45,799 bases of DNA from Bacteroidota bacterium (GTDB lineage Bacteria; Bacteroidota; Bacteroidia; UBA8524): contig WGMZ01000023.1 of NCBI GenBank assembly GCA_016124735.1, positions 1 to 45,799 of the forward strand, in the 5' to 3' direction. Below the pieces are notes generated by a model. That model was not told the origin of the DNA, ran no database searches, and worked only from the letters and a program-made list of their open reading frames with translations. Shown one piece after another: positions 1-45,799 of this stretch (the stretch's first letter is position 1; the number at the start of each line of letters is the position of its first letter). Position numbers and translations under genes: made by a program.

Positions 1-1
1 C

Positions 2-112
2 CACTTTAGACCACATGATAGTTTAGGGAATTTGCCCCCTGTGGTTTATGCCGCAAAATTCCTCTCTGGGGCTAGCCCCAGAGAGGAATTAGATAAAGAT
101 ATTATAACTTAG
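2..112 (+). mobile_element. IS3-family transposase (OrfB), C-terminal fragment
   Basis: The reading frame enters from beyond the left edge and ends at TAG 110-112. Its 36 visible residues include RPHDSLGNLPPVVYAAKF, which matches the conserved end of the DDE integrase domain of IS3-family OrfB proteins (the stretch around the catalytic Glu lies upstream, outside the window). The frame then stays open into the kinase remnant that follows. The IS right end is probably at about 139, where a typical ...CA terminus occurs 27 bp after the stop. The family call is confident; the subgroup is not determined. Confidence 0.8.
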
Positions 113-139
113 CTCTGTCCTAAAGAAGGGAAGCCTACA
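113..139 (+). repeat. Probable right terminal inverted repeat of the IS3 element
   Basis: Read on the reverse strand this stretch begins TGTAGGCTTCCCTTCTTTAG and continues GACAG, which resembles IS3-family ends that start with TG and carry a pyrimidine run followed by GGACA. Directly after 139 the kinase reading frame makes sense. The left end and the target duplication lie outside the window, so the boundary is inferred. Confidence 0.5.
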
Positions 140-595
140 AATGAACTTATCCATACGGTCATCAAAAGCAACCGTGTGCCTTCCGAGGATCATCTCGTTC
201 TTTTTAAACCAAACGACAGGCTACCTCCCCTTAAAACAGATCGAGGACTGGTGGAACAAATACTTTTAAATATCCTGCACAATGCTTTACAATACACCCC
301 TGAAGGTTCTGTCATCGAAATTGAAGTGATGCTGGCAGGAGAGCATTGCCGGTTTGTGATCAGTGACAACGGTCCGGGATTTCCAGACAATGAAATCCTG
401 TCCGTATTTGACAAATTCTACCGGATATCCCGGACAGCACCGGGTGGAACAGGTCTGGGTCTTTCCATAGCCAAGGGATTTACTGAAGCACTGAGTGGTA
501 AGATTATCCTGGAAAATATAGAACCACATGGAGCGAGATTTACGGTGGTTATACCTGCTGAAATCTCAACCTTTAATGCGAGCATTGATGAATAA
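140..595 (+). pseudogene. kdpD: KdpD-like sensor histidine kinase, 5'-truncated by the IS3 element
   Basis: Only the C-terminal ATP-binding part of a histidine kinase remains. Visible signatures are the N box (ILLNILHNALQYTP), G1 box (ISDNGPGFP), F box (VFDKFYRI) and G2 box (GGTGLGLSIAKG). Sequence similarity to KdpD and the overlapping kdpE make this the turgor/potassium kinase KdpD. The frame is open from the IS end at about 140; a GTG at 176 is an internal codon, not a credible start. The N-terminal KdpD/Usp domains, membrane segments and phospho-accepting histidine are absent from the window. They may survive on the far side of the insertion, but this piece alone cannot sense or autophosphorylate. 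Its stop overlaps the kdpE start (ATGAATAA), as in an intact kdpDE pair. Confidence 0.75.
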
Positions 596-1265
596 ACCTG
601 AGATATTGCTTATTGACGACGAACCACAGATCCGGAAATTGCTTCAGATTATTTTGGAGTCCAATGATTATAGGGTAGTTTTGACTTCATCAGGTAGGGA
701 AGGACTGATCCAGGCTGCCACTCACCCCCCGGAATTAATACTCCTTGATTTGGGCCTGCCCGACAAAAGTGGACATGAGATACTCAAAGAGCTGAGGGAA
801 TGGTACAAAAAGCCTATTATCATTCTGTCTGTTCGGGACAGCGAAGTAGATATTGTATCAGCATTGGATCAGGGAGCTACAGATTACCTGACCAAGCCTT
901 TTCGCACCGGGGAGTTAATGGCTCGAATTCGTTCCGCTATTCGCCGAAGTGAATCGACCGTGGGTGAGACTATCATTCATTGCGGTAATATTCAATTGGA
1001 TATGATCGGGCGTATTTTGAAAAAAAACGGAGAGATTATAAAACTGACCTTGACAGAATATAACCTGATGGCCCTATTCTGTAAAAATGAGGGCAAGGTG
1101 CTCACGCACCGTTTTATCCTGAAAGAAATCTGGGGCCCCGGTTTTCAAACCGAGACGCAGTATTTGCGGGTTTTCGTCGCCCAATTACGAAAAAAAATAG
1201 AGGAGAATCCAATTAGCCCCCAACATATTGTCACGGAGAGCGGAGTCGGTTACCGCTTCCAATAA
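588..1265 (+). CDS. kdpE: KdpE-type response regulator (OmpR/PhoB class)
   Basis: A 225-aa response regulator. The receiver domain (about residues 4-115) carries the acidic pair D10/D11, phosphorylation site D54 in LILLDLGLP, S81 and K103 in LTKPF. The C-terminal winged helix (about 130-225) has the OmpR/PhoB hallmarks LTLTEYNLM and a final GVGYRFQ. The family controls potassium transport genes in response to KdpD. I place the start at ATG 588, where ATGAATAA overlaps the kinase stop; ATG 576 is an alternative, and the GTG at 528 is too long for the family. Because the partner kinase is cut by an IS element, phosphorylation may depend on another kinase or small phosphodonors. Confidence 0.9.
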   Translation: MNKPEILLIDDEPQIRKLLQIILESNDYRVVLTSSGREGLIQAATHPPELILLDLGLPDKSGHEILKELREWYKKPIIILSVRDSEVDIVSALDQGATDYLTKPFRTGELMARIRSAIRRSESTVGETIIHCGNIQLDMIGRILKKNGEIIKLTLTEYNLMALFCKNEGKVLTHRFILKEIWGPGFQTETQYLRVFVAQLRKKIEENPISPQHIVTESGVGYRFQ

Positions 1266-1267
1266 TC

Positions 1268-1284
1268 TTTATAAAATCTTTATA
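1268..1284 (+). promoter_or_regulatory. KdpE-type operator: TTTATA-N5-TTTATA
   Basis: Two exact TTTATA hexamers (1268-1273 and 1279-1284) lie 11 bp apart, one helical turn. The known Escherichia coli KdpE site upstream of kdpFABC has the same layout (TTTATA-N5-TTTACA). It sits just after kdpE and before the 1352 gene, trkH and trkA. A short dyad GGGTAATTTTACCC (1293-1306) and a TACTTTG element (about 1329-1335) follow, which could form the promoter. Assignment is by motif and context only. Confidence 0.55.
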
Positions 1285-1351
1285 CGTTGCTTGGGTAATT
1301 TTACCCCATGGTGATAAGGTCTTAAGGTTACTTTGTGATTAAAATAACGCT

Positions 1352-1696
1352 ATGGATATTGATGAAGATGCTGCAAAATTGGTCTATGATACCTATCGAA
1401 AAATACATTCCCTCAAAGGCTTGCTGCATGATCCGACCCACATTGAATTAAAGGAACTTATCGAGAGCGGGGACACCTTAAGCAAAGCAATAGACCCATT
1501 GTTAGATGAAAGGCCAATCAGTGACATCCTGATGGATCTGTCTGAAACCATTCAATACTTGACGGGACTTATCGAGTTTAGCATTCGGAATGAAAAATCG
1601 GGCCTGTCCGGCCAAAAAGAGATCACCGCTTATCTCAGGGACATCCTTGAGGATTTAAAGGCGTTTCAGGTTAAGATCCAAAAGCAAGTGTCATAA
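1352..1696 (+). CDS. Small all-helical protein, possibly Hpt-like phosphotransfer
   Basis: A 114-aa protein with no signal peptide or membrane segment, rich in charged helices. I do not recognise a named family with certainty. Residues about 14-75 resemble a histidine phosphotransfer domain: a KIHSLKG motif (His18), then amphipathic helices spaced as in CheA P1/Hpt domains. That would make it a possible phosphate acceptor or donor for KdpE, but this is inference. It begins about 70 bp after the KdpE-type operator and ends 4 bp before trkH, so it is almost certainly co-transcribed with the potassium channel genes. An alternative is a structural or regulatory accessory of TrkH. Confidence 0.7.
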   Translation: MDIDEDAAKLVYDTYRKIHSLKGLLHDPTHIELKELIESGDTLSKAIDPLLDERPISDILMDLSETIQYLTGLIEFSIRNEKSGLSGQKEITAYLRDILEDLKAFQVKIQKQVS

Positions 1697-1700
1697 GAAG

Positions 1701-3260
1701 ATGTATAAAACTTTTGTTAAGCAGATTGCGAGCTTGCAGATCATCTTGGGTTGGGTGATGCTTGTTCCTGCCCTGGTGGCTTTGGTTTACCAAGAATGGT
1801 ATTCCCTGATCGGTTTTTTGATCTCCGGGATATTCACGACAGGCTCCGGCTATGCAATATACAGATTCTTGGGGATAACAGCCGATCCACAGCATAAACA
1901 TTCGCTTGCTATTGCTGCGTTAGGCTGGTTCATGATCATTACGCTCGGTTCGCTTCCTTATTTAGCTATTGCCCACCTTACCCCGGTCCATGTGATGCGG
2001 GAGTTTGTCCCTGATGGGTTTGATTATGAATCGAGCCTGATCAACTTTCGGAATCCGCTTCACGCGCTCTTTGAAAGTACAAGTGCCTTTACCACTACCG
2101 GTCTTACCATGGCCTATCATGAACCATCAGTGGGTAAAGCAATTCTTTTTTACCGCTCTTTTTCACAGTGGGTCGGGGGTGCTGGGTTCATTGTTATGGC
2201 CCTGGCGATATTCAAACAACTCCCGGGTCAGGGTGCGGTCCTGCTATATGGATCGGAAGCCAGCGGTACAAAACTGAGAACCAATGTCATTCATACCGCC
2301 CGGGCCATCTGGAAGGTTTATCTCTTGCTGACGGCGATTATGTTCCTGTACCTGGCCATAGGAACCTACTTTATACTCCCGGATTACCCTATTTCCGAAA
2401 ACCTGTTCGATGCAATCAATCATGCAATGTGCGGGCAGTCAACCGGCGGCTTCAGCACGCTTGACGATAGTATTGCGGGGTACGGATCCATGGAGATGGA
2501 AGTGTTGCTTATCCTCCCTATGCTGCTTGGAGGACTATCCATACCTTTTTTTTTCAGGCTCTTATTCCAAGGAGGGGTCAGTGAATTGTGGCGGGATATG
2601 CAAACCAGATCCATCATCCTTGCCTCCCTATTAGGAGGGATTACATTGTCTTTATTTCTTATGCATTCGGGAATTGTGTCAAATGCGTACAGGGAGGGCG
2701 TCTTCCAGTTTATCAGTGCTATAACCACCACAGGCTGGCAGACATCCAACATAAGTGGATGGGATGACCTGTCCATATTGTTTATTGTTGTGACAGCCAT
2801 GGTGGTGGGGGGGTCTGCGGGAGGAACCGTCGGGGGCATCAAGATCATCCGGGCCTTAATCCTTCAAAAAGGATTACGTTGGTATGTCGCTAAGATATTT
2901 TTGCCCCGGCACGCCATTAAATCGGTCAAATTTAATAAGAGGATACTTCTGCCGCAGGAAATGCACTCGGAACTGGCTAATGCCGGCATCTTCACCCTGA
3001 TCTATCTTCTCTTTGTATTCGTGTCTACCATGTTCACACTTTACTACATGGGCAGTGGGTATTCACTTGCTGATGCCATTTTTGAATCGGCTTCGGCCCA
3101 GGGAACGGTCGGCTTGTCAACCGGGATCACCGATCCCGGTATGTCCTGGGTACTGGAGGGTGTTTATATCGTTCAGATGTGGGCGGGAAGGATCGAAATT
3201 ATTCCGCTTTTAGTCCTCTTACGGGTGGTGCTTTTCGGAACAAAACCAAGAATCATTTAA
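1701..3260 (+). CDS. trkH: Trk/Ktr potassium uptake membrane subunit TrkH
   Basis: A 519-aa integral membrane protein, the usual length for TrkH, which imports potassium as a dimer together with the cytoplasmic TrkA gating ring. The four M1-P-M2 units are visible, each with a selectivity-filter glycine in its pore loop: AFTTTGLT (G134), QSTGGFST (about G249), ITTTGWQT (G345) and GTVGLSTG (G471). The conserved QWVGGAGF stretch follows the first pore. It lies 4 bp after the Hpt-like gene and 13 bp before trkA, forming a three-gene unit behind the KdpE-type operator. Confidence 0.93.
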
Positions 3261-3273
3261 TAAAACCAGGATT

Positions 3274-3948
3274 ATGCATATCATCATCATCGGGGCCGGG
3301 AGAACAGGAAAACATGTGATCCAATCGGCCATTAACGACCATCATGACGTATTTGTCATCGAGAAAAGTAAGGAGATCGCCGAGCGCGTGGCCTCTCAGT
3401 ATGATTGCATTGTTATCAATGCAGACGCAACAAGTATTGATGCACTCAAAGAGGCCAAGGCCGAAAGGGCGGATGCGATTATCGTTACCACGGATGACGA
3501 CCCGGTGAACACACTGGCCATTCTTTTAGCCAAACAACTCGGCGTGAAAAGGCTAATCAGCTCGATCAACAACGAGGAACACCTGCCGGTATTCGAACAA
3601 TTGGGTATCGACACAGTTGAGAGCCCTTACCGGTTAAATGGCCGGTATCTGTACAGCACCGTAAGAGGCCCGAATGTAAAGGAATTCCTGGATCTCGGCG
3701 ACGGGTTTGAGATTATAGAACTGCAAGTGGAGGCGGGTTCGGCAGTTGAAGGGAGACTCATCAAAGAGGTCAACAAACAACGCCAGTTACCCAAAGATTC
3801 GAGGATCATCCTCATAAAACGTGACAACCAGATCATAATTCCGGTTGGGGAGACCAAAATAATCGCCGGGGATACGGTCGCCGTGATCTCACATAAGGAT
3901 CGGGTCACCCGGGTGGCAGAGTTGTTTTGTAAATTGGCTGGGGAGTGA
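3274..3948 (+). CDS. trkA: Trk potassium uptake regulatory subunit TrkA (single RCK unit)
   Basis: A 224-aa cytoplasmic protein with an N-terminal Rossmann TrkA-N domain (GAGRTG nucleotide-binding loop at residues 7-12, acidic E30 closing the second strand) and a C-terminal TrkA-C domain (about residues 140-222). With one RCK unit it resembles KtrA or half of E. coli TrkA and probably forms an octameric gating ring under TrkH, with NAD(H)/ATP/ADP control. Co-transcription with trkH and a strong terminator about 150 bp downstream mark the end of the operon. Confidence 0.92.
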
Positions 3949-4095
3949 TTCTAAAAAGATTTATTCTACCGGTTTCCCTGCTTCGAATGATGAGAGCCCA
4001 GTATAATAGGGGCCAGCAGCATTAACCAAGTAAGAAGGGTGATCTGCTACTACTCCCATAGGTTCGATATTTCGCAAGTTTGGTCTACCAACAAA

Positions 4096-4129
4096 TAAAA
4101 AAGGCTTTCAGAGATGAAAGCCTTTTTTA
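4096..4129. terminator. Strong hairpin terminator after trkA, symmetric
   Basis: Arms AAAAAAGGCTTTCA (4097-4110) and TGAAAGCCTTTTTT (4115-4128) pair perfectly around the loop GAGA. With a run of T on one side and A on the other it can work in both directions. The 4282 gene therefore cannot begin inside it (an in-frame ATG at 4114 falls in the loop). Confidence 0.85.
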
Positions 4130-4281
4130 TTGGAGTGCGGAGAAAAATAGCGGGGAGCGAAATAAACTACCCTTTCTTCTCTCTGTTTCTTTCGCCCTTT
4201 TTCTCTTTCCTTCCTCTTTGGTCTGCTTCTAAAATAATTCAGAATTGCGGGTTAATCTCGTGCTGCATTAATGCAATTGTC

Positions 4282-5049
4282 ATGAAAAAAGAAATGAGTA
4301 ATCGGGTAGCAGAGCTGGGTTTTTTATTCTGGGTCATTAAAATATTCTCTACTACCGTAGGTGAAACAGCGGCAGATTTTGTTTCAGAAAATCTTCATTT
4401 AGGTCTGGTCAATACGGCAATCCTAATGGGGGCTCTGACCATTCTTATCACTTTGTGGAATTTTAAGCAAAAGACCTATTTCCCACCTTCGTATTGGTCC
4501 TTGATTGTGATCATGAGCATTGAAGGGACACTGATTACCGACTTGTTGGTCGATGGTTTGGGGGTGTCTCTGATTCTGCTCGATATGTTATTCGCTGTCG
4601 CCATGATTGGATTGTTCCTCATTTGGTACAGAAAAGAACAAACCTTATCCATTCATTCAATCAACAATACGGTTCGGGAGCGCTACTATTGGATCATCGT
4701 CTTAACCACCTTTGCTTTGGGTACCGGAGTTGGAGATACGCTGTCCGAACACCTGGAAGTTGGGTATTTAAACTCATTCATCCTTTTTGGAAGCATATTT
4801 ATGATGGCTGGAGTATTTTATTATCTGAAGCTTATCAAAGCAACTCCCGCGTTTTGGATTGCTTTTATCGTGACCCGCCCTATCGGTGCTTCAGTGGGAG
4901 ATTTGTGCATACAAGAGCCTGCTCATGGAGGGTTGGGTTGGCCAGTTTCCACTGTGAATGAGGTGTTTTTCTTCATTATTATTTCCGCGGTGCTCTATTT
5001 AACCTGGGTACATAAGCAGAAGAGGACATTCGAATTGAAATCAGTCTAG
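4282..5049 (+). CDS. COG4705-family polytopic membrane protein
   Basis: A 255-aa hydrophobic protein of about eight membrane spans, similar to the uncharacterised COG4705 'membrane-anchored protein' family found in many bacteria. It is built from a duplicated unit: KIFSTTVGETAADF, then GTLITDLL, and again GTGVGDTLSE and RPIGASVGDL, each placing a Gly-Asp/Glu pair in or near a membrane segment. Such buried acidic residues suggest ion or proton handling, but no function is established. The start at ATG 4282 fits family length; the upstream frame back to 4114 overlaps the trkA terminator and encodes low-complexity sequence. It stands alone between a terminator and a gene-free stretch. Confidence 0.75.
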   Translation: MKKEMSNRVAELGFLFWVIKIFSTTVGETAADFVSENLHLGLVNTAILMGALTILITLWNFKQKTYFPPSYWSLIVIMSIEGTLITDLLVDGLGVSLILLDMLFAVAMIGLFLIWYRKEQTLSIHSINNTVRERYYWIIVLTTFALGTGVGDTLSEHLEVGYLNSFILFGSIFMMAGVFYYLKLIKATPAFWIAFIVTRPIGASVGDLCIQEPAHGGLGWPVSTVNEVFFFIIISAVLYLTWVHKQKRTFELKSV

Positions 5050-5315
5050 ATATTCTGATTGGACTATCCCTTTAGCCAAACAATTCATTTTAGGCTGGAG
5101 GATCCAAATCCCTATGGGGAAAAATCAGATCATGGAAAAGGGTCCAATTAAAATATTAAAGCGTGTTTTTCTATACAGTTCTGCTGTTTTGATGGATTAG
5201 GACGCCATTGATTTAGAATGTTTGAGAGTTGTTTTGAAAATGTACAAACCCTTCTGGAGAGCGAAGAGCGAATAAAATTTATTTTAGAAGCCCGGCTTCT
5301 GATGAGTATAAAACA

Positions 5316-5337
5316 AAAAGGGACCGAAGTCCCTTTT
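5316..5337. terminator. Terminator-like hairpin
   Basis: AAAAGGGAC and GTCCCTTTT pair around the loop CGAA, flanked by A and T runs on the two sides, so it could act on either strand. It lies about 265 bp after the COG4705 gene. Confidence 0.6.
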
Positions 5338-5346
5338 CTCTCCCCC

Positions 5347-5369
5347 AGGGTCGCAAATGCGACCCTTTA
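5347..5369. terminator. Second terminator-like hairpin
   Basis: AGGGTCGCA and TGCGACCCT pair around AA and are followed on the plus strand by TTATATCTT. It lies 9 bp after the previous hairpin; tandem placement suggests a double terminator or a structured RNA. Confidence 0.5.
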
Positions 5370-5879
5370 TATCTTGTTCGATTGATTTAAGTATTCTGGA
5401 TGAACTTTAATATTCATTTAAAGTGCCGAAAGCCTACTGTTTATATAATCGTCATATATTCAGATGGATACGAATTCCACTCGTATGAACAGAAGATGAA
5501 TATGTTCTATTTTGAAACGTTTTTCCAAATTTGAGAATTCGTACCTGTTCCGGAAATTATTCAATGAGGGATGGGTGGGTTTAATTTCTGGAAAGGAAGG
5601 ATTAAAAAAAGTAGGGGTGTGAATAAAATTATTCCACCAAATATTAGGGAAAAGATACCTATAAGCATAGAGATGACAGTCTATTCTAACCGATTGAAAT
5701 CCTGTCAAATTAAACCGACTTAATATTCCACTGGGGGCTCAATGCAATTTCGGTTGATTTGGAAAATGAGTACTGTAACCTAGCAATTGATCTTATAAGG
5801 CTATTGTTTTCAAGTTTTTCCACTTGTATTTTTCATAAAATAAGCGTGTTATATTTTCATAACCCCTAAAAATTCTTGT

Positions 5880-6479
5880 ATGCCTAATACCCTGTTTAAG
5901 CATGACGAGGAATTTTACGAGGCAGTAAAAGAAATAGACCTGGAACCTATCCAACCAACACCAGACTATTTCAATTACCTGTTGCGTGCGATTGCCTTTC
6001 AGCAAGTATCCGGCACAGCCGGAGCAACTATTCATGGACGTTTTTTAAAACGGTTCACAGAGGAATACCCGAGTCCGGAAAAGGTCCTTGATATGGAATT
6101 TGCAGATTTCCGCGAAGCAGGACTTTCGGGACAGAAATCTACCTACATGCAAAATATCGCCAGGTTTTGGATTGAAAATCAGGTAACAGACCAAATGCTT
6201 TCAGACATGCTGAATGCTGATTTAATTGCCTATTTAACACAGATTAAAGGGGTTGGTAAGTGGACGGCGGAAATGCTGATGATATTTGGCATGGGGCGCG
6301 AGGACGTTTTTCCCTTGGATGATTTGGGCATTCAACAAGGCTTTGCTGCCATATTTGGGATGAATGATGTCCCTCTCAAAGAGTTAAAAAGACAAATGGG
6401 GATACGTTCCGTGAAGTGGAGTCCCCACCGCAGCTGTGCCGCCCGCTTAATTTGGGCCTGGAAAGACCGAACCGTTTAA
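5880..6479 (+). CDS. DNA-3-methyladenine glycosylase II family (AlkA-like, HhH-GPD)
   Basis: A 199-aa base-excision glycosylase that removes alkylated purines from DNA. The helix-hairpin-helix (LTQIKGVGKWTAEM, about residues 119-132) is followed by the proline/aspartate loop FPLDDLGIQ with the expected catalytic Asp at D148. The IAFQQVSGTAG segment matches the helix before the hairpin in AlkA relatives. It lacks the N-terminal alpha/beta domain of E. coli AlkA, as is usual in short Bacteroidota members. It ends about 70 bp before the next gene and looks independent of it, because a clear dyad lies in between. Confidence 0.88.
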   Translation: MPNTLFKHDEEFYEAVKEIDLEPIQPTPDYFNYLLRAIAFQQVSGTAGATIHGRFLKRFTEEYPSPEKVLDMEFADFREAGLSGQKSTYMQNIARFWIENQVTDQMLSDMLNADLIAYLTQIKGVGKWTAEMLMIFGMGREDVFPLDDLGIQQGFAAIFGMNDVPLKELKRQMGIRSVKWSPHRSCAARLIWAWKDRTV

Positions 6480-6511
6480 GTGAATTTCATGGTATTTGGG
6501 TAGGTGATTTT

Positions 6512-6545
6512 GTAATTTATTCCTCAAATTGCCAGAATAAATTAC
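6512..6545. promoter_or_regulatory. Perfect 11-bp inverted repeat before the signalling operon
   Basis: GTAATTTATTC (6512-6522) and GAATAAATTAC (6535-6545) are exact inverted copies separated by 12 bp; the half-sites are 23 bp apart, about two helical turns. The dyad ends 5 bp before ATG 6551. Such symmetry suits a dimeric regulator; the LuxR-type regulator at the end of the same operon is the obvious candidate. A stem-loop in the mRNA leader is the alternative. Confidence 0.6.
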
Positions 6546-6550
6546 GACCT

Positions 6551-7231
6551 ATGCCTCAAATAAATTTTCTTGAAATCTCAACCAGACAGGTACCGGCAGA
6601 TAGCTACGATGTACTGGTTTCTTTTGATGGTCCTCCCGGATCTGATTCGCTGCCTCTGTTTTATAATATGGAAACACGTCAGTTTGACGCGAATTACCAG
6701 GAAGGTCAGGGAGCGCAGTCTTTTAGTTACAATGGATCTGCGGGAGAGCAATCGCGTGGAATTACTGCAGATACCATCGACACAATGATTGTTCAGTCGT
6801 CAGGATCCATATATGGTGCCGCAATTATTGAAAAATCAGGATATCCGCCCCCACCAAGCACGAGTGGAATCGGCGATGTTATATGGGAAAATGACGCTTT
6901 GTTAAACAAGGTTTACCTGGGAAACATTTGTTTAAAAGGCGGGGCTGATTCAAATCACTGGTATATTTCAGGCGATGTACTTCAAGCAGATGGCAGTTAT
7001 ACTTTTTCTATAAACCAAATTCAGATTGAGCTGGATTCAAACAATAATAACATGCAAATCCTGTCCATTGAAATTGTGGATGGAGACAAGACTTTTGCTC
7101 ATTTTGAAGGAATTCCAATATTGAAAAGTTCTTTGGGAGAATCCTCTCCTTTGGTCATAATCATGAATCAGGGAAACTTGAATTTTAATTTGCATTATAA
7201 AAAAAGCGGATGGCTCTATCTGGTATCTTAA
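6551..7231 (+). CDS. Unknown protein, first gene of a two-component operon
   Basis: A 226-aa protein I do not recognise. It has no signal peptide, lipobox or membrane segment, is acidic and rich in Ser, Gly, Asn and Ile/Val, and reads as mostly beta strand, with a short PPPPS stretch near the middle. I chose ATG 6551 over the in-frame ATG 6416, since the extra 45 codons would overlap the glycosylase gene and the dyad at 6512-6545 in another frame. Its stop directly abuts the start of the TPR kinase gene (TAA then ATG, no spacing), so translation is probably coupled. Output, ligand or partner of the kinase are all possible; nothing in the sequence decides. Confidence 0.7.
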   Translation: MPQINFLEISTRQVPADSYDVLVSFDGPPGSDSLPLFYNMETRQFDANYQEGQGAQSFSYNGSAGEQSRGITADTIDTMIVQSSGSIYGAAIIEKSGYPPPPSTSGIGDVIWENDALLNKVYLGNICLKGGADSNHWYISGDVLQADGSYTFSINQIQIELDSNNNNMQILSIEIVDGDKTFAHFEGIPILKSSLGESSPLVIIMNQGNLNFNLHYKKSGWLYLVS

Positions 7232-9022
7232 ATGAAACTTAGCTATTTACTCATTGTATTTTTTTGCTGGACCTTGAATGTTGCGGCAAGTGAAACGGGG
7301 TGGGCGGATGAGTTGATGAGGTTGGATTCTACTTACGACCAAACGAAACCTCAGGAGATCATTAAGGCCTATTTAGAATTTGTTGAAAAGTATAAGGGAG
7401 ACTCAGCAATTAAAAGCGCAGCCTACCGGCGTCTGGGAAATTCTTATTCGGATATCGGAGATTATGAACGCGCTTTGTTCTACCAACTACGTGCCCTGGA
7501 TTTGAACGATTATTTCGGTGGGGCACTTGCCAAAGGCTCCGGCTACAATAATATTGGAGGACTCTATTATTACCTGGGAGAAAAAGAGCAGGCAACCAGG
7601 TATTTTAGAGAAGCTTACAAGCTCTTTACAAAGGCACGGGAAGAGACAGAAATTGGTATTCGGGGGCAGGCAGATGCAACCATGAATCTGGCCTCTACTG
7701 AGCTAGAATTGGGTCATTTGGAAAATGCCCGGAGGAACCTGGATCTGGCGTTTAAGTACACCTCTGAGTATGGAGATAGTTCGCGAATCCATGCCTTATA
7801 CATGATTGGAGCTAATATTTCCGAAGCAGCACATGATACCCTGGGGTGGAAGAATTACCTCTCTGAGGTGCAGCGTTGTTTAAACCAGAATTATGACCTG
7901 TACATAGCGCACGCTGCTGAAATTTCACTTGCCAAATATTACCAGACCCTGGGATTAATGGATTCCGTGCCTGTTGTTCTTCAACGTGCACTGGAATTGG
8001 CTTATTCGTATCAAAGCCCTGAATCAATAAGGCAATCTGCCCATTTGCTGGCTGATTATTATGAGTTGGTGGGCGATAGCGTCAACGCCTTTCAGTATCT
8101 GAAAGTTTACCAGGTTTTCAACGATAGCTTGTTGGATGCGAGCCGCATTCAGGCCTTGATTGATGCGGAGCAGAAGTACCAAAATGTGGCAAAGACTCAG
8201 GAATTGGCAGAACAGGAACAGGAATTAAAGCGTCGCAGGGTTCAATTGGTATCTCTGGGAATATTTGTTGGCTTGTTGCTGTTGTTGGCCATCGCTTTGA
8301 TACAAAATAGAAACAAGACCAAGCGACTGGCTGAAAAGGAGTTGGAATTGAAAGATTCTCAGATTACTGAATTGATGCAAGACCAGGAACTGAAGAGTAT
8401 AGATGCTATGTTAAAAGGGCAGGATGAAGAGCGTCAGCGGATTGCAAGGGATTTGCACGACCGACTGGGAAGTATCCTGTCTACGGTCAAACTGCATTTT
8501 TCGACTATGGAGGATGAAATCAGGAAACTGCAAGAGAAGCAGAACGACAATTACCATACGGCCACCCGGATGTTGGATGAAGCGGTGGAAGAGGTTCGTA
8601 AAATATCACATGATTTACATTCTGGAACCATCAACCGTTTTGGTTTGAAAACAGCTCTATTGCAATTGATTCACGCAATCGAAGGTGCCAATACAATAAA
8701 AATTCATTTTATTGACAATCAAATTGACCCGGAAATATTCAGTCCTTTTGAAGTGGAACTGTACCGGATCATCCAGGAACTTCTCAGCAATACCTTAAAA
8801 CATGCAAAGGCGACAGAAGTGACTATCCAACTGACACTTCAAAATGGTTTTGTTACCTTCAGCTATGAAGACAATGGGGTTGGGATGCAACTGAATAAAC
8901 TGGCTAAGCGGGGAATAGGACTGGAAAGCATCGAGAAGAGAGTGCAAAAGATCAAGGGAAGCAGCAATATTGACAGTACACCAGGCCACGGTTTTACCAT
9001 GATAATAGAGATTCCAATATGA
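7232..9022 (+). CDS. TPR-containing sensor histidine kinase (HisKA_3, NarX/DegS class)
   Basis: A 596-aa kinase. A signal peptide (residues 1-19, ending NVAAS) leads to a periplasmic region of tandem TPR-like helical repeats (about 25-320), then one membrane helix (about 337-357, LGIFVGLLLLLAIALIQ), a short coiled coil and a cytoplasmic HisKA_3 domain with phospho-acceptor H409 in RIARDLHDRLGS. The C-terminal HATPase has an N box (IIQELLSNTLKHA), DNGVGM and GIGLESIEKR. This layout is typical of Bacteroidota kinases paired with LuxR-type regulators. It overlaps the regulator gene by 4 bp (ATGA). The TPR sensor presumably reads a protein or envelope cue. Confidence 0.93.
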   Translation: MKLSYLLIVFFCWTLNVAASETGWADELMRLDSTYDQTKPQEIIKAYLEFVEKYKGDSAIKSAAYRRLGNSYSDIGDYERALFYQLRALDLNDYFGGALAKGSGYNNIGGLYYYLGEKEQATRYFREAYKLFTKAREETEIGIRGQADATMNLASTELELGHLENARRNLDLAFKYTSEYGDSSRIHALYMIGANISEAAHDTLGWKNYLSEVQRCLNQNYDLYIAHAAEISLAKYYQTLGLMDSVPVVLQRALELAYSYQSPESIRQSAHLLADYYELVGDSVNAFQYLKVYQVFNDSLLDASRIQALIDAEQKYQNVAKTQELAEQEQELKRRRVQLVSLGIFVGLLLLLAIALIQNRNKTKRLAEKELELKDSQITELMQDQELKSIDAMLKGQDEERQRIARDLHDRLGSILSTVKLHFSTMEDEIRKLQEKQNDNYHTATRMLDEAVEEVRKISHDLHSGTINRFGLKTALLQLIHAIEGANTIKIHFIDNQIDPEIFSPFEVELYRIIQELLSNTLKHAKATEVTIQLTLQNGFVTFSYEDNGVGMQLNKLAKRGIGLESIEKRVQKIKGSSNIDSTPGHGFTMIIEIPI

Positions 9023-9663
9023 GTTCACCCATTCGAGTAATAATAGCAGATGATCACCGTATGTTTGCAGATGGATTGCTCTCGATCTTTCATGAAGATG
9101 ACGACATTCAAATTATTGATGTGGCTTCGGATGGAAATGCAGTTTTGGAGAAATTGGCAAAAGCTTCCTGTGATGTGGTCCTGATGGATTTGAGTATGCC
9201 CGGAATGAACGGGGAGGAGGCAAGCCGAATCATCTTGAAAAATTTTCCGGAAACCCGGATCATCGTATTAACGATGCACCATACGGTCGATATTATTCTT
9301 CCGCTTGTCGATCTCGGAGTACATGGCTTTATGCTAAAAAATTCGGGTAGGAATGAATTGAAGAAAGGCCTTCAGGAAGTCATGGAAGGAAGAAAATATT
9401 ACAGCCAGGATATTCGGAAAGTGCTCGAACGAAAGGAAGAACCCGGTAACCAAATGCGTTTTACTTCCCGCGAGAAGGAAATATTGATACTCATTTACGA
9501 AGGACTTTCCACCGCAGAAATGGCAGAAAAGCTATTTCTGTCTCCTTATACAGTAGAAACTCACCGAAGAAATCTTCTAAGTAAAACCGAGACGAAAAAT
9601 GCTACACAGCTTATTAATAAGGCAATAGAGCAGGGCTGGATTCAGGTTAGGCCTCGTTTATGA
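9019..9663 (+). CDS. NarL/FixJ-type response regulator, partner of the TPR kinase
   Basis: A 214-aa regulator with a receiver domain (residues 5-120: acidic pair D11/D12, phosphorylation site D57 in LMDLSMPGMNG, T/S and Lys switch residues) and a C-terminal LuxR helix-turn-helix (about 148-207, FTSREKEIL ... LFLSPYTVETHRRNLLSK). It shares ATGA with the kinase stop, a hallmark of a cognate pair. It probably binds the inverted repeat before its own operon. Its last codons overlap the convergent riboflavin synthase gene by 6 bp. Confidence 0.95.
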   Translation: MSSPIRVIIADDHRMFADGLLSIFHEDDDIQIIDVASDGNAVLEKLAKASCDVVLMDLSMPGMNGEEASRIILKNFPETRIIVLTMHHTVDIILPLVDLGVHGFMLKNSGRNELKKGLQEVMEGRKYYSQDIRKVLERKEEPGNQMRFTSREKEILILIYEGLSTAEMAEKLFLSPYTVETHRRNLLSKTETKNATQLINKAIEQGWIQVRPRL

Positions 9664-10248
9664 TTGGCGCATTAGTCGCGCAACATATTTGCCTATAATA
9701 TCGAATTCAAGATTGACCGTATCTCCGATCTGGATCTGGTGAAATACTGTATGCTCATAGGTGAATGGAATGATGGCTACCCGAAAGCAGTCTGTTTCTG
9801 AATCGACCACGGTAAGGCTCGTACCATTCACTGTTATGCTTCCTTTCTCGACGGTTACATGTTGACCGGGTTCGTACTTAAATTGAAACAACCAACTACC
9901 ATTCTGGTTAATTTTTTCGGTGCAGATGGCAGTTTGATCCACATGCCCCTGAACAATATGTCCGTCGAGACGCCCATTCATTTGCATGCAGCGTTCTAAA
10001 TTCACCTGACGCCCAATTTCCCAGCTGGACAAATTGGTTTTATTCAGGGTTTCACGAATGGCAGTGACCACATGTGTATTTTCTTTTGGAGCGACTTCCA
10101 CCACCGTCAGGCAAACACCATCGTGGGCTACACTTTGATCAATCTTTAACTCATTAGAAAGAGGAGAGGCAACGGTAAAATGGATATTGTCTCCTTCCTG
10201 CCGCACATCCTGGATTTTGCCCAATTGCTCTATGATGCCTGTGAACAT
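9658..10248 (-). CDS. ribE: Riboflavin synthase, alpha subunit
   Basis: A 196-aa enzyme that dismutates two 6,7-dimethyl-8-ribityllumazines to riboflavin. The N-terminal MFTGIIEQLG signature sets the start at 10248 (a longer frame to 10266 adds only six residues that overlap the upstream gene). The two lumazine-binding barrels are visible as the internal duplication: VAHDGVCLTVVE in the first (about residues 40-51) and GSITVNGTSLTVVD in the second (about 132-145). It starts 1 bp after the stop of the secreted protein gene, so the two are co-transcribed. Confidence 0.95.
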   Translation of the reverse strand: MFTGIIEQLGKIQDVRQEGDNIHFTVASPLSNELKIDQSVAHDGVCLTVVEVAPKENTHVVTAIRETLNKTNLSSWEIGRQVNLERCMQMNGRLDGHIVQGHVDQTAICTEKINQNGSWLFQFKYEPGQHVTVEKGSITVNGTSLTVVDSETDCFRVAIIPFTYEHTVFHQIQIGDTVNLEFDIIGKYVARLMRQS

Positions 10249-10249
10249 A

Positions 10250-10927
10250 TTATAGATGGATTTCAATAATTCCTGTAAAATTCTTTCTGACTATTTCAGA
10301 GCCATGAATTTCCCACACATCACAATGGTAAAAATAACTTCCCGGCTGACAAAGTTCTGCAGTGTTTTGATTTCTTCCGTCCCATTTAAATTGTGGATTT
10401 TTGGTCTTATATACCTCATTTCCTAAGGCATCGAAAATAACCAGGTCTATTTTCTGAATATTCTGAGACAGCTGTGGTTGGTACATTTTACCACTTCCAA
10501 TAACATATTTGGCAGGCAATTGAAATAAGGCACAGAGTTCTACCTGCCTTTTATCGCTTGAATAAATGATTCTTCTTGAACTGTCTGTTGCCTCCAACCA
10601 GTAATGGCCAGGAGGATTAACCAAAATGCCGCTGGTACGAAAAAGGGTGATACTGTCGATTCGCACATTGCGGTAAAATATTTTGCTGCTATCATCCTCA
10701 TCGTAACGATAGCCTTTCAGGTATACATACTTTGGGAAATCAGATGAATCGAGGTGATCTGTGAACCATTGAATTTGATACTTTTCCTGTTCGCAGAATT
10801 CTTTGACTTCAATTGGGATATTTACTTCTCGGAATCGCAAACTGTCTTTATAAAGACTATCGGCGGTCTGGGAAAAAGCAGACACGCTGAGTAGGAAAAA
10901 ATTGCAACAGACCAGTAAATAGTTCAC
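10250..10927 (-). CDS. Secreted protein with CHU_C/gliding-type C-terminal domain
   Basis: A 225-aa exported protein: signal peptide about 1-20 ending SAFSQ, a middle part of unknown function, and a C-terminal 85-residue domain with YVIGSG, VIFDALGNEVYKTK, FKWDGRNQ and PGSYFYH. These match the gliding-motility-associated C-terminal domain (CHU_C) that directs type B cargo through the type IX secretion system. The protein is unusually short for such cargo. It is transcribed with ribE downstream, a functional oddity that is probably only positional. Confidence 0.72.
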   Translation of the reverse strand: MNYLLVCCNFFLLSVSAFSQTADSLYKDSLRFREVNIPIEVKEFCEQEKYQIQWFTDHLDSSDFPKYVYLKGYRYDEDDSSKIFYRNVRIDSITLFRTSGILVNPPGHYWLEATDSSRRIIYSSDKRQVELCALFQLPAKYVIGSGKMYQPQLSQNIQKIDLVIFDALGNEVYKTKNPQFKWDGRNQNTAELCQPGSYFYHCDVWEIHGSEIVRKNFTGIIEIHL

Positions 10928-10958
10928 GGTTTCAAATTTAGAGTGCCCTTATGAAAGC

Positions 10959-10990
10959 AAAAAGCCCACCATCAATTTTGGTGGGCTTTT
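10959..10990 (-). terminator. Terminator of the sdhCAB operon
   Basis: AAAAGCCCACC (10960-10970) pairs with GGTGGGCTTTT (10980-10990) around a 9-nt loop; on the minus strand the stem is followed by a T run. It lies 18 bp after the sdhB stop. Confidence 0.85.
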
Positions 10991-11008
10991 CTTAAAACGA
11001 TTTTTTGT

Positions 11009-11758
11009 TTAGTCTTTGCTTAGCAATGAAGCGCGAATATATTCTCGGTTGAGCCGGGAGATAACCGAAAGTGGAATTTCTTTCGGGCATTCGGCGGAAC
11101 AGGCTCCGGTATTGGTGCAGGCACCAAAACCTTCTGCATCCATCTCGTTTACCATGGCCAAAACACGTTTTTCGCGTTCGGGTTGTCCCTGAGGCAACAA
11201 AGCGTACTGCGATACTTTTGCACCGACAAATAGCATGGCGCTGGAGTTTTTGCAGGCAGCAACGCAGGCACCACAACCAATGCAGGTTGCTGCTTCAAAT
11301 GCTTCATCGGCATTTTGTTTGGGTACCGGAATCGCATTGGCATCCTGGGCTGCTCCGGTGTTTACAGAGATATATCCACCTGCGTGCTGAATGCGATCAA
11401 AAGCGCTTCTGTCTACCACCAGATCTTTGATGATTGGGAAGGCATTGGCTCGCCAAGGTTCGATGACAATCTCATCTCCATCTTTGAAGCTGCGCATATG
11501 CAATTGACAAGTGGTTACCCCATGAAGCGGTCCATGTGCACGTCCGTTAATAAACAAAGAACACATTCCGCAGATTCCTTCACGGCAATCGTGATCGAAT
11601 GCCACTGGTTCAATCCCTTTCTCAATCAGCTGTTCGTTTACAACGTCCAGCATTTCGAGGAAAGACATGTCGTCGCTGATGTCTTTAGCGTCGTAAGTCT
11701 CGAAGTTTCCTTCGGCATTTGCGTTTGACTGTCTCCAGACTTTTAATGTCAAATTCAT
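11009..11758 (-). CDS. sdhB: Succinate dehydrogenase/fumarate reductase iron-sulfur subunit
   Basis: A 249-aa subunit that passes electrons from the flavoprotein to the membrane anchor. The N-terminal ferredoxin domain holds the [2Fe-2S] cysteines C58, C63, C66 (CREGICGMC) and C84. The C-terminal part has two cysteine clusters, [11 protein letters not shown] and [12 protein letters not shown], for the [4Fe-4S] and [3Fe-4S] centres; the spacing matches the Bacteroidota/epsilonproteobacterial type. It is last in sdhCAB, 21 bp after sdhA. Confidence 0.96.
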
Positions 11759-11779
11759 GTACTTTCTCCTTTCAGGTTC

Positions 11780-13777
11780 TTATTTATAACTTCTTTGTGT
11801 CAGTTTTACATTTTCGAAGTTGAGCTCTTCCTTATGCAGGACAGGAGCACTTTCTCCGAGGTATTCCCATGCAGCGACATAGGCGTAATCTTTATCATTC
11901 CGCAGCGCTTCTCCTTCTTCCGTTTGGTATTCTTCACGGAAGTGGCCGCCGCAGGATTCGTTTCTGTTCAGGGCATCGCGGCACATGAGTTCTCCTAACT
12001 CGAGGAAATCGGCAACACGACCGGCTTTATCCAATTCCGGGTTAAACTCATCTGCTTTTCCCGGAACTTTCACTTCTTTCCAAAATTCTTCACGGAGGGC
12101 CTGAATTTCTTCGATGGCTTCTTTCAATCCTTGCTCGTTTCTGGCCATTCCGCATTTTTCCCACATGATTTTTCCGAGGCGTTTATGGAAGGAATCCACT
12201 GACTTACTGCCTTGGTTATTCATAAAGAATTGGATGCGCTCACGAACCTTGTTTTCTGCTTCGTCGAAGGCCTCATGATCGGTGGAAATGGCTCCGGTAC
12301 GGATATCATCCGCCAGATACTCTCCAATTGTATAGGGGATAACGAAGTATCCATCCGCCAGTCCCTGCATCAAAGCAGAAGCTCCCAGCCGGTTCGCGCC
12401 GTGGTCGGAGAAGTTGGCTTCTCCCAATGCATAGCAGCCGTCGATGGTGGTCATCAAATTGTAATCTACCCATAATCCGCCCATGGTATAGTGAACGGCA
12501 GGGTATATTTTCATGGGTGTTTCATAGGGATTGTCTCCGGTAATCTGCATGTACATGTCGAATAGGTTTCCGTATTTTTCTTTGACAACGGCTTTACCCA
12601 ATTCGGTAATTTTCGCAGCGTCTGCATCATGCAGGTTTTTTCTGTGAGCTTCCGCTTTTCCATAGCGCTGAATGGCGGCAGCATAGTCGAGGAATACAGC
12701 CTCTCCGGTTTTATTTACGCCAAAACCCGCATCGCAGCGTTCTTTTGCTGCGCGTGAAGCCACGTCGCGGGGTACCAGATTACCAAAGGAAGGATATCTT
12801 CTTTCCAGGTAATAGTCGCGGTCTTCTTCGGGTATATCAATGGCCTTTTTCGCGCCTTGACGCAATGCTTCTGCATCTTCCATCTTGGCAGGAACCCAGA
12901 TTCTTCCATCGTTACGAAGCGACTCAGACATTAGGGTAAGCTTGGATTGATGGTCGCCAGATACCGGAATACAGGTCGGGTGAATTTGCGTAAAGCAGGG
13001 GTTAGCGAAATAAGCACCTTTTTTATGAGCTTTCCACGCGGCGGTTACATTCGAGCCCATCGCATTGGTAGAAAGGAAGAATACGTTTCCGTATCCACCT
13101 GAGGCTAATAATACTGCGTGACCGCTATGTCTTTCAATCTCACCGCTAACCAGGTTCTTTGCTATAATTCCGCGTGCTTTTCCATCCACAATAACCAGAT
13201 CAAGCATTTCGTGGCGGTTGTACATGGTTACTTTTCCGGATGCAATCTGGCGGTTCATTGCAGAATAAGCACCGAGTAAAAGTTGTTGTCCGGTTTGACC
13301 AGCGGCATAGAATGTACGTTGCACCTGAACGCCGCCAAAAGAGCGGTTATCAAGCAATCCACCATATTCACGGGCAAATGGAACTCCCTGAGCCACGCAT
13401 TGATCGATGATGTTAGCGGATACTTCGGCCAAACGATGAACATTGGCTTCTCGTGCACGATAATCTCCTCCTTTGATTGTATCGTAGAACAAGCGGAAGG
13501 TGGAATCGCCGTCGTTTTTATAATTCTTTGCGGCATTGATGCCCCCTTGAGCTGCAATTGAGTGAGCCCGACGGGGAGAATCCTGAAAGCAAAATGCTTT
13601 TACATTATAGCCCATTTCGGCGAGTGTTGCTGCTGCTGACGCTCCAGCCAATCCGGTGCCGATTATAATTACGTCGATATTTCTTTTGTTCGCCGGATTC
13701 ACCAGGCGCACATGATCTTTATAATCTGTCCACTTTTTATCGAGTGGTCCGTTTGGAATTTTAGAATTCAATGTCAT
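11780..13777 (-). CDS. sdhA: Succinate dehydrogenase/fumarate reductase flavoprotein subunit
   Basis: A 665-aa FAD protein catalysing succinate/fumarate interconversion. The Rossmann motif [11 protein letters not shown] (residues 40-50) and [11 protein letters not shown] with H72, the expected covalent FAD attachment site, are clear. Active-site elements include HPTCIP and the substrate-loop segment [10 protein letters not shown]. Length and sequence fit the long Bacteroidota SdhA type rather than the E. coli type. It is second in the operon, 18 bp after sdhC. Confidence 0.96.
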
Positions 13778-13795
13778 GTTTCGTCTCCTTATCTA

Positions 13796-14674
13796 TTAGC
13801 TGAAATACATGTAAAGTGGAATAAGGGCAAAGCCTGCAGGTATTATTACTCCGAAAATCCAGGTCAGGCCGTTCAACAGTCCGTCGTATTTCGGATGACG
13901 CCATCCCATGGTTTGGAAGGCTGATATAAATCCATGGAACAAATGGAAGCCAATTGCGATCATGGAAACAACATACAGCAATACGATCCATGGTTCATGG
14001 AAAGCTTTGTCCACAACGGAATACAAATCTTTGTACGATTCCTGATCAATACCGCCATTTTTCTGAGCATAATCGAGATCCTTTCTAATGTCTTCGTATT
14101 TTTTGGATACGGGGTCATTTTCAAAACCTTCGACGTCGTTTGTCGCCTGGTATTTTTGAGCGGCTTCGTTTAATTCGGTCGACATGGTTTCCAGGAACGA
14201 CTGGGTTACCACTTTTTCTTTTCCTCCTTCCGTTTTGTAAACGAAATAGGTCATATTTTTTGCCGATTCTCCGAATTTGTACTGGTACCAGAATTGCGCC
14301 ATGTGAACCACAATGAAAGCAAGGATAATGGTTCCGAGCAATCCCATTGATCGGGAAGACCAGGTACTTGTCTGTGTTCCCGCATATTTTTTATAACCTT
14401 TCCCTCTGGCAGAGCGGTTTTTAAATACCAGAGTTAATCCTTTCAGGGCATGAAACAATATGCCTAGATAGGTCATGTAACTCGCAATCTTGATCAGCGG
14501 ATTCGAGGTCATGAACTTGGTGTAAGCATTGAACTTAAACCCCTGGTCATCCAGAAATAATTGTAAATTTCCAATCAGGTGCACCACGATAAAGGTGCAT
14601 AAAAACAGCCCGGTCAGGGCCATAAGAATCTTCTGTCCAATCGAAGAAGAGAATGTTTTAATCAGCCAACTCAT
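13796..14674 (-). CDS. sdhC: Succinate dehydrogenase cytochrome b558 subunit, with an enlarged loop
   Basis: A 292-aa membrane anchor of the SdhC b558 family, with five hydrophobic helices and the expected haem-ligand histidines in FIVVHLIGNLQLF, GILFHALKG, FIVVHMAQFW and GFHLFHGF. Family members are usually about 220-230 aa. The excess is a charged, helix-rich insert of about 70 residues (about 130-205) between the third and fourth helices, ending just before KDLYSVVDKAFHEP. It is first in sdhCAB; a TAAATTTG -7 box lies 26 bp upstream. Confidence 0.93.
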   Translation of the reverse strand: MSWLIKTFSSSIGQKILMALTGLFLCTFIVVHLIGNLQLFLDDQGFKFNAYTKFMTSNPLIKIASYMTYLGILFHALKGLTLVFKNRSARGKGYKKYAGTQTSTWSSRSMGLLGTIILAFIVVHMAQFWYQYKFGESAKNMTYFVYKTEGGKEKVVTQSFLETMSTELNEAAQKYQATNDVEGFENDPVSKKYEDIRKDLDYAQKNGGIDQESYKDLYSVVDKAFHEPWIVLLYVVSMIAIGFHLFHGFISAFQTMGWRHPKYDGLLNGLTWIFGVIIPAGFALIPLYMYFS

Positions 14675-14699
14675 ACGGTTAATTGTTCGATTTGCCGTG

Positions 14700-14707
14700 C
14701 AAATTTA
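14700..14707 (-). promoter_or_regulatory. -7 box of the sdhCAB promoter (TAAATTTG)
   Basis: Exact match to the Bacteroidota TAnnTTTG -7 element on the minus strand, 26 bp before the sdhC start. No clear TTTG -33 element is seen at the usual spacing. Confidence 0.5.
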
Positions 14708-14830
14708 GCTTTTGACTTCATTTTACGTTTATCACAGAACGAATCTTTCTAATTTAAAATGAATCTAAGCTAATGGATACTTTGAGGATAACAGATATCT
14801 CAGTAGAAAGGTTTGAAGTTGTGGGTGGGC

Positions 14831-14862
14831 AAAAAAAGAAGGGAAGCAGATTGCTTCCCTTC
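14831..14862 (-). terminator. Terminator of the ArsC-fold gene
   Basis: GAAGGGAAGCA (14838-14848) and TGCTTCCCTTC (14852-14862) form a perfect stem with a 3-nt loop; on the minus strand it is followed by seven T. Confidence 0.85.
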
Positions 14863-14910
14863 ACTTAACACGGAGTATTGGTTTGGTAGATTTATTACAT
14901 AGGCGTTCTT

Positions 14911-15267
14911 CTACTTTTTGAAAACGTCATTTGGTGTCTGACACAAATATACGCGCCCATTGTTAAAAACAATAGGCCATTTTATTAAATAAGGGTTTTT
15001 TTTCAACACGTTAAGCCAACCTTCGTCATCGAATTCTTTTCCTCTTATTTCCGCCTGATATCGTGGATGGGCTTTGTTCATTAAATCCTTGGGCGCCAAT
15101 TTCAAGGCATCAAGAATAACACGCAGGGTCGTGGTGGAAAGCGGGGCACTGTTTAATTCCTGAAAATTAAGCTTTGCTCCCAAGGTGCTTGCATAAGCAC
15201 GCGTTTTCTTTCCAAGTGAGTCGTCTCCATTATAGAATAGGACCGATTGGGAATTTACAATTTGCAT
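14911..15267 (-). CDS. ArsC/Spx-fold protein lacking the catalytic cysteine
   Basis: A 118-aa protein of the arsenate reductase (ArsC) thioredoxin-like family, recognisable from KLAPKDLMNKAHPRYQ, NPYLIKWPIVFNNGR and the overall length. In active ArsC the N-terminal strand is followed by a CysX5Arg-type or CXXC site; here that place reads FYNGDDSLGKK with no cysteine, and the only cysteine is near the C terminus (LCQTP). It is thus unlikely to reduce arsenate and may be a binding or regulatory relative, as Spx is. It is a single gene with its own terminator downstream. Confidence 0.75.
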   Translation of the reverse strand: MQIVNSQSVLFYNGDDSLGKKTRAYASTLGAKLNFQELNSAPLSTTTLRVILDALKLAPKDLMNKAHPRYQAEIRGKEFDDEGWLNVLKKNPYLIKWPIVFNNGRVYLCQTPNDVFKK

Positions 15268-15383
15268 AGGCCAGAGTTTGGTAGGATCGTAATCTTAAGC
15301 CTGTGAGCAGTTGTAAGCTACAAAAAATTAGCGGGAAAACAAAATAGTTCTGGGTTTATAGTTTAAAGGATTCAAAAGGTTAT

Positions 15384-15412
15384 CATAAACTATAAACCAT
15401 AAACATTTAAAC
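15384..15412. repeat. Dispersed AT-rich repeat (ATAAACTATAAACCATAAAC type)
   Basis: The short repeat ATAAACTATAAACCATAAAC recurs at 37341-37368 and partly at 36186-36197, always at gene boundaries. Here it overlaps the purB stop codon. Confidence 0.5.
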
Positions 15413-16765
15413 TGAAAAGGGGACGCCCGTATAATTGAACGGAGTAATATCCAAAAGTTCCTCCTTCACTTTCTCGCTCACTTTGAGTGTGTGGATAAAT
15501 GCATGGATGGAATTTCTATTGATGCTCTCATTGGTTCGGGTCAATGCTTTTAATGCCTCGTAGGGCTTTTCATATCCTTCCCGGCGCAAAATGGTCTGAA
15601 TGGCTTCCGCAACGACGGCCCAATTGTCTTCGAGGTCGGCTTCCAGGGCTAATTCGTTCAGGATTAACTTACTCATTCCCTTTTCAAGAGATGAAAAAGC
15701 AATTATGCTATGGGCCAGCGGAACACCAACGTTTCGGAGCACTGTAGAATCGGTCAAATCGCGCTGTAAACGTGAAACCGGGAGTTTGCCGGCCAAAAAG
15801 CCATACAGAGCATTCGCTATTCCCAGATTTCCTTCGGCATTTTCAAAATCGATCGGATTTACTTTGTGTGGCATGGCGCTGGAACCTACTTCGCCTTCTT
15901 TTAACCTTTGTTTGAAATAATCCATCGAAACATAGGTCCAGACATCCCGCGCAAAGTCAATCAGAATGGTATTGATTCGTTCCAGGGCATGGAAGAGTGC
16001 ACCCAGGTTGTCGTAATGTTCAATCTGGGTGGTGTATTGTGAGCGATTCAGTCCAAGTTTTTCATTCACAAACTGATTTCCAAGTTTCACCCAGTCGTAA
16101 GAAGGATAAGCTACAAAATGTGCATTAAAATTTCCTGTTGCTCCGCCAAATTTGGCTGAGTAAGGAACCGCTTTTAATTGGTCTATTTGATTTTCCAGAC
16201 GCTCCACAAAAACCATCATCTCTTTGCCTAAAAGAGTGGGAGAGGCTGGCTGGCCATGAGTCTTGGCTAACATAGTAACCTCTTTCCAGCTTTTCGCAAA
16301 TCCGCGTAATCCATCTACAATCCGGAAGAGTGGAGGAAGAATTTCCCTTTCCACTCCATCTTTCAGCGACAATGGAACACTGGTATTATTGATGTCTTGA
16401 GAAGTCAATCCAAAATGAACAAATTCCTGGATGGATGAAAGTCCAAGTTTTTCGAGTTGGTTTTTAACGAAATACTCCACGGCTTTCACATCATGGTTGG
16501 TTACTTTTTCAGTGTCTTTGATGCTTAAGGCTTCTGCTTCTGAGAAATCGGTGACCATGCGGCGCAATGCAACTTTCTGTTCTTCGCTGATTTTTCCATC
16601 CAATTGAGGAAGTGGAATCTCGCTTAGCCAAATCAGGTATTCAACTTCTACATGCACGCGGTATCGGATCAATCCAAATTCAGAATAATACGGGGCAAGG
16701 GCTCCGGCTACCCGGCGGTAGCGTCCATCAACAGGGGAGACAGCGGTAAGAGGTGTAAGTTGCAT
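15407..16765 (-). CDS. purB: Adenylosuccinate lyase
   Basis: A 452-aa enzyme of the fumarase/aspartase superfamily that acts twice in purine synthesis (SAICAR to AICAR and adenylosuccinate to AMP). The superfamily signature SSAMPHKVNPIDFE (about residues 295-308) contains the mobile catalytic Ser loop. KTHGQPASPT carries the general-acid His region, and the N terminus VSPVDGRYR is characteristic of the E. coli-type PurB. A TATTTTTG -7 box lies 14 bp upstream of the start; the gene is divergent from sppA. Confidence 0.96.
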   Translation of the reverse strand: MQLTPLTAVSPVDGRYRRVAGALAPYYSEFGLIRYRVHVEVEYLIWLSEIPLPQLDGKISEEQKVALRRMVTDFSEAEALSIKDTEKVTNHDVKAVEYFVKNQLEKLGLSSIQEFVHFGLTSQDINNTSVPLSLKDGVEREILPPLFRIVDGLRGFAKSWKEVTMLAKTHGQPASPTLLGKEMMVFVERLENQIDQLKAVPYSAKFGGATGNFNAHFVAYPSYDWVKLGNQFVNEKLGLNRSQYTTQIEHYDNLGALFHALERINTILIDFARDVWTYVSMDYFKQRLKEGEVGSSAMPHKVNPIDFENAEGNLGIANALYGFLAGKLPVSRLQRDLTDSTVLRNVGVPLAHSIIAFSSLEKGMSKLILNELALEADLEDNWAVVAEAIQTILRREGYEKPYEALKALTRTNESINRNSIHAFIHTLKVSEKVKEELLDITPFNYTGVPFSV

Positions 16766-16779
16766 TCGTAAAATTTCGA

Positions 16780-16787
16780 CAAAAATA
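16780..16787 (-). promoter_or_regulatory. -7 box of the purB promoter (TATTTTTG)
   Basis: Exact TAnnTTTG on the minus strand, 14 bp before the purB ATG. Confidence 0.5.
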
Positions 16788-16849
16788 ACTTTTCTTGAAC
16801 CTTTTTCCCGACCTCAATTTTTCCCCTGCTCATTCGAAAAGCCTGTCCC

Positions 16850-16864
16850 ATCTGCTAAGCAGAT
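16850..16864. promoter_or_regulatory. Palindrome ATCTGCTAAGCAGAT between purB and sppA
   Basis: A 15-bp perfect dyad with 7-bp arms in the 283-bp divergent spacer. It is too compact for a terminator and has no T run; an operator is possible but unsupported by other evidence. Confidence 0.25.
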
Positions 16865-17048
16865 TATTTCTGTCGTATAACAGATATGGATGGAATGAGG
16901 TCACACAGATTTCCTTCTGCCGAGCGAAACATGCCGTTAAGCGATTTAACACTGTCAAATCCGCAGTTAGGACTTTATTTTGTTCACAGAAATGCACGGC
17001 CATCTGAGATGCACAAAGACCCGGTTGGTTCGATAACAGGATGATATC

Positions 17049-18818
17049 ATGAAACAGTTTTTTAAATTCTTTTTTGCCTCTACGCTGGGCTTCATATTTG
17101 GCGCAATACTTCTTTTTTTAATTGGGATGGGCATCCTGGCTTCCATAGCAAGCAGCTTCAGTGAAAAAGAAGTCGCAAAGATTGAAGAAGCCACGATTTT
17201 GCATTTCAAGCCCGGCATGGGAATTCGGGAGAGGTCGGTAGAAGACTTGAACAATTTCGATATCAATACCTTTCAAATCAAAACAAAGCAAGGTTTGGCA
17301 GAGATTCTTTCCACGCTGAAACAAGCTTCCGCAGATTCCAGAGTGAAAGGAATGTATTTGGAAATTGACCCCACTTTTATGGCGGGGTATTCCACTGTTA
17401 AAGAAATTCATGATGCCCTGATATCTTTTCACGACAGCGGAAAGTTTATTGTCGCATATTCTGAAATTCTCGGTGAGCGTGGATATTACCTGGCTTCGGT
17501 GGCCGATGACATTTACCTGAATCCATCGGGCAATTTTATTTTTAATGGGTTGTATGCGGGTGTTTGGTTCTACAAAGACGCTCTTGATAAACTCGGAATA
17601 GAAATGCAAGTTTTCAAGCATGGTAAGTTCAAGTCGGCAGTAGAACCGTACATGTTCAACGAGATGAGTCCTGCCAACCGTTTGCAGGTGACCCGGTATG
17701 TAAACTCACTTTTTGATACCTATTTGGAAGATGTAGCAAGAGACCGGAAAATGACTGTTTCCGAGCTTCGGAATATTTCGGATAATATGCTGATTCGCAG
17801 CACGGAGGATGCCGTTAAATACAAGATGATAAGCAAATTGGCCTATGAAGATGAGGTTTTGGCCGATTTACGTGGGCGATTGGATTTGGATGAAGATGAC
17901 AAGCTTCCGTTTTTAGAAATGAGTGCCTACCTGGGGGCGAATCCTCCCTCTAAAAATATCGGCAAAAATAAAATTGCGGTGCTTTATGCCAACGGGGTGA
18001 TTCAGGACGACGGACAGGGTCAGGATGTGATGAGCGCTAAGGAAATCATTAAAGCCATCCGGAAAATCCGGAAAGATTCCACCATAAAAGCCTGCGTGCT
18101 TCGAATCAACTCTCCGGGAGGAAGTGCTCTCGCTTCGGATTTGATGTACCGGGAGTTGATCCTTCTCAAAGAAAAAATGCCATTGATTGTCTCTATGGGA
18201 GATGTGGCCGCTTCTGGCGGATATTATATCGCAGCACCGGCGGATGTCATCGTTGCGCACCCAAATACCATTACCGGTTCAATTGGGGTATTTGGCGTGA
18301 TTCCTCAAATGCAGGAATTGCTGAATGAGAAAATGGGCATACATGTAGATGGAGTGAAAACGGGACAATTTTCGGATCTGGGAAGAATCGATCGGGCAAT
18401 GACTCCTGAGGAAAAAGCCATTATTCAGGCATTCATTGAACAAACCTATGGCGATTTTACTCAGATAGTTTCCGATAACCGTCATCTGGCATTGACCGCT
18501 ATGGATACACTGGCTGAGGGCAGAGTTTGGACAGGGGTTGATGCCAAAGCACGTGGATTAGTTGATCAGTTGGGAGGAATTGCTGCTGCAATTGAAATTG
18601 CACGGAAAAAGTCTGGCCTGGAAGAATATCGATTGATTTCGTATCCAATGCTGAGCAGTCCGTTGGAAATGATCTTCAAAATGCAGAAAGATGCTATGGC
18701 AGAAAGTCTGCTTAAAGAACAGCTGGGTGATCAGTATCAAATGCTCAATGAATTCCGCAAGGCAACACGGATCAAAGGCATTCAGATGCGCATGCCTTTT
18801 GAGATTCATGTGGAATAA
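17049..18818 (+). CDS. sppA: Signal peptide peptidase SppA, long (67K) type
   Basis: A 589-aa membrane-bound serine protease that degrades cleaved signal peptides. An N-terminal hydrophobic anchor (about residues 4-33) is followed by two peptidase S49 units. The general-base lysine lies in HGKFKSAVEP (K195) of the first unit and the nucleophile serine in DVAASGGYYIAAPAD (S389) of the second, matching the E. coli Ser/Lys dyad split between the halves. It is divergent from purB and 70 bp upstream of holB. Confidence 0.95.
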   Translation: MKQFFKFFFASTLGFIFGAILLFLIGMGILASIASSFSEKEVAKIEEATILHFKPGMGIRERSVEDLNNFDINTFQIKTKQGLAEILSTLKQASADSRVKGMYLEIDPTFMAGYSTVKEIHDALISFHDSGKFIVAYSEILGERGYYLASVADDIYLNPSGNFIFNGLYAGVWFYKDALDKLGIEMQVFKHGKFKSAVEPYMFNEMSPANRLQVTRYVNSLFDTYLEDVARDRKMTVSELRNISDNMLIRSTEDAVKYKMISKLAYEDEVLADLRGRLDLDEDDKLPFLEMSAYLGANPPSKNIGKNKIAVLYANGVIQDDGQGQDVMSAKEIIKAIRKIRKDSTIKACVLRINSPGGSALASDLMYRELILLKEKMPLIVSMGDVAASGGYYIAAPADVIVAHPNTITGSIGVFGVIPQMQELLNEKMGIHVDGVKTGQFSDLGRIDRAMTPEEKAIIQAFIEQTYGDFTQIVSDNRHLALTAMDTLAEGRVWTGVDAKARGLVDQLGGIAAAIEIARKKSGLEEYRLISYPMLSSPLEMIFKMQKDAMAESLLKEQLGDQYQMLNEFRKATRIKGIQMRMPFEIHVE

Positions 18819-18876
18819 ATTCTCCATTTGGGGATTATTCTTTGCCTGGCTGCTGGAAGCGAACTGAGCGACGACC

Positions 18877-18884
18877 TATATTTG
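18877..18884 (+). promoter_or_regulatory. -7 box before holB (TATATTTG), 4 bp from ATG
   Basis: Exact TAnnTTTG ending 4 bp before the start codon; with the usual start site a few bases downstream, the mRNA would be leaderless. Confidence 0.55.
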
Positions 18885-18888
18885 CCGG

Positions 18889-20004
18889 ATGCAATTCAGG
18901 GATATCCCCGGACTCGAAGAAACCAAACAACGTTTAAAGCAGAATGCCAGCAGCGGCAGAATTCCGCATGCCCAAATGTTTTTAGGGCCTGAAGGGAACG
19001 GCAAATTGGCGCTGGCACTGGCCTATGTGCAGTATCTGAATTGCGAAAACAGGAATGCGGAAGATTCCTGCGGTATTTGTCATTCTTGCCATAAAGTTTC
19101 TAAACTTATCCATCCGGATTTACATTTTACCTTCCCGACGGTTGGGCCCAAAGCGCTTTCCTCCTCATTTCTGGAAGAATGGAGAAAGGCATTGCTATCC
19201 AATCCCTACATGAATGTTTTCGACTGGCTTAAACTACTGGATGCGGAAAATAAACAGGGGAATATTACTGTAGATGAATGCAGGGATATTATCCGGCGCC
19301 TTAGTTTGAAGAGTTTTGAGTCGGAATACAGGGTGCTTATTTTATGGATGCCGGAATATTTGGGTAAGGAAGGCAATACCCTTTTAAAGCTGATTGAGGA
19401 ACCTCCAGAAAAGACCCTTTTTATCCTCGTAGCCGAGGATCAGGAAGAAATTATCACGACCATCCGTTCCCGCACCCAACTGGTAAAAATACCGGCATTC
19501 AGCGATCAGGAAGTCGCTCATTATCTTTTTGAGCATCAATTGACCGACAAGGAACAGGCCGACACCATTTCTTTTTTGAGTGAGGGAAACCTGAATAGGG
19601 CGATAGAGTTAAGTGCTTCGGAAGATACCAGCTTTTTCAGTTCCTTCAGAAGCTGGCTGCTGGCATGCTATGGAAGAAGAATTGGAGAAATGCTTAAATG
19701 GTCTGAATCAACAGCGGCCTTGGGACGGGAAAACCAGAAACAATTGCTTGAGTTCGGTATTAAGTTATTGCGGGAAGTCATGCTTTTAAAAACAGGAGCT
19801 GCTGAATTGATGAAGGTTCGCGGGGCGGAGCATGAATTTTCTGAAAAATTTGCGCTACTGGTCCAACTCAGTGATTTAGAAGAAATGAGCAAGCTTTTGA
19901 GCGATTATACCTATTATATTGAGCGCAACGCCAACGCCAAGATCGCGCTCTTTCAATTATCTTTGCTATTTAAAAATATATTGGCATCTTCGAAAGCCAA
20001 GTAA
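18889..20004 (+). CDS. holB: DNA polymerase III subunit delta' (clamp loader)
   Basis: A 371-aa AAA+ clamp-loader subunit. Near the N terminus are PHAQMFLGPEGNGKLALA with the Walker A region (about residues 25-42) and a zinc-binding cluster of cysteines (CENR, CGICHSC; about residues 50-68). The sensor-1-type segment IRSRTQLVKIPAF follows the LLKLIEEPPEKTLFIL stretch typical of HolB/DnaX relatives. It is followed after 13 bp by ricT, the gene order seen in other Bacteroidota. Confidence 0.9.
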   Translation: MQFRDIPGLEETKQRLKQNASSGRIPHAQMFLGPEGNGKLALALAYVQYLNCENRNAEDSCGICHSCHKVSKLIHPDLHFTFPTVGPKALSSSFLEEWRKALLSNPYMNVFDWLKLLDAENKQGNITVDECRDIIRRLSLKSFESEYRVLILWMPEYLGKEGNTLLKLIEEPPEKTLFILVAEDQEEIITTIRSRTQLVKIPAFSDQEVAHYLFEHQLTDKEQADTISFLSEGNLNRAIELSASEDTSFFSSFRSWLLACYGRRIGEMLKWSESTAALGRENQKQLLEFGIKLLREVMLLKTGAAELMKVRGAEHEFSEKFALLVQLSDLEEMSKLLSDYTYYIERNANAKIALFQLSLLFKNILASSKAK

Positions 20005-20017
20005 TACAGATACGAAT

Positions 20018-21331
20018 ATGGGATGCAGTTCATGTGGAACAAGTGGAGGATGCGCACCCAAAGGTTGTAAAGGCAATGGAAACTGCAGTTCAGGCGGATG
20101 CAATAAGTTAAATGTATACGACTGGCTGACCGATATGGATCTTCCGACTTCCTATAAACCCTTCAACATTGTGGAGGTACGATTTAAAGGGAGTCGAAAA
20201 GAATTTTACCGCAACGAAGAAGGATTGGAGCTCTTTACAGGAGATCCTGTAGTGGTGCAGCGGGAAATGGGATCCGATATTGGCTTTGTTTCGCTGAAAG
20301 GCGAGCTCGTGCGACTCCAATTGAAAAAATACAATGTGGACCCTGAGGGACCACAGGTATATAATATTTTAAGGAAAGCTTCGGAGCGGGATATGGAACG
20401 CTACGATGACCTCAAAAGCAAAGAGCCATCCTTTTTGGAAAAGGCGCGCACCATTGCTATGAGCATGGGGCTTAAGATGAAACTTTCCGATATAGAAATT
20501 CAGGGCGATGGCAAAAAAGTCATCTTCTTTTATACGGCCGAAGAACGGGTGGATTTTCGCGAACTCATCAAGGCCTATGCAGAAGAATACCGCATGCGCA
20601 TTGAGATGAAGCAGATTGGCTACCGTCAGGAGGCAGCCCGGCTGGGTGGCATTGGATCTTGTGGCCGGGAGCTCTGTTGTTCTACCTGGCTCACTGATTT
20701 CAAAGTCGTGAACATGTCGGCAGCCCGCTACCAAAATCTTTCGATTAATATGCTAAAACTCTCCGGACAATGTGGAAGGTTGAAATGCTGTCTGAATTAT
20801 GAGTTGGATAATTACCTGGAAGCCCTGGAAGAATTTCCTTCCGGCGACCGGGTCAGATTAGACACGGAAAGAGGGATGGCTTATTCGCAAAAGGTGGATA
20901 TTTTGAAGCGGATGATGTGGTTCAGTTACGACGACGATAATACCTGGATTCCTGTTGAAGTGGAGCGGGTGAATGAAATCATCTCGATGAACAAGGAAGG
21001 CAAAAAAGCACCAAGCCTTGTGGAAAGTACAGACAGCTCCAGAGCAATGCAGAAGGCATTGGATGCGGAAGACATTATTTCAGACAACAGCCTGACGCGG
21101 ATGATGGAGAAGGAGAAAAAAGACCGCCGCAAAAAGAAAAAGAAGAATAACCGGAATAGAAACAAAGAAGAAGGCAATACCAAGCCGATTTCGAAAAACG
21201 AAGGACGTGAGAAAAAGGCGAAACCGAATAATCCGGAGTCGAAAAAGGAAGTTCAGAACAATCTAAACCGGAACCGGAATAACAAAAGAAACCAGAGACC
21301 AAAAGATGGGAATGCAGGGGGCACTGACTAG
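20018..21331 (+). CDS. ricT: RicT/PSP1-family protein with Cys-rich N terminus and basic tail
   Basis: A 437-aa PSP1-domain protein, homologous to RicT (YaaT) of Bacillus, part of the RicAFT iron-sulfur complex that affects RNA processing. The core (about residues 30-290) includes GSCGRELCCSTWL and GQCGRLKCCLNYE. The extreme N terminus has six cysteines in 28 residues (C3, C6, C12, C17, C23, C28), and the last 100 residues are lysine/arginine/asparagine-rich and probably disordered. I start at ATG 20018; the frame extends back to 19919 but overlaps holB. Its last 26 bp overlap gldH. Confidence 0.85.
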   Translation: MGCSSCGTSGGCAPKGCKGNGNCSSGGCNKLNVYDWLTDMDLPTSYKPFNIVEVRFKGSRKEFYRNEEGLELFTGDPVVVQREMGSDIGFVSLKGELVRLQLKKYNVDPEGPQVYNILRKASERDMERYDDLKSKEPSFLEKARTIAMSMGLKMKLSDIEIQGDGKKVIFFYTAEERVDFRELIKAYAEEYRMRIEMKQIGYRQEAARLGGIGSCGRELCCSTWLTDFKVVNMSAARYQNLSINMLKLSGQCGRLKCCLNYELDNYLEALEEFPSGDRVRLDTERGMAYSQKVDILKRMMWFSYDDDNTWIPVEVERVNEIISMNKEGKKAPSLVESTDSSRAMQKALDAEDIISDNSLTRMMEKEKKDRRKKKKKNNRNRNKEEGNTKPISKNEGREKKAKPNNPESKKEVQNNLNRNRNNKRNQRPKDGNAGGTD

Positions 21332-21794
21332 GGCAATACTATTTGTGGGAATACTGGGTTTGCTTAATGGATGCCAGGATGAATTGGTGTTCGATCAAAA
21401 TCTTCCTCTTCCAGAGCAAGCATGGCATTGGAAAGAAAAGGCTCACTTTAACGTGAAGATTGAAGACACCACCCAACTTTATAAGCTCTTTGTGAATACC
21501 CGGATTACCGACAATTACCCTTACAGCAATTTGTGGGTGGTGATACAGGCCATTTCTCCTTCGGGAGATACCAGCTTCGCCCGCTCAGAATTGACCTTGT
21601 TTCAGCCCGATGGATCTCCCTTGGGACTGGAGCGCGGAACTGTTTGGGAATACCAATTGCCGGCAATTCCTAATATGGATTTCGATGAAAAAGGCACCTG
21701 GCTTTTCACTCTTGAACAAAATATGCGCGTACACACGCTACCCGGCATTCTTGACATTGGCTTGTCTATTGAGAAGCTGGGAGAAAAGTTTTGA
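21306..21794 (+). CDS. gldH: Gliding motility lipoprotein GldH
   Basis: A 162-aa lipoprotein. The signal peptide ends in the lipobox LLNGC (Cys23), and the body matches GldH: PEQAWHWKEKAHFNV, RITDNYPYSNLWVVI and the GTWLFTLEQNMR stretch near the C terminus. GldH is required for gliding in Flavobacterium and is associated with the type IX secretion apparatus. The gene starts inside the ricT tail (26-bp overlap), so it is translated from the same mRNA as holB-ricT. Confidence 0.9.
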   Translation: MGMQGALTRAILFVGILGLLNGCQDELVFDQNLPLPEQAWHWKEKAHFNVKIEDTTQLYKLFVNTRITDNYPYSNLWVVIQAISPSGDTSFARSELTLFQPDGSPLGLERGTVWEYQLPAIPNMDFDEKGTWLFTLEQNMRVHTLPGILDIGLSIEKLGEKF

Positions 21795-21854
21795 CCAGAC
21801 CTGAACAGATTTTCATCCGAATCTTGAAGTCTTCGTACTTTAGTGCCAAAGAAT

Positions 21855-22679
21855 ATGTGTGGCAGATACGTCAATGTTAGCAAAATAGAAGCGGTAGAGA
21901 GGCGTTTTCAGGTGCGCTCGGATCATCCGGAAATGTACCGCATCCATGTGAACATCGGACCTGGATCAAAGGCACCTGTTATTACCCAGGAACATCCGGA
22001 ACTCCTGCAATTTTACACGTTTGGACTAACTCCTTCCTGGTCAAAGAAAAGAATGTATTTGTTCAACGCCCGTTCAGAAGGCGATCATAACCCCGAAAAT
22101 GACCGACGTTATACGGGCGCCAGGGGTATCATCTCCAAACCTTCCTTTCGATCGGCTATTCGTTCCCGACGTTGTTTGGTGGTTGCAGACGCATTCATTG
22201 AAGGCCCTGAAAAAGAGAAGCTCGAAAAGCCCTACCTGGTGTATCTCAAAGATGGAAAACGTCCTTTTGCTTTTGCTGGGATTTACGAAGAATGGACCGA
22301 CAAAGAAACGGGAGAAATTATCCCGGGATTTTCTATCATTACGACCGTTGCAAATGAGGTGACACATAAAATTGGTCACCACCGATCTCCTGTAATTTTG
22401 CATCCGGAACAGGAAAAACGATGGTTGGATCCTGCCTTGAGTTTGCAAGAAGTAACTTCCATGCTGGCCCCTTATCCGGGAGAAGAGATGAATGCCTATC
22501 CCATAGACAAAGCCATAAAAAATCCCAGGGCAGAAGGAATCCAGTTACTGCAACCCACAGGGCAACGTATTATTCCGGAGTACGATTACGTTTTTTATGA
22601 AGACCTCAGGCTTGAGGGGATGGGCCACACTACTGCAAGGAAACGCAAACTGGATGAAGACCAAAGTAAATTGATCTGA
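21855..22679 (+). CDS. SRAP (SOS response-associated peptidase, YedK/HMCES) protein
   Basis: A 274-aa SRAP protein, which shields abasic sites in single-stranded DNA through a thiazolidine link to its N-terminal cysteine. ATG 21855 gives MCGRYV, so Cys2 is exposed after Met removal; the GTG at 21843 would bury it and is rejected. The conserved LFNARSEG, FAGIYEEW and GHHRSPVIL segments provide the Asn, Glu and His of the active site. It is convergent with the TonB-dependent receptor gene (7-bp gap). Confidence 0.93.
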   Translation: MCGRYVNVSKIEAVERRFQVRSDHPEMYRIHVNIGPGSKAPVITQEHPELLQFYTFGLTPSWSKKRMYLFNARSEGDHNPENDRRYTGARGIISKPSFRSAIRSRRCLVVADAFIEGPEKEKLEKPYLVYLKDGKRPFAFAGIYEEWTDKETGEIIPGFSIITTVANEVTHKIGHHRSPVILHPEQEKRWLDPALSLQEVTSMLAPYPGEEMNAYPIDKAIKNPRAEGIQLLQPTGQRIIPEYDYVFYEDLRLEGMGHTTARKRKLDEDQSKLI

Positions 22680-22686
22680 GGTTCCC

Positions 22687-24978
22687 TTAAAATTTCCAGT
22701 TCAGACCCAGGCTTGGAAGAATGGGCAATTGGTTCACCCGTGAATAGGTCACCCGGTTGAAATAAAAGATATTCGCCCGGTTGTAGGCATTGATTAATCC
22801 CGCTACCACTTCAATCTTAGAATCCTTGTTGATTTCAATGGTTTTTTGAACACTCATATCGAGGCGGTGGAAATAAGGGAGACGGCCCTGATCAATCCCG
22901 GCATAAAGAATCCCTACGTTTCCATTGGAACTCGTGTAATTGGAGGAAATATTTTTGAAATTAAGCTGTTCGTAATAGCTCTGAGTCTGGGTAAAAGGGA
23001 AACCGGTACCGAAACTCCAACGCATATTGGCAGCCCAGGATTTCTTCTTGCCCCAGCGGTAAGAAACTACCAGATTGGCATTGTGGCGACGATCGAAGAT
23101 TGGATAATAGCTTCTGAACTGATCTTTCCGGGTCACATAGGTGAGTGAGTATACCGCCCAAACGTACAAATTTCCATTGTCGTACTTCAATCGGGTGTCC
23201 AGTCCGTATGCCAGTCCCTTTTCAATGATATAGTCGATTCGCTGATATTCCGGCTTGTCGGCGTATTCCGGCGTGTTTTCGAATATTTTATCGCGGTTGA
23301 TATTGGTCAACTGGAAAAAGTCTTTGTAGTAGCCCTCTATGGATAAATCCAAATTTTTAGCAAGATCCCATTCCATTCCGACAACGGCATGCCATGCCTT
23401 TTGCAGGCGGCTTGTTATATCCTTGCCCAGGAATTGACTGGGAAGATTATCGGGACTGGCAAGAAATCCATAGAACAGATTGACTACATCGCGATCGGAA
23501 GAAGCACTGATCAGGTTTTGAGAATAAAGTCCGCCCGCTGCCTTGAAACGAAGCTTGCTGTTTGCATTGAATTTCATAGCAAAGCGCGGTTCGGGGAAAA
23601 ATTCGGAGAAAGAGGCATAGTACTGTAAGCGAAACCCCGGCTCGAACACCCAACGCGGAAGTACTTTCCTGTACCGTGCGTAGAGTGAGAGCTCTGTCAT
23701 GTTGGAGTTTTGTCCTACGGACCTTCCATTGGCATTGGTAAAATCGAAATTCGTTTCAAAGATGTTCAGTTCGGTTCCGTAAACGAACTGGTCTTTGCCC
23801 ATCAGGTAATCGAAATTCATTCCGATATTAAAATTCTTGATTCCGGATTGACGAGGTTTTCCATCTCCTTCTGTTTGTTGCATCAGGTAATTGGAATAGG
23901 AAAAGAATCCATCCATCTTGATTCTTGACTCATCCGGAAGCACCAGGAAGCGGGTGCCAAATCCACTGGAATTCCAATGGTAATCTGTTACGTTTTGGAA
24001 ATTCACACCATCCTGGAAATTAAAACCGAACATATCGAGTTTACTTCCATTGGCACCCATGAAGCTAACTTTTCCATACAAGTCGCTGAAGGAATAAGGC
24101 AGGCGGTTCTTATCGAGGTAAGGGTAGAAATATTGTGAACTGTTTTTCAGATACGAGTTTTTGTAGGAAAGAATATAGGAAATGGAACCTTCTCCTTCCT
24201 TGTATTTTTTTAAAGGACCTTCCAAAAGAATTTTAGAAGTAAACGGATTGACCGCAATCTTTCCCGATTGCTTGACTCTGTTTCCTTCACGGGTACTCAC
24301 ATCTACAATCGCGGAAATACGTCCTCCGTATTGTGCCCCGAAACCGGCAGAATAAACGTCGGCACTTTTAATAATATCTGCATCAAAAACTGAAAATAAT
24401 CCGATGGAGTGAAATGGCTGAAAAATGGTCATCCCATCCAGCAACACCTTGTTCATAACGGGCGATCCACCGCGAATATACATTTGTCCTCCCTGGTCGC
24501 CTGTTGTTTGCACACCTGGCAATACCTGAAGCGATTGTACCAAATCTGGTTCACCACCCAGGGTCACGAGCTTTGTCATGTCTTTGATGGTAATTTTCGT
24601 TTGAGAAATCTGAACATGTTCTTTTTTCTCTGCGCCCTGTGCATTCACCGTTACTTCGTTCAGCACTTTATCTGATTGAGGAAGGTACAGGTTTTGATTG
24701 GTAACTTTACCTGCTTCCACCTTGATACTTACCTGTGCCGAATCGTACCCAATGAAAGAACAAAACAGCGTATAATTTCCTGGTTTTACGCCAATGATAT
24801 TGAAGAAGCCGTTTTCGTCAGTTACCGCTCCCTGCAGGGATTCTTTCAGATATACGTTCGCAAAATCGACCGGGACACCGGTGCCTTTCTCAAATACAAT
24901 TCCTCTTACCTCACCGGTTTGTGCCCATCCTGCTACCGTTAAGAATAGCAAGCAGGACAGCCAAAAAAATCTTTTCAT
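22687..24978 (-). CDS. TonB-dependent outer-membrane receptor with CarboxypepD_reg domain
   Basis: A 763-aa outer-membrane protein. The signal peptide (about 1-19, ending VAGWAQ) is followed by a carboxypeptidase-regulatory-like beta-sandwich (about 22-105: GEVRGIVFEKGTG, GAVTDENGFFNI), a plug domain (about 125-230: VLLDGMTIFQPFHSIGLFS, GGRISAIVDVSTREGN) and a beta-barrel. It is of the kind that imports nutrients or siderophores but has no SusD partner here, so the substrate is unknown. ATG 24978 gives the signal peptide; an upstream in-frame start at 25020 adds 14 residues without purpose. Confidence 0.92.
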   Translation of the reverse strand: MKRFFWLSCLLFLTVAGWAQTGEVRGIVFEKGTGVPVDFANVYLKESLQGAVTDENGFFNIIGVKPGNYTLFCSFIGYDSAQVSIKVEAGKVTNQNLYLPQSDKVLNEVTVNAQGAEKKEHVQISQTKITIKDMTKLVTLGGEPDLVQSLQVLPGVQTTGDQGGQMYIRGGSPVMNKVLLDGMTIFQPFHSIGLFSVFDADIIKSADVYSAGFGAQYGGRISAIVDVSTREGNRVKQSGKIAVNPFTSKILLEGPLKKYKEGEGSISYILSYKNSYLKNSSQYFYPYLDKNRLPYSFSDLYGKVSFMGANGSKLDMFGFNFQDGVNFQNVTDYHWNSSGFGTRFLVLPDESRIKMDGFFSYSNYLMQQTEGDGKPRQSGIKNFNIGMNFDYLMGKDQFVYGTELNIFETNFDFTNANGRSVGQNSNMTELSLYARYRKVLPRWVFEPGFRLQYYASFSEFFPEPRFAMKFNANSKLRFKAAGGLYSQNLISASSDRDVVNLFYGFLASPDNLPSQFLGKDITSRLQKAWHAVVGMEWDLAKNLDLSIEGYYKDFFQLTNINRDKIFENTPEYADKPEYQRIDYIIEKGLAYGLDTRLKYDNGNLYVWAVYSLTYVTRKDQFRSYYPIFDRRHNANLVVSYRWGKKKSWAANMRWSFGTGFPFTQTQSYYEQLNFKNISSNYTSSNGNVGILYAGIDQGRLPYFHRLDMSVQKTIEINKDSKIEVVAGLINAYNRANIFYFNRVTYSRVNQLPILPSLGLNWKF

Positions 24979-25058
24979 AAAAATTGAAGGGCCGAAGCTA
25001 CTAAATTTCTGATTATCCACCTGAACGAAGAAAAGGCAAGAAGGGTTGAAAAAGGATG

Positions 25059-25066
25059 TAACTTTG
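25059..25066 (+). promoter_or_regulatory. -7 box before queE (TAACTTTG), 4 bp from ATG
   Basis: Exact TAnnTTTG whose last base is 4 bp before ATG 25071, implying a leaderless transcript. Confidence 0.55.
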
Positions 25067-25070
25067 CACC

Positions 25071-25670
25071 ATGGAGAGTTTGCCGGTGATGGAACATTTT
25101 TACACCGTTCAGGGCGAAGGTAGCTACAGCGGGGTTCCAGCTTATTTTATTCGATTGGGTGGTTGTGATGTTGGCTGTGTGTGGTGCGATGTGAAAGACA
25201 GCTGGGATGCAGAGGCTCATCCAAAATTTTCGGTAGAGGATATCGCAAGCTGGCCTTTAAAGGCCAATGCCGAATTGGTGGTTATTACAGGAGGCGAACC
25301 CCTAATGTACGATTTGTATCCTCTGACCAGGGCTTTGCGTGAGGCAGGTTTAAAGGTGAATATAGAAACATCCGGAGCACACCCGCTTACTGGATCCTAT
25401 GATTGGATTTGTTTATCGCCCAAAAAATTCAAGGCTCCACGCCCGGAAATTTGTTCTGTCGCACAGGAGTTAAAAATCATTATTTTCAATAAATCTGATT
25501 TTGAGTGGGCAGAGAAATATGCTTCCCGCGTTTCTTCACATTGCAGGCTATTCTTGCAGCCAGAATGGGAAAAGTCGGAACAAATGCTTCCATTGATTAT
25601 AGACTATGTGAAAGCGCATCCACGCTGGAGAATCTCTTTGCAGACCCATAAGTTTATGCAGATTCCCTGA
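25071..25670 (+). CDS. queE: 7-carboxy-7-deazaguanine synthase QueE
   Basis: A 199-aa radical SAM enzyme that converts 6-carboxytetrahydropterin to 7-carboxy-7-deazaguanine in queuosine/deazaguanine synthesis. FYTVQGEGSYSG near the N terminus is the QueE signature; the iron-sulfur cysteines are C32, C36 and C39 (CDVGCVWC) and VVITGGEPLMY provides the SAM-binding GGEP. The C-terminal SLQTHKFMQIP is also family-typical. It is divergent from the TonB-dependent receptor gene and has its own -7 box. Confidence 0.95.
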   Translation: MESLPVMEHFYTVQGEGSYSGVPAYFIRLGGCDVGCVWCDVKDSWDAEAHPKFSVEDIASWPLKANAELVVITGGEPLMYDLYPLTRALREAGLKVNIETSGAHPLTGSYDWICLSPKKFKAPRPEICSVAQELKIIIFNKSDFEWAEKYASRVSSHCRLFLQPEWEKSEQMLPLIIDYVKAHPRWRISLQTHKFMQIP

Positions 25671-25705
25671 GCGGGAAGTTCCTTCACTTGGAATATGGAG
25701 TCAAG

Positions 25706-25726
25706 AAACCAGAGTCTGGTTTCTAA
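25706..25726. other. Stem-loop between queE and the PorE-like gene
   Basis: AGAAACCA (25706-25713) pairs with TGGTTTCT (25719-25726) around GAGTC. No T run follows, so it is a weak terminator candidate at most. Confidence 0.35.
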
Positions 25727-25803
25727 CGTAGAGTTATTCCCATCAAGCCTCACCTCTCGGTGCTGCATTCGATTTTGGCAAAATCTTCGTTATACTTGTG
25801 GCA

Positions 25804-27774
25804 ATGCATCTCTTAAGAAAACCGGGAACATGGCTGATGTTCCTTTTATTGACCATTTCTTCCTGCGCAGTATCGCAACCTTCCACAGATACGCATAGTA
25901 AAAAGGCAAGGGCTTACTTTATGGAGGCTTTGCAGTTCTATAATTTTCAGCAAACTGAAGAAGCACTCGAATCGGTCAATAAAGCCTTGAAAAAGGATGA
26001 CACCTACCTGGATGCACTGATGCTGAAGGCCGATATTCTGAAAAATATGAAACGCTTCGAAGAGGCACAAGCCACCTATGATGCTATTCTGGCAATCAGC
26101 GATAAACTGACGGAAATCTATTTGTACCAGGGCGAGATGCAATTCAAGGCGGGTTGGTATGATAAAAGTATCATCAGCCTTGAAGCCTTTCTGAAAACCA
26201 AAACGACAGAGACAAAAAAGGAGTTGGCAGAGTCTCTCCTGGCCAATGCCAAATTCGCAGACCATGCGGTAAAAAATCCGGTACCATTCGACCCGAAGAA
26301 CATGGGTCCTAATATCAATTCGGCAAACTCTGAATATTTCCCCGGAATCACAGCAGATGGAGAATATTTCATCTATACAAGAAAGATTGACGGACAAATG
26401 CCTCAGGAGGATTTTTACCTTTCCCGTTTGCAGCCCGATGGAACCTGGGGACCTTCTTTTAATCTGGGTCCCCCTGTAAATACTCCGGAAAACGAGGGAT
26501 CGGTTTCTATTTCGACCGATGGACAATACATATTTTTCGCTGCATGCAACCGATCCAAGCAATATACAATGCATGGCAGCGAGGAAGGTTTGAGCAACCC
26601 ACACGAGGTGTATCCTGGTTGCGACCTCTATTTTTCCCGCCTGAATGGCGAGAAATGGAGCATTCCCCGACACATGGGCTATGTGGTGAATTCCAGAGAA
26701 TGGGAGTCGACTCCATCGCTGTCTTTTGATGGGTTAACTCTCTATTTTTCAAGTACCCGTCCCGGAGGATTTGGCGGTTCAGATATTTGGAAAACACAGT
26801 GGGATGGCCGCGGATTTGGTCAGCCAATCAATCTGGGACCTACCATCAACACGGCAGGAAATGAGCAGACTCCTTTTATTCATCCGGACAATCAAACGCT
26901 TTATTTTTCATCGAATGGAAGAGCCGGCATGGGAGGTTTTGATTTCTACTATTCGCGAACCAATGATTCGGGTAATTGGCAAGAGCCGGTTAATATGGGA
27001 TATCCAATCAATACTCTTGGAGACGAAAAAGGATTGTTGGTGAACCGTGCGGGCAATTTGGCGTATTTCTCCAGCAAGGATCGCGCAGATGGATTCGGTG
27101 GGGTTGACCTGTATCAATTTGAATTGTATCCGGAAGCCCGGCCTCAGCCATTAAGCTATGTAAAAGCCATTGTAGTAGATGATATTACCGGCGAACCCCT
27201 AAGCGCTTCGGCTGAATTGATTGAATTGGAAACCGGAAACCTGGTGATTCAAACCCGCACCAATGAAAATTCGGGGTCGTTCCTGATTGTATTGAAAGAT
27301 CACCACGACTATGCTCTAAATGTGAGCAAAGAAGGATACCTCTTTCACTCGGAAAATTTTGCTTTAAAACACAGCGATGAAACCAATCCTTTTTTGATAG
27401 AGGTGCGATTGAAAAAACTGAAAGTGGATGAAAAAGTGGTTTTGAATAATGTGTTCTTCGATGTCGATAAATATGATCTGAAACCCGAATCCAAAGTGGA
27501 GATGAATAAGCTCTTCACTTTCCTGGAAGCCAATCCGAATATTAAAATTGAAATAGGCGGACATACCGATAATACCGGCAATCCACAAGCAAACCAGGTG
27601 TTGTCTGAAAACAGAGCGAAAGCCGTTTACAATTACCTTGTAGCAAAAGGAATTGCCCAGGAAAGATTGAAGTACAAAGGCTATGGAGCTACGCAGCCGA
27701 TTGCTCCCAATGATACCGAAGAAGGAAGAAGAAAGAATCGGAGAACAGAATACAGAATTATTTCCCTTCAATAG
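25804..27774 (+). CDS. PorE-like lipoprotein: TPR, beta-propeller, regulatory domain, OmpA C-terminus
   Basis: A 656-aa outer-membrane lipoprotein. The lipobox TISSC places the modified Cys at residue 21. TPR repeats (about 30-140) are followed by a PD40/WD40-type propeller with recurring YFSSxRPGGFGGSDI-like blades (about 165-445), a carboxypeptidase-regulatory-like domain (about 450-535) and a C-terminal OmpA peptidoglycan-binding domain (GGHTDNTG ... SENRAKAV, about 545-656). This order is that of PorE, the type IX secretion protein proposed to tie the machinery to peptidoglycan. Paralogues of the same layout are common in Bacteroidota, so 'PorE' itself is not certain. ATG 25804 is preferred over GTG 25798: a TATACTTG box ends 5 bp before it. 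Confidence 0.85.
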   Translation: MHLLRKPGTWLMFLLLTISSCAVSQPSTDTHSKKARAYFMEALQFYNFQQTEEALESVNKALKKDDTYLDALMLKADILKNMKRFEEAQATYDAILAISDKLTEIYLYQGEMQFKAGWYDKSIISLEAFLKTKTTETKKELAESLLANAKFADHAVKNPVPFDPKNMGPNINSANSEYFPGITADGEYFIYTRKIDGQMPQEDFYLSRLQPDGTWGPSFNLGPPVNTPENEGSVSISTDGQYIFFAACNRSKQYTMHGSEEGLSNPHEVYPGCDLYFSRLNGEKWSIPRHMGYVVNSREWESTPSLSFDGLTLYFSSTRPGGFGGSDIWKTQWDGRGFGQPINLGPTINTAGNEQTPFIHPDNQTLYFSSNGRAGMGGFDFYYSRTNDSGNWQEPVNMGYPINTLGDEKGLLVNRAGNLAYFSSKDRADGFGGVDLYQFELYPEARPQPLSYVKAIVVDDITGEPLSASAELIELETGNLVIQTRTNENSGSFLIVLKDHHDYALNVSKEGYLFHSENFALKHSDETNPFLIEVRLKKLKVDEKVVLNNVFFDVDKYDLKPESKVEMNKLFTFLEANPNIKIEIGGHTDNTGNPQANQVLSENRAKAVYNYLVAKGIAQERLKYKGYGATQPIAPNDTEEGRRKNRRTEYRIISLQ

Positions 27775-27781
27775 TCAGAGG

Positions 27782-28735
27782 ATGAAGAAATTATTAAATT
27801 CGCCAGATATGAGAAGACTACTACTAGTAATTGCTACAGGGTTTTTCGTAACCCAAAAAATGAATGCACAGACGCTTAACTGCAACCCGGATGATTTGGC
27901 TGATATGTTCAGGCGTAATTTGATTATTGAATTTGCAGATACAAATGAAGCAGGTAGAGGTCAAATAACACGTTACCCTCAAAAAACATTGGGCTACCTG
28001 ATAAAGGAAGCTGCAGAAGAATATTGGAAAGTAAATGCCAAATTCGAATTTGAATCCCAGGGTGAGGTAAAAAGAAACCTGGATCGCGGTGAGGCACGCA
28101 ACGTATATATGTTTTTGACGCAACATCCGGATTCAAAGCCGGGCAGTGTCATCTGGATTTTGAATTATACTCGAGGTACTGCGCACAAAGAAGGCAAACC
28201 GGATTACCAGATATATCTTCCTGATTTGTCGAAGCGCACGGTGCAGGAGTTCACCAAATTCGACATCGAATGGGTTATCAGCGTGATGCAGGAACATATG
28301 AAGCACATGCAGAAGAGCAAGAAGAAAATGACACCCGTTGAATATTTCACTATTGAAGCTGCGAAAGAGTGTAAGATTATTAAGTCCAAGAATCCCAATG
28401 TTTTGGTAGATCAGGGGTATTTATCCAAATCAGTCGATGAAAAAGACGTAAGAAAATCATTTAGAAGATTACCACATAGTTTGCTCACGACAGGAGAAAT
28501 TAACAGTATTCTTGCAAGCGAGTCGAAAGATACCTGCGCGTTGATTATTGTTTATCCTGGCAAGTTCGAATCACTTAGTACTTCAGCCATGGGAGAGAAA
28601 TATATTTTCTGGAACAAGGTTTTGGTATATGGGGCAAACTACCATGTGCTTGGAGTAGTAGGTGGGGGGCGTAAAGACAATGTCTTGATAGATATTGAAA
28701 AGACCGACCTGGTGACTCTGATCCAATGTGATTGA
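27782..28735 (+). CDS. Secreted protein of unknown function, co-transcribed with the PorE-like gene
   Basis: A 317-aa protein with a signal peptide (about 1-29, ending QKMNAQ) and no recognised domain. It is rich in charged residues. A helical region (about 45-175) includes GYLIKEAAEEYW and a Lys/Met-rich segment near HMKHMQKSKKKM, and the C-terminal part (about 225-317) looks beta-rich, ending near LVTLIQCD. ATG 27782 is chosen because it gives the signal peptide; an in-frame start at 27683 lies within the PorE-like gene. It begins 7 bp after the PorE-like stop, so an outer-membrane or secretion-linked role is plausible from context only. Confidence 0.75.
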   Translation: MKKLLNSPDMRRLLLVIATGFFVTQKMNAQTLNCNPDDLADMFRRNLIIEFADTNEAGRGQITRYPQKTLGYLIKEAAEEYWKVNAKFEFESQGEVKRNLDRGEARNVYMFLTQHPDSKPGSVIWILNYTRGTAHKEGKPDYQIYLPDLSKRTVQEFTKFDIEWVISVMQEHMKHMQKSKKKMTPVEYFTIEAAKECKIIKSKNPNVLVDQGYLSKSVDEKDVRKSFRRLPHSLLTTGEINSILASESKDTCALIIVYPGKFESLSTSAMGEKYIFWNKVLVYGANYHVLGVVGGGRKDNVLIDIEKTDLVTLIQCD

Positions 28736-28746
28736 TAGAAGATTTC

Positions 28747-28754
28747 TATCTTTG
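28747..28754 (+). promoter_or_regulatory. -7 box before mtaB (TATCTTTG), 5 bp from GTG
   Basis: Exact TAnnTTTG in the 24-bp gap after the previous gene; its end is 5 bp from the GTG start, implying leaderless transcription. Confidence 0.55.
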
Positions 28755-28759
28755 CGGCT

Positions 28760-30070
28760 GTGAACAACACTGTCGCATTTTACACCCTTGGCTGTAAGCT
28801 AAATTTCTCGGAAACATCGACCATTGCCCGTCAGATGATGGATGCCGGCTTTGAAAAAGCTGAATTCCAGGATGGGGCTGCTGTGTATGTGGTGAATACT
28901 TGTTCGGTCACTGATCATGCCGACCGCAAATGCCGGAAGGTGGTGAAGGAAGCGAAAAGGTATAATCCGGAAGCCAGGGTGGTTATTGTTGGTTGTTACG
29001 CGCAGTTGAAACCCAAAGAAATCTCTGAAATACCCGGGGTCAATATGGTTCTGGGGGCTGCAGAAAAATTCAACCTGATTGAACATCTTAAAATGCTGAA
29101 GCCTGAAGAGGGGACTTTGGTAAAAAATGCAGATATCAAAGAGACCCGGAATTTTGTTCCGGGCTATTCTTTTGGCGACCGCACCCGAACCTTTCTGAAA
29201 GTGCAGGATGGATGCAATTATTTTTGCACCTTTTGCACCATTCCATTGGCCAGAGGATTTAGCAGAAGTGCGAGTATTGAAGAAACGCTGGAACAAGCGA
29301 AAGAAGTTGCAGCAGGCGGGGCCAAAGAAGTGGTGCTCACCGGAGTGAACCTCGGAGATTTTGGTAAGCTTCAAAAGGAAAGTTTTGCAGACCTCATCCA
29401 CGAACTGGATAAAATCGATGGGATTGAGCGTTACCGTATCTCGAGTATTGAACCCAATTTATTGAATAATGAGATCATCGACTTTGTGGCTCGTTCTCAA
29501 AAATTCCTCCCTCATTTTCATATCCCATTGCAATCAGGAAGCAATAAAATCCTCAAGTTGATGCGGCGCCGTTATCAAAGGGAGCTGTATGCCGAACGCG
29601 TTTCTTTCATCCGCGAAAAAATGCCGGATGCCTGCATCGGGGTGGATGTCATTGTGGGTTTCCCAGGCGAAAGCGATGATGATTTCATGGATACCTACGA
29701 GTTTCTGAAATCGTTGGACGTGTCTTATTTACATGTGTTTCCATACAGCGAGCGGCCCAATACCAAAGCCATTCTTATGGATGATGTGGTGCCCGGTGTG
29801 AAGAGAGCAGAAAGAGCCGATATGCTTCGGATTTTGTCCGAGAAAAAAAGAAGGGCCTTTTATGAACAGCAGCTGGGGAAAAACGCCCGAATATTATTTG
29901 AGGCAGAAGAAAATAAAGGTCGTATGTTTGGATTTACCGAAAACTACGTGAAAGTGAGCACCGACTACGACCCGTTAATGGTCAATGAAGTGGTTGAGGC
30001 CCGGCTGACCGGAATCGGTCCTGAAGGAGATATGCATGCAGAGCTCTTTCAGGAAAGCTTAAAACATTAA
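28760..30070 (+). CDS. mtaB: tRNA t6A37 methylthiotransferase MtaB
   Basis: A 436-aa radical SAM methylthiotransferase that converts t6A37 to ms2t6A in tRNAs reading ANN codons. The N-terminal UPF0004 domain has its three cluster cysteines in LGCKLN, NTCSVT and GCYAQ; the radical SAM cluster is CNYFCTFC, followed by IPLARG. A C-terminal TRAM domain (about 375-432) is present. HADRKCRK after NTCSVT is characteristic of MtaB rather than MiaB or RimO. It starts at GTG 28760 and is followed 2 bp later by lgt. Confidence 0.93.
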   Translation: MNNTVAFYTLGCKLNFSETSTIARQMMDAGFEKAEFQDGAAVYVVNTCSVTDHADRKCRKVVKEAKRYNPEARVVIVGCYAQLKPKEISEIPGVNMVLGAAEKFNLIEHLKMLKPEEGTLVKNADIKETRNFVPGYSFGDRTRTFLKVQDGCNYFCTFCTIPLARGFSRSASIEETLEQAKEVAAGGAKEVVLTGVNLGDFGKLQKESFADLIHELDKIDGIERYRISSIEPNLLNNEIIDFVARSQKFLPHFHIPLQSGSNKILKLMRRRYQRELYAERVSFIREKMPDACIGVDVIVGFPGESDDDFMDTYEFLKSLDVSYLHVFPYSERPNTKAILMDDVVPGVKRAERADMLRILSEKKRRAFYEQQLGKNARILFEAEENKGRMFGFTENYVKVSTDYDPLMVNEVVEARLTGIGPEGDMHAELFQESLKH

Positions 30071-30072
30071 AC

Positions 30073-31233
30073 ATGTATCCTAACCTCCAATATTTGTTTC
30101 AGGACCTGTTCGGACTGAATATTTCATTTTTAGCCTATCTGCAAAGTTTTGGTTTCATGGTGGCGGTGTCCTTCCTGTTGGCCAATTATACCATGACTTT
30201 GGAAATGAAAAGGAAGGAAAGGGAAGGATGGCTGCGACCTGTAAAAGGGATGCTTACACCGGAGGCATTTAAAAAGCAAAAACAATCCGACCTGATTGGT
30301 GGATTGGTAATGGGTTTTGTGCTTGGGTATAAACTGGTTCCTCTCTTTTCAGGAAGTGCCAATGTTTCGGATATAGCCGGGTACTTCTTTAGTTTGGAAG
30401 GGAGCTTTGGAGGTGGTTTGCTCATCGCCGCCATTTTCGGAGCCTTCAATTTTTGGCAGAACAGCCGTAAACCTGATCTTCAGGCGGAAAAGGAAGTTTT
30501 GGTCCATCCATATGAAATTATGGGAAACCTCACGATTACTGCGGCAATCGCAGGACTTATTGGCGCCAAGGTATTTCATAATCTCGAAAACTGGTCTGAA
30601 TTTATACAGGATCCTATAGGCAATTTATTTACCGCCAGCGGACTTACTTTCTACGGAGGTTTAATTGTTGGAGGAGCTGCAGTATTGTACATGGCGGCGA
30701 AGCGTCACATTCACTGGCGTCATATGCTCGATATCGGAGCACCCGCCATGATGCTGGCCTATGGCGTCGGAAGAATTGGTTGCCAGGTAGCCGGTGATGG
30801 CGATTGGGGAATTGTCAACACTGCCGTAAAACCAGGTTGGTTGAGCTGGTTGCCCGACTGGGCCTGGTCCTATACCTATCCACATAACGTTTTGAAAGAA
30901 GGCATACCCATCGAGGGTTGCACCGGAGAATATTGTTTTCAACTGGCGGATGCAGTGTATCCAACCCCTCTGTATGAGGCAGTGACCTGCATTTTGCTTT
31001 TCTTCCTGATATGGAAGCTGAGAACGCGCGTTAAAACACCGGGAATGTTATTCTCCATCTACCTTATTCTGAATGGAGCAGAGCGTTTCATGATTGAAAA
31101 GATTCGTGTGAATAATAAGATGGACTTTTTGGGAATGGAGCTTACCCAGGCAGAAATAATTTCTTTTGGATTAATTCTCGCTGGCTTACTGGGTATCTGG
31201 TATTTTCGAAGAAGGCCACTTGAAAAGGCATAA
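30073..31233 (+). CDS. lgt: Prolipoprotein diacylglyceryl transferase
   Basis: A 386-aa polytopic inner-membrane enzyme that attaches diacylglycerol to the lipobox cysteine of preprolipoproteins. The Lgt signature appears as YGVGRIGCQVAGDGDWG (about residues 232-248), the Bacteroidota form of GRxGNFxN. Other conserved pieces are LTFYGGLIVGG and the C-terminal GAERFMIEKIRVN. It is longer than the E. coli enzyme because of an inserted charged loop near residues 130-145 and a long YCFQLADAVYPTPLYEA segment. It shares an operon with mtaB (2-bp gap). Confidence 0.94.
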   Translation: MYPNLQYLFQDLFGLNISFLAYLQSFGFMVAVSFLLANYTMTLEMKRKEREGWLRPVKGMLTPEAFKKQKQSDLIGGLVMGFVLGYKLVPLFSGSANVSDIAGYFFSLEGSFGGGLLIAAIFGAFNFWQNSRKPDLQAEKEVLVHPYEIMGNLTITAAIAGLIGAKVFHNLENWSEFIQDPIGNLFTASGLTFYGGLIVGGAAVLYMAAKRHIHWRHMLDIGAPAMMLAYGVGRIGCQVAGDGDWGIVNTAVKPGWLSWLPDWAWSYTYPHNVLKEGIPIEGCTGEYCFQLADAVYPTPLYEAVTCILLFFLIWKLRTRVKTPGMLFSIYLILNGAERFMIEKIRVNNKMDFLGMELTQAEIISFGLILAGLLGIWYFRRRPLEKA

Positions 31234-31260
31234 AATTTGACTTTGTATAGGGAGAATCGC

Positions 31261-31815
31261 ATGAAAAAACTCCTGTCTTTTACCTTATTTGTCCTGATGG
31301 CCGGTCTTTCTGCAAGGGCCCAGACAATTCTTCGCTTTGAGGTTATAGATGGAGATACCTTCCCTGTTTACCAGTTCGACGAAGTGATATTAAAGGATTT
31401 GAAAGATCCTGAGGCGGAGAAGAAATACCTCAAGCTGGTACAAGACGTGAAAATCACTTTGCCATATGCTAAACTAGCCGCCTTTCGATTGCAGGTAATG
31501 GAGGACAACCTGCAGATGATGAACAATGAGAAAGACCGGAAGCAGTATATCAAGAAAACACAAAAAGCAGTTGAAGAGCAATTTTTAGAAGATCTTAAAA
31601 GTCTCTCGATTGATCAGGGAAGGCTGCTTATCAAATTGATACACCGTGAAACGGGGAAGACTTCCTACGAAATTCTCAATCAATACACCAATCCTTTTAC
31701 CCAATTCTTTTATCAGGGAATGGCACGAGTATATGGAACGACCCTGAAAACAACCTTCGATCCGGTAGAGTCTTATCAGGTTGAACATATTATTAAGTCA
31801 CTGAAATTGGAGTAA
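31261..31815 (+). CDS. DUF4294-family secreted protein
   Basis: A 184-aa exported protein with a signal peptide (about 1-20, ending SARAQ). The body matches the Bacteroidota DUF4294 family: FEVIDGDTFPVYQFDEV, KLVQDVKITLPYAK, LIKLIHRETGKTSYE. No enzymatic function is known. ATG 31261 gives the signal peptide; an in-frame start at 31237 adds eight residues that spoil it. It lies 27 bp after lgt, probably in the same operon, and is convergent with the XRE gene. Confidence 0.85.
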   Translation: MKKLLSFTLFVLMAGLSARAQTILRFEVIDGDTFPVYQFDEVILKDLKDPEAEKKYLKLVQDVKITLPYAKLAAFRLQVMEDNLQMMNNEKDRKQYIKKTQKAVEEQFLEDLKSLSIDQGRLLIKLIHRETGKTSYEILNQYTNPFTQFFYQGMARVYGTTLKTTFDPVESYQVEHIIKSLKLE

Positions 31816-31839
31816 GCCGATTTTTCGTTTCAGATCAGT

Positions 31840-32700
31840 TTAATCTTCTATTTCTTCACGGTATCTGCGCAAGACAGCTATGAGCCAATCTCCCAGATTT
31901 TCAGCCAGTGTTCCAATGGAGACTTCTTTCGGAAATGCCCGGCCTAACGGACAAAGTGGAAATCCCCATCTTAGCAGACACAGGTTCATAGCTATTCTCC
32001 ATTCTTGTTCATGGTTGGTTGTTAAGTCTGTATAAAATCTTGCCAACGTGCTAAGATTTAAACCATTTCCAGGCCATTCTATATCGGACCAATCAGGAAT
32101 CAGCTGTTTCATCAATTTGTTTTGCAGGGAAGATTGAAGATGAGAACCCAGCGATTCGACATCTTTCAGCCATTGGTGCATCGTATGGAGGCGCAAATGA
32201 GCTGGGAAATCATGACCCGACACGGTTTTTCCTGCTGTTATTACCTGTTCAATTTCTTCTTCCGACCATTGATGTTCGAAAGCAATCCACTCCTGCAAGA
32301 TGCGGCGATGTCTATTTAAAGTATGCCTGACAGGAGAGAGGTCAGTAAGCCAGGAGTTTAATTTTTCTTCCTGTTTTTGAGAAATACGCGTTCCTGCCTG
32401 TTCAAACAAGGATTGGGACTCAATGGTGCCATTCAATAAAGAAAGAGCTTTTTCTCGTATGCCTGCATTATCCTCTTCTATCCAAACCTTTTTCATCTTC
32501 TCACTGAGCCAGGTAGTAAGAAGAGCTTCCTGATTGATGGACAATGCATTTGCCAAACGCAATATATGGTCGCGGGTAGGTATGCGGTTGCCATTTTCAT
32601 AGCGGCTGACCAAACTTGCATCCAGACCCGCGCGGATTGATACTTCCAAAATGCTAAGGTTTTGGTCCAATCGTTGCGTTTTTAATTGCTGTGCGAGCAT
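31840..32700 (-). CDS. XRE-type regulator fused to a probable degenerate Fic domain
   Basis: A 286-aa protein. An N-terminal helix-turn-helix (about residues 1-60, SIRAGLDASLVSRYENGNR) is clear. The rest looks like a decayed Fic fold: IAFEHQWSEEEIEQVI (138-153) aligns with the SxxIEGN-TLTxEE inhibitory helix, with E142 at the Glu position; GKTVSGHDFPAHLRLHTMHQWL (157-178) aligns with the flap that follows it in Fic proteins. RIAMNLCLLRWGFPLCPL (235-252) aligns with the helix after HPFxxGNGRxxR, but that motif itself is missing. It is thus probably catalytically dead and works as a regulator. Its promoter lies inside a CATGAC palindrome, and gpx is divergent. HTH is certain; the Fic relation is inference. 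Confidence 0.72.
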   Translation of the reverse strand: MLAQQLKTQRLDQNLSILEVSIRAGLDASLVSRYENGNRIPTRDHILRLANALSINQEALLTTWLSEKMKKVWIEEDNAGIREKALSLLNGTIESQSLFEQAGTRISQKQEEKLNSWLTDLSPVRHTLNRHRRILQEWIAFEHQWSEEEIEQVITAGKTVSGHDFPAHLRLHTMHQWLKDVESLGSHLQSSLQNKLMKQLIPDWSDIEWPGNGLNLSTLARFYTDLTTNHEQEWRIAMNLCLLRWGFPLCPLGRAFPKEVSIGTLAENLGDWLIAVLRRYREEIED

Positions 32701-32712
32701 GACTTAGAAAGA

Positions 32713-32731
32713 CATGACAAAAATAGTCATG
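32713..32731. promoter_or_regulatory. Operator palindrome CATGAC-N7-GTCATG over the XRE promoter
   Basis: CATGAC (32713-32718) and GTCATG (32726-32731) are inverted around AAAAATA. On the minus strand the -7 box TATTTTTG occupies 32718-32725, inside the dyad. A third CATGAC lies at 32698-32703 over the XRE start codon and a GTCAT at 32768-32772 in the gpx promoter. This is the expected layout for an autoregulated XRE repressor. Confidence 0.65.
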
Positions 32732-32778
32732 CTTTCCAGTGGAGCAAACATTAGTGAGGCTATAATTGTCATCTTTGC

Positions 32779-33255
32779 ATGCAGGTTTTTGATTTGAATA
32801 AGGCATTGAATGTTCATGATTTTATCCCCGAAGAATTCAAGGGGAAAGTGCTGTTGATTGTTAATATTGCCAGTGAATGTGGCTTTACGCCTCAACTAAA
32901 AGGGCTGGAAAATTTGTATCAAACTTATAAGAATGACGGATTTGAAATTCTTGCATACCCAAGTAATGATTTTAACCAGGAACCCCTGAGTCAGGAAGGG
33001 GTTAAAAACTTTTGTTTGAATCAATTCCGGGTAAGCTTTCCAATCATGGAGAAATGCCATGTGAAGGGAAAAAATAAGGCTCCTTTATTCGATTGGCTCA
33101 GTGATTACGGCAAGAACAGAAGAAGCCGGTTTGCACCATTTTGGAATTTTCACAAATACCTGGTAGATCGCGAGGGTTGGCTTGTTGACTATTACTTCAC
33201 TCCGACCCGGCCGGAATCCAACAAAATCAAAAAAGCGATTGAAAAGCTTTTGTAA
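32779..33255 (+). CDS. Glutathione peroxidase (thiol peroxidase of the GPx family)
   Basis: A 158-aa GPx that reduces peroxides, most likely with thioredoxin. The peroxidatic cysteine is C34 in NIASECGFT; the glutamine and tryptophan/asparagine partners are in YPSNDFNQEP and FWNFHKYLV. A second cysteine in KNFCLNQF fits an atypical 2-Cys mechanism. It is divergent from the XRE/Fic-like gene and shares its 78-bp control region; TATAATTG (32761-32768) is the best -7 candidate. The adjacent CATGAC/GTCAT sites suggest common control. Confidence 0.92.
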   Translation: MQVFDLNKALNVHDFIPEEFKGKVLLIVNIASECGFTPQLKGLENLYQTYKNDGFEILAYPSNDFNQEPLSQEGVKNFCLNQFRVSFPIMEKCHVKGKNKAPLFDWLSDYGKNRRSRFAPFWNFHKYLVDREGWLVDYYFTPTRPESNKIKKAIEKLL

Positions 33256-33263
33256 TATTTTTG
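33256..33263 (+). promoter_or_regulatory. -7 box before the NlpC/P60 gene (TATTTTTG), 4 bp from GTG
   Basis: Exact TAnnTTTG just after the gpx stop and 4 bp before GTG 33268, implying leaderless transcription in addition to read-through from gpx. Confidence 0.5.
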
Positions 33264-33267
33264 CGGG

Positions 33268-33765
33268 GTGAAGCGCCTGCTTTTAACATTTATTTTCAGC
33301 GTCTTTTGCTTTGGAATGCTATCGGCTGCATCGGATTCTATGCTTGTATCCAAACGTGAAATGCGCATTGACTCCATCCTTCAAAAGGCGGCTAGTTATT
33401 TGGGGGTAGGTTATTGTCGAGGTGGAGTCAATCGCAATTGCCTGGATTGTTCGGGATTTGTTCAAAAGGTTTTTGCATATTATGGTGAGGATTTACCTCA
33501 TTCTTCTGCCGGGATGGCGCATCGCGGAAAGCCTGTTAAAAAGAAGGAAAACCTGCAGGCCGGCGACCTCATCCTTTTTAGGGGAAGGAATGCCAAAAGC
33601 AAGCATGTTGGTCATGTAGGTATTGTGGTTCAAAACGATGGTAATTCTATCATCTTTATACACGCATCGGTAAACAACGGAATTTGCTTTGAAGAACTGG
33701 AAACCTCAAGTTATTACCGTGTGCGTTTTTTGGGAGGACGAAGAATTATTCCCGAGGAGAAATAA
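33268..33765 (+). CDS. Secreted NlpC/P60 cell-wall hydrolase
   Basis: A 165-aa protein with a signal peptide (about 1-21, ending MLSAAS) and an NlpC/P60 papain-like domain. The nucleophile is C61 in LDCSGFV; the histidine is in KHVGHVGIV and the third polar residue in IHASVNNG. Family members cut gamma-D-glutamyl-meso-diaminopimelate or similar peptide bonds in peptidoglycan. GTG 33268 gives the signal peptide and is 4 bp after a -7 box. Its 3' end overlaps the convergent CapA-like gene by 20 bp. Confidence 0.9.
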   Translation: MKRLLLTFIFSVFCFGMLSAASDSMLVSKREMRIDSILQKAASYLGVGYCRGGVNRNCLDCSGFVQKVFAYYGEDLPHSSAGMAHRGKPVKKKENLQAGDLILFRGRNAKSKHVGHVGIVVQNDGNSIIFIHASVNNGICFEELETSSYYRVRFLGGRRIIPEEK

Positions 33766-34888
33766 GTCCTTCTTCTGAAATAGCTGGATAGGTTTTGGGA
33801 AAGTCCGATTGACTTAAATTCTGAATAAGTGAAATAACCTGTTTAGATGGATCCAGCATCGGGATGCCTTCTCCCACCTGACGAATTGCTATAATTTGCC
33901 CTTCAATAAATTTTCCGGAGCTGTCGAGGTTCACCAGGAGCAATGGACAAACGCCGTTGGGTCCACTCAAATTGAAACGTTCGTAGGTGGCGAAGTTGCC
34001 CAGACTGTAGGCAATAAGTCGCTCTTTATAAACTTCCATACCTCTTGTCACATGCGGACCATGCCCCAATATCAGGTCAGCCCCATGATCAATCAGGGTG
34101 TGCGTGAAAAGTCGCAGATTGCCGCGGTTCTCACCGAGAAACTTTTCTGTACCCTGGGCCACGTGCTGGAACTTGCTCCCCTCAGCGCCTCCATGAAAGG
34201 AGATGATGGTGATGTCGCAGAGGCTATCCAGATGATCTACAATTCCAGTAGCTGTTTTTAAATCATTCAGTTGCATGCAGCCGCTGTTGGGCGCAAAAGC
34301 GGCGAAACCATAACGGATCGAATCCACCGTTAGTATGGCAAATGGGCAAGATTGTAATCCGGCGTAGGTCAGTCCGAAGCTATCGGCAAGTTGCATGGTG
34401 CGCTCTCTTCCCTGTATTCCAAAATCACCGGAGTGGTTATTGGCCAGACTAAGCAGGTCGAAACCTGCTTCTGCAACGTAGGAGAAGTACCGTTCCGGAC
34501 TCCGGAATGCATAGCATTTGGTGGAATCCCGGCACTTCTTGCTAGTCGGGATAGCATCATCTAAATAGGTTCCTTCCAGGTTGCCAAAAGTGAGGGTGGC
34601 ATTTTGAAGCCAGGGTTTTACTGAATCGAGCAGGTGTAGCCCGTCATCCGGAGGCAAATGATTGGGGAAAGCAGGGTAGGCCGAACCAAGCATGATGTCT
34701 CCTACCGCAGCAATGCAAATCGATTTTGAGGTTGGCGGTACATTTTCAAGCAGGTTGACGCTGGAATCTGTTTCCATAATTAAATTGATCCCTTGCACAG
34801 AATCAGGTACCTGAATTTTATCCTGTCCAAATACAAGACACGTAGGCAGAAAAATACCCAGGAAAAAGAGGAAAATTCTTTGGATCAT
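33746..34888 (-). CDS. CapA-family (PGA_cap) metallophosphatase-like protein
   Basis: A 380-aa exported protein with a signal peptide (about 1-21) and a CapA fold of the calcineurin-like phosphoesterase type. The metal-binding motifs are AVGDIMLG (about residues 60-67), FGNLEGTY, ANNHSGDFG, SFHGG and GHGPHVTRGMEVY. CapA relatives take part in poly-gamma-glutamate capsule export, but no other capsule genes are nearby, so the substrate is unknown. A TATCTTTG -7 box ends 4 bp before its ATG. Confidence 0.88.
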   Translation of the reverse strand: MIQRIFLFFLGIFLPTCLVFGQDKIQVPDSVQGINLIMETDSSVNLLENVPPTSKSICIAAVGDIMLGSAYPAFPNHLPPDDGLHLLDSVKPWLQNATLTFGNLEGTYLDDAIPTSKKCRDSTKCYAFRSPERYFSYVAEAGFDLLSLANNHSGDFGIQGRERTMQLADSFGLTYAGLQSCPFAILTVDSIRYGFAAFAPNSGCMQLNDLKTATGIVDHLDSLCDITIISFHGGAEGSKFQHVAQGTEKFLGENRGNLRLFTHTLIDHGADLILGHGPHVTRGMEVYKERLIAYSLGNFATYERFNLSGPNGVCPLLLVNLDSSGKFIEGQIIAIRQVGEGIPMLDPSKQVISLIQNLSQSDFPKTYPAISEEGLISPRE

Positions 34889-34892
34889 GATT

Positions 34893-34900
34893 CAAAGATA
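34893..34900 (-). promoter_or_regulatory. -7 box before the CapA-like gene (TATCTTTG), 4 bp from ATG
   Basis: Exact TAnnTTTG on the minus strand; 4 bp separate it from ATG 34888. Confidence 0.55.
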
Positions 34901-34924
34901 AAAAGACCAATGGATTGCACCTTG

Positions 34925-35569
34925 TCAGTTTTCTTTCTTCAGTACGAAGACCTGGTACCTAAAAAAGCCCGTTTTTTTCAGGGTATTGTTTCGGACAAGA
35001 GCGGATTCGCGAAAAGCGGATTTAAACCAATGGAGATAATCGCTTTCGCTGTGCTGTTGCGGATGAAGAATATCCCATTGGAATAGGCGGAAAGGGTATT
35101 TAAGCCAGGGAATTCTGTGCACATCGGTTGACAATACCAAAGTGCCTCCCGGTTTCAAAGCGTTCCATAAATTTTGGCCGGCAAGTTTCCAATCAGACAC
35201 ATGGTTAATCACGTTCAAACAGAAGATGAGGTCGTAATGTGCTGTCTCTTTCAGATCCTCGAGATGTTGCTGACGGAATTGATGTTTTTCATTTTGAACG
35301 GTATGGGCATTGAATTGTTCCCGATACGAATTGAGTAAAGGATCGACACAGGTAAAGGATGTATTTCCTAGTACGATATTTATTCCGGCGGGACCGCAAC
35401 CCGCATCCAGACAAATGTCATCCTTTTTAGGATGGACGGCTATCTTGTTCAAGAAGTCGATCCAGTAGGATTTTTTCCATTGAAGGTATTCCGTACTCTC
35501 GTGTTTGCCCAAATAATTCTTCCACCATTTCAGCTCTGCTTTTTGGGCAATTTTCCAACGTCTCCGCAT
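34925..35569 (-). CDS. Class I SAM-dependent methyltransferase
   Basis: A 214-aa methyltransferase. Motif I is CLDAGCGPAGI (about residues 55-65), followed by the acidic end of strand 2 (CVDP), the post-motif DLIFCLNVINHVSDW and LKPGGTLVLSTD. Sequence resembles small-molecule (ubiquinone/menaquinone-like) methyltransferases, but the substrate cannot be told. ATG 35569 is chosen because the frame upstream (to 35686) runs through a tandem-repeat tract. It stands between the CapA-like gene and a MerR gene on the same strand. Confidence 0.85.
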   Translation of the reverse strand: MRRRWKIAQKAELKWWKNYLGKHESTEYLQWKKSYWIDFLNKIAVHPKKDDICLDAGCGPAGINIVLGNTSFTCVDPLLNSYREQFNAHTVQNEKHQFRQQHLEDLKETAHYDLIFCLNVINHVSDWKLAGQNLWNALKPGGTLVLSTDVHRIPWLKYPFRLFQWDILHPQQHSESDYLHWFKSAFRESALVRNNTLKKTGFFRYQVFVLKKEN

Positions 35570-35576
35570 GGGCTGC

Positions 35577-35657
35577 AAATTATAGATTATAGAGTGTTTA
35601 GAGAAATTAGAGTTATTGGAGGTTATAGAGAATTTAGACTTCTTAGACTTTAGAGAC
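35577..35657. repeat. Intergenic repeat tract, TTTAGAG/TTTAGAC type (copy 1)
   Basis: Imperfect 7-15-bp units built on TTAGA (AGAGAAATTAGAGTTATTG, GAGAATTTAGACTTCTTAGAC) fill the gap between the methyltransferase start and the MerR stop. The same units recur at 36053-36183 and 44319-44352. Confidence 0.7.
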
Positions 35658-35703
35658 GCTCCAAATAAACTATGATCCCTCAACACCTAACCATTTTGAT
35701 GTC

Positions 35704-36033
35704 TCAATCTATCCCTTCTTTCAATTCCTCCAAAAAGGATTTCAGGTTTTTCAGGGTGTCGATGACATCGATTCTCTTTTTTTCAAGACGGTGGTCGCTC
35801 TTCAACTTATCATTTGCTCCCTGCAAAGTATAGCCCTGGTCTTTTACCAGATGATGGATGGTTTTGAGCAGACGGATATCGTCGGGGGTAAACTGCCGGT
35901 TGCCTTTCTTGTTCTTCTTCGGTTTGAGCATGGAAAACTCCTTTTCCCAAAAGCGAATTTGCGATTGCGAGGTTCCCAGCATCTCTGCTACTTCAGAAAT
36001 GGAATAATACAGTCGTTCCGGATTGAGCTCCAT
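35704..36033 (-). CDS. MerR-family transcriptional regulator
   Basis: A 109-aa regulator with the MerR winged helix at the N terminus (YYSISEVAEMLGTSQSQIRF WEKEF begins at residue 9) followed by DDIRLLKTIHHLVKDQGYTL and a C-terminal coiled coil (about 75-105). There is no effector domain, as in the short Bacteroidota MerR regulators found near housekeeping genes. Target and signal are unknown. Its upstream region is a long TTTAGAG tandem-repeat tract. Confidence 0.9.
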   Translation of the reverse strand: MELNPERLYYSISEVAEMLGTSQSQIRFWEKEFSMLKPKKNKKGNRQFTPDDIRLLKTIHHLVKDQGYTLQGANDKLKSDHRLEKKRIDVIDTLKNLKSFLEELKEGID

Positions 36034-36052
36034 GGCTGCAATTTAGGAAATC

Positions 36053-36183
36053 TGTAGAGTTTTTAGACTTTATAGAGAATTTAGAGTTTTTAGACTTCTT
36101 AGAGTTTTTAGAGTTTTTAGAGTTTTTAGACTTTTTAGAGTTTTTAGAGTTTTTAGACTTTTTAGACTTCTTAGAGTTTTTTT
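36053..36183. repeat. Intergenic tandem repeat tract, TTTTTAGAG/TTTTTAGAC type (copy 2)
   Basis: About fourteen near-identical 9-bp units (TTTTTAGAG or TTTTTAGAC, some with CTTCTTAGA) run through 131 bp upstream of the MerR gene. The purity of the central copies indicates recent slippage expansion. It is not a CRISPR array: no spacers. Confidence 0.85.
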
Positions 36184-36210
36184 ACATAAACTATAAACGC
36201 TCAACCGAAA

Positions 36211-36684
36211 CTAAACAATGGGTATCCAAATCTCTTCTTCACTGTCCGGGTGTTCGCCTTTGTAGCGTTCATCCATAATTGCGAGGTGGGGGCGATCGTC
36301 TAATTTGTAATTCGATTTAGGCAACCAGGTTTCATGGATGAACCGGTACGTCTTCTCGCCTTCGCTTGCTGGACCCTTATGCAGAAATACGGCATACAGT
36401 CCTTGTGGCAGTAATAGCGGTTGGAATCCTGGAGGGATTTGAGATGATTTATCCACCGGTACTGCAGCCCACTTTTCGAATTCTCTGTGCAGATCGAAGA
36501 CTGCATAGTAATCCGATGGATAGATTTCTAGCGAATACAAAGTATCGTTCAGGGGCATTTTAATTTCCCTTCTTCGCGGCATAAATGCTTTCCATAGTTC
36601 AGGGGTTCGGTTTTCAGCCAGACTCATCTTTAAGTGCTGGCCAATCAATAAAGTTTCAGGATGGGTTTCGGTGCGGAGGAACAT
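36211..36684 (-). CDS. GyrI-like/effector-binding-domain protein
   Basis: A 157-aa stand-alone GyrI-like (AraC/SOUL-type effector-binding) domain. Recognisable features are the central LYAVFLHKGPASEG strand-helix, FIHETWLPKSNYKLDDRPHL and the C-terminal SEEEIWIPI. Such domains bind small hydrophobic ligands or act as gyrase inhibitors. ATG 36684 is chosen; a longer frame to 36720 would translate a GTACAAAAGTAC repeat. That repeat provides the -7 box. Confidence 0.8.
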   Translation of the reverse strand: MFLRTETHPETLLIGQHLKMSLAENRTPELWKAFMPRRREIKMPLNDTLYSLEIYPSDYYAVFDLHREFEKWAAVPVDKSSQIPPGFQPLLLPQGLYAVFLHKGPASEGEKTYRFIHETWLPKSNYKLDDRPHLAIMDERYKGEHPDSEEEIWIPIV

Positions 36685-36689
36685 GTATT

Positions 36690-36725
36690 GAGTACAAGAG
36701 TACAAAAGTACAAAGTACAAGAGTA
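36690..36725. repeat. GTACAAAAGTAC-type repeat carrying a promoter (copy 1)
   Basis: GAGTACAAGAGTACAAAAGT and the following ACAAAGTACAAGAGTA are repeats of a 9-10-bp GTAC unit. On the minus strand they contain TACTTTTG (36703-36710), an exact -7 box, 18 bp before the GyrI-like gene. A second copy lies at 39625-39658. Confidence 0.65.
36703..36710 (-). promoter_or_regulatory. -7 box (TACTTTTG) inside the GTAC repeat, before the GyrI-like gene
   Basis: Exact TAnnTTTG on the minus strand, 18 bp before ATG 36684, formed entirely by repeat sequence. Confidence 0.45.
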
Positions 36726-36741
36726 TGCGTTTGGAATCGAA

Positions 36742-37296
36742 TTATTTTGCTTTTTCCTGGAGTTCTGCTTTTGTACCGAACCCACAGCGGAAACAAAAAT
36801 CTACCCGGTCTAATTTTCCCTCATCTTCAAAGCGAAAGATAGCATGTTCTGTTCGAATAAAAATTACCCCTTGCCGATCAAATTGTTTGGAATTCGGATA
36901 GAGGGTACAAACATCTTTCGGTGTGCTGATTCCAATTCCAATGCCGTCGCTAAAACTACCTTTGGTTATGCTGATAATGTAAAGTTTTGGAGGGGACCAG
37001 GTCAGCATTTTTCTCAGTCGTCTGTATTTTCCGGCACCCAATGAGATACCCCGGTTCGTGTCCATACAAGTTAACCATCGGGTTCCCAAAACTTTTCTGT
37101 TGTTTCGACAGTGCTTAGGAATGCTTGAAATTATTTTTTGTTCTGGCACCAGAATGGAGCATGCTTTTTCAAAATCGGTATACTCGAGGAGAACATTGTT
37201 AATTCCGGAATCGCCATTTAAAATCCAGACCGGCTCTGATTGAGCATTGCCAAGGAAAGGGGAGAGTAGTACATAGAAAAGAACAAGTTTTTTCAT
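36742..37296 (-). CDS. Secreted protein of unknown function
   Basis: A 184-aa protein with a signal peptide (about 1-19, ending LGNAQ) and no recognised domain. Several cysteines (CSILVPEQ, KHCRNN, RWLTCMD, DVCTLYP, FCFRCGF) suggest disulfides in the periplasm. Central IISITKGSFSDGIGIGI and a basic tail are the only other notable features. ATG 37296 gives the signal peptide; the longer frame to 37335 does not. Confidence 0.65.
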   Translation of the reverse strand: MKKLVLFYVLLSPFLGNAQSEPVWILNGDSGINNVLLEYTDFEKACSILVPEQKIISSIPKHCRNNRKVLGTRWLTCMDTNRGISLGAGKYRRLRKMLTWSPPKLYIISITKGSFSDGIGIGISTPKDVCTLYPNSKQFDRQGVIFIRTEHAIFRFEDEGKLDRVDFCFRCGFGTKAELQEKAK

Positions 37297-37340
37297 ACGT
37301 ATTACTAAGGTACAATCTTTAGCTAAAAGCAACAAGAATC

Positions 37341-37368
37341 TAAACTATAAACCATGAACCATAAACGA
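37341..37368. repeat. Dispersed repeat TAAACTATAAACCATGAACC type
   Basis: Shares TAAACTATAAACCAT with the repeat at 15384-15412. It sits between two minus-strand genes. Confidence 0.5.
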
Positions 37369-37385
37369 TTTCTGCAATCATCAGC

Positions 37386-37943
37386 TCACTCCACGATAAT
37401 CCCAAACGCAGTAAGTAATCCTTCGAGGCCGTCTTTGCTAAACTTAGCCCCTTTAATCCGGTTTTTATCCGGGAAGAGACGATAATCCATGGCGCTGCGG
37501 AAATCGCATTTTTCCAGGTTGCAATCGCCGAATTGGACATTCAGCATGCGCGAACCGGCGAAGCTGGATTCTTTCAATTCGCTGCCGGTGAAATCCACGT
37601 CGCTGAGGTCGCAGTGGCGAAAGAGTGTGCGGGGCAATTTCATCTGAAAGAAACTACTATGGTTCAGTTTGCAATCGTCGAACTGAAGTCGAATTCCAAA
37701 TTCTTTGGCTTCTTCCCAATGGATGCCCAATAATTTGCAGGAGTGAAAGGAACACCCTTGCAATCCGGTGCCCTTCATCTTGCCATTGCTGAGATTGCAG
37801 GATTCAAAAACACAATCGATAAACTGGAACTGACTAAAATCGGATTCCTGAAAATCGCAAGAATCAAAGGTGCAGTTTTCATATTCACCGGACTCAGGAA
37901 GCTGAGTCAAATTTTGAAAAGTCTCATCACTGAAATAGGACAT
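37386..37943 (-). CDS. Pentapeptide-repeat protein (Qnr-like fold)
   Basis: A 185-aa protein made of about 30 pentapeptide repeats of the A(D/N)LxX type (FDSCDFQESDFSQFQFIDC, FRHCDLSDVDFTGSELKESS), which fold into a right-handed quadrilateral beta-helix. It lacks a signal peptide. The layout of two helical stretches broken by WEEAKEFGIRL resembles Qnr-type DNA mimics that protect gyrase, but similar proteins have other roles. The neighbouring GyrI-like gene makes a gyrase link worth noting; it is inference. Confidence 0.85.
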   Translation of the reverse strand: MSYFSDETFQNLTQLPESGEYENCTFDSCDFQESDFSQFQFIDCVFESCNLSNGKMKGTGLQGCSFHSCKLLGIHWEEAKEFGIRLQFDDCKLNHSSFFQMKLPRTLFRHCDLSDVDFTGSELKESSFAGSRMLNVQFGDCNLEKCDFRSAMDYRLFPDKNRIKGAKFSKDGLEGLLTAFGIIVE

Positions 37944-37993
37944 ACAACTGGAAGAGATTAATTGGGAGGGGCAATTTTCATCTTCCTGGATAA

Positions 37994-38470
37994 TTATCCA
38001 AGAGAAGGAAGGATTTCTGGTTGGATGGCCACTTCAAAATTGACCGAATTGGCCATAAAACAAAATTGATGAGCCTTGTGGTGAAGTTCAGCGGCAAGTT
38101 CTGACTGCTCCATATTTTCAATCAGTACTTTCGGATGAAGAACCACTTCGGTGAATTTTCCTGCCCCTGTATCATCCTGGGTAAGTGTGCCAAGGGGATT
38201 ATCCGAGTATGCGGTAACGATAATTCCTGCATCAGCACAAAAATGAAGGTACCAGAGCATATGGCAGGTGGCGATGGAAGCAACAAATAAATCTTCCGGA
38301 TTATGCCTGGTCACATCTCCCCGAAAAGGGGCATCTGCCGAAGCCAGTATGTCTGGTTTCCCTTCGATGTGGATGGTATGACTCCTTTGGTAGGCGCGGT
38401 AATCGCTGGTGCCGCTTCCTGCATTTCCGGACCATTCTATGGTGTTGCTGTAGTGATGCGTTCTGCTCAT
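37994..38470 (-). CDS. OsmC/Ohr-family peroxiredoxin-like protein
   Basis: A 158-aa OsmC-fold protein. The two conserved cysteines of the family are in ATCHMLWYLHFC (about residues 68-79) and HQFCFMANS (about 134-142), and FRGDVTRHNPEDLFVAS precedes the first. OsmC/Ohr proteins reduce organic hydroperoxides. It is divergent from the PKD/type IX protein gene. Confidence 0.9.
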   Translation of the reverse strand: MSRTHHYSNTIEWSGNAGSGTSDYRAYQRSHTIHIEGKPDILASADAPFRGDVTRHNPEDLFVASIATCHMLWYLHFCADAGIIVTAYSDNPLGTLTQDDTGAGKFTEVVLHPKVLIENMEQSELAAELHHKAHQFCFMANSVNFEVAIQPEILPSLG

Positions 38471-38601
38471 GCAGGGAAGTTAAAAGGAATTTTTCATTGG
38501 AAGGTATCGTTGATTATTTAATCAGCACTTCATCGAAATACCTATTACGTAATTGGCGCAGTACAATTAAAACGGTATCTTATTGTTCCAAACCCAATCC
38601 T

Positions 38602-39408
38602 ATGAAAGCCAGAGAATTTATAGGAAGTAGTTTACTCATCTTACTTCCGTTCATTTCACTTGCGGGAAATCAGCGTGCCGAGCGAGCTGCTTGCGTACCC
38701 GTCGCAAAATTTGTGTTTCAATCATCTGACAAACAAGTTCATTTTCAGGATTCAACGGGAAATGCCCAAACCTGGGAATGGACCTTCGGCGACGGACAAA
38801 CATCGATCAGTCAGAATCCGAACCATGAGTATGCTGATTCCGGAACTTATCAGGTTTGTTTGAAGGTGACGAATAGTTGCGGAACAGACACGTATTGCCA
38901 CTCGGTATATGTTTGCGCGAAGCCGGAGGTTAGTTTTACGTTTTCTGGTTCGGCACCGACATTTCAATTCACGAATCTGACCCAATATTCTGATTCCTGT
39001 ATGTGGATATTTGGAGATGGGGGACGAACCACAACGTATAGTCCAACCTACACCTATCAATTTCCGGGGAAATATCAGGTTTGCCTTATTTGTCAGAATC
39101 CCTGCGGAAATCGCGATACCTGCCTTACGATAGAAAGTACCGGATTGTGTTCTCCTGAATCATTGACCCTAAATCTTTATCCCAACCCAAACTCTTCCCG
39201 GGCCATACTGCAGATAGAATCAGCGGATTTAAACTATCCTCTGGAGATTGATATTTTGGATGTTCAGGGGAAATTGCAGCGGCAATACCATTCAATAGTC
39301 GATACCAGGTTAAAGATTGAAAAAGGAAACCTGGTCCCGGGCATCTATTTTGTCCATGTCACCGATCAGGCAGGCATGCAGGGTAATTTAAAAATGCTCA
39401 TTGAGTAA
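38602..39408 (+). CDS. Secreted protein with two PKD domains and a type A type IX sorting signal
   Basis: A 268-aa exported protein. A signal peptide (about 1-21) leads to two PKD beta-sandwiches with WTFGDGQTS and WIFGDGGRT and their C-terminal GTYQVCLKV/GKYQVCLIC strands. The C-terminal 80 residues begin LNLYPNPNSSRAILQIE and end VPGIYFVHVTDQAGMQGNLK, the type A sorting domain recognised by the type IX system. Many cysteines suggest disulfides. ATG 38602 gives the signal peptide; upstream in-frame starts do not. Confidence 0.9.
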   Translation: MKAREFIGSSLLILLPFISLAGNQRAERAACVPVAKFVFQSSDKQVHFQDSTGNAQTWEWTFGDGQTSISQNPNHEYADSGTYQVCLKVTNSCGTDTYCHSVYVCAKPEVSFTFSGSAPTFQFTNLTQYSDSCMWIFGDGGRTTTYSPTYTYQFPGKYQVCLICQNPCGNRDTCLTIESTGLCSPESLTLNLYPNPNSSRAILQIESADLNYPLEIDILDVQGKLQRQYHSIVDTRLKIEKGNLVPGIYFVHVTDQAGMQGNLKMLIE

Positions 39409-39410
39409 GC

Positions 39411-39620
39411 TCAGAGCATCCTTTTTTCTTCGCTCTTAAGTTCCCGCATCATCCAGGAATAAGCTTTACCCACCAGCACCGAATAGGTTTGTCCGGAGAA
39501 GGTCTGATGTCCGCCATGCACTTTATCCGTTAGCATCAATATCATTTGTTCTTCGTCATTGATGTCGAGTGTCACCGTGTAGCGGAGTAGTATGAGTTTC
39601 AGTTTGGTGGTAGAGCGCAT
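39411..39620 (-). CDS. Small conserved-looking protein of unknown function
   Basis: A 69-aa soluble protein; I do not recognise it with certainty. It starts with basic MRSTTKLKLILLRYTVTLD, then an acidic turn (INDEEQMILMLTDK) and a C-terminal helix (YSWMMRELKSEEKR). ATG 39620 is chosen over 39662, whose codons run through a GTAC repeat that supplies the promoter. It is convergent with the PKD-protein gene (2-bp gap). Confidence 0.55.
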   Translation of the reverse strand: MRSTTKLKLILLRYTVTLDINDEEQMILMLTDKVHGGHQTFSGQTYSVLVGKAYSWMMRELKSEEKRML

Positions 39621-39624
39621 TTTA

Positions 39625-39658
39625 CGAGTACAAAAGTACGGAGTACGAAGTACAAGAG
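39625..39658. repeat. GTACAAAAGTAC-type repeat carrying a promoter (copy 2)
   Basis: GAGTACAAAAGTACGGAGTA and CGAAGTACAAGAG form the repeat, similar to 36690-36725. The minus-strand -7 box TACTTTTG lies at 39631-39638. Confidence 0.65.
39631..39638 (-). promoter_or_regulatory. -7 box (TACTTTTG) inside the GTAC repeat, before the 69-aa gene
   Basis: Exact TAnnTTTG on the minus strand, 10 bp before ATG 39620. Confidence 0.45.
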
Positions 39659-39715
39659 ACAAGGTTTAAGGAGAATGTGATTTTGAGATGATGAGATTTT
39701 GGGAGATTACCGGAA

Positions 39716-39740
39716 CACTTCTTCGGACAGGCTCGAAGTG
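39716..39740. repeat. Hairpin CACTTC...GAAGTG, dispersed-type palindrome
   Basis: CACTTC (39716-39721) and GAAGTG (39735-39740) pair around TTCGGACAGGCTC; it lies 60 bp before the stop of the M23 gene on its downstream side, followed by a TTAAAACTTAACACTTAAAA repeat (39768-39787). Confidence 0.4.
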
Positions 39741-39799
39741 ACTGGCAGAACTTCACCCATTACCTCTTAAAACTTAACACTTAAAACTAAATCTGGCGT

Positions 39800-40768
39800 C
39801 TAGTCAAACGACTGATTCGATTGGCTCGCGATCTCCAGCACTTTGTCGTACTCTTCCGGAGTGAGGTCGTTGAAGTAGAAATTCACCGGATTGATTTTAT
39901 TCCCGTTTTTAATCACTTCGTAATGCAGGTGAGGAGCAGTAGAGGTTCCGGAGTTCCCGATGAGTCCGATGACTTCTCCACGTTTGATTTCGTCGCCACG
40001 TTTTACTTTGATCTTGCTCATGTGGCCGTAGAGTGTTTGGTAACCAAATCCATGGTCAATGACCACATGGTAGCCGTATCCACGGTCGTATTCCGCTTTG
40101 ACCACTTTTCCGTTTCCGGTTGCGTAGATATCTGTTCCGACAGGAGCCGAGAAATCCATGCCCGTGTGCATTTTACGGGTTTTATAAATCGGGTGAATGC
40201 GGTAGCCAAATCCGGAAGCCATACGGCGCAGGTCGCGGTTGGAAACGGGTTGGATAGCCGGTATGGAGGCCAGCATCTCATTTTTGCGCGCTGCCAGTTT
40301 GGCCAGTTGATCGTAGCTCTTACTTTGAACCAGCATGCGGTTGCTGAGCTGGTCTACTTTTTTTGCCAGACCAATTAGTATTTCAGAGTTTTCGTAACCA
40401 GCTAATTCATTGTAACGTTCTACACCGCCATATCCTGCCTGACGCACATTGTCTGGCAGAGGGTCGGCTTCGAAGATGGCACGGTAGATATTGTCGTCGC
40501 GGTCGGCCAACTCGGCCAACATTTGATTCATGTCTTCTACTCTCTGGTCCATCAACTTCATCTGAAGTTTGTATTGGGATACTTCTCTTTTCAATTGTTT
40601 CTCTTTTGGAGAATCAATCCAGGTATAGGCAGCCAGCAGAATCAGGGCGCCAAAAACCATGGAAGCAGAGAGAAATCCGAAGACACGGAGAAAGCGGGTC
40701 CAGAAACTGTGGCGTACCCGCTCAAATTTCAGGTTATGGGGATTAAAAAAATACTTCGCTTTCTTCAT
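39800..40768 (-). CDS. Membrane-anchored M23 metallopeptidase (LytM domain)
   Basis: A 322-aa protein with a cytoplasmic basic N terminus, one membrane helix (about 32-50), a coiled-coil stalk (about 55-180) and a C-terminal M23 domain (about 195-300). Zinc ligands are in MHTGMDFSAP (HxxxD) and HLHYEV (HxH). RIHPIYKTRKMHTGMDF and YGYHVVIDHGFGYQTLYGH are family hallmarks. Such proteins cut peptide cross-links in peptidoglycan or activate amidases. A TATCTTTG -7 box lies 43 bp upstream, overlapping the alaS promoter. Confidence 0.93.
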   Translation of the reverse strand: MKKAKYFFNPHNLKFERVRHSFWTRFLRVFGFLSASMVFGALILLAAYTWIDSPKEKQLKREVSQYKLQMKLMDQRVEDMNQMLAELADRDDNIYRAIFEADPLPDNVRQAGYGGVERYNELAGYENSEILIGLAKKVDQLSNRMLVQSKSYDQLAKLAARKNEMLASIPAIQPVSNRDLRRMASGFGYRIHPIYKTRKMHTGMDFSAPVGTDIYATGNGKVVKAEYDRGYGYHVVIDHGFGYQTLYGHMSKIKVKRGDEIKRGEVIGLIGNSGTSTAPHLHYEVIKNGNKINPVNFYFNDLTPEEYDKVLEIASQSNQSFD

Positions 40769-40790
40769 TGAGTAGAAACGGTGGGCTTCC

Positions 40791-40798
40791 TATCTTTG
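40791..40798 (+). promoter_or_regulatory. -7 box of the alaS promoter (TATCTTTG)
   Basis: Exact TAnnTTTG on the plus strand; alaS begins 73 bp downstream, so the mRNA would have a leader. Confidence 0.45.
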
Positions 40799-40811
40799 CC
40801 CACATTTGATG

Positions 40812-40819
40812 CAAAGATA
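40812..40819 (-). promoter_or_regulatory. -7 box of the M23-peptidase promoter (TATCTTTG)
   Basis: Exact TAnnTTTG on the minus strand, facing the alaS -7 box 13 bp away. Confidence 0.45.
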
Positions 40820-40871
40820 AAACCAAATTCCTGTTTAGGGATTTTAAACTTTAGCGATAATATTTACACGT

Positions 40872-43478
40872 ATGAGTTCGAGCGAGATCCGTCAGCAATT
40901 TTTAGATTTTTTTGCCTCCAAGGGGCATCAGATAGTGCCTTCTGCACCGATTGTGGTGAAGAACGACCCAACCCTGATGTTCACCAATGCCGGGATGAAT
41001 CAGTTCAAGGATTTATTCCTGGGCAATGAGCTGGCAAAATATTCCCGTGTGGCGGATACGCAGAAATGTCTGCGCGTGAGTGGCAAACACAACGATCTGG
41101 AAGAAGTGGGCGTCGACACTTACCATCATACCATGTTCGAGATGCTCGGCAACTGGAGTTTTGGCGATTACTTTAAAAAGGAAGCCATCGAATGGGCCTG
41201 GGAATTGCTGACCGGTGTCTATGGTCTGGACAAAGAACGCTTATACGTCACCGTGTTTGAAGGAGATGCTTCCGAAAAATTGGCCTTCGACGAAGAGGCT
41301 AAAAATGAATGGAAGAAATGGATTGCTGAAGAGCGTATCCTGAATGGAAATAAAAAGGACAATTTTTGGGAGATGGGCGAAACCGGTCCCTGCGGTCCCT
41401 GTTCGGAAATCCACATCGACCTTCGTCCCGACGAAGAAAGAAAAAAGGTGAACGGTGCAACACTTGTGAACATGGATCATCCCCAGGTGATTGAAGTATG
41501 GAACCTGGTTTTTATGGAATTCAACCGAAAGGCTGATGGAAGTTTGGAAAATCTTCCAGCCCGGCACGTGGATACCGGAATGGGTTTCGAACGCCTTTGC
41601 CGCGCTATTGAAGGCAAGAGTTCCAACTACGATACCGACGTTTTCATGCCGTTGATTCGCTTTGTGGAAACGCAAACCGGAAAACAGTATGGCCAGGAAG
41701 AAAAGCTGGATATTGCCATGCGCGTATTGTCCGACCATGTGCGTACGATTGCCTTTGCTATTCTCGACGGACAGCTTCCATCCAATAATGGCGCGGGCTA
41801 TGTGATTCGCCGGATATTACGTCGCGCTGTGCGTTATTATTTCTCTTTCCTCGATCGAAAAGAGCCGCTTTTGTTTCAGATGATTCCAACACTGGCAGAA
41901 GGCTTTGCTGGTATTTTCCCGGAGATGAAACAGAAGCAGGATTTTATTGTGAATGTGATCAAGGAAGAGGAGAGTTCCTTTTTGAGAACATTAGGCAATG
42001 GACTGGAAATGCTGAAGGACTACTTCAACGCAGGCAAGAAAGATGTGAATGGAGAAACTGCCTTTTTACTCTATGATACCCACGGCTTTCCGCTTGATTT
42101 GACGCAATTGATTGCAACAGAAATTGGAGTGAGGGTCGATGTGGATGGATTCAATAAGCGATTAAAAGAACAAAAAGAGCGTTCCCGAAAAGCGGCGGCA
42201 CAGGAAACCGGCGACTGGCAAACAGTAAGAGATGCAGATGCTACCCAATTCATTGGCTATGACGCCCTGGAAGCGGAAGTACATATTACCCGGATGCGTT
42301 CGGTGAAACAAAAGAACAAAGACCTGATTCAACTGGTGTTTGATCAAACGCCTTTTTATGCAGAGAGTGGCGGACAGGTAGGCGATACCGGATACATTGA
42401 ATCGGCCAATGAGAAGATCCGCATCCTGGATACGCAGAAAGAAAATAACCTCATCATCCATATTGCCGATAAATTTCCGGAGAATCCTGAGGCGCTTTTC
42501 CGTGCGGAGGTCAACGGCCAAAAACGCCGCGATACCATGAACAACCACTCGGCAACGCACCTGATGCATGCTGCTTTGCGGCAGGTACTGGGAACCCATG
42601 TGGAGCAAAAAGGTTCCCTGGTCAACGAGAAGCACCTGCGCTTTGACTTTTCCCATTTCAAAGCCATGATAGTGGAGGAGATCGAGCAGGTGGAGCGCAT
42701 GGTGAATGAGAAAATCCGGGAAAATATTCCATTGGATGAGCGTCGGGCAGTGCCGATTGAAGAAGCCAAAACCATGGGAGCCATGGCTTTGTTTGGTGAG
42801 AAATATGGGGATGAAGTGCGCGTGATCACTTTCGATCCTGAGTTTTCCAGAGAACTTTGCGGAGGAACCCACGTTTCGGCTACGGGCCAAATTGGTTCCT
42901 TTAAAATTATTTCCGAATCGGCTGTAGCGGCGGGGGTGCGGCGCATTGAGGCCATTACAGGCCTATTGGCCGAAAACCACAACCGCGAATTAGAACGGAC
43001 ATTATCGGATATTAAAGAGCTTCTGAAATCGAAAGACCTGGTAAAAAGCATCGTCAAACTGATGCAGGAGAAATCCGATTTGGAGAAGAAACTGGAAAGT
43101 CTGGAAGGAGAGAAGACCCAGCATATCAAACAGGAATTGAAGAAGTATTTGGAAGTTCAAGATGGAGTGAATGTGTTGATTTCGCGAATAGAAATTCCCA
43201 ATGCCGAACAACTGAAAAATCTTTCCTATCAATTAAAAAATGAAATCCCCATGCTTGTATGTGTTCTGGGAGCAGTAGTGAACGAAAAACCATTGCTGTC
43301 CGTGATCATCGACGAAGAACTCGTGAAAAGCAAAGGCCTTCATGCCGGAAACATAGTGAAAGAAATGGCGAAGGAAGTGCATGGCGGCGGCGGCGGACAG
43401 GCATTCTATGCTACAGCCGGAGGAAGTGATGCCTCTGGACTGGATCGAGCCTTGGAAAAAGCGAAAACCCTCATTTAA
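40872..43478 (+). CDS. alaS: Alanyl-tRNA synthetase
   Basis: An 868-aa class II synthetase. The catalytic domain shows FFASKGHQIVPSAP, PTLMFTNAGMNQFKDLFLG and HTMFEMLGNWSFGDYFKKE. The editing domain carries NNHSATHLMHAALR and CGGTHVSATGQIG, whose His and Cys bind zinc to clear mis-acylated Ser/Gly-tRNA. A C-terminal coiled coil and GGGGGQAFYATAGG complete the usual layout. Its stop abuts the bestrophin gene with no gap. Confidence 0.98.
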   Translation: MSSSEIRQQFLDFFASKGHQIVPSAPIVVKNDPTLMFTNAGMNQFKDLFLGNELAKYSRVADTQKCLRVSGKHNDLEEVGVDTYHHTMFEMLGNWSFGDYFKKEAIEWAWELLTGVYGLDKERLYVTVFEGDASEKLAFDEEAKNEWKKWIAEERILNGNKKDNFWEMGETGPCGPCSEIHIDLRPDEERKKVNGATLVNMDHPQVIEVWNLVFMEFNRKADGSLENLPARHVDTGMGFERLCRAIEGKSSNYDTDVFMPLIRFVETQTGKQYGQEEKLDIAMRVLSDHVRTIAFAILDGQLPSNNGAGYVIRRILRRAVRYYFSFLDRKEPLLFQMIPTLAEGFAGIFPEMKQKQDFIVNVIKEEESSFLRTLGNGLEMLKDYFNAGKKDVNGETAFLLYDTHGFPLDLTQLIATEIGVRVDVDGFNKRLKEQKERSRKAAAQETGDWQTVRDADATQFIGYDALEAEVHITRMRSVKQKNKDLIQLVFDQTPFYAESGGQVGDTGYIESANEKIRILDTQKENNLIIHIADKFPENPEALFRAEVNGQKRRDTMNNHSATHLMHAALRQVLGTHVEQKGSLVNEKHLRFDFSHFKAMIVEEIEQVERMVNEKIRENIPLDERRAVPIEEAKTMGAMALFGEKYGDEVRVITFDPEFSRELCGGTHVSATGQIGSFKIISESAVAAGVRRIEAITGLLAENHNRELERTLSDIKELLKSKDLVKSIVKLMQEKSDLEKKLESLEGEKTQHIKQELKKYLEVQDGVNVLISRIEIPNAEQLKNLSYQLKNEIPMLVCVLGAVVNEKPLLSVIIDEELVKSKGLHAGNIVKEMAKEVHGGGGGQAFYATAGGSDASGLDRALEKAKTLI

Positions 43479-44324
43479 ATGGTATCATACAACCCCAAAG
43501 ACTGGTTTAATCTCATCTTTCATTTTCATAAGAGTGATACGTTTCGGCGTTTGATTCCGGTTATGTTGGTAGTGGGTGCTTTTACTGCGGTGGTTACCTT
43601 TTTCGAAAAGGATGTGTTTCATCTGGAAGAAACACATAGCACAGTGATTTATCAGCTATTGGGATTTGTAATTTCCCTGTTACTGGTTTTTCGAACAAAT
43701 ACCGCTTATGACCGTTGGTGGGAGGGACGAAAGCAATGGGGAGCCCTGGTCAATGCCAGCAGGAATTTGTCGCTTAAGGTCAGGTATTTTGGTTCCATGG
43801 AATGGGAAGAGCGCAAGGAATTTATTGCCGAGATTGTCTTGTATGCAGAGGTTCTTAAACTTCATCTGCGAGATACCAAGCATGCGGAAATTCCCGCGGA
43901 AATGCATCAGCCAAATCATATTGCTTCCCGCTTGTATCTGCGTTTAAATAATTGGTATAATGATGGCAAAATTGACGGCGACCAATTGCGTATTCTGGAT
44001 GGCGAACTCAAGGAACTTACCGACATCACCGGCGCTTGCGAACGCATTCGTAAAACTCCGATACCTTATTCGTATAATATATTTATCAAGAAATTCATCT
44101 TTGTATATGTGATGTCACTTCCGTTTGCACTAGTCAATGTTTATGGCTATGGATTGATTCCTCTGGTGATGTTCACTTTGTATGTTCTCGCTTCCTTGGA
44201 GCTGATTGCCGAAGAGATTGAAGACCCCTTCGGTGAAGATGCCAACGACCTTCCTACCGACATGATAGCGGAAACCATCGGGAAAAATTTGAAGGAGTTG
44301 GAAGAGAAGGTTGAGAGAGTTTAG
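43479..44324 (+). CDS. Bestrophin-family anion channel (UPF0187)
   Basis: A 281-aa membrane protein of the bestrophin family, bacterial type (YneE-like). Several hydrophobic helices (about 20-45, 55-75, 205-225, 228-250) alternate with basic loops. Conserved pieces include LLVFRTNTAYDRWWEGRKQWG (residues 66-86) and the C-terminal IEDPFGEDANDLPTD, an acidic segment that resembles the calcium clasp of vertebrate bestrophins. It begins directly after alaS TAA and is co-transcribed with it. Confidence 0.92.
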   Translation: MVSYNPKDWFNLIFHFHKSDTFRRLIPVMLVVGAFTAVVTFFEKDVFHLEETHSTVIYQLLGFVISLLLVFRTNTAYDRWWEGRKQWGALVNASRNLSLKVRYFGSMEWEERKEFIAEIVLYAEVLKLHLRDTKHAEIPAEMHQPNHIASRLYLRLNNWYNDGKIDGDQLRILDGELKELTDITGACERIRKTPIPYSYNIFIKKFIFVYVMSLPFALVNVYGYGLIPLVMFTLYVLASLELIAEEIEDPFGEDANDLPTDMIAETIGKNLKELEEKVERV

Positions 44325-44376
44325 AGTTCTTAGAGTTTTTAGAGGAATTAGACTGTTTGGTATTAACACTTAAAAC
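44319..44376. repeat. TTTAGAG-type repeat (copy 3) with TTAACACTTAAAAC
   Basis: TTTAGAGTTCTTAGAGTTTT overlaps the end of the bestrophin gene; TATTAACACTTAAAAC (44361-44376) recurs at 39770-39788. Both belong to the repeat families seen earlier in the window. Confidence 0.6.
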
Positions 44377-45015
44377 ATCAATCTCGGTTTTAACATCATC
44401 TCTGAATTAGGAGAATAATCCTATTTCTTTCTTATTGTATGTTCATTTTGTCTTGATGCTTCGACTTCGCTCAGCATAAATTCCAAACGAACCAAAAAAT
44501 CAAGGCCAAAATAAGCTTCCCCGCTCTCTGTTTTTTCTTAACGGTCGGCCATTGCATCTGGCCTCCCTAAAAAAAACATCACGCCAACGCGCGGCCCGCA
44601 TTTTGGCCAGCCCACCCGCAAGAAGCTTTTCAATTTCTTTCATACAGTGATGTTAGCTTAAGCTGGCGTAAGCAATAGGCGCCTAGCTTCCGTAGATGGG
44701 GTACCCGCTGACTGACGGAGCGTCTGTTTTCTTCGCTGTTTGAGCGAACGAAGTGAAGCGAGTTTGAAGAAAATAGCGGAGGAAGGCATAGCGGGTCATT
44801 GAGGAAGCAAGCGCGATTTTTTTCTTCCTTTTTTTCTAAAAAAAAGGAAGTAGAATAAATGAAAAATGGATGGATGAATCCTTCAATAAAAGGATTTGTG
44901 GGAGTCAAATGAATACGCATTACTTAACCCTTTAAACTCCTTTCTACCAGCGCAGGCAAGAACTGACGAATCAGCTCACTGTACGATTATAGAGTGCTCA
45001 TACGTTATTCTGGAA
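44377..45015. other. Gene-free structured region before the CHAP gene
   Basis: About 640 bp without a credible gene. It holds a GC-rich block (about 44560-44810), nested inverted repeats (TTTTCTTC/GAAGAAAA at 44727-44734 and 44766-44773, TTCGCT/AGCGAA at 44732-44748), an AT-rich 12-bp stem (44824-44850) and the commonly dispersed CTTCGACTTCGCTCAGC segment (44459-44475). It looks like a repeat-rich intergenic or relic element. Confidence 0.5.
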
Positions 45016-45636
45016 ATGACGCAGTTACGCAAACGAGTTACTTTTCTGACCCTTTTGATAGGAGGAATCATTGCCTTCGTTCTGGAGATTAGTCCGACGT
45101 GCAGAAAACAATCGATCATTCAACCACTTCAACATGTGCAAGGAGATATTCTGGATTCACTTGATGGAGTCTATGTGTACTACAATGGAAGTGTTAGCAA
45201 TGTCAGTGGCCGCAATTTGTCAGAAGATGGCTACAATCTGGGACTCAAATACCAATGTGTCGAGTTTGTGAAACGCTATTACTACGAACATTTCAAGCAT
45301 AAAATGCCCGATTCGTATGGGCATGCCAAATCCTTTTTCAAAGCAGGGGTGGAAGATGGAGAGTTAAATCCTGACCGCGGATTGACGCAATTTACCCAGG
45401 GCAGTAAAACCAGTCCTGAGGTGGGCGACTTGCTTATTTTCGATGGACATCGTCTGAATCCATACGGACATGTGGCCATTGTTTCTCAAGTAGAGGAGGA
45501 TCGCGTTGAGATGATACAACAAAACCCGGGTCCGACTGCTCCTTCACGGGAATGGATCAGTTTAACTATCGATGAAGGAAAAATAAGCCTCGACCGTAGC
45601 GATTGTTTGGGTTGGCTCAGGAAGACTAGTAGGTAG
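45016..45636 (+). CDS. CHAP-domain amidase/endopeptidase with N-terminal membrane anchor
   Basis: A 206-aa protein: basic N terminus, a hydrophobic segment (about 8-24) that is either an uncleaved anchor or a signal, and a CHAP papain-fold domain. The nucleophile is C81 in YQCVEFVKRYYYE; the histidine is H152 in GDLLIF...NPYGHVAIV, and the third residue is in QQNPGPTAPS. CHAP enzymes cut peptidoglycan. ATG 45016 is used; the frame upstream to 44896 has no support. It is 25 bp from the right-hand IS3 element. Confidence 0.85.
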   Translation: MTQLRKRVTFLTLLIGGIIAFVLEISPTCRKQSIIQPLQHVQGDILDSLDGVYVYYNGSVSNVSGRNLSEDGYNLGLKYQCVEFVKRYYYEHFKHKMPDSYGHAKSFFKAGVEDGELNPDRGLTQFTQGSKTSPEVGDLLIFDGHRLNPYGHVAIVSQVEEDRVEMIQQNPGPTAPSREWISLTIDEGKISLDRSDCLGWLRKTSR

Positions 45637-45661
45637 TTGGTACAAGGTAGTTGGTTCGGTT

Positions 45662-45708
45662 TGTCTTGTCCTGGAATAGGTTGACAGTTTTGTTTTCTAA
45701 TTACTCTT
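45662..45708 (-). repeat. Probable terminal inverted repeat of the right-hand IS3 element
   Basis: Beginning TGTCTTGTCCTGGAATAGGT and continuing TGACAG, this resembles the TG-starting IS3-family ends. It lies just outside the transposase stop, at the expected distance (about 47 bp). Confidence 0.5.
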
Positions 45709-45798
45709 TCAAGTGGCATAGATTTCAGCAGGTTTTTTAAGACCGATAGCCATATGAGGTCTTTTTCTGTTGTATGTTTCTACTGCCTGTTTAGTTGC
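45709..45798 (-). mobile_element. IS3-family transposase (OrfB), C-terminal fragment
   Basis: On the minus strand the frame enters from the right edge and stops at TGA 45711-45709. Its residues ATKQAVETYNRKRPHMAI and GLKKPAEIYAT match the end of IS3-family OrfB (the NxxRPH and PAEIY elements). It is a different element from that at the left edge (RPHDSLGNLPP). Confidence 0.8.
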
Positions 45799-45799
45799 C

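What the first reader, a model, noticed from the sequence alone, without database searches (positions are those of the whole stretch)
31840..32700. XRE repressor fused to a Fic-like domain that has lost the catalytic motif
Seen: after an N-terminal HTH the protein shows the inhibitory-helix Glu (E142), the flap segment GKTVSGH...AHLRLHTMHQWL and the helix after the core, but the HPFxxGNGRxxR motif is replaced by TDLTTNHEQEWR. Inference: a toxin-like AMPylator turned into a ligand-sensing regulator, fused on one chain rather than paired as in toxin-antitoxin modules.
Basis: inference. Interest (0 to 1): 0.6.

Follow-up and report, generated by a model that had tools for sequence, protein, structure and literature searches.

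The report
Autorepressor built from dead Fic enzyme
A small gene in a Bacteroidia genome encodes a DNA-binding repressor joined to a Fic (AMP-transferring) enzyme domain that has lost its catalytic loop, its target-docking hairpin and its safety-catch residue, yet it still carries the same pair of self-control operators as its enzymatically intact relatives, so a toxin-like enzyme seems to have been reduced to a pure regulator.

Summary
The core of the finding holds. The 286-aa ORF (31840-32700, minus) is an XRE helix-turn-helix joined to a degenerate Fic domain. Intact XRE-Fic fusions with HPFIDGNGR exist across Bacteroidia and align with it. With the HTH removed, the pseudo-only profile still matches them, and an AlphaFold model built without any intact Fic sequence has Fic structures as its top 27 Foldseek hits, though none is individually significant. 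Three genomes of the same genus or family carry syntenic orthologues, all without the motif.

Details needing correction: E142 is not the inhibitory glutamate, which is absent in all four. The "flap" named is the helix junction; the real beta-hairpin flap is deleted. Single-chain fusion is ancestral, not new.

New here: abutting 15-bp operators (O1 TGACTATTTTTGTCA, O2 TGTCTTTCTAAGTCA) lie at 32700-32729, over the -7 promoter box and the start codon. The same tandem operator precedes most intact XRE-Fic genes; O1 is identical in three. Other sites of this type in the genome are nearly all inside genes.

Best reading: an autorepressor whose pseudo-Fic part is a helical scaffold (dimerisation or protein binding). 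Nucleotide sensing is unlikely. Silencing of incoming XRE-Fic modules is a live alternative.

The parts
31840..32700 (-). XRE-pseudoFic ORF, 286 aa
   Evidence: syntenic orthologues L002, L003, L004
32497..32700 (-). XRE HTH domain, about residues 1-68; recognition region DASLVSRYENGNRIPTRD
   Evidence: Pfam HTH_31 8.5e-9, HTH_3 7.8e-8; D27 and R39 invariant across 24 intact and pseudo proteins
32233..32310 (-). remnant of the Fic inhibitory-helix region (residues 131-156); inhibitory Glu lost
   Evidence: alignment A4: F141 aligned without gaps with the Glu of SNRIEGN; S, A, L in orthologues
   Evidence: G157, T159 and H168 invariant in all 24 proteins
32056..32145 (-). position of the deletion that removes the beta-hairpin flap (residues 186-215 replace about 80 residues of intact XRE-Fic)
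   Evidence: flap identified by alignment of L005 to FICD 4u04 and PMC3667792
31996..32031 (-). TDLTTNHEQEWR, replaces HPFIDGNGRTSR; catalytic loop deleted
31954..31989 (-). MNLCLLRWGFPL, counterpart of the helix after the Fic motif (MNLILLKHGYII)
32715..32729 (-). operator O1 TGACTATTTTTGTCA
   Evidence: identical to the operator of intact XRE-Fic L005, L037, L096
32700..32714 (-). operator O2 TGTCTTTCTAAGTCA, directly abutting O1, ends on the A of the ATG start codon
   Evidence: 7 of 8 conserved half-site bases; same offset in L002, L003 and most intact XRE-Fic
32718..32725 (-). putative -7 promoter box TATTTTTG (consensus TAnnTTTG) inside O1
   Evidence: sequence; consensus from PMC9723704; inferred start of transcription near 32713
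32779..33255 (+). divergent glutathione-peroxidase-like gene; O1 lies 49 bp from its start codon
   Evidence: gene name from its sequence, not run against a library; absent between the same neighbours in L002/L003
31264..31815 (+). conserved neighbour, uncharacterised secreted protein, marks the syntenic locus

Best explanation
The gene descends from a FICD-like class II Fic enzyme fused to an N-terminal XRE repressor. In one Bacteroidia family the enzyme was dismantled (catalytic loop, flap hairpin and inhibitory Glu all lost), while the DNA-binding domain, its tandem operator and the helical core of the Fic fold were kept. It most likely works as an autorepressor: XRE dimers bind O1 and O2 side by side, cover the -7 box, the transcription start and the start codon, and shut off their own promoter and possibly the divergent neighbour. 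The pseudo-Fic domain serves as a dimerisation or protein-binding scaffold and not as an AMPylator or nucleotide sensor. Shown: homology, motif loss, operator conservation, synteny, open frame under selection. Inferred: DNA binding, repression, dimerisation, absence of catalysis.
For: Profile of the four pseudo proteins against 395 genomes: the strong hits beyond the HTH are XRE-Fic proteins of about 350 aa with HPFIDGNGR. HTH-stripped comparison: hhalign E 2.4e-5 over 186 columns; 17 of 19 intact proteins beat 950 shuffles. Domain-only AlphaFold model (pLDDT 75, pTM 0.69, no intact Fic in the alignment): top 27 Foldseek hits are all Fic, TM to query about 0.5 for most; full-length model has FICD as second hit. 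Tandem operator in the window, L002, L003 and most intact loci; 21 TGAC-N7-GTCA sites in 76 kb of intact XRE-Fic loci, 0.79 expected. Operator-like sites elsewhere in the own genome are nearly all inside ORFs. Pseudo proteins form one clade, support 96/95. C-terminal codon positions 2 vs 3 differ (54 vs 89 of 122, p 8.5e-6), and a neutral drift simulation leaves the frame open with probability 5e-5. Precedent: CccR, a Fic-HTH protein, represses its own promoter through palindromes near its promoter boxes (PMC9755527).
Against: No single Foldseek hit reaches E 0.001 (best 0.019 full length, 0.10 domain only). The reverse search (intact profile against the window domain) is only the top of 1000 shuffles at E 0.15. 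Only four orthologues are known. L004 has a weaker O1, and its codon-position contrast with the window is not significant. The C-terminal domain evolves fast (27-34% identity to the window, against 52-77% for the neighbouring proteins), so constraint is weak. No binding or expression data exist.
Confidence: 0.62

Rival explanations
1. Trans-silencer or immunity protein: because the window's O1 is identical to operators of intact XRE-Fic genes, the pseudo-Fic repressor silences incoming XRE-Fic modules at their promoter and may also form inactive mixed dimers with the enzyme.
For: O1 identical in L005, L037 and L096. HTH recognition region conserved. None of the five family genomes holds an intact XRE-Fic protein. 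The intact type is scattered across families of the class.
Against: Absence in five genomes is no evidence of exclusion. No such silencing was tested. Autoregulation alone explains operator conservation.
Confidence: 0.15
2. A decaying remnant: the Fic domain is on its way out and the protein has no selected role beyond avoiding harm, autorepression being a leftover.
For: Low identity of the C-terminal domain (27-34%) and large deletions; gene absent from G003 at the same locus.
Against: Open frames in four genomes of two genera, syntenic. The neutral simulation expects 9.4 stops, P(no stop) 5e-5. Second codon positions are conserved relative to third in five of six pairs. Operators retained.
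Confidence: 0.14
3. The protein still has an enzymatic activity of a changed kind, as the degenerate but toxic Fic2 of Campylobacter fetus.
For: Degenerate Fic2 is still toxic (PMC5651007); AvrB lacks the motif yet binds ADP and a peptide (PMC2686095).
Against: Here the whole loop and the flap are deleted, not substituted. The catalytic His is absent in the three orthologues, and only the window has a His (residue 230) near that place.
Confidence: 0.04
4. The C-terminal part is an unrelated all-helical domain that joined the XRE head and only resembles Fic.
For: No Fic hit in Pfam in any of the four; no PDB hit by profile; individual Foldseek E-values not significant. The same XRE head is joined to other domains (L054, L055).
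Against: All top 27 structural hits are Fic; sequence register agrees on both sides of the deletions; shared G157, T159, H168; shared operator and shared domain order.
Confidence: 0.05

Closest known systems
XRE-Fic fusion proteins of Bacteroidia (FICD-like class II Fic with N-terminal HTH_3; L005, L036-L052)
   Same: Domain order, XRE head and linker, tandem operator with -7 box inside O1, Fic core register
   Different: Intact HPFIDGNGR, SNRIEGN inhibitory motif and flap hairpin; about 350-360 aa rather than 286; not at this locus where checked (G014)
CccR of Yersinia pseudotuberculosis (PMC9755527)
   Same: Fic and HTH on one chain; negative autoregulation through palindromes near its promoter boxes
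   Different: HTH is C-terminal; Fic domain active (AMPylates FtsZ); T6SS secreted
SoFic of Shewanella oneidensis (PDB 3eqx)
   Same: Class II Fic protein; deposited as a Fic-domain transcriptional regulator
   Different: Active Fic; not an N-terminal XRE protein
Human FICD / C. elegans Fic-1
   Same: Best structural matches of the pseudo domain and best sequence matches of the intact relatives
   Different: TPR domain in place of XRE; active; eukaryotic
Campylobacter fetus Fic2 (PMC5651007)
   Same: Degenerate Fic motif
   Different: Point changes only, still toxic, no DNA-binding domain described there
AvrB (PMC2686095)
   Same: Fido fold without the motif
   Different: Keeps and enlarges the hairpin, binds ADP and a peptide; plant-targeted effector

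Membership tests
Fic (Fido) enzyme family | HxFx(D/E)GN(G/K)R motif | tested here: not met
   Replaced by TDLTTNHEQEWR with the loop deleted; also absent in three orthologues
Fic (Fido) enzyme family | beta-hairpin flap next to the active site | tested here: not met
   Deleted in all four; all-helical model
Fic (Fido) enzyme family | Fic helical core fold | tested here: met
   Foldseek top 27 all Fic, but E 0.1-1.0; hhalign E 2.4e-5; support is collective, no single structural hit is significant
Class II Fic proteins | N-terminal inhibitory helix with (S/T)xxxE(G/N) | tested here: not met
   Inhibitory Glu absent in all four
Fic (Fido) enzyme family | AMP transfer or nucleotide binding | not testable with these tools
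   needs biochemistry
XRE-family repressors | HTH_3-type DNA-binding domain | tested here: met
   Pfam HTH_31 8.5e-9, HTH_3 7.8e-8
XRE-family repressors | palindromic operator at own promoter | tested here: met
   O1 and O2, conserved with relatives
XRE-family repressors | binds operator and represses | not testable with these tools
   needs gel shift and reporter
Two-gene Fic toxin-antitoxin module (FicTA, Phd-Doc) | separate antitoxin gene next to the Fic gene | tested here: not met
   Neighbours are a secreted protein and a glutathione-peroxidase-like or NlpC-like gene

The most novel reading that the evidence does not exclude
A chromosomal pseudo-Fic repressor kept as immunity: it recognises the shared O1-O2 operator of horizontally moving XRE-Fic modules, silences them on entry and poisons their enzyme by mixed dimers, a one-gene anti-toxin-module device made from a dead copy of the module itself.
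Probability: 0.14. Interest if true: 0.7.

Novelty: new variant of a known kind. Interest (0 to 1): 0.5.

Why it matters
Pseudoenzymes are common among kinases, but Fic domains that lose activity outright and persist are little described, and I found no paper on one kept as part of a repressor. The intact relatives with the same operator give a ready comparison: they let one ask what the Fic scaffold adds to repression once catalysis is removed. The tandem operator over the -7 box and start codon also gives a testable control rule for XRE-Fic genes across Bacteroidia, which are otherwise only annotated as Fic proteins.

Tried and rejected
Regulon: TGACNNNNNTTGTCA sites in the own and four related genomes lie nearly all inside ORFs apart from the ones before this gene; one more intergenic site in the own genome lies between a TetR-like and a LysR-like ORF but lacks the TA..TTTG core. 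Intact XRE-Fic in the same genomes: none, only other Fic types. PDB search with the pseudo domain profile: no hits. RNA families in the window: none. More orthologues: genome-contig scan and phylum-wide search gave no further ones. Intact XRE-Fic on plasmids: matches cover only the Fic part, none covers 80% of the protein, so plasmid carriage of this fusion was not shown. Reading the upstream ATGACTATTTTTGTCATG as coding (as the tblastn hit does, with a TAA inside) rejected, since the operator explains the similarity. Papers searches for known XRE-Fic pseudoenzymes found no direct match.

Full report
What is in the sequence. The ORF at 31840-32700 (minus) encodes 286 aa. Residues 1-68 are an XRE HTH. 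No Pfam, NCBIfam or PDB model matches the rest significantly. The host is a Bacteroidia genome of 3.1 Mb; the nearest named records are Bacteroidia/Bacteroidetes MAGs.

Relatives. A search of 40 related genomes found three orthologues at the same place in the genome: L003 and L002 (same genus) and L004 (same family), 36-40% identical, between the same neighbours. None has HPFxxGNGR. A fourth genome of the family, G003, lacks the gene at this locus. A profile of only these four proteins, run on 395 genomes of the class and 396 of the phylum, hit proteins of about 350-360 aa from the HTH through to the middle of the protein. Those with fetched loci are XRE-Fic fusions with HPFIDGNGR (one with HPFMDGNGS, L056), and Pfam confirms Fic in the two that were tested (E 6e-23 for L005, 3.2e-21 for L016). 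The Fic part of L005 is closest, among solved structures, to human FICD (E 2.2e-36).

Is the C-terminal part really Fic? With the HTH removed, profile-profile comparison gives E 2.4e-5, probability 75.6%, over 186 columns in the expected register. In a control with 950 shuffled and 19 reversed sequences, 17 of 19 intact proteins score above all of them. In the reverse direction the window domain tops 1000 shuffles, but only at E 0.15. A domain-only AlphaFold model made from the four pseudo sequences alone (pLDDT 75, pTM 0.69) has Fic proteins as its first 27 Foldseek hits: FICD, C. elegans Fic-1, C. difficile Fic_0569 and Dde_2494. TM to the query is about 0.5 for most, probability up to 0.99; the first other fold is at rank 28. 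No single E-value is below 0.001. Taken together I accept the homology, at about 95%.

What was lost. Intact proteins read YTFESNRIEGNTLTLKETDLVINEGLTISGKTMREHL; the window reads LQEWIAFEHQWSEEEIEQVITAGKTVSGHDFPAHL. The inhibitory Glu is F141 in the window (gap-free register) and S, A or L in the orthologues; E142 is one place off. The stretch AGKYRSVQVMIKGSAHVPP is missing. Aligned on FICD, it is the beta-hairpin flap, which in Fic enzymes registers the target chain and helps form the base pocket (PMC3667792). The loop PFIDGNG is deleted, so that the window's only nearby His lies eight residues before the MNL helix start, where intact proteins have about fourteen. Loss of motif, flap and inhibitory Glu together fits an enzyme that no longer needs restraint.

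Operators. Upstream of the gene lie two abutting 15-bp palindromes, O1 TGACTATTTTTGTCA (32715-32729) and O2 TGTCTTTCTAAGTCA (32700-32714), the latter ending on the A of the start codon. O1 holds TATTTTTG, a match to the Bacteroidota -7 box TAnnTTTG (PMC9723704). In 22 intact XRE-Fic loci TGAC-N7-GTCA occurs 21 times in 76 kb, in 20 of the loci, just upstream of the XRE-Fic gene; 0.79 expected. The random-region control is inflated because those loci contain the real site. O2 sits at the same offset (mean 5.7 of 8 conserved bases against about 2 at most other offsets). L002 and L003 keep both; L004 keeps a strong site directly before its start codon and at best a degenerate one upstream of it (read by eye). 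In the own and related genomes the other TGAC-N5-TTGTCA sites are nearly all within ORFs, so control seems local.

Constraint and history. On an HTH tree the four pseudo proteins form one group (support 96/95), consistent with one loss event. Second codon positions of the C-terminal part are conserved relative to third positions in five of six pairs (per-position rates). Neutral drift at the observed divergence would give 9.4 stops. The protein still evolves faster than the neighbours.

Mechanism. Most likely an autorepressor in which the pseudo-Fic core is a dimerisation or partner-binding scaffold. CccR shows that a Fic-HTH protein can repress its own promoter, and Kinch and colleagues suggested that HTH domains fused to Fic may regulate fic expression (PMC2686095). 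Trans-silencing of intact XRE-Fic modules is possible because the operator is shared, but it is untested. Nucleotide sensing is unlikely.

Novelty. Fic-HTH fusions and degenerate Fic or Fido domains are both known. The combination, an XRE-Fic stripped to a regulator with the ancestral tandem operator kept, I have not found described in the held literature: new variant of a known kind.

Noticed in passing
L055 1492-2082 (+) and 2075-2413 (+): The same type of XRE head and linker is joined to an MNT nucleotidyltransferase, followed by a HepT-like gene, with TGACAAAATTTGTCA 56 nt upstream. The autorepressor head seems exchangeable between toxin-like effectors.
   Followed up: partly
L054 406-1764 (-): The same type of XRE head fused to a D12-class adenine DNA methyltransferase; no operator of this type found in 150 nt upstream.
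   Followed up: partly
L056 976-2034 (-): XRE-Fic with HPFMDGNGS, the motif Arg replaced by Ser, and no clear operator upstream; possibly an independent early loss.
   Followed up: no
window 32715-32779: O1 lies 49 bp from the start codon of a divergent glutathione-peroxidase-like gene, which could share control; in L002 and L003 the divergent gene is NlpC/P60-like instead.
   Followed up: no
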